DNA of 46,748 bases from Spirochaetaceae bacterium (GTDB lineage Bacteria > Spirochaetota > Spirochaetia > Treponematales > Rectinemataceae), in assembly GCA_025355995.1 (NCBI GenBank), contig JANXYQ010000070.1, forward strand, positions 1 through 46,748, given 5' to 3'. How positions within the stretch are numbered: the first letter of the stretch is position 1; each line of letters opens with the position of its first letter. A program made the position numbers and the translations under genes. Of this stretch, positions 1-46,748 are shown one piece after another. The notes below the pieces were generated by a model. It had not been told where the DNA came from and made no database searches. It saw nothing but the letters and a program-made list of their open reading frames with translations.

Positions 1-425
1 CAAAGCTGGCCGTCGTTCCTGCTCCCGATCACGATGTGCTGGAGCCCGTCGTCCTTCGTGCGCGGCATCTCGCGCATCGCCCACTCCGCCCACTCCAGGC
101 AGAGCCTCAACCTGTCCGGGCGGCGGTCGAGCTCGAAGAGGTGGGCGTAGGCGAGCATGGGCGCCATCGTATTCACGTTCTTCTCGGGCAAGCCCTCCGC
201 GATCCGCGCCTCGAACCAGGAATCCAGGATTCCCAGGTAGCGGGCCTCTCCCGAGCGCAGGTAGAGCTTGCACAGGCCGTAGAGCCCGACGCCCTGGGGC
301 CATTCCCATTTCGAGAAATCGAGGTTGCTGACGGGATGGGGCTCGACGAAATCGGGCTTCGGCGGGTCTATCATCCTGAGGATGATCTCCTCGGTCCTCT
401 TCGCGTATCCTTCTCGGTCGATCAC
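1..425 (-). CDS. GH88/GH105 family unsaturated uronyl hydrolase, partial (C-terminus outside window)
   Basis: Only the first about 141 codons lie inside the window and the gene runs off the left edge. The translated N-terminus has the signature of GH88/GH105 enzymes (YteR/YesR-like): a WPQGVGLYGL stretch, NVNTMAPMLAYAHLFE, then EMPRTKDDGLQH and a trailing NDGQL, which in the family precedes a WDDTLFM segment. Family members hydrolyse the unsaturated uronic acid from the non-reducing end of oligosaccharides released by pectin or glycosaminoglycan lyases; this is family knowledge. The start is GTG at 423-425, forming a GTGA overlap with the stop of the upstream oxidoreductase gene, so translation is probably coupled. 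No signal peptide is visible at the start, suggesting a cytoplasmic enzyme acting on imported oligosaccharides. Substrate is not determinable from this fragment. Confidence 0.78.
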   Translation of the reverse strand, partial: MIDREGYAKRTEEIILRMIDPPKPDFVEPHPVSNLDFSKWEWPQGVGLYGLCKLYLRSGEARYLGILDSWFEARIAEGLPEKNVNTMAPMLAYAHLFELDRRPDRLRLCLEWAEWAMREMPRTKDDGLQHIVIGSRNDGQL

Positions 426-1474
426 GGCTTCCTCCGCTTCGGTCTACCGATCGCCGCGTAGACGGCGTCGAGTATGGCTATGGTCTTCTTGCCTTCGGTC
501 GGGTCCAGGGCGAAGGGACGGCCGTCGCGGACGCAGCCGTAGAAATCGGCTATCAGCGCGAGATGGCCGCCGCCCCAATAAGCCCTCGCGGCGTCGACGG
601 GGGCGAGGTCGTCCAGGAACGCGAGGGCCGCCGCGCGCCCGGAGCCGCCCCTCTCTTCGACCCGCAGGCCCTCCGCGAGTCTGAGGCGGGCCCCCTCGCA
701 GACGAGCTCTATCTCGACGGGCGCGTCCTCGATGTAGCCGTTCGTCGCGAAGAGAATGCCCCTCGCGCCGCCGGATAGCCGCATCGCCACGACGGCGGTG
801 TCCTCGACCTCGATCGCCCCGGCCAGGCCGAGGTTGCCGCCTATTCCCGCCGCCGAGGAGCAGCCTCCGCCCAGCCACTGGACGAGGTCGATGCTGTGGA
901 TGGCCTGGTTGATCAGCACTCCGCCTCCCTCCGTCGCCCATCGGCCCTTCCAGGCCCCGCCCCGCGAATAGTATGCGGCGTCCCGATTCCACGCCACGAC
1001 GGCGCGGATGCCGAGCAGCCCGCCGTACTCTCCGCCGTCCAGGATCCGCTTGGCCTCGATCACCGATGGCCGATATCGGTTCTGGAAGCAGAGCCCGAGC
1101 GCCTTCCCGCTCGCCTTCCATACGGACTCCAGCTCCTCCGCCTCCTCGAGGTCGAGGGCGAGGGGCTTCTCGAGGAGGACGTGGCAGCCGGCGCGCAGCG
1201 CCTGCGCCGCCATCGGGGCGTGGAGGTAGTGGGGCGTGCAGAGGTGGACGACGTCGACGCCGCTGGCGAGAAGGCCCGAGAAGTCGGCGCTGAGCGCGAC
1301 GTCCCCGAGGCCGCCGGGAGACGCGGCCAGGTCGGCGGCGGCCGCCTCCAGGCGCTTCGGATCGATGTCGCAGACGGCCGCGAGGCGCGCGCCCGATAGG
1401 GAAGCGATCGCGCGCGCGTGGACCGGGCCTATGTTGCCGTAGCCGACTACGGCGGCCCGCAGCTCGCCGTTCAT
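422..1474 (-). CDS. Gfo/Idh/MocA family oxidoreductase (A)
   Basis: This 350-residue protein has the normal length of the Gfo/Idh/MocA family of NAD(P)-dependent sugar oxidoreductases. The N-terminal Rossmann motif VVGYGNIGPVHARAI is near residue 10. The EKPLAL motif carries the usual catalytic lysine, and NQAIHSIDLVQWL carries the conserved H..D pair. The predicted fold is an N-terminal dinucleotide domain followed by an alpha/beta C-terminal substrate domain. The ATG at 1472-1474 is chosen because the Rossmann fold begins immediately after it and because it overlaps the upstream stop as ATGA; a longer reading of the same frame upstream has no homology. It is the middle of three tightly coupled genes (oxidoreductase B, this gene, GH105). 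Family members oxidise or epimerise sugars, inositols or sugar acids; the substrate here is unknown. Confidence 0.9.
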   Translation of the reverse strand: MNGELRAAVVGYGNIGPVHARAIASLSGARLAAVCDIDPKRLEAAAADLAASPGGLGDVALSADFSGLLASGVDVVHLCTPHYLHAPMAAQALRAGCHVLLEKPLALDLEEAEELESVWKASGKALGLCFQNRYRPSVIEAKRILDGGEYGGLLGIRAVVAWNRDAAYYSRGGAWKGRWATEGGGVLINQAIHSIDLVQWLGGGCSSAAGIGGNLGLAGAIEVEDTAVVAMRLSGGARGILFATNGYIEDAPVEIELVCEGARLRLAEGLRVEERGGSGRAAALAFLDDLAPVDAARAYWGGGHLALIADFYGCVRDGRPFALDPTEGKKTIAILDAVYAAIGRPKRRKP

Positions 1475-2622
1475 GCGCGAGGCTCCTTGGCGGATCGCGA
1501 GCCCGCGCGCGAACTCGCGGCCAGGGCGCTCAGCCTCGCCTCGAAGGCGCCCTCGGGAGGCGGCAGCTCCACCGTCCTGCCCTCCAGCGCTGAGAGCATG
1601 ATCGCGTTGTCCAGGAGCACCATGTTGAGGCCCTCGCGGCCGTCGATCCTCGGCGGCCTGCCCTCCCGGATGGCGGCCCCGAAGTCCTCGAGGACGATGC
1701 GGTGATTGCCGGCCATGGGCCCCTCGATCGTCGGCTCGGACACCGAGAAGGGCAGGGCCTCCCAGGCCTCCTTCGCCTCGCGCAGGTGGGCGAGCATCGA
1801 CTTGGAGTTCATGGCGAGGGAGAGGGCGCCGCCCTCGCAGACGAGCTTGCCCATCTCGCCGACTATCTCGAGGCGGTTCGTGCCGGGGGACTCCCCCGTC
1901 GTCGTGATGAAGTGCCCGACGCCGCCGCCCTCGAGCTCGAAGTAGGCCGTCACCTCGTCCTCGACCTCGATGTCGTGGTACTTCCCCAGCGAGGCGAAGG
2001 CGGTCACCCGCCTGGGCATGCCGACGAGCCATTGGAAGAGGTCGAGGTTGTGCGGGCATTGGTTCATGAGCACTCCGCCGCCCTCTCCGCCCCAGGTCGC
2101 GCGCCATCCTCCCGAATCGTAATAGGCTTGGGTGCGGAACCAGTCGGTTATGATCCAGGTGGCGCGGACTATCCTGCCGAGGGCGCCCGACTCGACGAGC
2201 TCCTTCGACTTCGTCCAGTTGCCCTGGGTGCGCTGCTGGAACATGGCCGCGAACACGAGCTCCGGCTCGGCCTTCTTGGCCTCGCCGTAGGCCGCGATCA
2301 TCGCCCTCGCGTCCGCCGCCGTGACGGCTATCGGCTTCTCGCTGAGGACGTGCGTCCCGCGGCGGAAGGCCTCGATCGCGATCGTCGTATGGGCGTAGTG
2401 GGGCGTCGCGATCACGACGCCGTCCGCGATGCCGGAGTCGAGGAGGGCGGTCGAGTCGCTGAAGGCCCTGATCCCGTGCCTCGCCGCGGCCGCGTCGGCC
2501 TTCGCCCCGTCGGCGTCGCAGGCGGCGACGAGCTCGACGCCGTCCATCTCCGAGAGGTCGAGGAGGTGCTTGCCTCCCATGGAGCCTATCCCTATCACGG
2601 CGATCCTCGCCTTGTCCCGCAT
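1471..2622 (-). CDS. Gfo/Idh/MocA family oxidoreductase (B)
   Basis: This 383-residue protein is a second complete Gfo/Idh/MocA oxidoreductase. Visible motifs are VIGIGSMGGKHLLDL (dinucleotide-binding glycines, residues about 9-23), EKPIAVT (catalytic lysine) and MNQCPHNLDLFQWLVG (H..D pair). It ends in an ATGA overlap with oxidoreductase A and starts 22 bases after the kinase gene, so it belongs to the same transcript. A and B share architecture but are clearly different sequences, so they are not a recent tandem duplication. Paired Gfo/Idh proteins often perform successive or reversible oxidation and reduction of one sugar skeleton. That would suit redox processing of a glycoside taken up by the ABC transporter encoded upstream, but this is inference. 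Confidence 0.9.
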   Translation of the reverse strand: MRDKARIAVIGIGSMGGKHLLDLSEMDGVELVAACDADGAKADAAAARHGIRAFSDSTALLDSGIADGVVIATPHYAHTTIAIEAFRRGTHVLSEKPIAVTAADARAMIAAYGEAKKAEPELVFAAMFQQRTQGNWTKSKELVESGALGRIVRATWIITDWFRTQAYYDSGGWRATWGGEGGGVLMNQCPHNLDLFQWLVGMPRRVTAFASLGKYHDIEVEDEVTAYFELEGGGVGHFITTTGESPGTNRLEIVGEMGKLVCEGGALSLAMNSKSMLAHLREAKEAWEALPFSVSEPTIEGPMAGNHRIVLEDFGAAIREGRPPRIDGREGLNMVLLDNAIMLSALEGRTVELPPPEGAFEARLSALAASSRAGSRSAKEPRA

Positions 2623-2644
2623 AGCCTCTCCTCGCGTACGCGCG

Positions 2645-4267
2645 CTAGGAGCGCGGCACGGTCAGCCTTATCCCGAATCCCCGCTCGACCTCCAGGAGCT
2701 CGAGCCCGAAGGGGTAGCCGAAGGTCATCCTTATCCTGTCGTGCACGTTGAAGAGGCCGCCCTCGCGGCCGAGTCGGTTCCGGACGCCCGCGAAGCTCCG
2801 GCGGAGGGCCTCCCTCGTCTCGATCGCGCAGCCGGGACCATCGTCCGTCACCTCCACGGAGACCGTCTCGCCCTCGAGCCGCGCGTCGACGGAGACGCGC
2901 ATGCCGTCGCGGCCCTCGCACACGCCGTGGGTGAAGCAATTCTCGACGAGGGGCTGGATGCCGAAGCGGCAGACCCGCGCGTTGGAAACCGCGGCGTCGG
3001 CCTCGATGCCCCAGGAGAAGGCGCCGCCGTAGCGGATTTCCTGGATGGCGATATAGCTCCGGACGTAGTCGAGCTCCTCGGCCACCGTGACTATGTCGCC
3101 GTTGCGCCTCGCCGTCGCGTGGAGCATGGAGGACAGGGCCCTGAGCGCTTTCATGAGCCTCTCGTAGTCCCGCGCTTCCGCCACGCCGATGATGCCGTCG
3201 AGGGTGTTGAAGAGGAAATGCGGGTTGACCTTGGCCTGGAGCGCCTCGAGCCGCGCGACGAGCTGCTGCCGCTCGAAGCTGCGCGCCCGTCTGAAGGCCT
3301 GCAGCAGCATGAGGCCGAGGACGAGCACGGCCCCGAGTGCGGCCGCGCCGACGGCGAGCACGTTGGTCGCTATCCTCCGCACTCCCCTCATCACGGCGCC
3401 CGCGGGCACGCGGCCGACACAGGCGAGGTTGATCCTGTCGTCCCTGCGCCTAGCCTCGATCGTCCTGGCTCCGGGGAAGAGGTAGTCGCCCAGGCCGCTT
3501 CCCATCCTCGGAGGGCCGTCCGCGGCGGCCGAGAAGGGTGCGAAGCGCACGAGGGGGATGTTTCGCGTCGTCTCGACGAGGGCGCCGTCCTCGTCGTAGA
3601 ACGACATCTCCATCGGGTAGCCCCCGAGCCCCGGCCCGCCGCCGAGGTTGTTCATGAGGTCGTCGAGGATGACGGTCATGTCGATCTCGAAGAAGGCGGT
3701 CATGGCCGGCGTCGTCCCGGCGTAATACGACACGACGAGGGGCAGGATCGTCCCTATCCCCGTGCTCCCGCGGAAGGGCTTGGCGATGAAACCGATGTTC
3801 CTTCGGATGCCGAGGTTGCCGAAGGCCCCGGGGCGCCCCGACGGGGGCGGGTCCAGGTAGGCGCGCCACCAGTCCCTGAGGTCGGGCGAGGCGAGGGGCG
3901 TGAGGGTGGAGACGATGGGCGCCTCGCCCCTGGGCACGATCCAGGCCCCGACGCAGCCGATGAGCCCCGACTGGATCTTGCCGAGCCGCTCGCGGGCCGC
4001 GCGGACGTCGGCGATGCCCTTCGCGCCGTAGGAGTCCATCATGTTCATCGACTCGTCGGCGGCGAGGGAGAACACAGCGGTTATCGAGGAGCTCACCGAG
4101 GCGACGCGGCCCGCCAGCGCCTCCTCGGTGTCTGAGACGAGGGTGTCGGCGAGGCGCGTGAACACGATGGCCGTCGTGGCCGCCATTCCCGCGAAGAGCA
4201 CGAGGACGACGGCGAGCGACAGGAGCTCGACCGATCGCTCGCCCGAGCCCCGCGGCTGAGCCTTCAC
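2645..4267 (-). CDS. YesM-type sensor histidine kinase
   Basis: This 540-residue membrane sensor kinase is predicted to have one transmembrane helix near residues 14-36, an extracellular ligand-sensing region of about 265 residues, and a second helix near residues 302-322. A cytoplasmic His_kinase domain follows, with phosphoacceptor His350 in the motif QAKVNPHFLFNTLDGI, then an HATPase domain with PLVENCFTHG (N box) and TDDGPG (G box). A clear HAMP linker is not visible. The start is GTG at 4265-4267, giving a GTGA overlap with the stop of the response-regulator gene. A longer open frame extends across the regulator gene but its upstream part is out-of-frame shadow. As in YesM/YesN pairs, it probably senses an extracellular sugar, or the loaded binding protein, and phosphorylates the neighbouring regulator. 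Confidence 0.88.
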   Translation of the reverse strand: MKAQPRGSGERSVELLSLAVVLVLFAGMAATTAIVFTRLADTLVSDTEEALAGRVASVSSSITAVFSLAADESMNMMDSYGAKGIADVRAARERLGKIQSGLIGCVGAWIVPRGEAPIVSTLTPLASPDLRDWWRAYLDPPPSGRPGAFGNLGIRRNIGFIAKPFRGSTGIGTILPLVVSYYAGTTPAMTAFFEIDMTVILDDLMNNLGGGPGLGGYPMEMSFYDEDGALVETTRNIPLVRFAPFSAAADGPPRMGSGLGDYLFPGARTIEARRRDDRINLACVGRVPAGAVMRGVRRIATNVLAVGAAALGAVLVLGLMLLQAFRRARSFERQQLVARLEALQAKVNPHFLFNTLDGIIGVAEARDYERLMKALRALSSMLHATARRNGDIVTVAEELDYVRSYIAIQEIRYGGAFSWGIEADAAVSNARVCRFGIQPLVENCFTHGVCEGRDGMRVSVDARLEGETVSVEVTDDGPGCAIETREALRRSFAGVRNRLGREGGLFNVHDRIRMTFGYPFGLELLEVERGFGIRLTVPRS

Positions 4268-5010
4268 TCGCCGGCCGTCCGCGAGGTTTTCCTGAAGCTT
4301 CCGGGGCTGGTACCGGCGATCTTGCGGAAGAGCTTGGCGAAGGTGGGCAGGTCCGGGAAGGCGAGGCGGTCGGCGATCTCCTTGAGGGGGAGGTCGGTAT
4401 CGGACAGGAGCTCGCGCGCCTTTCCCATCCGATAGATCCGCGCGTATTCCATGAGGGAGCAGCCGTAGGCCCGGCGGAAGCTCGAGCTGAGCCACGCCGC
4501 CGATACGCCGGCCGCTGAGGCCGCGTCGGCCAGCGAGAAGCGAGAGTCGTAGTGCGACTCGATGAAGCTGACCGTCTTCCTCACGCTCTCGCTCATGCCT
4601 CCGCAGGCGCCCGGTCCGGGGGGGAGCGCCGCGCATGGACCGAGCTCGCGCTCGACCTTCGCGAGGAGGGCGCCCATGTCCTCGGGGAAGACCGGCTTGA
4701 GGAGGAAGTCGAAGACGCCGAGTCTGATGGCCTGCTGGGCGTAGGTGAAATCGTCGTAGCCCGAGATGATCACGGCGAGTCCCTTCCAGCCCGAGTCCCG
4801 GAGGCGGGAGAGGAGGGAGAGCCCGTCCTCTCCCGGCATCCGAATGTCCGAGAGGAGGAGGGCGGGCTTGGCTTCCAGGGCCGCGGCGAAGGCCTCGGAG
4901 GCGCGTCGGCAGGAGGCCACGACCGAGAAGCCCCGGCCGTGGTCCCCCACGTAGGCGGAGTAGCGCTCGAGGGCGGCGGGCTCGTCGTCGACGACGATGG
5001 TCTTGATCAT
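4264..5010 (-). CDS. YesN/AraC-type response regulator
   Basis: This 248-residue response regulator has an N-terminal REC domain (about residues 1-120). VVDDE forms the acidic pocket, Asp55 in LLLSDIRMPG is the phosphorylation site, and LKPVFPEDM carries the conserved lysine. A C-terminal AraC-type double helix-turn-helix (about residues 145-245) contains GVSAAWLSSSFRRAYG and the second-helix signature FAKLFRKIAGTSPGSFRK. It lacks the long central domain of full YesN proteins such as the one at 37926-39485. It lies between the permease gene (12-base gap) and its kinase (GTGA overlap), so the two-component system is embedded inside the transport operon it probably controls. The repeated TGACA elements at 8089-8122 and 10364-10397 are plausible binding sites for its paired HTHs. 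Confidence 0.9.
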   Translation of the reverse strand: MIKTIVVDDEPAALERYSAYVGDHGRGFSVVASCRRASEAFAAALEAKPALLLSDIRMPGEDGLSLLSRLRDSGWKGLAVIISGYDDFTYAQQAIRLGVFDFLLKPVFPEDMGALLAKVERELGPCAALPPGPGACGGMSESVRKTVSFIESHYDSRFSLADAASAAGVSAAWLSSSFRRAYGCSLMEYARIYRMGKARELLSDTDLPLKEIADRLAFPDLPTFAKLFRKIAGTSPGSFRKTSRTAGE

Positions 5011-5022
5011 GGGACCTGCAGT

Positions 5023-5853
5023 CTATCCCTTGATGCCCGAGAGGGCAATTCCTTCGATGAAGAAACGCTGGAGGAAGACGTAGACCGCCAGGAGGGGCAG
5101 GATGGCGAGGACCGTGGCGGCCATGACGAGGTTCCACTGCACGTCGAAGTCGCCGCGCATTATCGCCAGCCCGAGTGTGAGGGTCCGGAGCCTGTCGGAG
5201 TTGATGAAGACCAGGGCGTAGAGGTACTCGTTCCAGATTGCGAGCAGGGTGATTATGAAGAGCGTCGTCAGCGCCGGCTTCGCGAGCGGGAGGATGATGC
5301 TGGCGAAGCGGCGGGAGTAGCCGTAGCCGTCGACGATCGCCGCCTCCTCGAGCTCCTTGGGAATCCCGAGGAAGAATTGCCGCAGCAGGAAGGTCCCGTA
5401 GGCGGTGAATACGCCCGTGAGCACGAGCGAGAGCCGGGTGTCGATCAGCCCCGTCATCCGGAACAGGATGAAGTTGGGGATGAGGGTGACCTGGCGCGGG
5501 ACCATCAGCGTGGCGAGGTAGACCAGGAACAGCGCGTCGCGCCCCGGGAATTTGAGGCGGGCGAAGGCGTAGGCCGCCATTGAGGAGGTGAGCAGGGTTC
5601 CCGCGCAGCAGGCCGCGGCGATGTAGACGGTGTTGAGGAAATAGGAGAAGAAGGGGATGGCCTTGAACACGTCCGCGTAGTTCTGGAAGCGCGGGACCTT
5701 GGGGAAGGGGTTGGAGACGTCCTTGATGACCTCGGCGTAGGACTTGAGCGAGAGGCCCCCGGCCCAGGCCAGGGGCACGAGGATCACGGCCGAGACCAGG
5801 ACGATGGCGAGGCCGACCGCCAGGGCGCCCGTTATGCGATATTGATCTCTCAT
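5023..5853 (-). CDS. Sugar ABC transporter permease, MalG/UgpE type
   Basis: This 276-residue inner-membrane permease belongs to the MalG/UgpE branch (binding-protein-dependent transport, CUT1 family). About six transmembrane helices are visible. The EAA loop that contacts the ATPase reads PKELEEAAIVDGYGYSRRFASI, ending before PLAKPAL. The C-terminus ends GIALSGIKG, the typical family tail. The start ATG at 5851-5853 overlaps the stop of the upstream permease as ATGA; longer upstream reading is a shadow of that gene. It pairs with the 5850-6737 permease to form the channel. No ATP-binding subunit is encoded in the operon, which is common for CUT1 systems that share a global MsmX/UgpC-type ATPase. 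Confidence 0.92.
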   Translation of the reverse strand: MRDQYRITGALAVGLAIVLVSAVILVPLAWAGGLSLKSYAEVIKDVSNPFPKVPRFQNYADVFKAIPFFSYFLNTVYIAAACCAGTLLTSSMAAYAFARLKFPGRDALFLVYLATLMVPRQVTLIPNFILFRMTGLIDTRLSLVLTGVFTAYGTFLLRQFFLGIPKELEEAAIVDGYGYSRRFASIILPLAKPALTTLFIITLLAIWNEYLYALVFINSDRLRTLTLGLAIMRGDFDVQWNLVMAATVLAILPLLAVYVFLQRFFIEGIALSGIKG

Positions 5854-6737
5854 TCCTGCACCCAGCCCTTCGAGGAGCGGTTCTGCGCGAGGGTGAGGGC
5901 CAGTACGATCAGGAAGAGCGCGAGGGACAGGGCCGAGGCGTAGCCCATGCGGAAGTTCCTGAAGGCCGACTGGAAGATGTACATGACGAGGGTGTTGGTC
6001 GCGTTGCCGGGCCCGCCCTGGGTCAGCACCGTCGTGAGGTCGAAGACCTGGAAGGCCGCGATCACCGAGGTCACGAGCACGAAGAAGGTGGTCGGCGAGA
6101 TGAGCGGCACCGTGATGTGGAGGAATTCCTGGAGGACGTTGGCCCCGTCGACCTCGGCGGCTTCGTAATACGTCCTGGAGATGCCCTGCAGCCCCGCGAG
6201 GAAGATCACCATCGCGTATCCGATCTCCTTCCATACGGCGACGCCGATGACGCTGGCCATGGCCCACTTCGTGGACGAGAGCCAGGGGACGGCCTTGCCG
6301 CCGAAGTACCTGACGATGGCGTTGAGGAGGCCGGAGGACTGGTCGAAGAGGGGCTGCCAGATCAGGGCCACGGACACCGCCGAGCAGATCACCGGCAGGA
6401 ACACGATCGTCCTGAACAGGTTGCGCCCGATCAGCTTCCTGTTGAGGACCAGGGCGAGGAAGAGGGCGATGACGATGGTGAGCGGCACCTTGGCGAAGAC
6501 GAAGACGGCGGTGTTCAGGGTCGATTTCCAGAACAGGGAGTCGGAGAGGAGCTCCCTGAAATTGGCGAGGCCGGCGAAGGAGGGCCTGTCGAGCAGCTTC
6601 CAGTCGAAGAAGCTCAGGCCGAAGGACGCGACGACGGGAAAGGCGGTGAGGAGGAGGAAGCCCAGGAGATTGGGCAATAGGAAAACAAAGGCCGCGAAAC
6701 GCTCTTTCTTCTGCGTCCGAGTGGGCGGTAAGCGCAT
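5850..6737 (-). CDS. Sugar ABC transporter permease, MalF/UgpA type
   Basis: This 295-residue permease of the MalF/UgpA branch has an N-terminal cytoplasmic stretch rich in Lys/Arg, a first helix near residues 15-37 (AFVFLLPNLLGFLLL), and five further helices. The EAA loop reads TYYEAAEVDGANVLQEF followed by HITVPLISP. LTQGGPGNATNTLVMYIF is the conserved post-loop motif of this branch. The start ATG at 6735-6737 has an AGGAGG Shine-Dalgarno 8 bases upstream. It follows the binding-protein gene by about 35 bases and overlaps the MalG-type partner. CUT1 permease pairs carry oligosaccharides or glycerol-phosphates; the substrate cannot be read from the sequence. Confidence 0.92.
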   Translation of the reverse strand: MRLPPTRTQKKERFAAFVFLLPNLLGFLLLTAFPVVASFGLSFFDWKLLDRPSFAGLANFRELLSDSLFWKSTLNTAVFVFAKVPLTIVIALFLALVLNRKLIGRNLFRTIVFLPVICSAVSVALIWQPLFDQSSGLLNAIVRYFGGKAVPWLSSTKWAMASVIGVAVWKEIGYAMVIFLAGLQGISRTYYEAAEVDGANVLQEFLHITVPLISPTTFFVLVTSVIAAFQVFDLTTVLTQGGPGNATNTLVMYIFQSAFRNFRMGYASALSLALFLIVLALTLAQNRSSKGWVQE

Positions 6738-6772
6738 CTCGCGGCCTCCTGTCGTGTTCTGCCCGGCCGGGG

Positions 6773-8038
6773 CTATTTAGACGTACGGTCCATCACGGCC
6801 TGGGCCTTGGAGGCGACTTCCTTGAGCGCCGCCTCGGCGGTCTTGTCCCCGATGAAGACGAGTTGGATCGCCGGCTTCACGAGCTGCTCGATCTCGAGCC
6901 AGCCCGCCCTGAGGGGGAGCTTGTGCCCGTAGGTCTTCGAGATGGCCTTGGAGTTGGCCTCGACGAGCTTGGGGTATTTCGTCGCGTCGGCGTAGAGCGC
7001 CCAATACATGGAGCTATCCATCGTCGGGGGCATGCGCTTCGCCTTCATGTACAGTGTCTCGCCCTTGCCCTCGGGGCCGCGCAGGTACTTCACGAAGGCC
7101 CAGGCCGCGTCCTGCTTCTTGCTGCCCGCGGAGATGCCGATGATGTTGCTCTTGACCACCGAGGTGCTTTTGACCTTGCCGTTGGGCATCGGGAGGACTT
7201 CGAAGCGGACGCCCTCGACCTTCTGGGTCGAGAGGATCTCGGCGGCCGAGCCCATACGCATGGCTATCTTGCCGTTCACGAAGAGGCGTGTGTTGATGTC
7301 GGCCGTGGCGGACACCGTCTCGGGCGGCATGTAGCCGGCCTTGAGCATGTCCGCAAGGCGCTGGACGGCCTGTACCGATTCCGGCTTGTCGAGCGTGAAC
7401 TTGGTCTTGTCGGCGTTGAAGAGGTCCCCTCCGTTGGCCCAGACCCAGGGGAGGATGCCGCTGATGGTGCCCGGGTCGAAGGCGAAGCCGTAGGTCCGGT
7501 CGGCGCCCTCGCCCTTGCTGACCGCCTTGCAGATGGCGAAGAAATCGTCCCAGCCCCAGTCGTTGGAGGGCAGCTTGATCCCCGCCTTGTCCAGGACGTC
7601 GAGGTTGACGAACATGTACAGGGGGGCGGTTCCCCAGGGGAGCCCGTAGAGGGTCCCGTTGTAGGTGCACTCCTGGATGCCCTGCTGGTAGTAGGAGGAG
7701 AGGTCGAGCTTGTCCTTGGCGACGAGCTCGGCGATGCCCCTGAGGGCGCCGACCTTCATGAAGTCGTTGAAGTAGTAGGAGTCGACGCGCATGACGTCGG
7801 GGGCCGCGCCGCCCGCGATCATGGTGAGGAGCTTGGTGTGGTAGTCCCCGTAGGCGGAGACTACGGGCTCGACCGCGATGCCTGGGTTCAGGGCCTCGAA
7901 TTCCTCGATGATGTCCTTCTCGACGCCGATGGCGTCGGGATTGCCCCAGAACGCGTACTTGATCGTGGTTTTCGCCTGCGCGCCGGCGATGGACGCTGCG
8001 AGGGCGAGGGTCGCGAAAGCGAGGACGATGCGTTTCAC
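6773..8038 (-). CDS. Sugar ABC transporter substrate-binding protein, family 1
   Basis: This 421-residue extracellular solute-binding protein (MalE/UgpB-like family 1) has a cleavable signal peptide at about residues 1-22, ending near AGAQA. The mature body has the family fold marks YAFWGNPDAIG, APDVMRVDSYYFNDF, GLPWGTAPLYMFVN and a C-terminal AAWAFVKYLRGPEGK helix. No lipobox cysteine is seen, so the protein is probably periplasmic and soluble. The start codon is GTG at 8036-8038 with a strong AAGGAGG six bases upstream; no better ATG exists. The gene has its own upstream control element (8089-8122), consistent with the higher expression usually needed for binding proteins. The aromatic-rich binding cleft suggests a carbohydrate ligand, most likely an oligosaccharide; identity is inference. 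Confidence 0.93.
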   Translation of the reverse strand: MKRIVLAFATLALAASIAGAQAKTTIKYAFWGNPDAIGVEKDIIEEFEALNPGIAVEPVVSAYGDYHTKLLTMIAGGAAPDVMRVDSYYFNDFMKVGALRGIAELVAKDKLDLSSYYQQGIQECTYNGTLYGLPWGTAPLYMFVNLDVLDKAGIKLPSNDWGWDDFFAICKAVSKGEGADRTYGFAFDPGTISGILPWVWANGGDLFNADKTKFTLDKPESVQAVQRLADMLKAGYMPPETVSATADINTRLFVNGKIAMRMGSAAEILSTQKVEGVRFEVLPMPNGKVKSTSVVKSNIIGISAGSKKQDAAWAFVKYLRGPEGKGETLYMKAKRMPPTMDSSMYWALYADATKYPKLVEANSKAISKTYGHKLPLRAGWLEIEQLVKPAIQLVFIGDKTAEAALKEVASKAQAVMDRTSK

Positions 8039-8088
8039 TATGGGCCTCCTTTAGTGCTTTCGCGAAGTATAGAAACGGAAACCGGGAA

Positions 8089-8122
8089 CGCGATATGTCA
8101 GGGAATATGCACTTGTTGTCAA
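8089..8122 (-). promoter_or_regulatory. 34-bp bipartite control element (copy 1) before the binding-protein gene
   Basis: On the minus strand this reads TTGACAACAAG, an 11-base variable spacer, then TGACATATCGCG. The same arrangement with the same spacer length occurs at 10364-10397. The two TGACA half-sites begin 21 bases apart, two helical turns, as AraC-family regulators prefer. TTGACA could serve as a -35 box, but the -10 position 17 bases on (GACATA) is poor for sigma-70. The upstream half overlaps the stop codon of the preceding oxidoreductase gene. A regulator site or activated promoter is inferred. Confidence 0.55.
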
Positions 8123-9201
8123 AACTTATCCTCGACGACCGTCGCCTGGGCCTGGGCTAGCAGGCAGAGCTCGGCCGCCTTGAAGGCGTGCTCCTGCGTC
8201 ATCGCGGTCTCGGTGCGGTCGAGGCAATCCCGGATCAGCGCGCCGAAGAAGGGAAAGCCCACCTGGCCGGCCACGGCGAAATGCCGCTCTCCCTCGCCGT
8301 CGACGAGGTAGACCTGGTCGGGAGCGGGATCCCGCGCGACGTCGAGGTACTTGCGCAGCTCGATGTAGCCCTTCGCGCCAAGGATGATGGTGCGCCCGTC
8401 TCCCCAGGTTCCCAGGCCCTCGGGGGTGAACCAATCGACCCGGAAATAGCCCGTCGCCCCGTTGTCCGCCGTCAGCGCGGCGTCGCCGAAATCCTCGAGC
8501 TCGGGGTACCGCCCGTGGGCGTAGTTGGCGACCCTGGCGGAGACGACCTTGGCGTCGCTCGCCCCGGAGTAGGACAGGAACTGCTCGATCTGGTGGCTGC
8601 CGATGTCGCAGAGTATCCCGCCGTACTTGGCCTTCTCGAAGAACCAGGCCGGCCTGGTCTCGGCGGCCAGCCTGTGGGGGCCGATCCCGATGACGTGCAG
8701 CACGCGGCCTATCGCGCCCTCCTCGATCAGCTGCCCCGCGAAGACAGCGCTCTCGACGTGGAGGCGCTCGCTGTAGTACACGGCGTACTTCCTCCCCGTC
8801 TCCGCGACCCGCGCCCGGGCGAGGGCGAGCTGCTCGAGCGAGGTCATGGGCGCCTTGTCGGTGAAGTAATCCTTGCCCGCGCCCATGACCTTGAGCCCGA
8901 GGGCGCAGCGCTCCGAGGGCACGGCCGCGCCTGCCACGAGGCGCAGCTCGGGATCGCCCAGGATGACGTCCAGGTCGGGCACGACCCGCGCCTGGGGATA
9001 GGCCGCGCGGAATTTCTCGGCGCGAGCCGGATCGGGGTCGTAGACATACTTCAGCGTGCCGCCCGCCTCGACGAGGCCGTTGCACATGCCGTAGATGTGG
9101 CCGTGGTCGAGGGCCGCGGCGGCGAAGGCGAATTCGCCCGCCTCGCAGGCGGCCTTAGGCTTTCCCCTCGGCGCGTAATTCATCCCGTCCTTCCTATCCA
9201 T
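8119..9201 (-). CDS. Divergent Gfo/Idh/MocA-like protein (C)
   Basis: This 360-residue protein aligns with the Gfo/Idh/MocA family over its length: VYDPDPARAEKFRAAYP as the second Rossmann strand, AVPSERCALGLKVMGAGKDYFTDKAP, GGILCDIGSHQIEQFL in the substrate domain and DGRTIILGAKGYIELRKYLD. It is unusual because the glycine-rich GxGxxG loop is replaced by LDHGHIYGM and the EKP catalytic motif reads DKAP, keeping a lysine. Nicotinamide cofactor binding may therefore differ. The start ATG at 9199-9201 has GGAGG 7 bases upstream and overlaps the UROD-like gene by 8 bases; a downstream ATG at 9181-9183 is less well placed. It is the second gene of the long operon. The substrate is unknown, and it is quite distinct from oxidoreductases A and B. 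Confidence 0.84.
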   Translation of the reverse strand: MDRKDGMNYAPRGKPKAACEAGEFAFAAAALDHGHIYGMCNGLVEAGGTLKYVYDPDPARAEKFRAAYPQARVVPDLDVILGDPELRLVAGAAVPSERCALGLKVMGAGKDYFTDKAPMTSLEQLALARARVAETGRKYAVYYSERLHVESAVFAGQLIEEGAIGRVLHVIGIGPHRLAAETRPAWFFEKAKYGGILCDIGSHQIEQFLSYSGASDAKVVSARVANYAHGRYPELEDFGDAALTADNGATGYFRVDWFTPEGLGTWGDGRTIILGAKGYIELRKYLDVARDPAPDQVYLVDGEGERHFAVAGQVGFPFFGALIRDCLDRTETAMTQEHAFKAAELCLLAQAQATVVEDKF

Positions 9202-10321
9202 GCCGGACCTCCGCGTATCTGCATATCTCGTCGACGAGCTTCATCTGGTACCTCATGCGGCCGACGCCGGTGCCCGACGGCAGGGAGCCGGCCGTCGTGA
9301 CGACCAGGCGGCGCGAGGCCCCCGCCTTCTCGAAGTCGGAGATCGTGCGCCGCCTGATCTGCTCCGGGGAGCCGTCGCGGAGCAGGAAGGGCGGCATGTG
9401 GCCGTTGATCTCCGCCTCCGGCAGCTTCTCGCGGATGAGGCCGGGGTCCACCTCGGGGCCGTAGTTGACGCTGTTGATGCCCAGGGCGGCTTGCTCCTCC
9501 AGGAGGTGCCCCATCGAGCTGTCCGAATGCTGGTAACGCCGGGACCCGGCCGGCGCCATCGCGCCCAGCACCTCGCGGAGCACGGGAGCGCAGTACTCGC
9601 GGTAGAGCTCGACGTTCATGAGGGCGCAGTTGTCGTCCGTGATCCACCACCCCGGCTCGGAGTTCCCGCTGAAATCCCGCAGGACCTCGTTGAGCTCCAC
9701 CATCTTGCTCGCCAGGAGGTCGCGGAAGCGGCGCATGAGCTCGGGGTGGTCGAACATCCAATAGATGACGGTCTCGGGCCTCAGGACCGAGGTCATGATC
9801 GTCGCCGGCCCCCGGCTGCCCGTCCCGAGCCTAGGCAGCTCCTTGCCCGAGGCGCGGCGCTCCTCCCATTCCCGGAGGAAGGCCTCGGGGAGGCACCAGG
9901 ATCGCAGGTCCAGGCCCTCCGCCCTATCGAGTATCCGCGCGAATTCGGCCGCGTCGTCGGTGACGGGGCTGAGCCAGGGCGTGCCGCCCTCCGTATAGGC
10001 GAATTCGGACCCGAACAGGTTCTCGATGCGCTTCGGCGAGCTCTCCCAGCTGTCCTCGTCGAAGAAGGCCTTGCCCAAGTACTCCCTCGTGACGAGGTTG
10101 GCCTCTCGATGCAGCGCGTCGCGGTAGGGCTTGTCCGAGTAGTAGCGGAGAGTGGAACCCGCTTCCAGGAAGCCGAAGAGCCAATGGTCGTCGGGCGAAA
10201 ACGACATCGCGCAACGCGGCTTGCCGGCCCCCGAGCGCTCGCAGGCCGCATTCTCCTCCCAGAAGGCCTCTACGTCGAGGTCCTCCGAGAGGTCCAGGAA
10301 TTCGCGTTCCATCAGCGCCAT
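9194..10321 (-). CDS. Uroporphyrinogen decarboxylase (URO-D) fold protein, non-haem role likely
   Basis: This 375-residue protein has the URO-D/MtaA-like TIM-barrel pattern: GSRGPATIMTSVLRPETVIYWM, then DHPELMRRFRDLLASKM, ITDDNCALMNVELYREYCAP, and LLEEQAALGINSVNYGPEVD with the terminal INGHMPPFLLRDG. The ATG at 10319-10321 is preferred because AAGGAG lies 7 bases upstream; longer starts run into the control element. The cysteine ligands expected in the zinc-dependent corrinoid methyltransferases MtaA/MtbA (His-x-Cys and a late Cys) are not seen at the INGHMPP position, and no haem genes are nearby. It heads a sugar operon and overlaps a Gfo/Idh gene. URO-D-like proteins of unknown function recur in carbohydrate operons, so a decarboxylase or other sugar-linked role is possible but unproven. 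Confidence 0.8.
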   Translation of the reverse strand: MALMEREFLDLSEDLDVEAFWEENAACERSGAGKPRCAMSFSPDDHWLFGFLEAGSTLRYYSDKPYRDALHREANLVTREYLGKAFFDEDSWESSPKRIENLFGSEFAYTEGGTPWLSPVTDDAAEFARILDRAEGLDLRSWCLPEAFLREWEERRASGKELPRLGTGSRGPATIMTSVLRPETVIYWMFDHPELMRRFRDLLASKMVELNEVLRDFSGNSEPGWWITDDNCALMNVELYREYCAPVLREVLGAMAPAGSRRYQHSDSSMGHLLEEQAALGINSVNYGPEVDPGLIREKLPEAEINGHMPPFLLRDGSPEQIRRRTISDFEKAGASRRLVVTTAGSLPSGTGVGRMRYQMKLVDEICRYAEVRHG

Positions 10322-10363
10322 CCTTGTCTCCTTCACGCGTAGGATACTCAAGGCCTCTCCCTT

Positions 10364-10397
10364 CGCGCTATGTCAAATCCGCTGGTCTTGTTGTCAA
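10364..10397 (-). promoter_or_regulatory. 34-bp bipartite control element (copy 2) before the UROD-like gene
   Basis: This second copy of the element at 8089-8122 reads on the minus strand as TTGACAACAAG, 11 variable bases, then TGACATAGCGCG. Outside the spacer only one base differs from copy 1. TGACA half-sites start at the same 21-base period. It lies about 45 bases upstream of the UROD-like start, so it probably drives or regulates the whole operon. The spacer sequences differ completely, which argues that the outer blocks are conserved for protein binding. Confidence 0.58.
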
Positions 10398-10444
10398 TAG
10401 TCGTATGAAGCCCCGGGATTGCGCCAGCGGGGCCGGAGGCGCCA

Positions 10445-10473
10445 TTGATATTCCCGATATCCCGGAATACTCT
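10445..10473 (+). promoter_or_regulatory. Candidate promoter with inverted repeat for the ROK-SIS gene
   Basis: TTGATA at 10445-10450 and TACTCT at 10468-10473 are separated by 17 bases, an acceptable sigma-70 layout about 28 bases upstream of the ROK-SIS start. The spacer contains an inverted repeat, TATTCC at 10449-10454 and GGAATA at 10464-10469, symmetric about 10459. An operator in this position would block RNA polymerase. The assignment is by pattern only. Confidence 0.38.
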
Positions 10474-10500
10474 GGTCCCATCGCGACGACGGGGGCCCCA

Positions 10501-12147
10501 ATGGACGGATTGATAGGCGTGGACATCGGCGGCACCAAATGCGCGGTCGTCCTGGGCGAGGCGGGCGAGGGCCTCCGCGTCCTAGACAGGATCTACTTCC
10601 CCACCGATTCGAGCCGCGGGCCCGGGCCGGTCTTGGAGCGGATCTTCGCCGCGATCGAGGAGCTCCTCGCCCGGAACAAGGGGATCGGGCGTCCTTCCGC
10701 CGTCGGCGTGAGCTGCGGGGGACCCCTCGATTCCGCGGCGGGTCTCATCCTCTCCCCGCCCAACCTGCCGGGCTGGGACTCTTTCCCGATAGTCCGCCTC
10801 CTGGGCGAGAGGCTCTCCCTTCCCGTCTTCCTGATGAACGACGCCAACGCCTCCGCCCTCGTCGAATGGCGCCTGGGCGCGGGCCGAGGGGCCTCCGACC
10901 TCGTGTTCCTCACGATGGGCACGGGCCTGGGAGCCGGAATTATCTCCGGGGGCCGGCTGCTTCTCGGGGCCCGCGACCTCGCCGGCGAGGTCGGCCACCT
11001 GCGCCTGGCGGCGGACGGCCCCTCGGGCTACGGGAAGGCCGGCTCCTTCGAGGGCTTCTGCTCGGGCGGCGGCATCGCGCGGGCAGCGCGTGAGCGCGCG
11101 CGGGAGCTCCTGGCCGCCGGCGCCCCGGCCGCCTTCTGCCGCGCCGAGGCCGAGCTCGAGGGCATTGACGCGCGGGCCGTCGTCGAGGCCGCCCGAGGCG
11201 GCGACCGGGAGGCGGCCGGGATATTGGCCGAGGCGGGCCGCGCCCTCGGCGCCGGTCTCGCCATCCTCATGGACATCCTGAACCCCGAGCGCATCGTGAT
11301 AGGGAGCGTCTTCGCCAGGGCCGAGGGATTCCTCCGCCCTTCGATGGAGGCGGCGATCGAGGCCGAGGCCCTGCCCCTCGCCCGCGAGTCGTGCCGGGTC
11401 GTGGCGGCGCAGACGGGCGAGTCCATAGGAGACCTGGCGGCTCTCATGGTCGCGGCCCACGGCGCCGGTCTCAGCCTCGACGCAGGCTCCGGTGCGGCGC
11501 CCTCAGGCTTGCCCTCGCGGCACTTGGACGAGCTCGCCGCCCGTCGGCCCGAGCTCGCGGCCGCGCGCGGGGGCGTCGAGGCGGCCTACCGGACTATCGC
11601 GGCAGCCTACGAGCGGGGCGGAAAGCTCCTCGTCTGCGGCAACGGCGGCAGCGCGGCAGACTCGGACCACGTAGTCGGCGAGCTGATGAAGGGCTTCTTA
11701 TTAAAGCGGCCGCTTCGGCCCGCCCTCGCGGCGGCGATTCGGGGCGCGGGCGCGATCGTCGGCCTCGATCCCTCGGCCCTGCTCCAGGGCGCCCTGCCGG
11801 CCATCTCCCTGACCGGGCAGGGCCCGCTCGCGACCGCCTTCGCCAACGACGTCGCGGCGGAGACCGTCTTCGCGCAGCAGGTCCTGGGCCTCGGCTCGCC
11901 CGGGGACGTCCTCCTCGCCATCAGCACCTCCGGGAACTCCCGCAACGTCGTGAACGCCGCGATCGCCGCGATCGCCTCCGGGCTCAAGGTAGTCGCTCTC
12001 ACCGGCAAGGGCGACTGCCTCCTCGATCGCCTCGCGGAGGCGAGGATCGAGGCGCCCGGAGGCTCGACCGCCGAGATCCAGGAGGGGCAGCTGCCCCTGT
12101 ATCACGCCCTCTGCGCCATGCTCGAGGAGAGATTTTTCGGCTCCTGA
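10501..12147 (+). CDS. ROK-family sugar kinase fused to GmhA-like SIS domain
   Basis: This 548-residue protein has two enzymes in one chain. Residues 1-322 are a ROK sugar kinase: DIGGTK phosphate loop (8-13), catalytic Asp114 in NDAN, MGTGLGAGI (139-147) and EVGH (163-166). The CxCGxxGCxE zinc motif of classical ROK kinases is absent, replaced by GPSGYGKAGSFEGFCSGGG. After a linker (about 323-340), residues 341-548 form an SIS domain like sedoheptulose-7-phosphate isomerase GmhA, with CGNGGSAADSDH (379-390), STSGNS (475-480), a Glu at 394 and His535 in the C-terminal helix that match, from memory, GmhA catalytic positions. The ATG at 10501 is used because DIGGTK follows at once; upstream in-frame codons overlap the divergent promoter region. 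A bifunctional isomerase plus kinase, making and phosphorylating a ketose or heptose, is inferred. The gene is divergent from the glycan operon. Confidence 0.9.
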   Translation: MDGLIGVDIGGTKCAVVLGEAGEGLRVLDRIYFPTDSSRGPGPVLERIFAAIEELLARNKGIGRPSAVGVSCGGPLDSAAGLILSPPNLPGWDSFPIVRLLGERLSLPVFLMNDANASALVEWRLGAGRGASDLVFLTMGTGLGAGIISGGRLLLGARDLAGEVGHLRLAADGPSGYGKAGSFEGFCSGGGIARAARERARELLAAGAPAAFCRAEAELEGIDARAVVEAARGGDREAAGILAEAGRALGAGLAILMDILNPERIVIGSVFARAEGFLRPSMEAAIEAEALPLARESCRVVAAQTGESIGDLAALMVAAHGAGLSLDAGSGAAPSGLPSRHLDELAARRPELAAARGGVEAAYRTIAAAYERGGKLLVCGNGGSAADSDHVVGELMKGFLLKRPLRPALAAAIRGAGAIVGLDPSALLQGALPAISLTGQGPLATAFANDVAAETVFAQQVLGLGSPGDVLLAISTSGNSRNVVNAAIAAIASGLKVVALTGKGDCLLDRLAEARIEAPGGSTAEIQEGQLPLYHALCAMLEERFFGS

Positions 12148-12250
12148 GCCGCGCCGGCCGATTGACAAGGGCGAGGGATAGGCGAGAATCGGTAGTAAAG
12201 ATAGACGCCGGCGCGGCGCGAGCTGTTTATTGTTTGCAAGAGGATAAAAA

Positions 12251-12715
12251 ATGGCGGCGGGGAAGGTGGTCGAGCGGGACGAGGCGGGCCGTCCCCTGCG
12301 CATGTTCGGCGTACACATGGACATCACCGAGCGCAAGCGCGCCGAGGCCGCCCTGCGCCAGAGCGAGAGGAAGTGCCGGCTGCTGACCGAAAGCATCAAG
12401 GACGTGGTCTGGGTCATGGACGCCGAGTCCCTGCGCTTCCTCTATGTCAGCCCCTCGGTCGCCGGGCTGCGCGGCTATGCGCCTGAGGAGATAATCGAGG
12501 CGCCCTTCGGCCACGCACTCGGCCCCGAGTCCGTGGAGTACGCGTTCCGGGACGGTAGCGAGGGGCTGATACGCCTCGAGGCCTCGTCGCGCGGCGGCCG
12601 GCTGCGCGTGACCGTCCAGGACGACGGCGAGGGCATGCAGGCCAAGCAGCTCAACGCCAGCTTAGGAATCGAGCGCGGCGAGGGTACGAGGATAATCCTG
12701 GAATTCGCGATCTAG
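12251..12715 (+). pseudogene. Remnant of a PAS sensor histidine kinase
   Basis: This 154-codon frame begins in the tail of one PAS domain (EAGRPLRMFGVHMDITERKRAEAALRQSE is spread over residues 10-40). It enters a second PAS domain (LLTESIKDVVWVMD, FLYVSPSVAGLRGYAPEE) and then jumps directly to the end of an HATPase domain (LRVTVQDDGEGM, then GEGTRIILEFAI). The rest of the second PAS, the whole phosphoacceptor domain and the ATPase N box are missing, and part of the ATPase is lost between DDGEGM and GIERGEGT. The 5' sensory part is also absent. At least two in-frame internal deletions are needed, so it cannot be a working kinase. An AGAGGA lies before the ATG, so a short product may still be made. 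Confidence 0.82.
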
Positions 12716-12732
12716 GCGCGGCTTGTGCGCCA

Positions 12733-13318
12733 TCAGCGAACCTTGTTCACCGCGTGCCCCCTGCCGTGGCCGACTTGGCTGAAATCCTGGGCGGCGCTCG
12801 CCTGCGCTAGGGGGAATACCTCCCCGACCTCGGAGAGGACGCGCCCGCTCGCGAGCAGCCCGGCGATAGGCTCGAGCAGCGCGGCCGGACCCCTGCCGGA
12901 GCTAAGCGCCTTCACGCCCATCTCCCTCGCCTTCTCCTCCGAGACCGTCCCGCGACCGTGACGAGGACTCCGCCCTTCTAGAGCAGGCCGTAGGCCTTTT
13001 CCAAGGCCTCGTCCCCGACGAAGTCGAGAACCACGTCGGCGTTCGCGACGCTCTCTCCCAAGGGACCCTTCCGGCAATCCACGACGCTGTCGGCTCCGAG
13101 GTATTTCGCGAAGGCGGCGTTTCCCTCCGAGGCGACGGACATGAAATCCTTCGGGTAGCCCATGCGGATTTTCCAATCGATTGGATTGACTCCGGCATAG
13201 AGCACCTCCACAAGCTGACTTCGTCAGCCCCCAACGCGGGCATCGGCAGGGTCTCGAGGACGAGCTTTTCCGAGGGCCCGTACTCGTGGAACCTGACCGC
13301 GCGGAATTCTTTCTGCAT
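12733..13318 (-). pseudogene. Decayed zinc-independent quinone oxidoreductase (MDR superfamily)
   Basis: The parts of an NADP-dependent medium-chain dehydrogenase can be followed through several breaks. The N-terminus (MQKEFRAVRFHEYGPSEKLV, ATG at 13316-13318) is intact to about 13215, where a single-base frameshift leads into VLYAGVNPIDWKIRMGYPKDFM. About 110 residues covering the nucleotide-binding core are then deleted, and the reading resumes at GNAAFAKYLGADSVVDCRK and ADVVLDFVGDEALEKAYGLL. It meets a TAG at about 12979 before KGGVLVTVAG, and a further frameshift near 12955 gives VSEEKAREMGVKA and the C-terminal GRVLSEVGEVFPLAQASAA. Two frameshifts, a large deletion and a nonsense codon make function impossible. 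Confidence 0.88.
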
Positions 13319-13479
13319 ATATCTCTCCTCTCTTCGTCCGTGATCGTCCCAGGCTCGAATATAGGCAACGGGCTTCGACAAGGTAAATGCGCTGTAAGTA
13401 AAAAGAAAATAACATAAACTCCGCGCTCGCGCCGGGCGACGCTTTACCGGGCGATGGATCCTACATATATTAAAGGACG

Positions 13480-14157
13480 ATGAATGAAGTACTTTCCTTG
13501 GCGCACCTGATCTTGCGGCCCTCCCTCCCGTCCGAAGGGCCTCCGCCCCTGCTAGTGCTGTTACACGGCCTCGGCAGCGACGAGGGAGACCTCGTCGGCC
13601 TGGCGAAAAAGCTCGACGGCCGCTTCTTCTGCATAAGCGTCCGCGCGCCCTACGCCCTCGATGCCGGCGCAAACGCCTGGTTCCACGTGCGATTCACGAG
13701 CGAGGGCACCCTGATCGAGGCCGGAGAGGCGGAAGCCAGCCGCCTGAGGATCCTCCGTTTCCTGGACGAGTCGATCGAGGCCTATGGCCTGGACGCGCGG
13801 CGCGTCTTCCTCATGGGCTTCAGCCAGGGGGCCATCATGAGCCTTTGCGTGGCCCTTACGCGCCCGGAGAAGGTGGCGGGCGTCGTAGTCATGAGCGGTC
13901 GGCTCCTTCCCGAGATCCTCCCCCTGATCGCTCCCGCCGAACGGCTCAGGGGCCTGCCCTTCTTCGTCTCCCATGGGACGATGGACTCAGTCCTTCCCGT
14001 CCGGCTCGGCAGATCGATACAGGAGGCGCTGTCCGCTCTGCCCGTCGAGCTCGAGTATCGCGAATACGGGATGGGACATGAGATCGGAACTCAGAGCCTC
14101 GAGGATATATCCGGATGGCTGAGCCTGCGGCTCGGAGCCTTGGCGTCCCCTGGGTAA
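13480..14157 (+). CDS. Phospholipase/carboxylesterase-family alpha/beta hydrolase
   Basis: This 225-residue protein has the usual length of the carboxylesterase/thioesterase family PF02230 (YpfH/EstB-like). The catalytic triad is visible: nucleophile Ser in GFSQG (about residue 114), Asp in SHGTMDSVLPV and His in YGMGHEI. The oxyanion-hole segment LLHGLGSDEGD is near residue 28. The start ATG at 13480 has AAAGGA 3-8 bases upstream; an ATG four bases later would be out of frame. There is no signal peptide, so the enzyme is cytoplasmic. It probably hydrolyses short acyl or aryl esters. It stands alone between decayed genes and a small membrane protein, so the neighbourhood gives no clue to its substrate. 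Confidence 0.9.
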   Translation: MNEVLSLAHLILRPSLPSEGPPPLLVLLHGLGSDEGDLVGLAKKLDGRFFCISVRAPYALDAGANAWFHVRFTSEGTLIEAGEAEASRLRILRFLDESIEAYGLDARRVFLMGFSQGAIMSLCVALTRPEKVAGVVVMSGRLLPEILPLIAPAERLRGLPFFVSHGTMDSVLPVRLGRSIQEALSALPVELEYREYGMGHEIGTQSLEDISGWLSLRLGALASPG

Positions 14158-14300
14158 AAACTGCCAGTTGCATGGGTAAATCTTTCCCACATTCTTGCCT
14201 TAAGCTTCCGTGGCCATCGTGGATGGGCGGCGAATCGCATCATTTCGGGCTGGCATGAGGTTTGCTTGTATTATTTGTAGTCATTCTTTTGGAGGTCACT

Positions 14301-14558
14301 ATGTATCGTGCAGTGGGTCGCGGCGCCTGGGCCATGGGCTCTCACGCTTTCGGCTTTCCCTGGGGAGGCATCGCGATGGGCGTTCTCTTTCTCGCGGTAA
14401 TCGCGCTCGCGGCATTCGCGATCGTTCGGATGGGCAGGTCGGGCAAGGCCGACGCGAAGCGGCGCGGAATCGATATCCTCATCGAGCGCTACGCCCGCGG
14501 CGAGATAGACGCGGAGACTTTCCGCGCCATGAAGGCCGTGCTCGAGGCGAAGGACTAG
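14301..14558 (+). CDS. Small SHOCT-domain membrane protein
   Basis: This 85-residue protein has one predicted transmembrane helix near residues 28-50 (MGVLFLAVIALAAFAIV) followed by a basic linker and a C-terminal SHOCT motif (ILIERYARGEIDAETFRAMK). SHOCT domains are short helical oligomerisation elements found at the C-termini of many small bacterial proteins. The ATG at 14301 is chosen because GGAGG lies at 14291-14295; an in-frame TTG at 14262 has no ribosome site. The N-terminal 25 residues are rich in Gly and Ala. The role is unknown. It is followed by a convergent lipoprotein gene with about 33 bases between the stops. Confidence 0.85.
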   Translation: MYRAVGRGAWAMGSHAFGFPWGGIAMGVLFLAVIALAAFAIVRMGRSGKADAKRRGIDILIERYARGEIDAETFRAMKAVLEAKD

Positions 14559-14591
14559 GCCTTCGTCAGGGTCGAGCGTCCGTCCATAAAC

Positions 14592-15533
14592 TCATTGAAC
14601 GATCCGCAGATAATCTATCTCGGAGTAGTGCACGGATGCCGTATTGCTGCCCCCTGCTACGACGATGGCGGAATTGCCGGCGAACCCCGATAGATCGGCG
14701 GCATATGTGAAGGTTTCTTCGTTTGCGGTCTCGGTGTCTTTTTTTATTTTTATCGTGACGCCGGTCGGCGTCACGATAAAAGTTACTAAAAAGAAGCTGG
14801 AATTGTCCGCCGATTAAGCATAATTGCCATCATAGGCGCCCTCTAGCCCCGCATGCCCGACGGCTATCGTGCCGATGTAAATGCAGACGGCAATATTCCC
14901 GAAGCCGAATGCGATCAATTCATTTTTGAAGCGCGAAGTCGCGGTATAGCTGCTGGGCAAATTGACGGGATTCGTGGTTCCAGCGGCTGAAGCTCCGTTT
15001 TGGCCAAAGAGCTCCCATGCATATCTACTGAGCTCCAGCAATCCGCCCTCGACTTTTACCTCGCCTGGAATACTCGATCCTTCGCAGCCGGGATGCGGCG
15101 TCAAACTCGGCGCTGCGGTCCATATGCTTGTGTCGAATGTAGTAAATTCCTCATCGAGCAAGGCTGGCGCCGCCGGGGCTGTCACCGTGGCCTGGTAGGA
15201 CTGCGTCGTCCCATCCTCGGCGGTGACCGTGTAGGTCGCGGGAAGGCTAAAGTCTTGGCTCGCTCCCGAGGCCGGGCTGATGCTCGTCCCCGTTTGCGTA
15301 ATTATCTGCATAAGCGCGGTGACTGCGGTGCCGGACGGCACCGTGATCGCTATCGTATGCGTCGCTTCGGTGATGACTCCCGTCGCGGCCGGGCTCGTAA
15401 AGCCGAAGGCAGTGATGGCTTTTACAGTGCTCTTTGGGGCATCGGTCGTTGGAGTTGGACAACTCGAAAACATGAAGGCGACTGATACGCAAAAAAAGCC
15501 AACTGGTATTATTTTATTATTTATAATACTCAT
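14592..15533 (-). pseudogene. DUF5018-like lipoprotein gene interrupted by an in-frame TAA
   Basis: The ATG at 15531-15533 is preceded by AGGAGAG. It starts a signal peptide ending in a lipobox-like FMFSSC (Cys25), so the product would be membrane-anchored. Residues about 35-125 resemble the DUF5018 repeat (TAFGFTSPAATGVITEA, TYTVTAEDGTTQSYQATVT). A concanavalin/LamG-like beta domain begins at LLDEEFTTFDTSIW. The frame is stopped by TAA at 14814-14816 after 239 residues, in the middle of that beta domain. The same frame continues without shift for 73 further codons (SADNSSFFLVTF to HYSEIDYLRIVQ), which reads as the missing C-terminal strands. A single nonsense mutation, or a sequencing error, therefore explains the break. 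The gene is clearly richer in A+T than its surroundings. Confidence 0.75.
14748..14781. repeat. Perfect 34-bp palindrome inside the broken lipoprotein gene
   Basis: TTTTATCGTGACGCCG at 14748-14763 is the exact reverse complement of 14766-14781, with only GT between the arms. It lies within codons for the C-terminal beta strands, 33 bases downstream of the premature TAA on the minus strand. Neither strand has a U-tract directly after the stem, so it is not a standard intrinsic terminator, although a T-rich run lies on its left on the plus strand. Confidence 0.9.
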
Positions 15534-15572
15534 GTGACCCTCTCTCCTGATTTTTATGGAAAGCTTCGTATA

Positions 15573-15601
15573 ATTATATGGCCCATAATTAGTCGGATCA
15601 A
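15573..15601 (-). promoter_or_regulatory. Sigma-70-like promoter of the lipoprotein gene
   Basis: On the minus strand TTGATC (15601-15596) and a perfect TATAAT (15578-15573) are separated by 17 bases, about 40 bases upstream of the lipoprotein ATG. This is the best consensus promoter in the window. Confidence 0.62.
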
Positions 15602-15657
15602 TGAGCATTTATTCGGAATGAAGACGTAGCGAATATTCAGGACAACCGCGCCGCTCC

Positions 15658-16482
15658 CTATTCCTCCCCGAATATATGGCTCGAGACCGAGACGCCCATC
15701 AGCTCGGCGCCGTAATCCCTCCTGCCGAGGTCGCTCCCGGCGGCTCCCGCCGCGATGAAGAGGGGCACGAGGTGCTCGCTGCGAGGATGGCATTCGAGGG
15801 CGCCGGGGGCGCTCCTCCAATCGACGAGGGCAGAGCGCCGCTTTTCGGGATCCGCCAATGCAACCTTCTCCGCCAGCCAGTCGTCGAAGAGTCTCGAGCT
15901 GGCCTTTACCCGCGGGTCCCTCGACATGAAACCGCGCATGTTGTGGTAGCTGAGGCCCGAGCCGATGATGAGGACGCCCTCGGAGCGAAGGGCCTCGAGG
16001 GCCCGGCCGAGGGCGAAATGGGCGGCTGGATCGAGGCCGGCGATCAGCGAGAGCTGGGCGACGGGAAGGCTCGCCTCGGAGAAGGCCACCATGAGGGGGA
16101 CGAAGGTCCCGTGGTCGAAGCCCCGCTCGGTCTCCCTCTTCGAGGCTATGCCGGCCTCGGCGAGAAGTCCTTCTATCCTGGCGGCGACCTTCGGGTCGCC
16201 GGGAGCCGGGTATTCGATGCCGTAGGTGAAGTCCGGGAAGCCGCCGTAGTCGTAGAGCATGCCCGGCCTCGCCCCGAAGTGGACGGCCGGCTTGGGCTCC
16301 TCCCAGTGCGCCGAGATCGAGAGGATGGCCGCGGTCCTGTCCCGATAGCGCTTGCCGAGGCCTGCGAGGTAGTCCCTGAGGCCCTCGTATCCCGATCTGC
16401 CGTCGAAGCTGTCCTCCATGACGTTCCAGGGCCCGCCTCCGTGGGGGATATAGATTACAGGCAGTCTTTGCGTTCCGCTCAT
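15658..16482 (-). CDS. LigB-family class III extradiol dioxygenase (4,5-DOPA dioxygenase type)
   Basis: This 274-residue protein has the length and motifs of the YgiD/4,5-DOPA extradiol dioxygenase family. Candidate metal-binding and catalytic residues are in IPHGGGPWN (His14), ISAHWEEPKP, RGFDHGTFVPLMVAF and HPRSEHLVPLFIAAG. The family cleaves catechol rings with a metal centre and O2, but many anaerobe members have unknown substrates and some bacterial relatives act on other aromatic or memo-like substrates. The ATG is preceded by AAGGAG. It lies 74 bases downstream of the ABC exporter operon, possibly on the same transcript or from its own weak promoter at 16501-16528. An O2-using enzyme in an otherwise anaerobic gene set suggests detoxification or an alternative reaction. 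Confidence 0.86.
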   Translation of the reverse strand: MSGTQRLPVIYIPHGGGPWNVMEDSFDGRSGYEGLRDYLAGLGKRYRDRTAAILSISAHWEEPKPAVHFGARPGMLYDYGGFPDFTYGIEYPAPGDPKVAARIEGLLAEAGIASKRETERGFDHGTFVPLMVAFSEASLPVAQLSLIAGLDPAAHFALGRALEALRSEGVLIIGSGLSYHNMRGFMSRDPRVKASSRLFDDWLAEKVALADPEKRRSALVDWRSAPGALECHPRSEHLVPLFIAAGAAGSDLGRRDYGAELMGVSVSSHIFGEE

Positions 16483-16500
16483 TCGGTTCTCCTTGCGTAA

Positions 16501-16528
16501 AGGATAATCGATTCGGGAGGAAAATCAA
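16501..16528 (-). promoter_or_regulatory. Weak candidate promoter for the dioxygenase gene
   Basis: TTGATT (16528-16523) and TATCCT (16506-16501) are 16 bases apart on the minus strand, about 20 bases before the dioxygenase start. The match is partial and readthrough from the exporter operon is equally possible. Confidence 0.3.
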
Positions 16529-16556
16529 AACCTAGCCGGGCTCCCGCGCGCCCTCC

Positions 16557-18362
16557 CTAGATCTCTTTCCCCTTGAATTGGCTCGCGTAGAGGCGGCGAT
16601 AGAAGCCGCCCAGGGCGATGAGCTCCTCGTGGCTGCCCTGTTCCACGATCTCGCCGTCGCTGATCACCGCCACCAGGTCGGCGTCCCTGATCGTCGAGAG
16701 TCGATGCGCGATGACGAAGCTCGTCCGGCCCTTCATGAGGTGGAGGAGGGCCTTCTGGATGCGCGCCTCGGTCCGCGTGTCGACGCTGCTCGTCGCCTCG
16801 TCGAGGATCAGTATGGCCGGGTCGGCCAGGATGGCGCGGCTGATGGAGAGGAGCTGGCGCTGGCCCTGGCTCAGGTTGCCCGCCCTCTCGGAGAGATCGG
16901 TCGCGTAGCCCCCCGGCAGCTGGCGGATGAAGTGGTCGGCGTCGGCCATGCGCGCGGCCTCGACGCATTCATCGTCCGTCGCCTCCAGGCGGCCGTAGCG
17001 TATGTTCTCCATCACGCTGTCCGCGAAGAGGAAGGTATCCTGGAGGACCAAGCCGAGGCTCCTTCGAAGCTCGTCCTTGCGCATCGAGCGGATGTCCGTC
17101 CCGTCGATGCTGATGCTCCCTCCCTGGATCTCGTAGAAGCGCGTGAGGAGGTTGATGATCGTGGTCTTCCCTGCGCCGGTGGGGCCGACGAGGGCGATGG
17201 TCTGCCCGGCCTTCACGTCGAGGCTGAGGCCCTTGATGACGGGTGCGCCAGGCGCGTACCCGAAGCGCACGTCCCTCAGGCTCACGTCCCCGCGGACGGG
17301 TTCGACGCGACGGGCCGCGCCCGCATCCTCGACCTCGCCGGGCGTGTCGATGATCTCGAAGACCCGCTCGGCCCCCGCGAGCGCGGCCTGGATCGAATTA
17401 TAGAGGTTCGCGAGCTGCCTGAGGGGCGAGGTGAAATTCTGGCCGTAGTTGATGAACGCGGCGATCGTCCCCACGCTGACGAGTCCGCGCAAGGCGAGCC
17501 AGCCCCCGAGCCCCGCGAGCACGACGACGAAGAAGCTGCCGAGCACCTGCGTGAGCGGCATGAGCAGCATGGCGAAGGAGTTGGCGTAGACCCCGGCCTC
17601 GAAGACGGCCTGGTTCTTGGCCAGGAAGGCCTCGATGGCCGAATCGCTCCTCCTGAAGGCCTTGATGACCCTCTGCCCGCTGATGGTCTCCTCGGCGATG
17701 CCGTTCAGCTCGCCCAGGTTCCTCTGGAGGTCCCGGAAGCCCTTGCGCGTGTACTTCGCGACGAAGCGGGTGAATCCGAACATGATCGGCACCACGACGA
17801 GGCTCGCCAGGGCGAGCCAGTGGTTCAAGGCGAACATGGCCGCCAATATGCCCAGCATCGTGAGGGAGCTCGCGACGAGGGCGGTGACGTTCTGGGAGAC
17901 GGCCTGGTTGATGGCGTCGATGTCGTTCGTCAGGCGGCTCATGAGGCCGCCCGCGGCGTGCGTGTCGAAGAAGCCCATGGAGAGGGTCTGCAGGTGGCCG
18001 AAGAGGTCCCTGCGCAGGGCTTTGAGGGCGATCTGCGAGACCCGCGCCATGATCCAGTTCGCGGCCACCATCGACAGGTTGGAGAGGAGGTAGGCGCCGA
18101 GCATGAGCAGGACCAGCTTGAGGAGTCCCGCGAGGTCCTTGGCGGCGATGTACCGGTCTATGGCGCGTCCCATGAGGTAGGGACCGAAGAGGCCGAGGGC
18201 GGAGGAGAGGACTATGAAGCCGACGACGAGGCTTATCGAAGCCGCGTAGGGCCGCAGGTAGCGGACCAGGCGCAGCATGGCCCCGCGCGGGTCCTGGGCC
18301 TTCTCGATCTTGCCCGGCCTGCCGCCGCCGCGGCGCTGCATGCTCGCGCGGATGTCGCTCAT
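16557..18362 (-). CDS. Heterodimeric ABC exporter subunit with canonical catalytic residues
   Basis: This 601-residue half-transporter has an N-terminal six-helix membrane domain (about residues 38-330) and an ATPase domain (about 358-595). Walker A GPTGAGKTT is at 393-401, the signature reads LSQGQ at 497-501, Walker B ends with the catalytic Glu522 (LILDEATSSVD), and the H-loop has His553 (IAHRLST). The signature deviates from LSGGQ while Walker B and H-loop are canonical, exactly complementary to the partner gene. This is the TM288-like half of a TM287/288-type or BmrCD-type heterodimer. The ATG overlaps the partner stop as ATGA. A charged N-terminal extension (Arg/Gly-rich, residues 8-26) precedes the membrane domain. 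The likely role is drug, peptide or lipid export. Confidence 0.93.
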   Translation of the reverse strand: MSDIRASMQRRGGGRPGKIEKAQDPRGAMLRLVRYLRPYAASISLVVGFIVLSSALGLFGPYLMGRAIDRYIAAKDLAGLLKLVLLMLGAYLLSNLSMVAANWIMARVSQIALKALRRDLFGHLQTLSMGFFDTHAAGGLMSRLTNDIDAINQAVSQNVTALVASSLTMLGILAAMFALNHWLALASLVVVPIMFGFTRFVAKYTRKGFRDLQRNLGELNGIAEETISGQRVIKAFRRSDSAIEAFLAKNQAVFEAGVYANSFAMLLMPLTQVLGSFFVVVLAGLGGWLALRGLVSVGTIAAFINYGQNFTSPLRQLANLYNSIQAALAGAERVFEIIDTPGEVEDAGAARRVEPVRGDVSLRDVRFGYAPGAPVIKGLSLDVKAGQTIALVGPTGAGKTTIINLLTRFYEIQGGSISIDGTDIRSMRKDELRRSLGLVLQDTFLFADSVMENIRYGRLEATDDECVEAARMADADHFIRQLPGGYATDLSERAGNLSQGQRQLLSISRAILADPAILILDEATSSVDTRTEARIQKALLHLMKGRTSFVIAHRLSTIRDADLVAVISDGEIVEQGSHEELIALGGFYRRLYASQFKGKEI

Positions 18363-20098
18363 TTTAGGCCGCCTCCCAGCTGCGAGTCGTATATCTCCCT
18401 GTAGACCGGGCTGGAGCGCAAGAGCTCCGCGTGCCTTCCCCGGGCGACTACGCGTCCCTCGTCGATCACGACTATCTTGTCGGCGTTGAGCACCGTGCTT
18501 ATCCGCTGAGCGACGACGAAGCAGGTGCAGCCCTTCAAGTAACCGCCCAAGGCCGCCTGTATCAGCGTCTCGGTCTCGACGTCCACGGCGCTCGTGCTGT
18601 CGTCGAGGATGAGGATGCCGGGCTGGCCGACGATGGCGCGGGCGATGGCGATGCGCTGCTTCTGCCCCCCCGAGAGGTTCACGCCCCTCTCCTCGACCCG
18701 CGTGTCGTAGCCCTGGGGCAGGCGGAGGATGAAATCGTGCGCCTGCGCGACGATGGCGGCCGCGGTCGCGTCCTCGTCGCTCGCGCCCGGGAAGCCGTAG
18801 CGGATGTTGTCGCGCACCGTTCCCGAGAAGAGCACGGTCTCCTGCGGGACGACGCCGATGCGCTCGAGGAGGGAGCCCCCGCCGATCGCGCGCACGTCGA
18901 GGCCGTCGACGCTCACCGTCCCCGCCGCCGCGTCGTAGAAGCGCGGGATCAGGTTCACGAGGCTCGTCTTCCCTGAACCCGTCGCGCCCAGGATCGCGAT
19001 GGTCTGGCCCGGCTCCGCGTCGAGGTCTATGCGCTCGAGCACCGGGAGGTCCGAATCGCCGTTGTAATGGAAGGAGACGCCGCGGAAGCTCACCGCGCTC
19101 GCCCCGTTCCCGCTCAGGGCCTCGGGAACGGGAGCCTCGGCCACCTCGCTCTCGGAGTCGAGGACCTCGTTTATCCGCTTGGCGGAAGCCAGGCCGTTGG
19201 CCCAGGTATTGGCGAGCTGGGTCATCATGATGAGGGGATTCATCGTGGCTAGGAGGTAGTTGGTGAAGGCGACGATCTGCCCCAGGGAGAGCCGGCCCCT
19301 GACGGCCTGGACCCCGCCCAGCCAGACGACGAGCACCATGCCGACGTTTATGAACACGGTGAGGGCCGGAGTCATGGAGGACATGAACTCCATCACCCTC
19401 ACGGTCCCCTCGGTCAGGTCCTCGTTCGCCGCCTCGAAGCGCTCCCCCTCGCGGCCGGCCCGGACGAAGGCCTTGACGAGGCGGGCGCCCGCTATGTTCT
19501 CCTGCAGCACCGTGTTCAGCCTGTCGAGCTTCTGCTGGACCCGCCTGAAGAGCGGCTCCATCCTCACGCTGAAGAACGCGATGATCGCCGCCGTCAGGAG
19601 GAGGAGGGGCACCATCGACCAGGCGAGCGTAGGGCTCGTCACGAACATGAGGGCTACGCTCCCGACCATCGAGAGCGGCGCCCGGGTGCCGATCCGGAGC
19701 GAGATCTGGAATACCCGCTGCACCGCGCTCGCGTCGCTGGTCAGGCGCACCATCAGCTTGCCGGTGGAGAAGCGGTCGAGGTTCCCGTAGGAGAAGCCCT
19801 GGATCTTCGCGAAGATCGCGCCCCTGAGGTCCCTGCCGACGCTCTCCCCCACCCGGATCGAGCTGTTGCTGTTGAGCACCGCGGCTACCATGCTGAGGAC
19901 GGAGCAGGCGAGCATGAGGCCCGAGGTCCCGAGCACGACCGCGAGGTCCTTCTGCCTGACGCCCTGGTCGATGACGCGCTCGACGAGGCGGGGGATGGCC
20001 AGGTCGAAGACGACCATGGCCACGAGCGTGGCCAGGGCGAAGAGCGCCAATTTCCGGTAAGGCCTGAGGAAATGGAAGAGCTTGCGGATATCGCTCAT
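18359..20098 (-). CDS. Heterodimeric ABC exporter subunit with degenerate ATP site
   Basis: This 579-residue half-transporter has a membrane domain (about residues 15-310) and an ATPase domain (about 335-575). Walker A GATGSGKTS is at 371-379 and the signature LSGGQ at 475-479 is intact. The catalytic glutamate after Walker B is replaced by Asp500 (LILDDSTSAVD) and the H-loop histidine by Gln531 (VVAQRIST). These changes mark the TM287-like half, whose own ATP site is non-hydrolytic while its LSGGQ completes the active site of the partner. It follows the MarR gene by 13 bases with no obvious Shine-Dalgarno, so coupling to MarR translation is likely. Substrate unknown; the MarR neighbour suggests induction by a toxic compound. 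Confidence 0.93.
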   Translation of the reverse strand: MSDIRKLFHFLRPYRKLALFALATLVAMVVFDLAIPRLVERVIDQGVRQKDLAVVLGTSGLMLACSVLSMVAAVLNSNSSIRVGESVGRDLRGAIFAKIQGFSYGNLDRFSTGKLMVRLTSDASAVQRVFQISLRIGTRAPLSMVGSVALMFVTSPTLAWSMVPLLLLTAAIIAFFSVRMEPLFRRVQQKLDRLNTVLQENIAGARLVKAFVRAGREGERFEAANEDLTEGTVRVMEFMSSMTPALTVFINVGMVLVVWLGGVQAVRGRLSLGQIVAFTNYLLATMNPLIMMTQLANTWANGLASAKRINEVLDSESEVAEAPVPEALSGNGASAVSFRGVSFHYNGDSDLPVLERIDLDAEPGQTIAILGATGSGKTSLVNLIPRFYDAAAGTVSVDGLDVRAIGGGSLLERIGVVPQETVLFSGTVRDNIRYGFPGASDEDATAAAIVAQAHDFILRLPQGYDTRVEERGVNLSGGQKQRIAIARAIVGQPGILILDDSTSAVDVETETLIQAALGGYLKGCTCFVVAQRISTVLNADKIVVIDEGRVVARGRHAELLRSSPVYREIYDSQLGGGLK

Positions 20099-20111
20099 TT
20101 CGAGGTACCGA

Positions 20112-20567
20112 TCATTGTTTCCTATCCTCGGGGGAGAAGGTCCGCCGCAGGGTCCTCATGGCAGCGTCGATCGCGGCGAGCTCCTTTCCCGTCAGGGAAG
20201 CCATCTGGGACTTCATCCACGCGCGGTTCTCCTCGAAATTCTCGTCCATGACCTCGTTCGCGTAGGGCGTGAGGTGGATGCGCATGCAGCGCCTGTCCTC
20301 GCTCTCCTGGACGCGCGTCACGAGGCCCTTGGCCGCCAGGGCGTCGACGGCCTGGCTGACGGCGGGCCTGCTGACCTGGAGCCTCTCGGCGAGGCCCTTC
20401 ACCGAATCGTAGCCCCGGCGTATGTGGCGCAGGGTATGGAATTGCTCCAGCGTGATGGCGAACCTCCCCGTGGCGCCCGCGCGCAGCTTGCCGCGTATGC
20501 GGTCCCAGACCGGCGGGAGGGAGTCGAGGACGGAGTCGACTGTCTGCTCGAGGCTCGGAGCCTTCAT
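20112..20567 (-). CDS. MarR-family transcriptional regulator of the exporter operon
   Basis: This 151-residue protein has the standard MarR size and winged-helix core. TLEQFHTLRHI leads into DSVKGLAERLQVSRPAVSQAVDALAAKGLV (recognition helix about residues 66-85), then the wing ESEDRRCMRIHLT with the typical D-R-R motif. The N- and C-terminal helices supply the dimer interface. The ATG at 20565-20567 has AAGGA about 7 bases upstream. It is the first gene of the operon with the two exporter halves, the common arrangement for a repressor that regulates itself and a drug pump. A candidate operator lies in its leader (20575-20598). Confidence 0.92.
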   Translation of the reverse strand: MKAPSLEQTVDSVLDSLPPVWDRIRGKLRAGATGRFAITLEQFHTLRHIRRGYDSVKGLAERLQVSRPAVSQAVDALAAKGLVTRVQESEDRRCMRIHLTPYANEVMDENFEENRAWMKSQMASLTGKELAAIDAAMRTLRRTFSPEDRKQ

Positions 20568-20574
20568 AAGCGTC

Positions 20575-20641
20575 CTTTATAGTTAAGCTGCTTTATAGAT
20601 AAGGAGATTAACAAACTACTAAAAAAGGCCCGGTCCGTCAA
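20575..20641 (-). promoter_or_regulatory. Promoter and candidate operator of the marR-exporter operon
   Basis: On the minus strand TTGACG (20641-20636) and TAGTTT (20618-20613) are 17 bases apart, placing a start near 20605. Downstream of it, the 8-base word CTTTATAG (plus-strand reading) occurs twice, at 20575-20582 and 20591-20598, flanking a near-palindrome TTAAGC-T-GCTTTA at 20583-20595. This could be an autoregulatory MarR operator. Confidence 0.42.
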
Positions 20642-20719
20642 GGCGAGCGTTTTCCTCTTGCATAGATCGGGCTCTGTGGTAGCCTATGCCCAAAGGGTCC
20701 GAGAAATCCCGGAGGCTCC

Positions 20720-21889
20720 ATGAAACGCTTGCTGCCGCTCGTCCTGTTGCTCGCCGCGACCTTCCCGATCTCGTCCCAGGAGATTTTCTCGAAGTACGTT
20801 CCCATACAGAGCTTCTCCGGCCTTCCCATGATCCAACTCAGCAAGATCGACGATCTAGTGGACCTCGCGCGCCAGAGCAAGGGAGCCAGCGCCTTCATTT
20901 CCTGGCAGAACGGGAACGCGAGCTCGACCCTCCTGGTCAAGGCCGATCCCGTGTACTACTCCTTCGACCTGAAGGGCTTCGGCTCGGTCGGCGACTTCCA
21001 GAAGGGGCAGAAGGGCGGATTCCCGAACGGCCCGATATTCTACGAGGCTGACCTAAAGGGCATCTCGCAGTACGATTTCTATACGTTCTTCAAGAGGAAC
21101 AGCTTCGCCTCGATGGAGGATTGCAAGAACGCCTACGCGAGCGGCTTCATCGCGAATGACAAAGTCAAGTTCTACACGGTCCTCCCGCTGGAGCTGAGCG
21201 CCGAAAAGACGGCGGTGCTCTCCGATCAGATCCCCTTCATCGGGATCATCAGCCAGCGAACCGACGCGTATTCCAACGACGGCAAGACGTATAAGCTGAA
21301 GGACCCGAAGAAGAGAAGGGCCGATTCCTTCGGCGTCCAGTCCGGCAGCATGAAGGAGTACCAGGTCTACTACCTCGCCTTGGCTGACGGCAAGAAAACC
21401 TACAAGGAGTACTCCGACCTTTCGGATGCCGTCTATTCCGGCTTTTTCGAGGTCAAGGATTTTACCGACGCCAAGGCGGCGGGCTTCGCGAGCGGCGATC
21501 AGTATTACGAGGCGACGCAGAAGGGCTTCGCCTCCGCGGACGACTTCGCCCAGGCGCAGCAATTGAGGATCCAGACTTACGCCGAATACAAGCCGATCAA
21601 GGATATCAGGGGGCAGCTCGAGGCCATCATGAAAAAGGACGCGTCGACGTTCAACGACGCTGCCATGGTCTATGTCCTGACCCTGCTGCCTCGCGGCAAG
21701 CCCTATTCCGTCCCGGCGATCGCCGACTTCATCGAGAAGAGCGTCGCCACGACGCCGGCGATCCGCGGCTTCCTGGACCGCCAGGGCTTCTCGAACTTCG
21801 AGGCCGTCATCAAGGATTATTTCAGGAGGAATACGGTCTCGGGCCTGGGCAAATACGACATCGCCGCAGGAGCGTTCACAAGGAATTGA
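20720..21889 (+). CDS. Secreted protein with exact 14-residue GF repeats, function unknown
   Basis: This 389-residue protein has a signal peptide at about residues 1-19 (MKRLLPLVLLLAATFPISS). I do not recognise a named family. It contains two arrays of a 14-residue repeat whose best units read GFASGDQYYEATQK and GFASADDFAQAQQL. In the first array units start at residues 86, 100, 114, 128 and 142 (second and later units degenerate to GI or SF). In the second they start at 241, 255 and 269, with a weaker unit at 227. The consensus is G-F-x-S-x-x-x-[FY]-x-x-A-x-x-x, suggesting a short helical solenoid. Residues 295-389 look like a separate helical domain. The ATG has GGAGG at 20711-20715. The gene is monocistronic and its 3' end overlaps the convergent kinase gene by 14 bases. 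Confidence 0.85.
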   Translation: MKRLLPLVLLLAATFPISSQEIFSKYVPIQSFSGLPMIQLSKIDDLVDLARQSKGASAFISWQNGNASSTLLVKADPVYYSFDLKGFGSVGDFQKGQKGGFPNGPIFYEADLKGISQYDFYTFFKRNSFASMEDCKNAYASGFIANDKVKFYTVLPLELSAEKTAVLSDQIPFIGIISQRTDAYSNDGKTYKLKDPKKRRADSFGVQSGSMKEYQVYYLALADGKKTYKEYSDLSDAVYSGFFEVKDFTDAKAAGFASGDQYYEATQKGFASADDFAQAQQLRIQTYAEYKPIKDIRGQLEAIMKKDASTFNDAAMVYVLTLLPRGKPYSVPAIADFIEKSVATTPAIRGFLDRQGFSNFEAVIKDYFRRNTVSGLGKYDIAAGAFTRN

Positions 21890-23612
21890 ATTCCAGTATG
21901 ACCTTGGTGCCGTTCGCTCTTTCGGCCCGAATCGTGCCGCCGATTTGCCTCATGAGCTCCCTGATCAGCATCAACCCGAAGCCCGGGGAATGCTCGAAGT
22001 CTATGCCCTCGGGCAGTCCCGCGCCGTCGTCGTGCACGCTGATGCGTATCCTGCCGTCGGATTTCGCGGCCTCGAGGGTGATGATTCCCGATGCGCGGCC
22101 GGTGAAGGCGTATTTCATGATATTGGTCAGTAGTTCGTTGATGATGATTCCTAGGGTCTGAAGCCGTTTCGCCCCGATGGCGAAGTCGTCGATGCGGGTT
22201 ACCACCTCCACCGAGCCGCTATTCGGGAAGGTGCGGACCACCTCGTTGATCAAGGCTGGGAGATAGCTCGACACCGATATATCCGTGAGGCCCGGGGATT
22301 GGTTGAGCTTATCGTATAGGACCAGCATGCTGTTGAAGCGACTCTCCACGTCCTTGAGCGCGTTTTTCGCGTTCTCGTCCTTCAGGAAAAGGCCTTGGAG
22401 GGAGACGAGGCTTTTCATCGTGTTCATGTTGTTCTTTATCCGGTGATGGACTTCCTTAAGGATGAGCTCGTTCTCTCCCAGGAGCGATTTTATCTTTTCG
22501 TCCGCGAGCTTGCGATCCGTGATGTCGGTCCCGTGCGTCAACACCAGGGTGATATTCCCGGCCTCGTCCCTTATGGGGTTCGTCGTGGAGGAGAAGAAGA
22601 GGGTCTTCGTCCCCAAGGGCACCTCGATCTCGAAGGATTCCCTCTCGCCGGACTCGAATACCCGCTTTGCGATTTCGAGGCGCTTGTCGGCGTTTTCCTT
22701 GGGGTAGATGTCCCAGAAGGTCTTCCCGACGAAATACCCCGGCTTCTTTCCGAAGGTCGCGGCGAAGGCGCCATTCGCGTATTGATAGGTCCCCGTCCTG
22801 TCCACGGTGAAGACTATGTCCGATGAGAACTCGATCAGGGACCGGTACTTGAATTCGCTGGTAACGAGCAGCTCCTCGATTTTCTTCCGATCGGTTATGT
22901 CGAGTATCGATTGAAGGATGTACTTATGCTCGTTGACGTCGATTATGCTCCCGTTCGATAGGCCCGTTCGCGCCTTGCCGGTCTTCGTCCTGATCTCGAT
23001 TTCCCTGTCGACGAACGCGCCGTCCGCCGCGATGAGCCTTTGCGCTTCCCTTACCGAATCGCCCGAGATGATGCCGAGCTTGACCGCGTTCGCCCCCATA
23101 AGCTCCTCCCGGGAATACTCCGAGCCCCGCGAGAAAGCCTCGTTGACGTCGCTGAAGGTCCCGTCCTCCGTATCGACTATCATGATGGGGAAAGGGCTGT
23201 CGTCGAATACCGCGGAGTATTTCGCCTCGCTCTCGAAGAGCCGGAAGGCCATCTTTATCGATGCATCGAGGACGGCGATGCCGGAATTCTTGACTACGTA
23301 TCCGTAGGGCGAGACGCTATCGCATTTCCCTACGAATCCGGGCTCGATATGGCTGGAGAGGAAGACTATGGGCAGATTCCTCTTCATTAGGATCATAGCC
23401 GCCGCTTCCGTACCGTCGATGCCGTCTCCCAAAGCGATATCCATCAGGACTAGGCCGATGCCTTCGTGCCGGTGGACCATCTCCACGGCTTCGTTCGCCG
23501 AATGCGCCGAGATCACCCTGTATCCGTATCGCTCCAGCTCCATCCTCTCGCCCTCGGCGATGAGGATTTCGTCCTCCACGAGGAGTAAGGTTCTTGGCTT
23601 TCCGATGCTCAT
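21876..23612 (-). CDS. Orphan REC-PAS-PAS-HisKA_2 hybrid histidine kinase
   Basis: This 578-residue cytoplasmic protein has an N-terminal REC domain (about 7-122, phospho-acceptor Asp58 in LVLMDIALGDG). Two PAS domains follow, about 131-245 (ending in LDITDRKKIEE) and about 255-372 (ending in GTDITDRK). The kinase is HisKA_2-type with His389 in LKEVHHRIKNN, and its HATPase has INELLTNIMKYAF and HDDGAGLPEG. No membrane segment is present. Receiver-first kinases of this kind usually respond to an upstream kinase and to internal redox or small-molecule signals; the PAS domains show no obvious haem or flavin signature. GAGGA lies 8 bases before the ATG. No partner response regulator is adjacent. 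G+C content appears a little lower than in neighbouring genes. Confidence 0.92.
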   Translation of the reverse strand: MSIGKPRTLLLVEDEILIAEGERMELERYGYRVISAHSANEAVEMVHRHEGIGLVLMDIALGDGIDGTEAAAMILMKRNLPIVFLSSHIEPGFVGKCDSVSPYGYVVKNSGIAVLDASIKMAFRLFESEAKYSAVFDDSPFPIMIVDTEDGTFSDVNEAFSRGSEYSREELMGANAVKLGIISGDSVREAQRLIAADGAFVDREIEIRTKTGKARTGLSNGSIIDVNEHKYILQSILDITDRKKIEELLVTSEFKYRSLIEFSSDIVFTVDRTGTYQYANGAFAATFGKKPGYFVGKTFWDIYPKENADKRLEIAKRVFESGERESFEIEVPLGTKTLFFSSTTNPIRDEAGNITLVLTHGTDITDRKLADEKIKSLLGENELILKEVHHRIKNNMNTMKSLVSLQGLFLKDENAKNALKDVESRFNSMLVLYDKLNQSPGLTDISVSSYLPALINEVVRTFPNSGSVEVVTRIDDFAIGAKRLQTLGIIINELLTNIMKYAFTGRASGIITLEAAKSDGRIRISVHDDGAGLPEGIDFEHSPGFGLMLIRELMRQIGGTIRAERANGTKVILEFNSL

Positions 23613-23686
23613 GGCTAATTCCTCGCGCTCGCGATGAGTCCAGATCGTTAGGGCATGAATTCGATCCTGATTAAGTGTAGCTACAA

Positions 23687-24289
23687 TTGATTGGAAATCA
23701 ATATTCGCCGGGCGATCTCCTGCCTTCGTACTATCCTATATCGCAATGGAATGCTAGTTGCCTCCCGCTGGCGGCGGAGGACTACGACGACCTGCTGAAT
23801 CCCGCGCTGAAGGGGAAGATCGCCTCGGCGGATCCTACCTCCTCTTCCAGCGCCTGGGCGCAATTGTGCAACATCCTCCTGGTCAAGGGCTGCTACGAGA
23901 GCCCGCAGGCCTGGGCCTATGTCGAATCCTTGATCAAGCAGCCGAACGGCAAGCCGACTTCCGGCTCGTCCGCCGTCTACAAGGGCGAATACCAGGGCGA
24001 GTACGCGGTCGGCCTGACCTACGAGGATCCCTCGGTCGCCCCGCTCGCCGACGGGGCCAAGAACGTCCGGGTCGTCTACCCGAAGGAAGGGGCGATGTGG
24101 CTGCCCGCGGCCTCGGCGATCGTCGCGGGCCTCACGAATAGGCCGGTGAACACGAAGATCGCGAACAGCAATAAGTTCCTGCAGCCCCTCTCCGCCATTA
24201 AGGTGGCGTTCGAGGATATCGCGTATACCTCCGCCCACAAGAAGGATATCCAGAAAAAGTGGTCTGATCTCTGGGCGAAATTGAACTAA
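23687..24289 (+). pseudogene. 5'-truncated ferric-type ABC substrate-binding protein
   Basis: Only the C-terminal two-thirds of an AfuA/FbpA-like family binding protein remains. Homology begins at about 23745 with DYDDLLNPALKGKIASADP. It runs through SSSAWAQLCNILL, SGSSAVYKGEYQGEYAVGLTYED and VVYPKEGAMWLPAASAIV to a normal C-terminus (DIQKKWSDLWAKLN). The signal peptide and roughly 120-140 N-terminal residues are absent. The sequence upstream is the promoter side of the divergent kinase gene, so the 5' part and the original promoter appear deleted. The short in-frame extension before 23745 has no signal-peptide features. The two transporter genes downstream follow in the usual order, so this was the first gene of that operon. 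The product cannot be exported or fold as a two-lobed binder. Confidence 0.8.
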
Positions 24290-24303
24290 GCCGCGCTTGA
24301 ACG

Positions 24304-24332
24304 CCCGCCGGGCGCGCAACCCGCCCGGCGGG
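24304..24332 (+). promoter_or_regulatory. GC-rich hairpin between binding-protein remnant and ATPase gene
   Basis: CCCGCCGGGCG at 24304-24314 pairs perfectly with CGCCCGGCGGG at 24322-24332 around a 7-base loop. No U-tract follows. The right arm runs into GGGGGAG, the best ribosome site for the ATPase gene (ATG at 24345), so the stem may limit its translation or protect upstream mRNA. Confidence 0.6.
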
Positions 24333-24344
24333 GGAGATTAGGAC

Positions 24345-25469
24345 ATGAGCGTCAGCATCAAGATCAAGAACGCGGCGAAGAGCTACGGCGCCGCCACGAT
24401 AATTTCCGACCTCTCCCTCGAGATCAGGGAGGGGGAGTTCTTCACCCTGCTCGGCCCCTCCGGATGCGGCAAGACGACCCTGCTGCGGATGATAGCCGGA
24501 TTCAACACGATAGAAGGAGGCGAGTTCTACTTCAACGACAGGCTGATCAACATGATCGATCCGGCCAAGCGGAACATCGGCATGGTCTTCCAGAACTACG
24601 CGATATTCCCCCACCTGTCGGTCAAGCAGAACGTGGCCTTCGGCCTCAAGAACCGCAAAGGCCCCCGCGCCCTCATCGAGTCCGAGACTCAGAAATTCCT
24701 CGAGCTCATGAAGATCGACGAGTACAAGGACCGCATGCCCAGCAAGCTGTCCGGCGGGCAGCAGCAGCGCGTAGTGCTGGCCCGCGCCCTCGTAATCCAG
24801 CCGGACGTACTCCTCATGGACGAGCCCCTCAGCAACCTGGACGCCAAGCTCCGGGTGGAGATGCGCTTCGCGATTAAGGAGATCCAGAACAGGGTCGGCA
24901 TCACGACCGTCTACGTCACGCACGACCAGGAAGAGGCGATGGCCATAAGCGACCGCATTGCCGTGATGAGGGACGGAAGCATCCAGCAGATCGGGAAGCC
25001 CAAGGACCTGTACCAGCGCCCCGCCAACTTGTTCGTGTCCGCGTTCATAGGCAGGACCAACTTGCTGGGGGCGACGCTCGTGGTCGACGGCGGGGAGGCC
25101 CTGCAGAGGTTCTCCGAAGGCTTCGAGGTCGGGCTGGCGAACGTGAAGGATGAATTCATGAGGGGCCAGGAGGTGATCGCGTCGATCCGCCCCGAGGAGT
25201 TCGTGATTTCCATGGACCCCAACGCGGGTCTTAGGACGGTCGTCGACGGAAGCGTCTTCCTCGGGCTCAACACGCACTACCTGGTCCGCCGCGATTCCGC
25301 CCAGCAGCTGGAGATCATCCAGGAATCCAGGATCGACGAGATCATTCCGGGGAACAGCGTCATCTACCTGACGGTCAAGCCGGAGAAGATCAGCGTCTTC
25401 ACGGAGGACGGGTCGAGGAATATCCTGGAAGGCGTCCGCAACGACAACGAGCCGAGCGAAGGGGCCTAA
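24345..25469 (+). CDS. ABC transporter ATP-binding protein, FbpC/PotA type
   Basis: This 374-residue ATPase is intact. Walker A GPSGCGKTT is near residue 38, the Q-loop is in MVFQNYAIFPHLSV, the signature is LSGGQQQR, Walker B is VLLMDEPLSNLD and the H-loop is YVTHDQEEAMAISDR. A C-terminal TOBE-like domain (about 250-360) contains GRTNLLGATL and SIRPEEFVIS. Length and layout match ferric-iron, polyamine or 2-aminoethylphosphonate importers. It sits between a truncated binding-protein gene and a broken permease gene, 3 bases before the latter. Despite complete motifs it has no functional local partners, so it may be a relic or may serve another transporter. Confidence 0.9.
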   Translation: MSVSIKIKNAAKSYGAATIISDLSLEIREGEFFTLLGPSGCGKTTLLRMIAGFNTIEGGEFYFNDRLINMIDPAKRNIGMVFQNYAIFPHLSVKQNVAFGLKNRKGPRALIESETQKFLELMKIDEYKDRMPSKLSGGQQQRVVLARALVIQPDVLLMDEPLSNLDAKLRVEMRFAIKEIQNRVGITTVYVTHDQEEAMAISDRIAVMRDGSIQQIGKPKDLYQRPANLFVSAFIGRTNLLGATLVVDGGEALQRFSEGFEVGLANVKDEFMRGQEVIASIRPEEFVISMDPNAGLRTVVDGSVFLGLNTHYLVRRDSAQQLEIIQESRIDEIIPGNSVIYLTVKPEKISVFTEDGSRNILEGVRNDNEPSEGA

Positions 25470-25471
25470 GG

Positions 25472-27006
25472 ATGGCGCGCACGAGGACGTTCGATGTCTG
25501 GACCGCGATGTATGTCGCGATCTTCGCGGCCTATGCCGTTTTCCTGCTCTATCCGATGTACTCGATCCTGCGGAATTCGGTCGTCGGCGAGAACGGGGGC
25601 TTCAGCCTCGAGTGGTTCGTCAAGTTCTTCAGCGCCAAGTACTATTCGCAGACGCTGGTCCACAGCTTCAACGTCACCATATGGACCACGGCCTTGACCC
25701 TCGTCATCGGAGTCCTCCTCTCGTATTTCTACAACATGTACGAGATCATGGGAAAGACGCTATTCCAGGTCCTGATCCTCCTCTGCTCGATGTCGGCGCC
25801 CTTCATCGGCGCCTACGCCTGGATACAGCTATTGGGACGCGCGGGGGTCGTCACTACCTTCATAAAGTCGGCGACGGGCATCACCGTACCCAATATCTAC
25901 GGGTTCAACGGCATATTGCTGGCCCTGACCCTCCAGCTCTTTCCCTTGGTATTCCTCTACGTATCTGGCGCGCTGAAAAACATCGACAACTCCCTCCTCG
26001 AGGCGTCGGACAACCTCGGCTGCTCGGGGATAAAGCGCTTCTTCAAGGTCGTCATTCCCCTGTGCATGCCCACGATACTTGCGGCCTCGCTCCTCGTATT
26101 CGTGCGCGCCTTCGCGGATTTCGGCACGCCGCTGTTCATCGGGGAGGGCTACCGGGTCTTCCCGGTCGAGATCTATACGCAGTTCCTGGGCGAGACGGGA
26201 ACGAACTTCAGCTTCGCCGCGGCCATAAGCGTCATCGCGATCGTCATCACCGCAGTGTTTTCCCTGGCCCAGAGGGTGCTGTCGAAGCGCTTCGCGTTCA
26301 CGATGAACGCCCTGCACCCGATCGAGCGCAAGCGGGCCAAGGGTCCTTTCAAGGTTTTCATACACTTCTACACGTATTTCGTAGTCGGGCTGGCCTTCCT
26401 GCCTCAGGTCTACATCGTGTACCAGTCGTTCCAGAATACTTCCGGGAAGCTGTTCAAGCGGGGGTATTCCCTGAGCAGCTACCAGACTGCCCTCAAACGG
26501 ATGAGCGACGCGATTCCGAACACCTTCGTCATAGGGGGGATCGCCCTCGTCGCGGTCGTCCTCATCGCCATCATCATCGCCTACCTCGTGGTTAGGAGGA
26601 GCACTATAATCACGTCGACGATCGACACGATGTCGATGCTCCCGTATATCATCCCCGGCTCCGTTCGGTGGCCATATTGCAGCAGATCCCGATTACCATC
26701 GAGGAAGCCTCCATCAGCCTCGGAGCCTCGAAGATGAAGACCTTCTTCGAGATCACCGTGCCGATGATGCCCAACGGCATCATCTCGGGCGCCATCATCA
26801 GCTGGGTGACGATAATCACCGAGCTCTCGACCGCGATCATCCTGTACAATTCGAGGACGATCACGCTGACCCTGGCCGTCTACACCTTCGAGACGCGAGG
26901 CAACTACGGCTACGCGGCGGCGCTGGCGACCCTCCTGACGGCCCTCACCGTCGTATCCTTGCTGATCTTCATGAAATTCTCGAAGTCGAAGGAGATCACT
27001 TTCTGA
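25472..27006 (+). pseudogene. Ferric-type ABC permease (FbpB-like) with internal deletion and frameshift
   Basis: The gene encodes a two-module permease of the FbpB/AfuB type. The first module includes MSAPFIGAYAWIQLLG and the EAA loop LLEASDNLGCSGIKRFFKV. The second module starts near 26340. The frame proceeds to MLPYIIPGS at about 26660, then shifts. The continuation VAILQQIPITIEEASISLGAS to the C-terminus (FMKFSKSKEITF) is in another frame from 26668. In intact relatives about 30-40 residues including a transmembrane helix separate IIPGS from the RSSVAILQQIP equivalent, so a deletion of about 100 bases together with a frame change is inferred. The first frame closes at 26737 with unrelated residues. 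The start ATG lies 3 bases after the ATPase stop. Confidence 0.85.
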
Positions 27007-27044
27007 ACGACTCGGGTCCTTTGCGATAGGCACTCTTTTCCCAG

Positions 27045-27072
27045 TTGTTAAAACCCGCTTTATGATTAATAA
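27045..27072 (+). promoter_or_regulatory. Candidate promoter before hypB
   Basis: TTGTTA at 27045-27050 and TAATAA at 27067-27072 are 16 bases apart in a locally AT-rich gap between the broken permease and hypB. It would give hypB its own transcription. The match is moderate. Confidence 0.33.
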
Positions 27073-27109
27073 TGACAGAAGTGTCCGAAAAAAGGAGACC
27101 AAGGCCCCC

Positions 27110-27784
27110 ATGGATGCGTTCAAAGTCCTCGAGATCAAGAAAAGCGTCTACGAGGGCAACGACGAGCGGGCCGATTCGCTCAGGGCGGAATTGCGGAACG
27201 ACGGGATATTCCTGTTGAACCTGATGTCCTCGCCGGGCTCGGGGAAGACGACGACCATCGTGAGGACCATCGAGGCCCTGAGGGACGAGATGGCAATCGG
27301 GATAATGGAAGCCGATATCGACTCGGACGTCGATGCCCGCGCGGTCGCGAGGACGGGCGCGAGGGTGATCCAATTGCATTCCGGCGGGATGTGCCATCTC
27401 GATGCCGAGATGACGAAGCAAGGCCTGTCCGGGCTGGGAACTAGGGGACTCGACCTCGTCATCCTGGAGAACATCGGGAACTTGATCTGCACGGCGGAGT
27501 TCGACACCGGCGCCTCCGGGAACGCGATGGTCCTGAGCGTGCCGGAGGGGGACGACAAGCCCCTGAAGTATCCCCCGATGTTCTCCCTGGTCGACGTAGT
27601 CCTGGTCAACAAGATGGACGCGATCGGATTCTTCGATTTCGACCTGGAGGCTTTCTCCGCTCGCGTTATGCGATTGAATCCGAAGGCCAGGGTCATCCCG
27701 ATCTCCGCCAAGACGGGCGAGGGGATCGGCGGCTGGGCCGATTGGATCCGCGGCGAGGTCAAGGCATGGAAAGGGGCGCGATGA
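27110..27784 (+). CDS. hypB: Nickel-incorporation GTPase HypB
   Basis: This 224-residue SIMIBI-class GTPase inserts or releases nickel during maturation of Ni enzymes. Walker A SSPGSGKTT is near residue 40, the metal-site motif is GGMCHLDAEM (the Cys-His pair that binds metal in the G domain), switch regions are in ENIGNLICTAEFDTGA and the guanine-specificity motif is NKMD. The N-terminal CxxCGC high-affinity nickel motif and His-rich tract of some HypB proteins are absent. The ATG at 27110 follows AAAGGAG at about 27091-27097; an upstream in-frame ATG (27062) lacks a ribosome site. Its stop overlaps an ATG of the next gene (ATGA). With hypA two genes on, this is a nickel metallochaperone pair, but no HypC/D/E/F or hydrogenase genes lie in the window. 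Confidence 0.93.
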   Translation: MDAFKVLEIKKSVYEGNDERADSLRAELRNDGIFLLNLMSSPGSGKTTTIVRTIEALRDEMAIGIMEADIDSDVDARAVARTGARVIQLHSGGMCHLDAEMTKQGLSGLGTRGLDLVILENIGNLICTAEFDTGASGNAMVLSVPEGDDKPLKYPPMFSLVDVVLVNKMDAIGFFDFDLEAFSARVMRLNPKARVIPISAKTGEGIGGWADWIRGEVKAWKGAR

Positions 27785-27813
27785 TGGAGGATGGCGGGCA
27801 GGGGGGAGTCGGC

Positions 27814-30519
27814 ATGACCGGAAAGCCGAAGGTTCTCGCGCTGGCGAACAAGATCGCGAGCGGGGTGACGGGCGGGTTGATGCGGGTGACGGCGAAGGAT
27901 CCGGAGTACAGGATCCTAGAGCCGGTCACCACGGACGATATGGCCGAGATCGCGCTGCACCTGGAGATACGCAAGCCCAAGCGCGTCGACGAGATCGCCG
28001 CCCTCTGCAAGAGAGGCGCGGACGAGGTCGAGGCGGTCCTCGGCAAGATGGCGGTCGACGGCTCCGTGAAGTTCGAGCGCGTGAACGGCGCCAACGAGTA
28101 CTTCCTGGAGCTCTTCGTCCCGGGGGTGATGGAGTATATGGTCGCCAACAGGGCGAACGTCGCGAAATACCCCGTGATCGCCGAGTGCTTCGAGGAGTAC
28201 ACGAGGAAGCTGGGCGTGCTCATGGCGGGCAATCTCCCGGTCGGCATGGGCGTGATGCGCGTCATCCCCATCGACAGCGCCATCGAGGGCGATACCCGGA
28301 AGGCCTCCTACGAGGAGATCGCGGACCTCCTCGCCAAGCACGAGGTCTTCTCCGTCGCGGATTGCGCATGCAGGACCTCCATGCATGTCATCGGCGAGGG
28401 CTGCGGGCACCCCATCGAGGACATGTGCATCCAGCTCGGGACGGCGGCCGAGTTCTACATCCGCACCGGCAGGGGTCGGAGCGTCACCCGCGAGGAGGCG
28501 ATCGACATCTGCAAGAGGGCCGAGAGGGACGGCCTCGTGCATCAGATCCCGAACCTCTCGGGGCCTGGCAAGGCGCTCGCGATCTGCAACTGCTGCGGCT
28601 GCTCCTGCTTCGGCCTGCGCAACGCCAACTTCTACAGGAATCCCGACTTCTCGCGCTCCAACTACGTCGCGAAGGTGGACAGGGACAGGTGCGTCGCCTG
28701 CGGCGAGTGCGCCGAGAATTGCCAGGTCAACGCCCTGACCCTGGGGAAGAGCATCTGCTCGTCGAGGCCGGAGCCGATCCCGGCGGAGAAGGATACGCCC
28801 TACGATACTCCATGGGGCAAGGATCGCTGGAACCCGGAGTACCGCCACCGGAACGTCGTCGCCGAGAGCGGCACCAGCCCCTGCAAGACCGAGTGCCCGG
28901 CCCATATCGCCATCCAAGGCTACATCAAGATGGCCGGGCAGGGCAGGTACCGGGAGGCGCTCGAGCTCATCAAACGGGAGAATCCCTTCCCGGCGGTCTG
29001 CGGCCGCATCTGCCCGAGGGCCTGCGAGTCGGCCTGCACGCGATCGGGCGTGGACGAGGCCCTCGCCGTCGACGAGATCAAGAAATTCATCGCCGAGCAG
29101 GATCTCAATTCCGAGCGCCGCTTCGTTCCCGAGAGGAAGGCGCTCCGGCCGGAGCGGATCGCCGTGATAGGCGCGGGCCCGGCAGGGCTCAGCTGCGCCT
29201 ATTTCCTCGCGGTCGACGGCTACCGTGTGACGGTGTTCGAGAAGCAGAAGAGGCTCGGCGGCATGCTGACCCTCGGCATACCCTCCTTCCGACTGGGCAA
29301 GGATATAGTCCAGGCCGAGATCGACGTCCTCGGGGAATTGGGCGTGGAGTTCGAGGCGGGCGTCGAGGTCGGGAAGGATCTCTCCCTTGGGGAGCTCCGG
29401 GCGCGGGGCTACAAGGCCTTCTATGCCGCGATCGGCGCCCAGGGCGGCAGGAAAGTGCGCATCGAGGGAGAGGCCGCCCAGGGCGTCCTGACCGGCGTGG
29501 ATTTCCTGCGACGGGTGAACCTCGGCGAGGACCTGAGGCTCGAGGGCCGGGTCATCGTTATCGGCGGCGGCAACGTCGCCATCGACGTCGCCCGGACGGC
29601 GACGCGCCTCGGCGCGGCAGCCGTCGACCTGTACTGCCTGGAGAGCCGGGAGGAGATGCCCGCCCTCGGCGAGGAGATCGACGAGGCGCTATCTGAGGGC
29701 GTCTCCCTCGGCAATTCCTGGGGCCCGAGGCGGATCCTCGTCGAAGGAGGGCGCGTAGCCGGCGTGGAATTCCAGAAGTGCGTCTCGGTCTTCGACGAGG
29801 AGGGAAGGTTCAGCCCGAGCTTCGACGCCACCGTCGCGAAGACCGTCGACGCCGACTATGTCCTGACCTCGGTCGGCCAAGGCATCGAGTGGGGCGGCCT
29901 GCTGGAAGGCACCAGCCTCAAGCTGAATCCCACTGGGTCGGTCGTGGCGGATCCCCTCACCTTCCAGACGGGCGAGCTCGACGTCTTCGCCGGCGGGGAC
30001 GCGCTCACGGGTCCCAAGTTCGCCATCGACGCGATCGCCCTGGGCAAGCAGGGCGCCATCTCGATCCATCGCTACGTCCACGGGGACAACCTGGCCATCG
30101 GCCGCGAGCGGGAATACCGCGCGCTCGACAAGGATGCCTTGAGCCTGGGCGGCTACGACCGCTTGCCAAGGCAGAGGCCGCTCCGCGCCGACGGCGGCGA
30201 GTCGAGGTCGACCTTCGAGGACCCGCGAGCGACCTTCACGGAGGAGCAGATGCGGCGGGAGACCGAGCGCTGCCTCGGCTGCGGCGCCGTCGTCGTCGAC
30301 GACTACCAATGCGTCGGCTGCGGAGTGTGCACGACCAAGTGCAAGTTCGAGGCGATCACGCTGGTCCGGAAGTACGACAGCCCCGGCGTGGAGTTCAACG
30401 CGATGAAGCCCCTCGTCGTCATGCACGCGGTCAAGCGGCAGGGGAGGATCGCCGTCAAGAAGGTCAAGACCGCGATTAAGTCGCTGTTCCCCGGGGATGG
30501 AGCAGGGGCGAGCGAGTAG
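27814..30519 (+). CDS. Multi-cluster Fe-S flavoprotein with GltD-like NAD(P)H module, between hypB and hypA
   Basis: The protein has about 901 residues. Residues 1-110 look like a winged-helix-type segment. Residues 180-266 are Cys-rich (VADCACR, CGHP, DMC, CNCCGCSC). CVACGECAENC at 293-303 is a 4Fe-4S motif. Residues 357-410 are the GltD-type N-terminal Fe-S domain (CKTECP, CGRICPRACESAC). FAD binding is at VIGAGPAGLS (451-460) and NAD(P)H binding at VIVIGGGNVAID (580-591). A C-terminal ferredoxin-like part follows, with CLGCG (820-824) and CVGCGVCTTKC (833-843). The GltD/NfnB module transfers electrons between NAD(P)H, FAD and Fe-S clusters. ATG 27814 is chosen for its GGGGGGAG ribosome site; 27781 (ATGA overlap with hypB) is an alternative. 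Placement between hypB and hypA suggests a redox step in nickel-enzyme maturation or function; this is inference. Confidence 0.88.
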   Translation: MTGKPKVLALANKIASGVTGGLMRVTAKDPEYRILEPVTTDDMAEIALHLEIRKPKRVDEIAALCKRGADEVEAVLGKMAVDGSVKFERVNGANEYFLELFVPGVMEYMVANRANVAKYPVIAECFEEYTRKLGVLMAGNLPVGMGVMRVIPIDSAIEGDTRKASYEEIADLLAKHEVFSVADCACRTSMHVIGEGCGHPIEDMCIQLGTAAEFYIRTGRGRSVTREEAIDICKRAERDGLVHQIPNLSGPGKALAICNCCGCSCFGLRNANFYRNPDFSRSNYVAKVDRDRCVACGECAENCQVNALTLGKSICSSRPEPIPAEKDTPYDTPWGKDRWNPEYRHRNVVAESGTSPCKTECPAHIAIQGYIKMAGQGRYREALELIKRENPFPAVCGRICPRACESACTRSGVDEALAVDEIKKFIAEQDLNSERRFVPERKALRPERIAVIGAGPAGLSCAYFLAVDGYRVTVFEKQKRLGGMLTLGIPSFRLGKDIVQAEIDVLGELGVEFEAGVEVGKDLSLGELRARGYKAFYAAIGAQGGRKVRIEGEAAQGVLTGVDFLRRVNLGEDLRLEGRVIVIGGGNVAIDVARTATRLGAAAVDLYCLESREEMPALGEEIDEALSEGVSLGNSWGPRRILVEGGRVAGVEFQKCVSVFDEEGRFSPSFDATVAKTVDADYVLTSVGQGIEWGGLLEGTSLKLNPTGSVVADPLTFQTGELDVFAGGDALTGPKFAIDAIALGKQGAISIHRYVHGDNLAIGREREYRALDKDALSLGGYDRLPRQRPLRADGGESRSTFEDPRATFTEEQMRRETERCLGCGAVVVDDYQCVGCGVCTTKCKFEAITLVRKYDSPGVEFNAMKPLVVMHAVKRQGRIAVKKVKTAIKSLFPGDGAGASE

Positions 30520-30521
30520 AA

Positions 30522-30863
30522 GTGCACGAGCTGGGCGCCGTATTCGAGATCGTCAGGACCGTCGAGAGCTTCGCGCGGGCCAATGGGGTGACCAAGGTCG
30601 ATACCCTGGTCCTCCAGATCGGCGAGCTCTCGTCGATGATCCCGAAGTACATCGAGGACTGCTTCCCGGCCGCCGCCGACGGTACCCTGCTTCAGGGAAC
30701 GAAGCTGAGGATCGAGACGCTCCCGGGCAACGCGCTATGCACGAGCTGCAAGGCGGTGTTCAACCCGATCGAGAATTCGGGGGTCTGCCCCGGCTGCGGG
30801 GGCGAGGACTGGACCCTGCTGTCGGGCAAGGAATTCCTCATCAAGGAGATCATCGCCTGCTAG
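30522..30863 (+). CDS. hypA: Nickel metallochaperone HypA
   Basis: This 113-residue protein has the canonical HypA length and begins M-H-E, with His2 as the nickel ligand. The start is GTG at 30522, required to leave that N-terminus exact; it lies 2 bases after the flavoprotein stop. The zinc site is complete: Cys73 and Cys76 (CTSC) and Cys89 and Cys92 (CPGC). HypA delivers nickel with HypB to [NiFe]-hydrogenase and sometimes to other nickel enzymes. The segment GELSSMIPKYIEDCFPAA around residues 34-51 differs from the enterobacterial version, consistent with an anaerobe-type subfamily. The gene converges on the GH31 gene with a 13-base gap and no evident terminator. Confidence 0.93.
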   Translation: MHELGAVFEIVRTVESFARANGVTKVDTLVLQIGELSSMIPKYIEDCFPAAADGTLLQGTKLRIETLPGNALCTSCKAVFNPIENSGVCPGCGGEDWTLLSGKEFLIKEIIAC

Positions 30864-30876
30864 CCCGGGTCGAGGC

Positions 30877-32865
30877 TCACTCCCGCTCGAAGACCGGGAT
30901 CCATCCGAGGGGGGCCTCGCACTCGAGATGGCGCCCGCCTTCCAGCGCCGCGCCCCCGCGGATGCTTCTCCATCGGCCCTTGGGCAAGTAGACGCTCCTC
31001 GACCGCAGCCCGGGGCCTAGGACGGGCGCGACCAGGTAGGAATCGCAGAACAGGAATTGGTCCTCGATCCTCCAGGCCTCGGCGTCCTCGGGATAGTCGA
31101 AGAAGAGGGGCCGCATCGGGGGAAGGCCCCTTTCGTGGGCGGCGCGCATCGCCTCGGCTATCCGCGGCTTCAGCCTTTCGCGCAGCTCGATATGCTCCAC
31201 GCAGATGCCGTACACCTCCTCGCCGTAGCTCCACACCTCGTTGGGGGCGCCGGAGCGGCAGCCCGCGCCGCCGCTCGAGCCGACCTGGGGCTGCCTGGGC
31301 TCGCGGTCGCCGTGGAGGCGCATGACCGGGCAGAAGGTTCCGTACTCAAACCAGCGCGCGAAGAGCTCACGGAACTCGGGATCGTTCGGATCGCCCCCGT
31401 GGAAGCCGCCTATATCGGTCGTCCACCAGGGAATGCCCGCGATGCCCATATTCAGTCCCGCGGCGAGCTGGCAACGCAGGCTCTTCCAGCTCGAGTGGAT
31501 GTCTCCGGACCAGACGAGGGCGCCGAAGCGCTGGCTCCCCGCCCAGGCGCAACGGATCAGGTTGATGATATTCTCCTGCCCCGCAGCCTCCATGCCCTCG
31601 AAGAAGGCCCTCGCGTACATGAGGGGATAGATGTTGCCGACGGCCAGGTCGGAGCCGAGATGGTAGCGGTAGTTGTCGAAGTCGTAGGCCGTGTACTCGG
31701 GCTCGGCCTCGTCGAGCCAGAATAGGCGAATGCCCTTGTCGTAGTAGTTCCGCTTGACCTTCCCCCAGACGTAGCCGCGGGCCGCGCCCTTGGTCGCGTC
31801 GAAATGGAGGGAGTTGCCCTGGAAGTCCATGGAGACGCGGATGCCCCGTTCGGTGCGGATGAGGTGGCCGAGATCGCGCATCTCGGCGAAATTCTCGCTG
31901 CGGTAATCCACCGTAGGCCAGACCGAGACCATGAGCTCGATGCCGAGGCCCTTGAGCTCCGCGACCATGGCCTCGGGGTCGGGCCAATAGGCCGGATCGA
32001 AGCGCCAATCCCCTTGGGTCGGCCAATGGAAGAAGTCGACCACGATTACGGAGATCGGGATGCCGCGGCGCTTATACTCGCGCGCGACGCCGAGCAGCTC
32101 CTCCTGGGTCTGGTAGCGCAGCTTGCACTGCCAGAATCCCATCGCGAAGTCGGGCATCATCGGCGCGTGGCCGGTAGCGCCGGTATAGCGCTCGAGGATC
32201 CCGGCTGGCTCGTCTGCGGCGGTCACCCAGTAGTCCAGGGCCTCGCTCGAGGAAGCGCGCCAGGTCGTGCCGTTTTTCGCAAAGGAAGCCCGGCCTATCG
32301 ATGGGTTGTTCCACAGGAAGCCGTAGCCGAGGCTCGAGAGGAAGAACGGCACGCTCGCCTGCGAGTTGCGCTGCGCGAGCTCGAGCTCGGTTCCCTTCAG
32401 GTCTAGGTAGGGCTGCTGGTATTGTCCCATGCCGTAGATGCGCTCTTCCGGCGCGAGGGACTCGAAGCGGGCCGCGATCTCGTAGTCGCCGCCTATGATG
32501 GGCCTGAACTCCCGGGCCTCGAGCTCGAGGGCGGAGCAGTCCCCGGACAGGATGTCTCTGCGGGTGCGCAGGGACTCCTCGAGTATCGGCTGTCCGCGCG
32601 CGCCGAAGAACGAGAGTTTCCCCGAGCGCGCGAGCTCGGCCCGGATCGCGCCGTTCGAGATCGAGGCGCCGCCGTCCGCGGTCTCGATCCTGACTGCCCC
32701 CGGGCCAAGGGCCGGGCGAGGGAGGAGGGCCCAGTCCTGTTCCGGCATGGCCGGCCCCTTGGTGGCCCGCACGCGCAGCGCGTCAGGACCCCAGGCCTCG
32801 ATCCGCAGGATCTCGTGGTCTTCCTCGCGCAAGAGAGCCTCGCCGATTCTATGGATTATCGCCAT
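30877..32865 (-). CDS. GH31 family alpha-glycosidase, alpha-xylosidase-like
   Basis: This 662-residue enzyme has the GH31 layout: an N-terminal beta-sandwich (to about 230), a TIM barrel and C-terminal beta domains. The catalytic nucleophile is Asp385 in LFWLDEAEPE and the acid/base is Asp455 in LVWSGDIHSSW. The substrate-pocket motif VIVVDFFHWPTQGDWRFDP and the GIPWWTTDIGGF loop are typical of YicI-like alpha-xylosidases. GAGGAGAG precedes the ATG, which overlaps the GH127 stop region by 17 bases. It lacks a signal peptide and so acts in the cytoplasm on imported oligosaccharides. Other alpha-linked sugars (glucose, galactose) are possible. It is the last gene of the transporter operon. Confidence 0.9.
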   Translation of the reverse strand: MAIIHRIGEALLREEDHEILRIEAWGPDALRVRATKGPAMPEQDWALLPRPALGPGAVRIETADGGASISNGAIRAELARSGKLSFFGARGQPILEESLRTRRDILSGDCSALELEAREFRPIIGGDYEIAARFESLAPEERIYGMGQYQQPYLDLKGTELELAQRNSQASVPFFLSSLGYGFLWNNPSIGRASFAKNGTTWRASSSEALDYWVTAADEPAGILERYTGATGHAPMMPDFAMGFWQCKLRYQTQEELLGVAREYKRRGIPISVIVVDFFHWPTQGDWRFDPAYWPDPEAMVAELKGLGIELMVSVWPTVDYRSENFAEMRDLGHLIRTERGIRVSMDFQGNSLHFDATKGAARGYVWGKVKRNYYDKGIRLFWLDEAEPEYTAYDFDNYRYHLGSDLAVGNIYPLMYARAFFEGMEAAGQENIINLIRCAWAGSQRFGALVWSGDIHSSWKSLRCQLAAGLNMGIAGIPWWTTDIGGFHGGDPNDPEFRELFARWFEYGTFCPVMRLHGDREPRQPQVGSSGGAGCRSGAPNEVWSYGEEVYGICVEHIELRERLKPRIAEAMRAAHERGLPPMRPLFFDYPEDAEAWRIEDQFLFCDSYLVAPVLGPGLRSRSVYLPKGRWRSIRGGAALEGGRHLECEAPLGWIPVFERE

Positions 32866-34699
32866 GATCGCTCTCCTCTATCTTCCAATAGATGCCATAA
32901 CGTCGGCGGTACTGCCGGAAATGCGGCGAGAACCGCAGCTCCCTGTTCGCGTTCCTCAGCGCGAACTCGAGCCCTCCGCCGAGCCGCTCGAAATTCGCCG
33001 AGGCGTTCTCTATCCACCTGTCCCTGGGGCCATGGCCGGCGTCGATGACGATGCGCTCGTCGGCATCGCCCTTCGACTCGGGCACCAGGACCTTGACGCC
33101 GTGCACGGTCGTCGTCATGTCCTCGTCTCCGAGGGCGGCGCTGAGGACGACTGGGCCATATTTGAAGGCGTAGACCCCGTCGCCGTCGGGCAGGGACCTG
33201 ACGGCGATCCGCATCGGGATCAGGACCTCGAGCCTATCGCCGTCGGCCCAGTCCCTGTCTACGATCGCGTAGCCCCCGAGCTCCGGCGCGGCGATGCCGG
33301 CGCCGTTGAGCCGAAGCTCGGGCTTCCCGGCCATCCAATCGGGGAGGCGCAGGCGCAATTCGAATTTTCCCCCGCCCTTCGCGGTGAACGCCGAGCTCGC
33401 TCCCTCCGGGATCGAGCTCTCCTGGATGACTTTCAGGCCCTTTTCGGCCCAATCGAAGGTCGAGCTCACGTAGAGATTGACGCATAGGGAGTCGCCTTCG
33501 CAGGCGTACAGGCCGTCGGAGAGGCTCGTGAAGTTCTCCGTCCCCGTGCCCGTGCAGCACCAGAAATGGTCGAAGGCCGAGCTGAAGACCTTGAAATAGC
33601 CAGTCGCCATGGGCTGGAAATACGTGGTCATGCCCGTCTCCGGATTCTGCGAGGACAGGATCGAATTAACGAAGGCATTCTCGTAGAAGTCCATGTATCT
33701 CTTGTCGCCGGTCAGGCCATAGAGCGCCTTCGTAAGCTTGAGCATGTTGTAGGCATTGCAGGTCTCGCAATTGACCTCGCTGCGCTCGTCGTCGAGGGCT
33801 CCGGCGGGTCCGAAATGCTCGTCGTCGCTGTTGCCTCCGGTGATATAGCTGTGGTCGAGCGCTACCATATCCCAGAAGCGCGCGGCCGACTCGAGATAGA
33901 ACGCCATATCCCCTTCGTCGCCGGCTCGTTCGAAATCGCGCTCGCCTATCTCGCGCCACGCGAGGTATCGATTCAGGGCGCCGAGGAATTTCGGGATGGT
34001 CGTGTTCGCGTGCCTGCCGTCCAGGACGTCGTCGCCGCGGCGGATGGCCTCGAACAGGGCGAGCTCGTCGAAGGCGTGGGCGGCGATCGCGTGCTTCCTC
34101 TTCCTCGTGAGCTTGTAGAGCTCGTACAGGCAATCGTTCATGCCCCCGTACTCGATCCCGAGCACCCTGGCGCGGGTCGCCTCGCTCCAAAGCGAGGTCC
34201 GCGCGTAGACCCAGTCGCCGAGCCTCGAGGCGCAGGCCAGAGCCCTGCCTATCCCGCAGATTTTGTGGGCCGAGACGAGGCCGGCGAGTATCTTGTGCAT
34301 CGTGTACCAGGGCACCCAGGCCTGAGTGAGGATATTCGTCTTGCCTGCCTCGACATTGTCGAATTGCAGGCGCCCCGGCACGCCGCCCGCCGTGGCGAAG
34401 AGGAAGCCGTCGTCCTGCTGCGCGTCGGCGAGCGCCTCGACGAGGGAGCTCGCGATCGATAGGAATTCGCCTTCCCCGCTGTCGCGGTATGCCTGCGCGA
34501 CCGCCGTCAGGTAATGGCCAGCGAAGTGGCCGGAGATGAGCGAAGTCTCCCATCCGCCGTATGTCCTCGCCTCGGTAGGGATGCCCGCCGTCCTGCGGAA
34601 GCCCGCCGCGAGGCGATCGACGTCGAATCGCCTCAGGTAGGCCTTCTCCTTCTCGAAGGCGTTCACGTAGTACGGATCCGTCAACGTTACCCTGTTCAC
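32849..34699 (-). CDS. GH127 family beta-L-arabinofuranosidase
   Basis: This 616-residue protein belongs to the former DUF1680 family. The zinc-thiolate site seen in Bifidobacterium HypBA1 is conserved: Glu312 and Cys314 in NCETCNAYNML and the Cys381-Cys382 pair in FWCCTGTGTEN, one of which is the nucleophile. Other marks are the (alpha/alpha)6-barrel motifs YGGWETSLISGHFAGHYL and EYGGMNDCLYELY, and C-terminal beta domains (LRLRLPDWMAGKPELRLNG). The start is GTG at 34697-34699 with AGGGGG 9 bases upstream. There is no signal peptide, so it acts in the cytoplasm. It would release terminal beta-L-arabinofuranose from plant glycoprotein or pectin side chains. The gene is sandwiched between the permease and GH31 genes of one operon. 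Confidence 0.92.
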   Translation of the reverse strand: MNRVTLTDPYYVNAFEKEKAYLRRFDVDRLAAGFRRTAGIPTEARTYGGWETSLISGHFAGHYLTAVAQAYRDSGEGEFLSIASSLVEALADAQQDDGFLFATAGGVPGRLQFDNVEAGKTNILTQAWVPWYTMHKILAGLVSAHKICGIGRALACASRLGDWVYARTSLWSEATRARVLGIEYGGMNDCLYELYKLTRKRKHAIAAHAFDELALFEAIRRGDDVLDGRHANTTIPKFLGALNRYLAWREIGERDFERAGDEGDMAFYLESAARFWDMVALDHSYITGGNSDDEHFGPAGALDDERSEVNCETCNAYNMLKLTKALYGLTGDKRYMDFYENAFVNSILSSQNPETGMTTYFQPMATGYFKVFSSAFDHFWCCTGTGTENFTSLSDGLYACEGDSLCVNLYVSSTFDWAEKGLKVIQESSIPEGASSAFTAKGGGKFELRLRLPDWMAGKPELRLNGAGIAAPELGGYAIVDRDWADGDRLEVLIPMRIAVRSLPDGDGVYAFKYGPVVLSAALGDEDMTTTVHGVKVLVPESKGDADERIVIDAGHGPRDRWIENASANFERLGGGLEFALRNANRELRFSPHFRQYRRRYGIYWKIEESDHGDNP

Positions 34700-34721
34700 C
34701 GAGGCGACCCCCTATGCTCGA

Positions 34722-35570
34722 CTATCCCTTGACCGCGCCGCTCGTCAGCCCGCTGATTATATACTTCTGCATGAAGACGAATATCGCGATGACCGGGATT
34801 ATGGTCACCACGGCGAAGGCCGTCAGGTAGCTCCATTTCGTGCCGTACTGACCCATGAAATTGAAGATGCCCGCGGTTATCGGACGCATCGCCTGATCCT
34901 GGAGGAAGGTCATCCCGTAGGCGAGGTCGCCCCAGCCGTAGAGGAAGGAGAAGACGGTGCATACGATCACGCCCGGGGAGGCGATAGGCAGGAAGATCAG
35001 GAGGAAGGCCGAGAAGCGGTTGCAGCCGTCGATCCGCGACGCGTCCTCGAGCTCCTTGGGTATGGAGGCGAAATAGCCTATCAGGATCAGGACCGAGAAG
35101 GGGATGCCGATCGTCGCGTCCGCGAGTATCGCGGAAAGCTGGGTATTGAGGAGTCGGGCGTTCTTGAAGATGATGAACATCGGGGTGAGGAGCACCGAGA
35201 CGGGCAGCATCTGCGTCACCAGGAAGCTCAGGATGAACAGCCGCTTGCCCTTGAAGCGGAAGCGCGCGATGCCGTACGAGGCCGGGATGGCCAGGACCAG
35301 GCAGATGAGCATCACGCAAGACGAGATCGCGAAGCTGTTCTTGAACGATTGGAACATGTTGAAGTCGCCGTGCTTCAGCTGCGCGAAGTAGGAGTCGGTA
35401 TTCAGGACCTGGGGGACGAGGGTCGGCGGGACCTTGAATATCTCGATCTCGGTCTTGAGCGAGGTGACGACCATCCAATAGAGCGGGAACATCAGCAGGG
35501 CGAACGCGAGCAGCGCCAGGACGCACAGGGAGAGGTTCCTGATCCTGTCGGAGGCCTTTCTCTCGGGCAT
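34722..35570 (-). CDS. Sugar ABC transporter permease, MalG type (second locus)
   Basis: This 282-residue CUT1 permease has about six transmembrane helices; the first is near residues 15-36 (LCVLALLAFALLMFPLYW). The EAA loop is SIPKELEDASRIDGCNRFSAF followed by LLIFLPIASPG. The C-terminus is SGLTSGAVKG. The start ATG at 35568-35570 shares one base with the stop of the MalF-type gene (TGATG), so translation is coupled; longer upstream reading is antisense-free shadow of that gene in another frame. It works with the 35570-36472 permease and the 36575-37780 binding protein. No ATPase gene lies in the operon. Confidence 0.92.
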   Translation of the reverse strand: MPERKASDRIRNLSLCVLALLAFALLMFPLYWMVVTSLKTEIEIFKVPPTLVPQVLNTDSYFAQLKHGDFNMFQSFKNSFAISSCVMLICLVLAIPASYGIARFRFKGKRLFILSFLVTQMLPVSVLLTPMFIIFKNARLLNTQLSAILADATIGIPFSVLILIGYFASIPKELEDASRIDGCNRFSAFLLIFLPIASPGVIVCTVFSFLYGWGDLAYGMTFLQDQAMRPITAGIFNFMGQYGTKWSYLTAFAVVTIIPVIAIFVFMQKYIISGLTSGAVKG

Positions 35571-36472
35571 CAATCGGTCTCCTTGTCGTCGTAGACGAAT
35601 TTCAGGTACGCGATGCTCACGACGAACAGGATCAGGAAGAGGATATTGGCGGTCGCGGCGCCCTGGCTGTATTTGAACAGCGTGAACGACAGCTTGTACG
35701 AATAGGTGGACAAGAGGTGCGTGGAGTTCACCGGACCGCCGTTCGTCATGACGAAGACCAGGTCGAAGACCTTGAATGTGTAGATGAAGCCCAGGATCAG
35801 CACCGATTCGATGACGCTCTTGAGCATTGGCAGGGTGATATGGAAGAAGGACTGCCGCCTGTTCGCGCCGTCGATCGACGCCGCCTCGAGGAGCTCGGGC
35901 GGGATCGTGGTCAGTCCGGTCGAGATGAGGATCATATTGAAGGGGATCCCGATCCAGGTGTTGGCGACGATCAGGGAGAGCATGGCCAGGCGGGGCTGGA
36001 GCAGCCACTCTATCGGCTGGCCTATGAGGCCGCAGGCTTGCAGGAACTGGTTCAGGATGCCCACGTTCGAGCTGAACATGAACTTGAACATCAAGGCCGT
36101 GACCGTCATCGGGATCATCCAGGGTATCATGAGGAGACCCCGGATCGGCCTCGCGATAGAGAAGTCCCGCCCGAGGAAGAGAGCGAGCGCGAATCCGATG
36201 ATGAACTGCAGGGCGATGCAGCAAACGGTGAACACGAAGGTATTGACGAGCGAGGGCAGCAGCACGCCGTCGCCGAGGAGCGTCCGGTAGTTCCGGATGC
36301 CGATGAAAGGCTTATGGGGCTTGTTGAGCGTCATCACCGTGACGTCCTGGAAGCTGAGGATGAAGTTGCTGATGATGGGGTACCCGACGAGGAGCAGCAT
36401 GTATATCGCCGCCGGGAGGACGAAGAGGTATCCGATGTTGCCTTGCCCGAAAAAGCGCTTGATGCGATTCAT
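35570..36472 (-). CDS. Sugar ABC transporter permease, MalF type (second locus)
   Basis: This 300-residue permease has a first helix near residues 14-36 (YLFVLPAAIYMLLLVGYP). The EAA loop is PPELLEAASIDGANRRQSF followed by HITLPMLKS, and the post-loop motif is FVMTNGGPVNSTHLLSTY. It belongs to the same CUT1 class as the permease at 5850-6737 but is clearly a different sequence. A 16-bp perfect hairpin lies in the leader between the binding-protein gene and this gene, the usual place for mRNA stabilisation or partial termination that keeps binding protein in excess of channel. The start ATG is at 36470-36472. Confidence 0.92.
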   Translation of the reverse strand: MNRIKRFFGQGNIGYLFVLPAAIYMLLLVGYPIISNFILSFQDVTVMTLNKPHKPFIGIRNYRTLLGDGVLLPSLVNTFVFTVCCIALQFIIGFALALFLGRDFSIARPIRGLLMIPWMIPMTVTALMFKFMFSSNVGILNQFLQACGLIGQPIEWLLQPRLAMLSLIVANTWIGIPFNMILISTGLTTIPPELLEAASIDGANRRQSFFHITLPMLKSVIESVLILGFIYTFKVFDLVFVMTNGGPVNSTHLLSTYSYKLSFTLFKYSQGAATANILFLILFVVSIAYLKFVYDDKETD

Positions 36473-36504
36473 TGCTTTCCCTACGCGCCAGGAGACTTAT
36501 GGCC

Positions 36505-36546
36505 CGACGGGAACGAAGGGCGCGTCGAGGCCCTTCGTTCCCGTCG
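36505..36546 (-). terminator. Perfect 16-bp intercistronic hairpin after the binding-protein gene
   Basis: CGACGGGAACGAAGGG at 36505-36520 is exactly complementary to 36531-36546 with a 10-base loop. It lies 28 bases after the binding-protein stop and about 32 bases before the permease start on the minus strand. No run of U follows the stem, so partial rho-independent termination is less likely than 3'-end protection of the upstream message. It is the longest perfect intergenic stem in the window. Confidence 0.72.
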
Positions 36547-36574
36547 CATTGCGTAACCGTTCTTAATCGGCGAT

Positions 36575-37780
36575 TTACTTGACTATCGCGTCGATGGTCT
36601 TCTGCGCCTTCGCGGCGGCGGCCTCGGGGGTGGCGATGCCCGTGAGACTCTCGTTCATCGCGAGGGATAGGGCGTCGGAGATCTCGGGCCAGCGGGGATG
36701 CGGGCCGCGGGGCTGGGCGGAGGCCATCTGCGCGGAGAAAACCTTCATGACGGCGTCATTGGCGAACTGACCGTCGGCCACGTCCTTGCGGGACGCGATG
36801 TAGCCGAAATCGTTGATGTAGGTCTTCATCTCGGCGGGACTCGCGGCGAACTTGAGGAAGGCGACGGCCTCGTCCACCTTGTCGCCCTTGACGACTCCGA
36901 AGTTCTCGCCGCCGAGGTCGGAGGCGGCCTTGGCGCCGACGGGGAGCGTCACGACGTTCCACTTCAGGTTGGGCGCCTGGGCGCGCATGGTGGGGACCTG
37001 CCAGGGACCGTTGACCATCATCGCGAGGTTCCCGGAGATGAACTGGTTCATGGTGTCGCCCTGGGTCCAGTTGATGACTTCCTTGGGCATCGCGCCGCTC
37101 TTGACGAGGTCGCGCATCAGGGCCAGGGCCCTGATCCCGTTGGGGTTGTTGATCTGGAACGAGGTGTTCCCGGAGCCCCAGAGCCAGCACAGGAAGCCGA
37201 AGGTGCCTTCCTCGTTCTGGACCGCGCTGATGCCGAAGCCGTGCACGTTGCCCTTGGTCGTCTTGAGGGCGACGCTCTTGAGCTCGTCCCAGGTCTTGGG
37301 GGGCTTGACGCCCGCGGCCTTCAGCATGTCCTCGTTGTAGTACAGGGAGAGGCAGTTGCTGCCGAAGGGAATGCCGTAGAGCCTCCCGTCCAGCTTGCAG
37401 GAATTGAGCGGCCCCGCGAAGTACTGCTTGAGGTCGGGCCAGGAAGCCAGCTTGTCGGTGATGTCGGCGAAGATGCCCATCCCGGCGTAGGAAGCGTGGT
37501 CGGGATTGTCGATGATCACGATATCGGGGAGCTCGGAGGCGGCGGCGCCGATGGAGAGCTGCTTCTTGAAGTCGGCGAAGGGGATGTACTTCGTGACGAC
37601 TTCGACCTTACCCTGAGAAGCGTTGAAATCCTTGCAGATCCTGGCCAGGGTTTCCTGGTGCTTCGGCGTTTCCCAGTAATTCCAGATCGTGACCGTCTTC
37701 TTGGACTGGGCGAACGCGCCGCCCGTGAACACCGCGCATGCAGCGAGCGTCACGATCGCGATCGCTAACCATTTCTTCAT
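36575..37780 (-). CDS. Sugar ABC transporter substrate-binding protein (second locus)
   Basis: This 401-residue family-1 extracellular binding protein has a signal peptide at about residues 1-24, cleaved near GGAFA-QS. The mature protein has TVTIWNYWETPKHQETL, PDIVIIDNPDHASYAGMG, YGIPFGSNCLSLYYNEDML and GNLAMMVNGPWQVP, all typical of sugar-binding CUT1 receptors. The ATG at 37778-37780 is preceded by AAGGAGG at 7 bases. It is the first gene of the second glycan operon, followed by the hairpin at 36505-36546, two permeases, GH127 and GH31. The likely ligand is an arabinose- or xylose-containing plant oligosaccharide, inferred from those enzymes. Confidence 0.93.
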   Translation of the reverse strand: MKKWLAIAIVTLAACAVFTGGAFAQSKKTVTIWNYWETPKHQETLARICKDFNASQGKVEVVTKYIPFADFKKQLSIGAAASELPDIVIIDNPDHASYAGMGIFADITDKLASWPDLKQYFAGPLNSCKLDGRLYGIPFGSNCLSLYYNEDMLKAAGVKPPKTWDELKSVALKTTKGNVHGFGISAVQNEEGTFGFLCWLWGSGNTSFQINNPNGIRALALMRDLVKSGAMPKEVINWTQGDTMNQFISGNLAMMVNGPWQVPTMRAQAPNLKWNVVTLPVGAKAASDLGGENFGVVKGDKVDEAVAFLKFAASPAEMKTYINDFGYIASRKDVADGQFANDAVMKVFSAQMASAQPRGPHPRWPEISDALSLAMNESLTGIATPEAAAAKAQKTIDAIVK

Positions 37781-37925
37781 ACACCGCCTCCTTGGTTCTT
37801 ACGTTTTGGGAGGACCGCTTGGCGGCCGCCCATTCGTTCGGGCCCCATGTTGATGCGTAAATTCCAAGGGCACAACGCGAAATATATTAATATAGGTGGA
37901 CAACTTTACTGTGGGCCATGCCTTC
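37781..37925 (-). promoter_or_regulatory. Intergenic control region of the second glycan operon
   Basis: This 145-base gap separates the yesN-like gene from the binding-protein gene. It carries an AT-rich palindrome ATATTAATAT at 37874-37883 in otherwise GC-rich sequence, which could hold the -10 region, and no clear matching -35 box. The TGACA element of the first operon is absent here. An activator-dependent promoter controlled by the YesN-like regulator is a reasonable guess. Confidence 0.4.
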
Positions 37926-39485
37926 TCATCGATTCTCCTTCCGGTAATCGGAGGGGCTCCGGCCAGTGACTTCCTTGAAGACCCGGCAGAAGTACTTCGA
38001 GTCCCGGTAGCCGACCCGCTCCCCGATGGCGTAGAGCCTCAGGCTCGTGCCCAGCAGCAGCTCCTTAGCCTTCCGGACCCGGTGGTCCCGTAGGTATGCG
38101 CTGAAGGTCATGCCGGTCTCGCGGTGGAACTGGGCGCTCAGGTACTCCGAGCTGACGCCGACCCTTCGCGCCACCTCGCTCAGCGATATCCCTTGCGAGT
38201 AGGATTCGCGGACGACGCTCCGCGCGCGGCGGACGACCGAGCCGCCGCCCGGCGCGGGTCCGTCCGCCCCGGCGGCGGCCTCGGCCGTCCGGGGGAGGAG
38301 CTCCAGCAGCGTCAGCGCGGCGCCTTCCAGCTCGGGCCAGGTCACCGCGAAGGTTATGCGCTCCAGGATATCCTGCTGTGCCAGGCCCGAGTACCTCTCG
38401 TACTCGATTTCCCGGGCGGTGCCGAGCGCGCTCCAATAGAAGCGCACCAGGGAATTCTTGATGTCCTTCGGAGAGTACGCCCGGTCGGCGCGCAGGTAAC
38501 CCAGGAATCCGAGTATCCCGGATTCGAATTTGCCGCGGTCCATCGAGCAGAGGGCGGAGCGGACCGAGCCCTCGATCGCGATGGGGTAGGGCAGCGGGAC
38601 GACCGGCGTCCGATCGGCCTCCGGCCATGCGATCATCGCCGCGTTCCCGAGGACGATATTCCAATCGAGGCAGGAGTCGACCCGCTTCGCGCCGTCGCGG
38701 AGGCCGTCGAGGCCGCTGAAGGCCCCCCATCCCACGCAGAGCGCGCCCCGCCCCCCTTCCTTGAGCCGCGGCGCGAAGCGGCCTTCGAACCAGGCGCGCG
38801 TCGATTCCTCGTCCTCGATGTTGAACGCAACGAGGAAGAGCCTGACGCTGCGGGGCGATTCCAGGATCCGGTACTCGAAGGCGGGCCGCTTCGCCAACAG
38901 GGCCTCCGCCCGCCCCAGGGTAGCCTGCCGGAGCGCGCCGTAGCCCGCCCCGAGGTAGATCGCGACGAGGGCGAAGCGGCCCGACGCGTCGACGCGGCAG
39001 TTACGCTCGAGGAAGGAGCGCAGCTCCCCGTCCACGGCCGCGCCGCCGAGGGCTATCGAATACAGGGCGCCTTCCAGGGAGAGCCCGTCATCCCGCTCCC
39101 TCGGCGCATCCTCGGCCCTTATCTCCGCCTCGACCTTCCTCAAGGACCGCGTCAGGTCGCCCACGTTGATCGGCTTGAGGAGGTACTCGCTCACCCCGAG
39201 CCCGATGGCTTGGCAGGCATACGAGAATTCGGAATATGCGCTCAGGATGATCGCCTTCACCTTCACCGAGCCTTCCTGCAGCCGCCGGAGCATCTCGAGG
39301 CCGTCGAGGTCGGGCATTCGCACGTCCGTGATCACGAGATCGGGCCTGCTTTCGGCGATCGTCCGGAGGCCCGCGAGGCCGTCAGCGGCCTCGCCGACGA
39401 TCTCGTATCCCGGGTCTATCTTGCGGATGAGTCTGGCCAATCCCTCGCGGATCCGCGGCTCGTCCTCGACTATCGCTATCCTCAT
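37926..39485 (-). CDS. YesN-type response regulator with AraC output domain
   Basis: This 519-residue response regulator has a REC domain (about 1-125) with EDE pocket residues, Asp54 in VITDVRMPD and LLKPINVGDL. A variable central region follows (about 130-400). The C-terminal AraC double HTH (about 415-517) has GISLSEVARRVGVSSEYLSAQFHRETG and YFCRVFKEVTGRSPSDYRK. Length and layout are those of full YesN proteins, unlike the short regulator at 4264-5010. It follows its kinase by 18 bases. It probably activates the adjacent binding-protein/permease/GH127/GH31 operon on sugar sensing. An Ala/Gly/Pro-rich linker lies near residues 395-410. Confidence 0.93.
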   Translation of the reverse strand: MRIAIVEDEPRIREGLARLIRKIDPGYEIVGEAADGLAGLRTIAESRPDLVITDVRMPDLDGLEMLRRLQEGSVKVKAIILSAYSEFSYACQAIGLGVSEYLLKPINVGDLTRSLRKVEAEIRAEDAPRERDDGLSLEGALYSIALGGAAVDGELRSFLERNCRVDASGRFALVAIYLGAGYGALRQATLGRAEALLAKRPAFEYRILESPRSVRLFLVAFNIEDEESTRAWFEGRFAPRLKEGGRGALCVGWGAFSGLDGLRDGAKRVDSCLDWNIVLGNAAMIAWPEADRTPVVPLPYPIAIEGSVRSALCSMDRGKFESGILGFLGYLRADRAYSPKDIKNSLVRFYWSALGTAREIEYERYSGLAQQDILERITFAVTWPELEGAALTLLELLPRTAEAAAGADGPAPGGGSVVRRARSVVRESYSQGISLSEVARRVGVSSEYLSAQFHRETGMTFSAYLRDHRVRKAKELLLGTSLRLYAIGERVGYRDSKYFCRVFKEVTGRSPSDYRKENR

Positions 39486-39503
39486 CCCGCTACTCCGAAG
39501 GCA

Positions 39504-41327
39504 TCACGAGGCCGGATACGCTATCAGTACGCGAGTTCCCTCTCCGGGCGCGCTCTCGATGGCGATCGAGGCCTCGGAACCGTAGTACATCCTGATCCGC
39601 GCGATCGCGTTGCGAATTCCGATATGGCCCTTCCTGCCCTTGTCCGGGAGGCCGCCCCCCAGGATCTCTCGGAGGCTGCCCTCGTCGATGCCCCTGCCGT
39701 TGTCCGCGATCTCGATCCGGATCCTGGATCCTTCCTTGCGGATCGAGACGGCCAATTCATGCCTCGCGTCGACTCCCCTGAAGCCGTGAACGATCGAATT
39801 CTCGACGAAAGGCTGGAAGAGCAGCTTGTGGGCATCGCAGCCGAGGGCCGCCGGATCGACGCCCAGGACGAACCCGAAGGCGTCCTTCAGCCTGGTCCGC
39901 TGCAACGACACGTATTTCTTGAGCCATTCGACTTCCCGGCGGATATCGACGAGCCCGTTGCTGTCGTCGATGCCGTATCGCAGGATGTCCGCGAGTGCGC
40001 CGATCGCGCCGCTGATCTCGAATTCCTCCCTGTCGATCGCCATCCAGTTGATCGTATCCAGGGTATTGTAGAGGAAATGCGGATTGACCTGCGCCTCGAG
40101 CGCCGCGATCTCCGCGTCCCTTTGCTTCGTCGAGGCGGCCTGCACCTCGCGGATCAATCCCGCTATCTTCTCGATCATGGTATTGAAATTCGCCGCGATC
40201 TCCTCGATTTCGAGCGGCATCGCCTCGTCGCTCTCAATCCTGGCGGTCAGCTCCCCTCCCGCGGCCGCGTTCATGGCGGCCACGACCGCGCCGATCGAAC
40301 GCGTGAGCCGCCCCGTGATCAGGAAGATGATGGCGAACAGGACGACGACCGACGCCAGGATCACGAGGATCGAGGCCCTCGCTTGAGCGGATATCTCCTG
40401 GTACATGACGCTCTGGTTGCGCGCCGCGATTATGCTCCAGCCTGATTTTTCCTCGCTCAATTCGTAGATCGAGTTTTTTTTCGCGTCGAGGGCGCCTGCT
40501 CCCCAGATCATCCTCTTGATTCCCTCGCGTCGCCCGGCGGGATCGGAGGGAAGGTCCACCTTCTTCCCGACGAACGACTTGTCGGGGTAGGATACGATTG
40601 TGCCGTCGCCCGCGACGATGAAGGTCGAGTCCTCAGTGGTGCCGCCCGAGCCTTTATCCAGCCGCTCGTCGCAGATCTCCCCGAGCATCCTCTCGTCGAT
40701 CGAGAGGATGATCACTCCGTTCTTCCTCCAGATATTCTTGTAATCGATGAACCGGTGCCCCAGGTGAAAGAGGTAATGCTTCTTCGCCGTGTAATAGGAA
40801 GCGAGTTGCGAGGGAAACACGCGAGTCGCGTTCCCGGAGATCACTTCCCGGAAGAGCGCGGCCGGCTGGCCTCCCGCGATGTCCAGCCAGGAGGTCATCG
40901 TGTTGTAGCCCGTCAGGAGATCGTCGAATACCATCCTCCCGCTGCTGGTGAGGACCGTTATCGATTGCACGTAGGGCATGGCGTACATATAGGCATGCAG
41001 GGATCGGCGGAGCTGGCCCGAGATGAATTCCGCGTTCTCCCCGCCGTTCAGCTCGTCGACCAATCCTATGAGGTGATCGTCCGTATACATCTGCGAAAGG
41101 AGGTCCTCGTAGAAATCCAGGTTCGTCCGGATGATCTTGCGGGTCTGCACGAGATTGATGTTTTCCAGGGCGTCGATCTTCTTCTGCAGCTTCCCGGCGA
41201 TATTATAGTAGGAAAAAATCTGTATCAGGATCACCGGTATGATCGAAAGCAGGCAGAACGAGACTATCAGGCGATATTTGAAACTCCGCTTGGCCGAAGG
41301 GAATCGCGCTGGGGAACGAATCTTCAT
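39504..41327 (-). CDS. YesM-type sensor histidine kinase
   Basis: This 607-residue membrane kinase has a first transmembrane helix near residues 18-40, an extracellular dCache-like sensor region (about 41-315) and a second helix near 318-338. A HAMP domain (about 338-392) precedes the His_kinase motif with His417 in EAQVNPHFLYNTLDTINW. The HATPase domain has LLFQPFVENSIVHGF and IADNGRGIDEG. It forms the canonical pair with the YesN-like gene 18 bases downstream. The start ATG at 41325-41327 lacks a strong ribosome site. It follows the OYE-like gene by 67 bases and could be transcribed with it or separately. Confidence 0.93.
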   Translation of the reverse strand: MKIRSPARFPSAKRSFKYRLIVSFCLLSIIPVILIQIFSYYNIAGKLQKKIDALENINLVQTRKIIRTNLDFYEDLLSQMYTDDHLIGLVDELNGGENAEFISGQLRRSLHAYMYAMPYVQSITVLTSSGRMVFDDLLTGYNTMTSWLDIAGGQPAALFREVISGNATRVFPSQLASYYTAKKHYLFHLGHRFIDYKNIWRKNGVIILSIDERMLGEICDERLDKGSGGTTEDSTFIVAGDGTIVSYPDKSFVGKKVDLPSDPAGRREGIKRMIWGAGALDAKKNSIYELSEEKSGWSIIAARNQSVMYQEISAQARASILVILASVVVLFAIIFLITGRLTRSIGAVVAAMNAAAGGELTARIESDEAMPLEIEEIAANFNTMIEKIAGLIREVQAASTKQRDAEIAALEAQVNPHFLYNTLDTINWMAIDREEFEISGAIGALADILRYGIDDSNGLVDIRREVEWLKKYVSLQRTRLKDAFGFVLGVDPAALGCDAHKLLFQPFVENSIVHGFRGVDARHELAVSIRKEGSRIRIEIADNGRGIDEGSLREILGGGLPDKGRKGHIGIRNAIARIRMYYGSEASIAIESAPGEGTRVLIAYPAS

Positions 41328-41394
41328 CGCGGCTTACAGTATGCCATCGCCGGATAAAACGCAAGAAAAAGATCGTCCGGCGGCTGGTCGATAG

Positions 41395-43407
41395 CTACAG
41401 CGCTTTCCCGATGGCGTAGCCCGAGGCGACAGCCTCCATGACGCTGCCGGGCAGCCGGCCGTCGCCGATCTCGTAGACCTCGGCGACCTTGCCCGCGAGC
41501 CGGGAGGCGAGGGCCCGGTTCGGCCCGTCGCCGACGGCGATGAGCACCGTATCGGCGGGAAGCTCCTCGCGAGCGCCGTCGGCCGACTCGACGACGACGC
41601 TGCGCCTCCTAATTTCCACGCAGCGCCGCGAGGTCAGGGCCGCGACCCTCAATCTCTCGATGTGGCCGAGCAGGATCGTCCTGCTCGTCGCCACCATGCC
41701 GACGGCAAGCGAATCGAGCATCTCGACTATGGTCACGCGCTTGCCCTTCCCGGCGAGGAACTGCGCGGCCTCGCAGCCGACCGCGCCCCCGCCGACGATG
41801 ACGACCCTCCTGCCGACGCGGGCTCCCTCCAGGGCGACCTTCGCGTTCAAGACGATCGGCGCGTCGAAGCCTGGGATGGGCAGGCGCGCGGGCGATGCGC
41901 CGGTGGCGCAGACGACCGCGTCGGCCCGGGCCGCGAGCGCCATCTCCGCGGTCAATTCCGAGCCGAGGACGACCTTCACGCCCGCGCGCCGCGCCTGTCT
42001 TCCCAGATAGCCGATGAGCGGCGCGAGATTGCCCTTGTCGGGAGGGACGATCGCGACGCGCAGCAGCCCGCCCAGGGCCTCCTCCCTCTCGTAGAGCGTG
42101 ACCTCGTGCCCACGCAGGGCGGCGATCCGTGCCGCCTCCACTCCGGCGGGCCCTCCTCCGGCGACGAGCACCGTCTTCTTTCGTCCGGCCGGAGGGAGGG
42201 CGTAGTCGTTGTCCCCCTTGCCCAGCACGGCGTTGCCCGAGCAGGCGATGCGCTCGTCGCGCTGCAGCTGGCCGTCCGTACATTTCCCGCAGCCGATGCA
42301 GGGACGCGCGTCCTCGTAGGTCCCGTCGGCGATCATGCGCGGAAGGTCCGGTTGCGCGAGCAGGGCGCGTCCCATGAAGATGAACTCCGCCCTGCCGCGC
42401 GCGAGGGCCCTCTCCGCGAGGGCGGGGTCGAAGGTCCTTCCGCCCGCGATGAGGGGGAGGGTGAGCGCCTTCTCCCCGAGGAAGAAGCCGGGCCGCTTGC
42501 CCCCGCGGGCGATGCGGGCCAGCTTCATCAGGCGCACGATGGGAAAGGTGAGACCCTTCGCCTGGCCGCTGTCGGGCACGTCGCGCCTGCCCGGGTTCGT
42601 GCTCCAGGCGCCAGCCAGGACCTCGATGGCGTCGACGCCCGCTTCCTGCAGGAGCCGGCAGGCGAGGAGCCCGTCCTTCAGGGATATCCCGCCGAACTCG
42701 CCGATCTCCAGCACGCTGAGCTTGTACAGCAGGGGGAAGGAGGGCCCGGTTTTCCCGCGGATCTTCCGGGCTATGTTGAGGGCGAAGCGCGCGCGGTTGG
42801 CCGCGTCGCCGCCGTATTCGTCGGTGCGGACGTTCGCCGTCTTGGAGAGGAACTGCTCGACGAGGTAGTAACCCGTCGCGTGCACCTCCACCCCGTCGAA
42901 GCCCGCTCTCTGCGCCCGCAGGGCCGCCTCCGCGTACTTGTCCTCGATGGCGCGGATCTCGGCCCGCGAAAGGGCTCGCGGCTCCTCCCCCTCGAAGCCG
43001 ACGATGAAGTCGTAGGGCTTCTTGACGGCGGAAGGGCCGACCGGCTGCTCGCCGACGTTCTTCCTCTTGGCTCCCCGGCCCGTGTGGCTGATCTCGAGGA
43101 CGCACTTGGCGCCGTGAGAGTGGATGGCGTCGACGAGCCTCCGGAAGCCGGGAATGTATTTGTCGTCGTCGATCGCGAGCATGCGCGAGGTGTTAAGCCC
43201 CAGCGGGGCGTCGACGCAGGTGACCTCGACGACGATGAGTCCGACCCCGCCCTTGGCGCGCTCGGCGTAGTGATTCACGATCGCGTCGTTGACGAAGCCG
43301 CCCTCCGCCATGTTCACTCCCATGGCGGGCATGACGATCCTGTTGCGGAGCCTCATGCCGGCGATCGACCCGGGGGACAGGAGATGGGGGAACGCGGCGG
43401 CTTTCAC
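41395..43407 (-). CDS. OYE-family NADH:flavin oxidoreductase with Fe-S and FAD/NAD(P) domains
   Basis: This 670-residue protein has the domain order of 2,4-dienoyl-CoA reductase FadH, BaiCD/BaiH and trimethylamine dehydrogenase. An FMN-binding TIM barrel (about 1-360; HATGYYLVEQFLS, RTDEYGGD) is followed by a 4Fe-4S site (Cys370, 373, 376, 389) and an FAD domain from VLVAGGGPAGVEAARI (about 414). A nested NAD(P) domain begins VVIVGGGAVGCEAAQFL. The Cys spacing is C-x2-C-x2-C-x12-C instead of the usual C-x2-C-x3-C-x11-C. The start is GTG at 43405-43407 with AAGGAG 7 bases upstream. It reduces activated C=C bonds, for example in enoates, steroids or phenylpropenoids. It lies between glycosidase and two-component genes, hinting at reduction of an aglycone. 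Confidence 0.9.
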   Translation of the reverse strand: MKAAAFPHLLSPGSIAGMRLRNRIVMPAMGVNMAEGGFVNDAIVNHYAERAKGGVGLIVVEVTCVDAPLGLNTSRMLAIDDDKYIPGFRRLVDAIHSHGAKCVLEISHTGRGAKRKNVGEQPVGPSAVKKPYDFIVGFEGEEPRALSRAEIRAIEDKYAEAALRAQRAGFDGVEVHATGYYLVEQFLSKTANVRTDEYGGDAANRARFALNIARKIRGKTGPSFPLLYKLSVLEIGEFGGISLKDGLLACRLLQEAGVDAIEVLAGAWSTNPGRRDVPDSGQAKGLTFPIVRLMKLARIARGGKRPGFFLGEKALTLPLIAGGRTFDPALAERALARGRAEFIFMGRALLAQPDLPRMIADGTYEDARPCIGCGKCTDGQLQRDERIACSGNAVLGKGDNDYALPPAGRKKTVLVAGGGPAGVEAARIAALRGHEVTLYEREEALGGLLRVAIVPPDKGNLAPLIGYLGRQARRAGVKVVLGSELTAEMALAARADAVVCATGASPARLPIPGFDAPIVLNAKVALEGARVGRRVVIVGGGAVGCEAAQFLAGKGKRVTIVEMLDSLAVGMVATSRTILLGHIERLRVAALTSRRCVEIRRRSVVVESADGAREELPADTVLIAVGDGPNRALASRLAGKVAEVYEIGDGRLPGSVMEAVASGYAIGKAL

Positions 43408-43427
43408 GATCAGGCTCCTTCGGCGGT

Positions 43428-43859
43428 CTACTTCCTCCGCACGGCTTCGATCTCCTCCGCCCCGTAGGTTCGGGTGGAGAAGGACCAGGCCATCGCGTCC
43501 TTGCCAGCGAAGCGAAGCGCGACTTTCGTGCCGGGGTCGAAGCCCGGCGCGGCGTCCGAGGGGCGCAGGATTCCGGGAACGCCGGCGAATTTTTCGAACC
43601 CCAGCGCGAGGACGGCCCCTTCCAGTCTATAGCTTCCGGATCCGCTTATGTCGATGCGTCTCCCGCCCATATCCGTCTGGCCGAGTATGGACCACTTCAG
43701 GGAGGAGTCGGCGGCGAAGCTCCATTCCCAATTCATGCCGGCCAGCTGGAATTCCCAGGTTCCTATGAGCAGGCTCGCGGGGCTGGGCTTGGGCGAGCAG
43801 GAGCACGCGATGGACAGGGCCAGGGTGCAGAATGCAAGGCGGGCTATCTTCGCCGGCAT
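43428..43859 (-). CDS. Small lipocalin-like lipoprotein, function unknown
   Basis: This 143-residue protein has a signal peptide ending in the lipobox LSIAC (Cys about 19). The mature part starts SCSPKPSPASLLIGTWEFQLAG; the GTW motif and alternating hydrophobic strands resemble lipocalin-like or DUF4488-type beta barrels that begin with a G-T-W segment. I do not recognise a specific family. ATG at 43857-43859 is used, but a TTG at 43878-43880 would give a TTGA overlap with the GH2 stop and a 7-residue longer signal peptide. It sits between GH2 and OYE genes with 17- and 20-base gaps, so it is co-transcribed. It would be anchored to a membrane, possibly as a ligand carrier for the same substrate. 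Confidence 0.78.
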   Translation of the reverse strand: MPAKIARLAFCTLALSIACSCSPKPSPASLLIGTWEFQLAGMNWEWSFAADSSLKWSILGQTDMGGRRIDISGSGSYRLEGAVLALGFEKFAGVPGILRPSDAAPGFDPGTKVALRFAGKDAMAWSFSTRTYGAEEIEAVRRK

Positions 43860-43876
43860 GGCTTTTCGCGGTCCGT

Positions 43877-46330
43877 TCAAGGCCGAAGCTCCGCCCTGGC
43901 AGTCGGCAGCCCCTCCGCGGAGGCCTCCAACCAGGCAGGACCGGCGTGGTCGGCCGGGACGAGGGCGTAGGCGATAAGCCTGCCCTTGTAAGCCCGCCGG
44001 CGCGGCGCCGAATACTCCGAGCAGTCGGAGACGTCGCCGTTCTCCAGGCCCAGGAGCTTGATCCCTTCCGAAACCGCGACCCGCACCAGGGGACTCCCGG
44101 TAGGGCAGAGCCGGCCATCCTCGTCCACGACCTCGAGCTCCACCTGCGCGAGCCTGAAGGCGCCGCGATCGCCCGTCCGAGGGCCGCCCGCGGCCTCCGC
44201 GGAGGACGGCGCCTCCCATCGGCTCAGCCCCAGCCGCGCCATCGGCAGCGTGGATTCGATGGCGTCCGAGACGGCTTCCGTCCCCGCCCTTCCCCTGGCC
44301 TCGAGACGCCCCCTCTCGAAGGGGACTTCCCAGGCGACGTACTCGACCGAGGCTTCGCGCCTCTTCGCGCCGAGGCTCGCGCCGTTCAGGAAGAGCTCAG
44401 CGGAATCGAGGTTGGTATAGCAGAGGACGGAGGTCTCGGCCCCTCTGTCGTAGTTCCAGGATCGGGCCGCTTCCCAGGGCTCGATCTCGCGCCGCCGACC
44501 GCCCGAAGCCTCCGGCGTCAGGCAGGTCGCGAGGTAGAGCGCCGGCGCATCGTCCCACAGTATCTTCCGGCGATAGTACCCGGGCTTCTCGTTGCCCGCG
44601 GTATCGAGGATGCCGGCGCCTGAGCAGCGCACGGGCCAGCCCCGCGCCTCGCCGAGGAAGTCGATGCCGGTCCACAGGAACTGGCCGCTGATGTATCGGT
44701 TGTCCCTGACGGCCTCCCATGCGTCGAGGCGATGGCTGTTCTCGCTGCCGAGGATGGGGAGGCGGGGGAAGCGCGCGTGGTCCTCCTCGTAGAGCTGTTC
44801 CTTGTAATTATAGCCCGCGACGTCCAGGGAATCGAGGAAGCCGAGGATAGAGGACAATTCGGGGAAGGCCGCGGCGGCGAGCACGGGCCTCGTCGCGTCG
44901 CGCTCCTTGACGATGCGGACGAGCTGGGCCGCTAGGCCTGCGAGGCGCTCCATCCCGGGCTTGTCGGGATCGTACCGCTTCTCCTCCTCAGGCTTGTTCG
45001 CGTCGTTGTTGCCGGTCATTTCCTCGAAGAGGGGATAGACGTAGGGATCGTTGGGATAGTCGATCTCGTTGCCTATGCTCCACAGGATCACCGAGGGGTG
45101 GTTCCGGTCGCGGACGACGAGGTCGGCCAGGTCCCGCTCGTGCCATTGCGGGAAATCCTCGTAGTAGCCTTGGTGCACCGGCGGATAGACGTTGTGCCCC
45201 CGGTACCACTTGTTCTTGCAGCCCTCCCATTCGTCGAAGGCCTCGTCCATCACGTAGAAGCCCAGCTCGTCGCAGAGGTCGTAGAGCTCCGGCGCCTGGG
45301 GGTTGTGGCTGCAGCGCACCGCGTTGCAGCCGGCCGCCTTGAGCTTCGAGAGGCGCCGCCGCCAGACCTCGGGCCAGAAGGCGGCGCCGAGGGCGCCCGA
45401 ATCGTGGTGGAAGCAGACGCCCTTGAGCTTCTCGCCACGGCCGTTGACGAAGAATCCCTCATCCGGGTCGAAGCGAATCGAGCGTAGCCCGACGCTGACC
45501 GGCTTGGAGGCGAAGGAGGAGTCCCTGCCGCCGGCGCGGCTTCGAAGCTCCGTCGCGAGGCGGTAGAGGTTAGGCGAATCCGCCGACCATAGCCGCGGGG
45601 CCGGCACCGGGATGCTGAGCTCGAAGGAGACGGAGCTCCCGGCCGCGATCGCCATCGGCGGCGAAACCGCGACGAGGCGCTCGCCCTCCTCTCCGTCCAG
45701 CACGGCGCGGACGATGGCGCCCTCCGCCCCATGGGCTCCCGCGTTGACGGCCAGGCCCGAGATCGCGACCTCGGCCCCGCCGCCGGAAACCTCGGTTCGA
45801 ACGACGAGGCTGTCGCTTTCGATGAAAACCGGATCGTGCAGGTCTATGAATACCCTTCGGTAGAGGCCCGAGCCCGTGTACCAGCGGGAGTCCGCCAGAT
45901 CCTCGTGGGCGAGCTTCACGGCGACGAGATTGCGTCCCTTCCTCAGGCAATGCGTGATGTCGTACTTGAATCCGATGTAGCCGTTGGGCCTCTTCCCGAG
46001 GTAGGACCCGTTGACCCAGACCTGGGCGTTCTTGTAGGCGCCCTCAAAGGTTATGGAAGCCCGGATCCCGTCGCCATCGGCGCCACCGAAGACCGAAGAG
46101 TCGAACGCGGCGCGGTACCAGCCCGTGCCGCCGGGGAGGTAGCCGGTGCCGCTGGAATTCACCTCGGAGAAGGGCAGGGTCACGGCCCAGTCGTGGGGGA
46201 CGATCACGTCCTTCCAGCCGCCGTCGTCGAAGGAAGGAACCCAGGGGTCCGCGGAGAGGTCCTCGCGGCTCCCGAGGCCGTTTCGCCCTTCCAGGGCGAA
46301 TTTCCACTCTCGCAAGTAGACGGTTTTCAT
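43877..46330 (-). CDS. GH2 family beta-galactosidase/beta-glucuronidase-like glycosidase
   Basis: This 817-residue enzyme has the GH2 order: a jelly-roll sugar-binding domain (about 1-165; VPHDWAVTLPF, GTGWYRAAF), an immunoglobulin-like domain, and a TIM barrel (about 295-580) with acid/base Glu422 in WSIGNEIDYP and nucleophile Glu530 in ILGSENSHRLD. Further beta domains (about 620-817) include a GLENGDVSDCSEY segment like the C-terminal domains of BgaA-type beta-galactosidases. The start ATG at 46328-46330 begins at the conserved N-terminal strand; a short in-frame upstream extension runs into the promoter. No signal peptide is visible. It is divergent from a LacI gene with an operator between, so induction by the substrate sugar is likely. 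Galactosidase or glucuronidase specificity is not settled. Confidence 0.9.
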   Translation of the reverse strand: MKTVYLREWKFALEGRNGLGSREDLSADPWVPSFDDGGWKDVIVPHDWAVTLPFSEVNSSGTGYLPGGTGWYRAAFDSSVFGGADGDGIRASITFEGAYKNAQVWVNGSYLGKRPNGYIGFKYDITHCLRKGRNLVAVKLAHEDLADSRWYTGSGLYRRVFIDLHDPVFIESDSLVVRTEVSGGGAEVAISGLAVNAGAHGAEGAIVRAVLDGEEGERLVAVSPPMAIAAGSSVSFELSIPVPAPRLWSADSPNLYRLATELRSRAGGRDSSFASKPVSVGLRSIRFDPDEGFFVNGRGEKLKGVCFHHDSGALGAAFWPEVWRRRLSKLKAAGCNAVRCSHNPQAPELYDLCDELGFYVMDEAFDEWEGCKNKWYRGHNVYPPVHQGYYEDFPQWHERDLADLVVRDRNHPSVILWSIGNEIDYPNDPYVYPLFEEMTGNNDANKPEEEKRYDPDKPGMERLAGLAAQLVRIVKERDATRPVLAAAAFPELSSILGFLDSLDVAGYNYKEQLYEEDHARFPRLPILGSENSHRLDAWEAVRDNRYISGQFLWTGIDFLGEARGWPVRCSGAGILDTAGNEKPGYYRRKILWDDAPALYLATCLTPEASGGRRREIEPWEAARSWNYDRGAETSVLCYTNLDSAELFLNGASLGAKRREASVEYVAWEVPFERGRLEARGRAGTEAVSDAIESTLPMARLGLSRWEAPSSAEAAGGPRTGDRGAFRLAQVELEVVDEDGRLCPTGSPLVRVAVSEGIKLLGLENGDVSDCSEYSAPRRRAYKGRLIAYALVPADHAGPAWLEASAEGLPTARAELRP

Positions 46331-46349
46331 AGACCCTCCATGGATGGAT

Positions 46350-46377
46350 GCTATAGGCGCCTGCAATTTCCTGTCAA
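46350..46377 (-). promoter_or_regulatory. Promoter of the GH2 operon
   Basis: On the minus strand a perfect TTGACA (46377-46372) and TATAGC (46355-46350) are 16 bases apart, about 20 bases before the GH2 start. The LacI-type operator lies 6 bases upstream of the -35 box. Confidence 0.58.
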
Positions 46378-46383
46378 GCAAAA

Positions 46384-46397
46384 TGAAACCGATTTCA
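46384..46397. promoter_or_regulatory. LacI-type operator
   Basis: TGAAACCGATTTCA is a quasi-palindrome with TGAAA/TTTCA arms and a central CG, the classical layout for LacI/GalR regulators. Only positions 6 and 9 break symmetry. It lies in the divergent GH2-LacI promoter region, where it can affect both directions. Confidence 0.65.
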
Positions 46398-46406
46398 AGT
46401 TGAGAC

Positions 46407-46435
46407 TTGCAGAATCCTCCAAACCGTGCTTATCA
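46407..46435 (+). promoter_or_regulatory. Candidate promoter of the LacI gene
   Basis: TTGCAG at 46407-46412 and TTATCA at 46430-46435 are 17 bases apart, ending 9 bases before the LacI ATG. That is very close to the start and would give an almost leaderless message, so the assignment is tentative. Confidence 0.3.
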
Positions 46436-46444
46436 TGAGGCACT

Positions 46445-46748
46445 ATGGCGGAGCAGGAAGTCACCATTTACGACATCGCGAAGGAAGCCGGTGTATCTCC
46501 CGCCACGGTTTCGAGGGTCCTCACCAACAACGCCCGGGTCAGCGAGAACAAGCGAGCTCGGGTCGAGGAAGTCATCCGCAAGCACGACTTCAGGCCGAAC
46601 GCCGTCGCCCGGGGCTTGAGCACCTCGACGCGCCTCCTCGGCCTGATGACCGCCGATATCCGCAACCCCTATTACGCGACGCTCGCCGTGGAGTGCGAGA
46701 AGGCCGCCACCGAGCGCGGCTACACGGTGCTGCTCTGCAACATGCTCG
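46445..46748 (+). CDS. LacI/GalR-family transcriptional regulator, partial (3' end outside window)
   Basis: About 101 codons are visible. The N-terminal LacI helix-turn-helix reads VTIYDIAKEAGVSPATVSRVL (residues 6-26), followed by the hinge helix FRPNAVARGLSTSTRLLGL. The ligand domain then begins with DIRNPYYATLAVECEKAATERGYTVLL. The ATG at 46445 is preceded by GAGG four bases upstream. It is divergent from the GH2 operon and a LacI-type operator lies between them, so it most likely represses or activates that operon and itself in response to the sugar released. The effector cannot be inferred from the part present. Confidence 0.93.
   Translation, partial: MAEQEVTIYDIAKEAGVSPATVSRVLTNNARVSENKRARVEEVIRKHDFRPNAVARGLSTSTRLLGLMTADIRNPYYATLAVECEKAATERGYTVLLCNML

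Follow-up and report, generated by a model that had tools for sequence, protein, structure and literature searches.

An IsrA-family hypB–flavoprotein–hypA cassette in a spirochaete and a possible nickel site in the N-terminal module of its flavoprotein

INTRODUCTION

Few enzymes are known to use nickel, and the metallochaperones HypA and HypB are normally taken as a sign of a hydrogenase. The closest described relative of the locus analysed here is the isr operon of Acetobacterium wieringae, which comprises five genes: isrA, two hypA genes, hypB and a gene for a ferredoxin-like protein (PMC10134865). IsrA, a putative isoprene reductase placed in 'clade 9', is a 901-residue protein with four canonical [4Fe-4S] clusters; a further, fifth site is made up of six cysteines with two CxC motifs (180/182 and 254/256). 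In the presence of isoprene, which induced Hyp proteins of the operon as well as IsrA, four of the five proteins of the operon were up by 6 to 11 log2 units, IsrA being the most induced protein of all (10.7 log2 units), and its strong induction was seen by both proteomics and RT-PCR (PMC10134865). Of 988 IsrA homologues, the same authors found 73% to have HypA encoded nearby and 56% to have HypB; the A. wieringae strain has neither hypCDEF nor a [NiFe]-hydrogenase, and they proposed that IsrA is the nickel target. They found no link between the stand-alone ferredoxin-like protein and HypA/B, and Acetobacterium strains carrying only homologues from outside cluster I did not reduce isoprene (PMC10134865). 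As later literature on IsrA, we found only a 2025 genome announcement that names a 'putative diene reductase cluster' (PMC12509576).

RESULTS

Organization of the locus

The window, by which we mean the whole 46,748-nt stretch of Spirochaetaceae DNA that was analysed, contains three genes on the + strand that a preliminary description had reported as a tightly packed trio of hypB, a 901-aa flavoprotein gene and hypA. Their coordinates and packing were confirmed:

27110..27784, + strand: hypB, SIMIBI GTPase and Ni metallochaperone, 224 aa (TIGR00073, 221.2 bits)
27814..30519, + strand: IsrA-like multi-cluster flavoprotein, 901 aa (from Pfam domains, homologous loci and tree)
30522..30863, + strand: hypA, Ni/Zn metallochaperone, 113 aa, GTG start (PF01155, 102.6 bits)
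27045..27073, + strand: promoter-like match 5' of hypB, weak (one of two found, with 0.6 expected by chance)

The ATG of the flavoprotein gene (27814) lies 29 bases past the hypB stop, and the GTG of hypA (30522) 2 bases past the stop of the flavoprotein gene. A second in-frame ATG for hypB is present at 27062; homologues also open with M[DE]xYKxLEIK, which makes 27110 the more likely start. As had been claimed, the main ORFs of the window yielded no hydrogenase, urease or CODH domain, and neither hypCDEF nor a hydrogenase partner was found at the locus.

The trio had been thought undescribed. It matches, however, the IsrA 'clade 9' family, for which linkage to HypA/HypB and a role as nickel target were put forward in 2023 (PMC10134865). 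Comparison with IsrA itself (VUZ27132.1) was by its published description, and the sequences compared were those of relatives described in that paper. The window protein shares with IsrA the length of 901 aa and the domain order, aligns over its full length with its relatives, and contains Fer4, dihydropyrimidine dehydrogenase (DPD) domain II, FAD/NAD(P) and C-terminal Fer4 regions. Its CxC pairs, C184/C186 and C258/C260, are displaced from those of IsrA by a constant offset of +4 and are accompanied by C197, C205 and C265. In both loci hypA and hypB adjoin the flavoprotein gene and a hydrogenase set is missing. Unlike the five-gene isr operon, the window locus has three genes in the order hypB-isrA-hypA, with one hypA and no gene for a ferredoxin-like protein.

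Conservation and phylogeny

The preliminary description had called for a survey of the gene order and had named failure to find it elsewhere as an outcome that would count against its reading. We fetched 80 named homologous loci, encoding proteins with 46-76% identity to the window flavoprotein, and scored gene order in the 71 whose flanks were long enough at either end. The immediate order hypB-isrA-hypA was present in 53 of these 71, and hypA lay directly downstream of isrA in 66; some scorable carriers had no adjacent hypB. The carrier loci are spread over Bacillota, Spirochaetota, Chloroflexota and Pseudomonadota. The order recurs beyond chance, and the outcome named against the earlier reading did not occur.

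In the flavoprotein tree, the window protein grouped with those of Clostridium zeae, Ruminiclostridium cellobioparum, C. tagluense and an A. woodii MAG (100% SH-aLRT), to which it is 70-76% identical and with all of which it shares the gene order. The other Spirochaetota copies sit apart from this group, a pattern suggestive of horizontal transfer. Going by the published neighbourhood, the four relatives appear to be IsrA homologues of 'cluster II', the A. woodii type. The window protein, too, seems to be closer to the non-cluster-I homologues, the kind whose Acetobacterium carriers did not reduce isoprene. Whereas a DUF5692 gene is found near all four of these loci, a TetR gene near three and an oleate hydratase gene near two, none of these genes was found in the window.

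Domains of the flavoprotein

The following regions were distinguished within the flavoprotein gene:

27886..28143, + strand: N-terminal module, winged-helix fold at residues about 25-110 (from the AlphaFold2 model and structure and profile matches)
28261..28653, + strand: seven-Cys domain at residues about 150-280; candidate Ni/Fe-S site, called site V in the IsrA paper
28672..28740, + strand: [4Fe-4S] ferredoxin motif C293, C296, C299, C303 (PF00037)
28873..29109, + strand: Fe-S region of DPD domain II type (PF14691, E 3.6e-20)
29155..30039, + strand: FAD/NAD(P)H module of GltD/NfnB type (PF07992, E 5.8e-22; PDB relatives include Nfn and GltD)
30271..30342, + strand: C-terminal Cys-rich ferredoxin-like region, C820, C823, C833, C836, C839, C843 (cysteines invariant in the alignment)

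No Pfam family matched the N-terminal part. The AlphaFold2 model of the N-terminal module (pLDDT 87.3, pTM 0.87) suggests a winged helix at residues 25-110: VIA-align matched this part alone to winged-helix regulators (top Z 7.5, with an rmsd of 6.6 across 97 residues), and the module gave a profile match to 2d1h (E 1.4e-4), while Foldseek with the same model returned no match at E <= 0.001. A model of the full-length protein, built with 14 sequences, was poor (mean pLDDT 59.7) and was set aside. The DPD domain II Fe-S region and the FAD/NAD(P) module are shared with NfnB, GltD and dihydropyrimidine dehydrogenase, but those proteins lack the winged-helix, seven-Cys module. Among the NCBIfam equivalog models listed for this group, the flavoprotein reached the cut-off of none. 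We know of no HypAB linkage for the NfnB, GltD or DPD modules.

The N-terminal module on its own and the HypB tree

The N-terminal module also occurs alone, in proteins with one or two ferredoxin motifs and in up to seven scored copies per genome. The best 24 matches listed were of the flavoprotein type, and 21 of them lay within 5 kb of HypA; among the other 126 matches listed, four did so, all within 1.1 kb, where about 0.14 would be expected. At these four loci (L161, L172, L204 and L205), hypA and hypB directly adjoin a stand-alone module composed of winged-helix, seven-Cys and ferredoxin parts, and no flavin module was found there. In a tree of HypB proteins, 40 out of 40 cassette HypBs formed one group (support 87/89); together with those of the four stand-alone-module loci they made up one side of a 99/93 branch, with Ech- and hydrogenase-type HypBs on the other, in a tree that has long branches and few hydrogenase-type rows and in which the four loci all come from one phylum. 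The HypB grouping and the linkage at the four flavin-free loci thus suggest that the cassette-type HypB follows the N-terminal module and not the flavin half. It is this proposed placement of the nickel client that goes beyond the earlier study (PMC10134865).

Across 88 IsrA-type and 51 stand-alone homologues, the seven cysteines of the module (C184, C186, C197, C205, C258, C260 and C265) vary little or not at all. The 47 stand-alone homologues that have no HypA close by show the same invariance, we found no alignment column that separates HypAB-linked from unlinked modules, and in some genomes the module is present and HypA was not seen. The cysteine set alone was accordingly dropped as a marker of nickel. 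Either many of the unlinked modules have the same cofactor, or the cysteines hold Fe-S only, with nickel elsewhere, perhaps in another protein, or absent; nickel binding by the module is therefore something that we infer.

The chaperone pair

Both window chaperones are intact, in agreement with the preliminary description. HypB, at 221.2 bits, passed the TIGR00073 equivalog cut-off of 121.2 bits and contains the P-loop SSPGSGKT and the motifs GGMCHL and NLICTAEF, with the CH...C metal site present; it has no N-terminal high-affinity Cys motif and belongs to the cassette-type clade. HypA, with an MHE start and two CxxC motifs, passed the PF01155 cut-off (28.9 bits) and scored 79.0 bits against NCBIfam hypA (TIGR00100 equivalog), below the cut-off of 88.1. 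The pair thus resembles HypA/HypB of [NiFe]-hydrogenases in its nickel-site motifs, but its HypB falls into a separate group and its locus is without hypCDEF or a hydrogenase partner.

These data bear on whether HypA and HypB might have been recruited for another metal (zinc, iron or cobalt) or for Fe-S assembly in the N-terminal module. The low NCBIfam score of the window HypA would fit such a change of role, as would a candidate site built of cysteines only, with the same set kept in homologues without HypA. Against it, the residues of the nickel sites have been retained in all or nearly all of the proteins compared: the MHE-type start of HypA, which supplies His2, is kept in 88 of 88 proteins, and the CH and C sites of HypB in 72 and 75 of 76, respectively. 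We consider recruitment for another metal or for cluster assembly unlikely.

Hydrogenases and other nickel enzymes in carrier genomes

The genome to which the window belongs (4.5 Mb in 138 contigs, 95% complete) encodes two HypA proteins. Outside the window, on contig C36, it carries an operon for an Ech-type hydrogenase complex with intact Ni-ligand motifs, which is closed by a separate hypA-hypB pair. Neither HypD nor urease alpha was found in this genome, and with no hydrogenase genes in the locus either, the trio does not have the make-up of a [NiFe]-hydrogenase maturation cassette.

Among 296 Spirochaetota genomes, HypA scored over the cut-off in 89, HypD was present in 65 and the flavoprotein in 20. 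HypD was absent from 16 of these 20 carriers, as it was from 34 of 49 named carriers outside the Spirochaetota sample, and 15 of the 20 had no match to PF00374. When only HypD-negative Spirochaetota were considered, HypA was found in 15/16 genomes with the flavoprotein and in 13/215 without it (p 4e-15, kinship ignored); one carrier, G240, has no convincing HypA. With carriers so often devoid of HypD, and three quarters of the Spirochaetota carriers devoid of PF00374, the cassette pair is therefore independent of whether a hydrogenase is present.

Could the cassette HypAB nevertheless serve another nickel enzyme, such as an Ech-type hydrogenase or CODH, with the flavoprotein merely sharing the operon or supplying electrons? 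HypAB of Helicobacter serve urease as well as hydrogenase, and the Ech-type complex of the window's own genome has its ligand motifs intact. That operon, however, has a hypA-hypB pair of its own, with a HypB of a different group, and service to this hydrogenase was rejected on these grounds; urease was rejected as a client in this genome because its alpha subunit is absent. In the 15 Spirochaetota carriers without PF00374 the pair still stands beside isrA, and the tight linkage of HypA to the isrA-type genes among the best matches listed points the same way. On the evidence from hydrogenase and urease, another nickel enzyme as the recipient thus appears rather improbable. The preliminary description had also allowed that hypCDEF and a hydrogenase elsewhere in the genome might account for the chaperones; no such set was found, HypD being the member of hypCDEF that was searched for.

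DISCUSSION

We propose that the locus probably encodes an anaerobic reductase of the IsrA family together with its own nickel-delivery pair, and that nickel goes to the N-terminal seven-Cys site. A dedicated HypAB pair, the conserved gene order, the usual lack of HypD and the frequent lack of a hydrogenase all suggest that the nickel client is the flavoprotein and not a hydrogenase, and the HypB grouping with the stand-alone modules points to its N-terminal module. Three roles had been offered for the flavoprotein in the preliminary description. That it is itself nickel-dependent is the best supported of them; nothing in our analysis spoke positively for the other two, an electron donor for maturation and a control on nickel delivery.

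In the scheme that follows, the binding of nickel, the place where it binds, the way in which electrons flow and the reaction itself are all inferred. HypB, as the GTPase, and HypA would load nickel into the N-terminal module. The FAD/Fe-S half would take up electrons from NAD(P)H or from ferredoxin and pass them along its chain of [4Fe-4S] clusters into the N-terminal module. There, an Fe-S site containing nickel and held by the seven conserved cysteines would reduce an organic substrate, most likely at a C=C bond. Going by the neighbours of close relatives, we would guess at a compound with a conjugated or isolated C=C bond, perhaps derived from a fatty acid.

The middle part of GltD/NfnB type and the winged-helix-like residues 25-110 would also suit an Nfn-like NAD(P)H:ferredoxin oxidoreductase, bifurcating or confurcating, with the winged helix as a redox-dependent regulator and no small-molecule reduction, but this leaves HypAB without a role even though they follow the N-terminal module, sits badly with IsrA being the protein most induced by isoprene (PMC10134865), and is very unlikely.

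A broader possibility, which we hold only tentatively and think somewhat less probable than its opposite, is that the winged-helix, seven-Cys module constitutes a new nickel-iron-sulfur catalytic site with a HypAB branch of its own, fused to an NAD(P)H flavin module in IsrA proteins and standing alone with HypAB in some spirochaetes; the many unlinked paralogues may then carry the same or a related cofactor.

Annotation guided by HypAB misleads, since the cassette is widespread among anaerobes, often ones that lack a hydrogenase. The four loci at which HypAB accompany a stand-alone module offer a smaller protein for nickel-binding tests, and the family as a whole may represent a further nickel enzyme, one that may hydrogenate C=C bonds and is open to direct test.

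Neighbours and variants of the isrA locus

Immediately 5′ of hypB, the window carries an ABC transporter permease gene (25472-27006) whose coding sequence is spread over two separate reading frames, one at 25472-26737 and the other at 26668-27006, with sequence apparently missing between them; either the gene is disrupted or the contig was misassembled here. An old-yellow-enzyme type flavoprotein with Oxidored_FMN and Pyr_redox_2 domains is encoded at 41398-43407, and it is possibly another ene-reductase in the same window as the isrA cassette.

A DUF5692 gene was found close to isrA at 43 of the loci examined, and at L053 and L064 it separates isrA from hypA. Tandem pairs of isrA-type genes, preceded by hypB and followed by hypA, are present at L023 (genome G195) and L024 (G189), where the two copies are clearly unlike each other. 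The IsrA-type genes of L037 (G260) and L048 (G144) contain in-frame stops or frameshifts, and the adjoining hypA looks intact.

Stand-alone copies of the N-terminal module

In Spirochaetota, the winged-helix, seven-Cys, ferredoxin module constitutes a large family of stand-alone proteins, with at most seven copies scored per genome. No Pfam family covers the N-terminal part of the module. Examples from the genome to which the window belongs (G000) are:

L010, contig C52, 1150-2427: stand-alone module
L009, contig C112: stand-alone module broken near 1863 by an in-frame TAG directly after the CxCR motif

Ech-type hydrogenase-like operons

The same genome encodes an Ech-type (group 4) hydrogenase-like operon with hypA-hypB at its end (L015, contig C36, 8451-14665), and six further operons of this type with terminal hypA-hypB were found (L160, L163, L164, L165, L166 and L167). 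The large subunits retain the RICGIC and DPCISC motifs. HypD was not detectable in the genomes carrying these operons; either it was overlooked, or maturation of the Ech-type complex bypasses the customary Fe(CN)2CO pathway.
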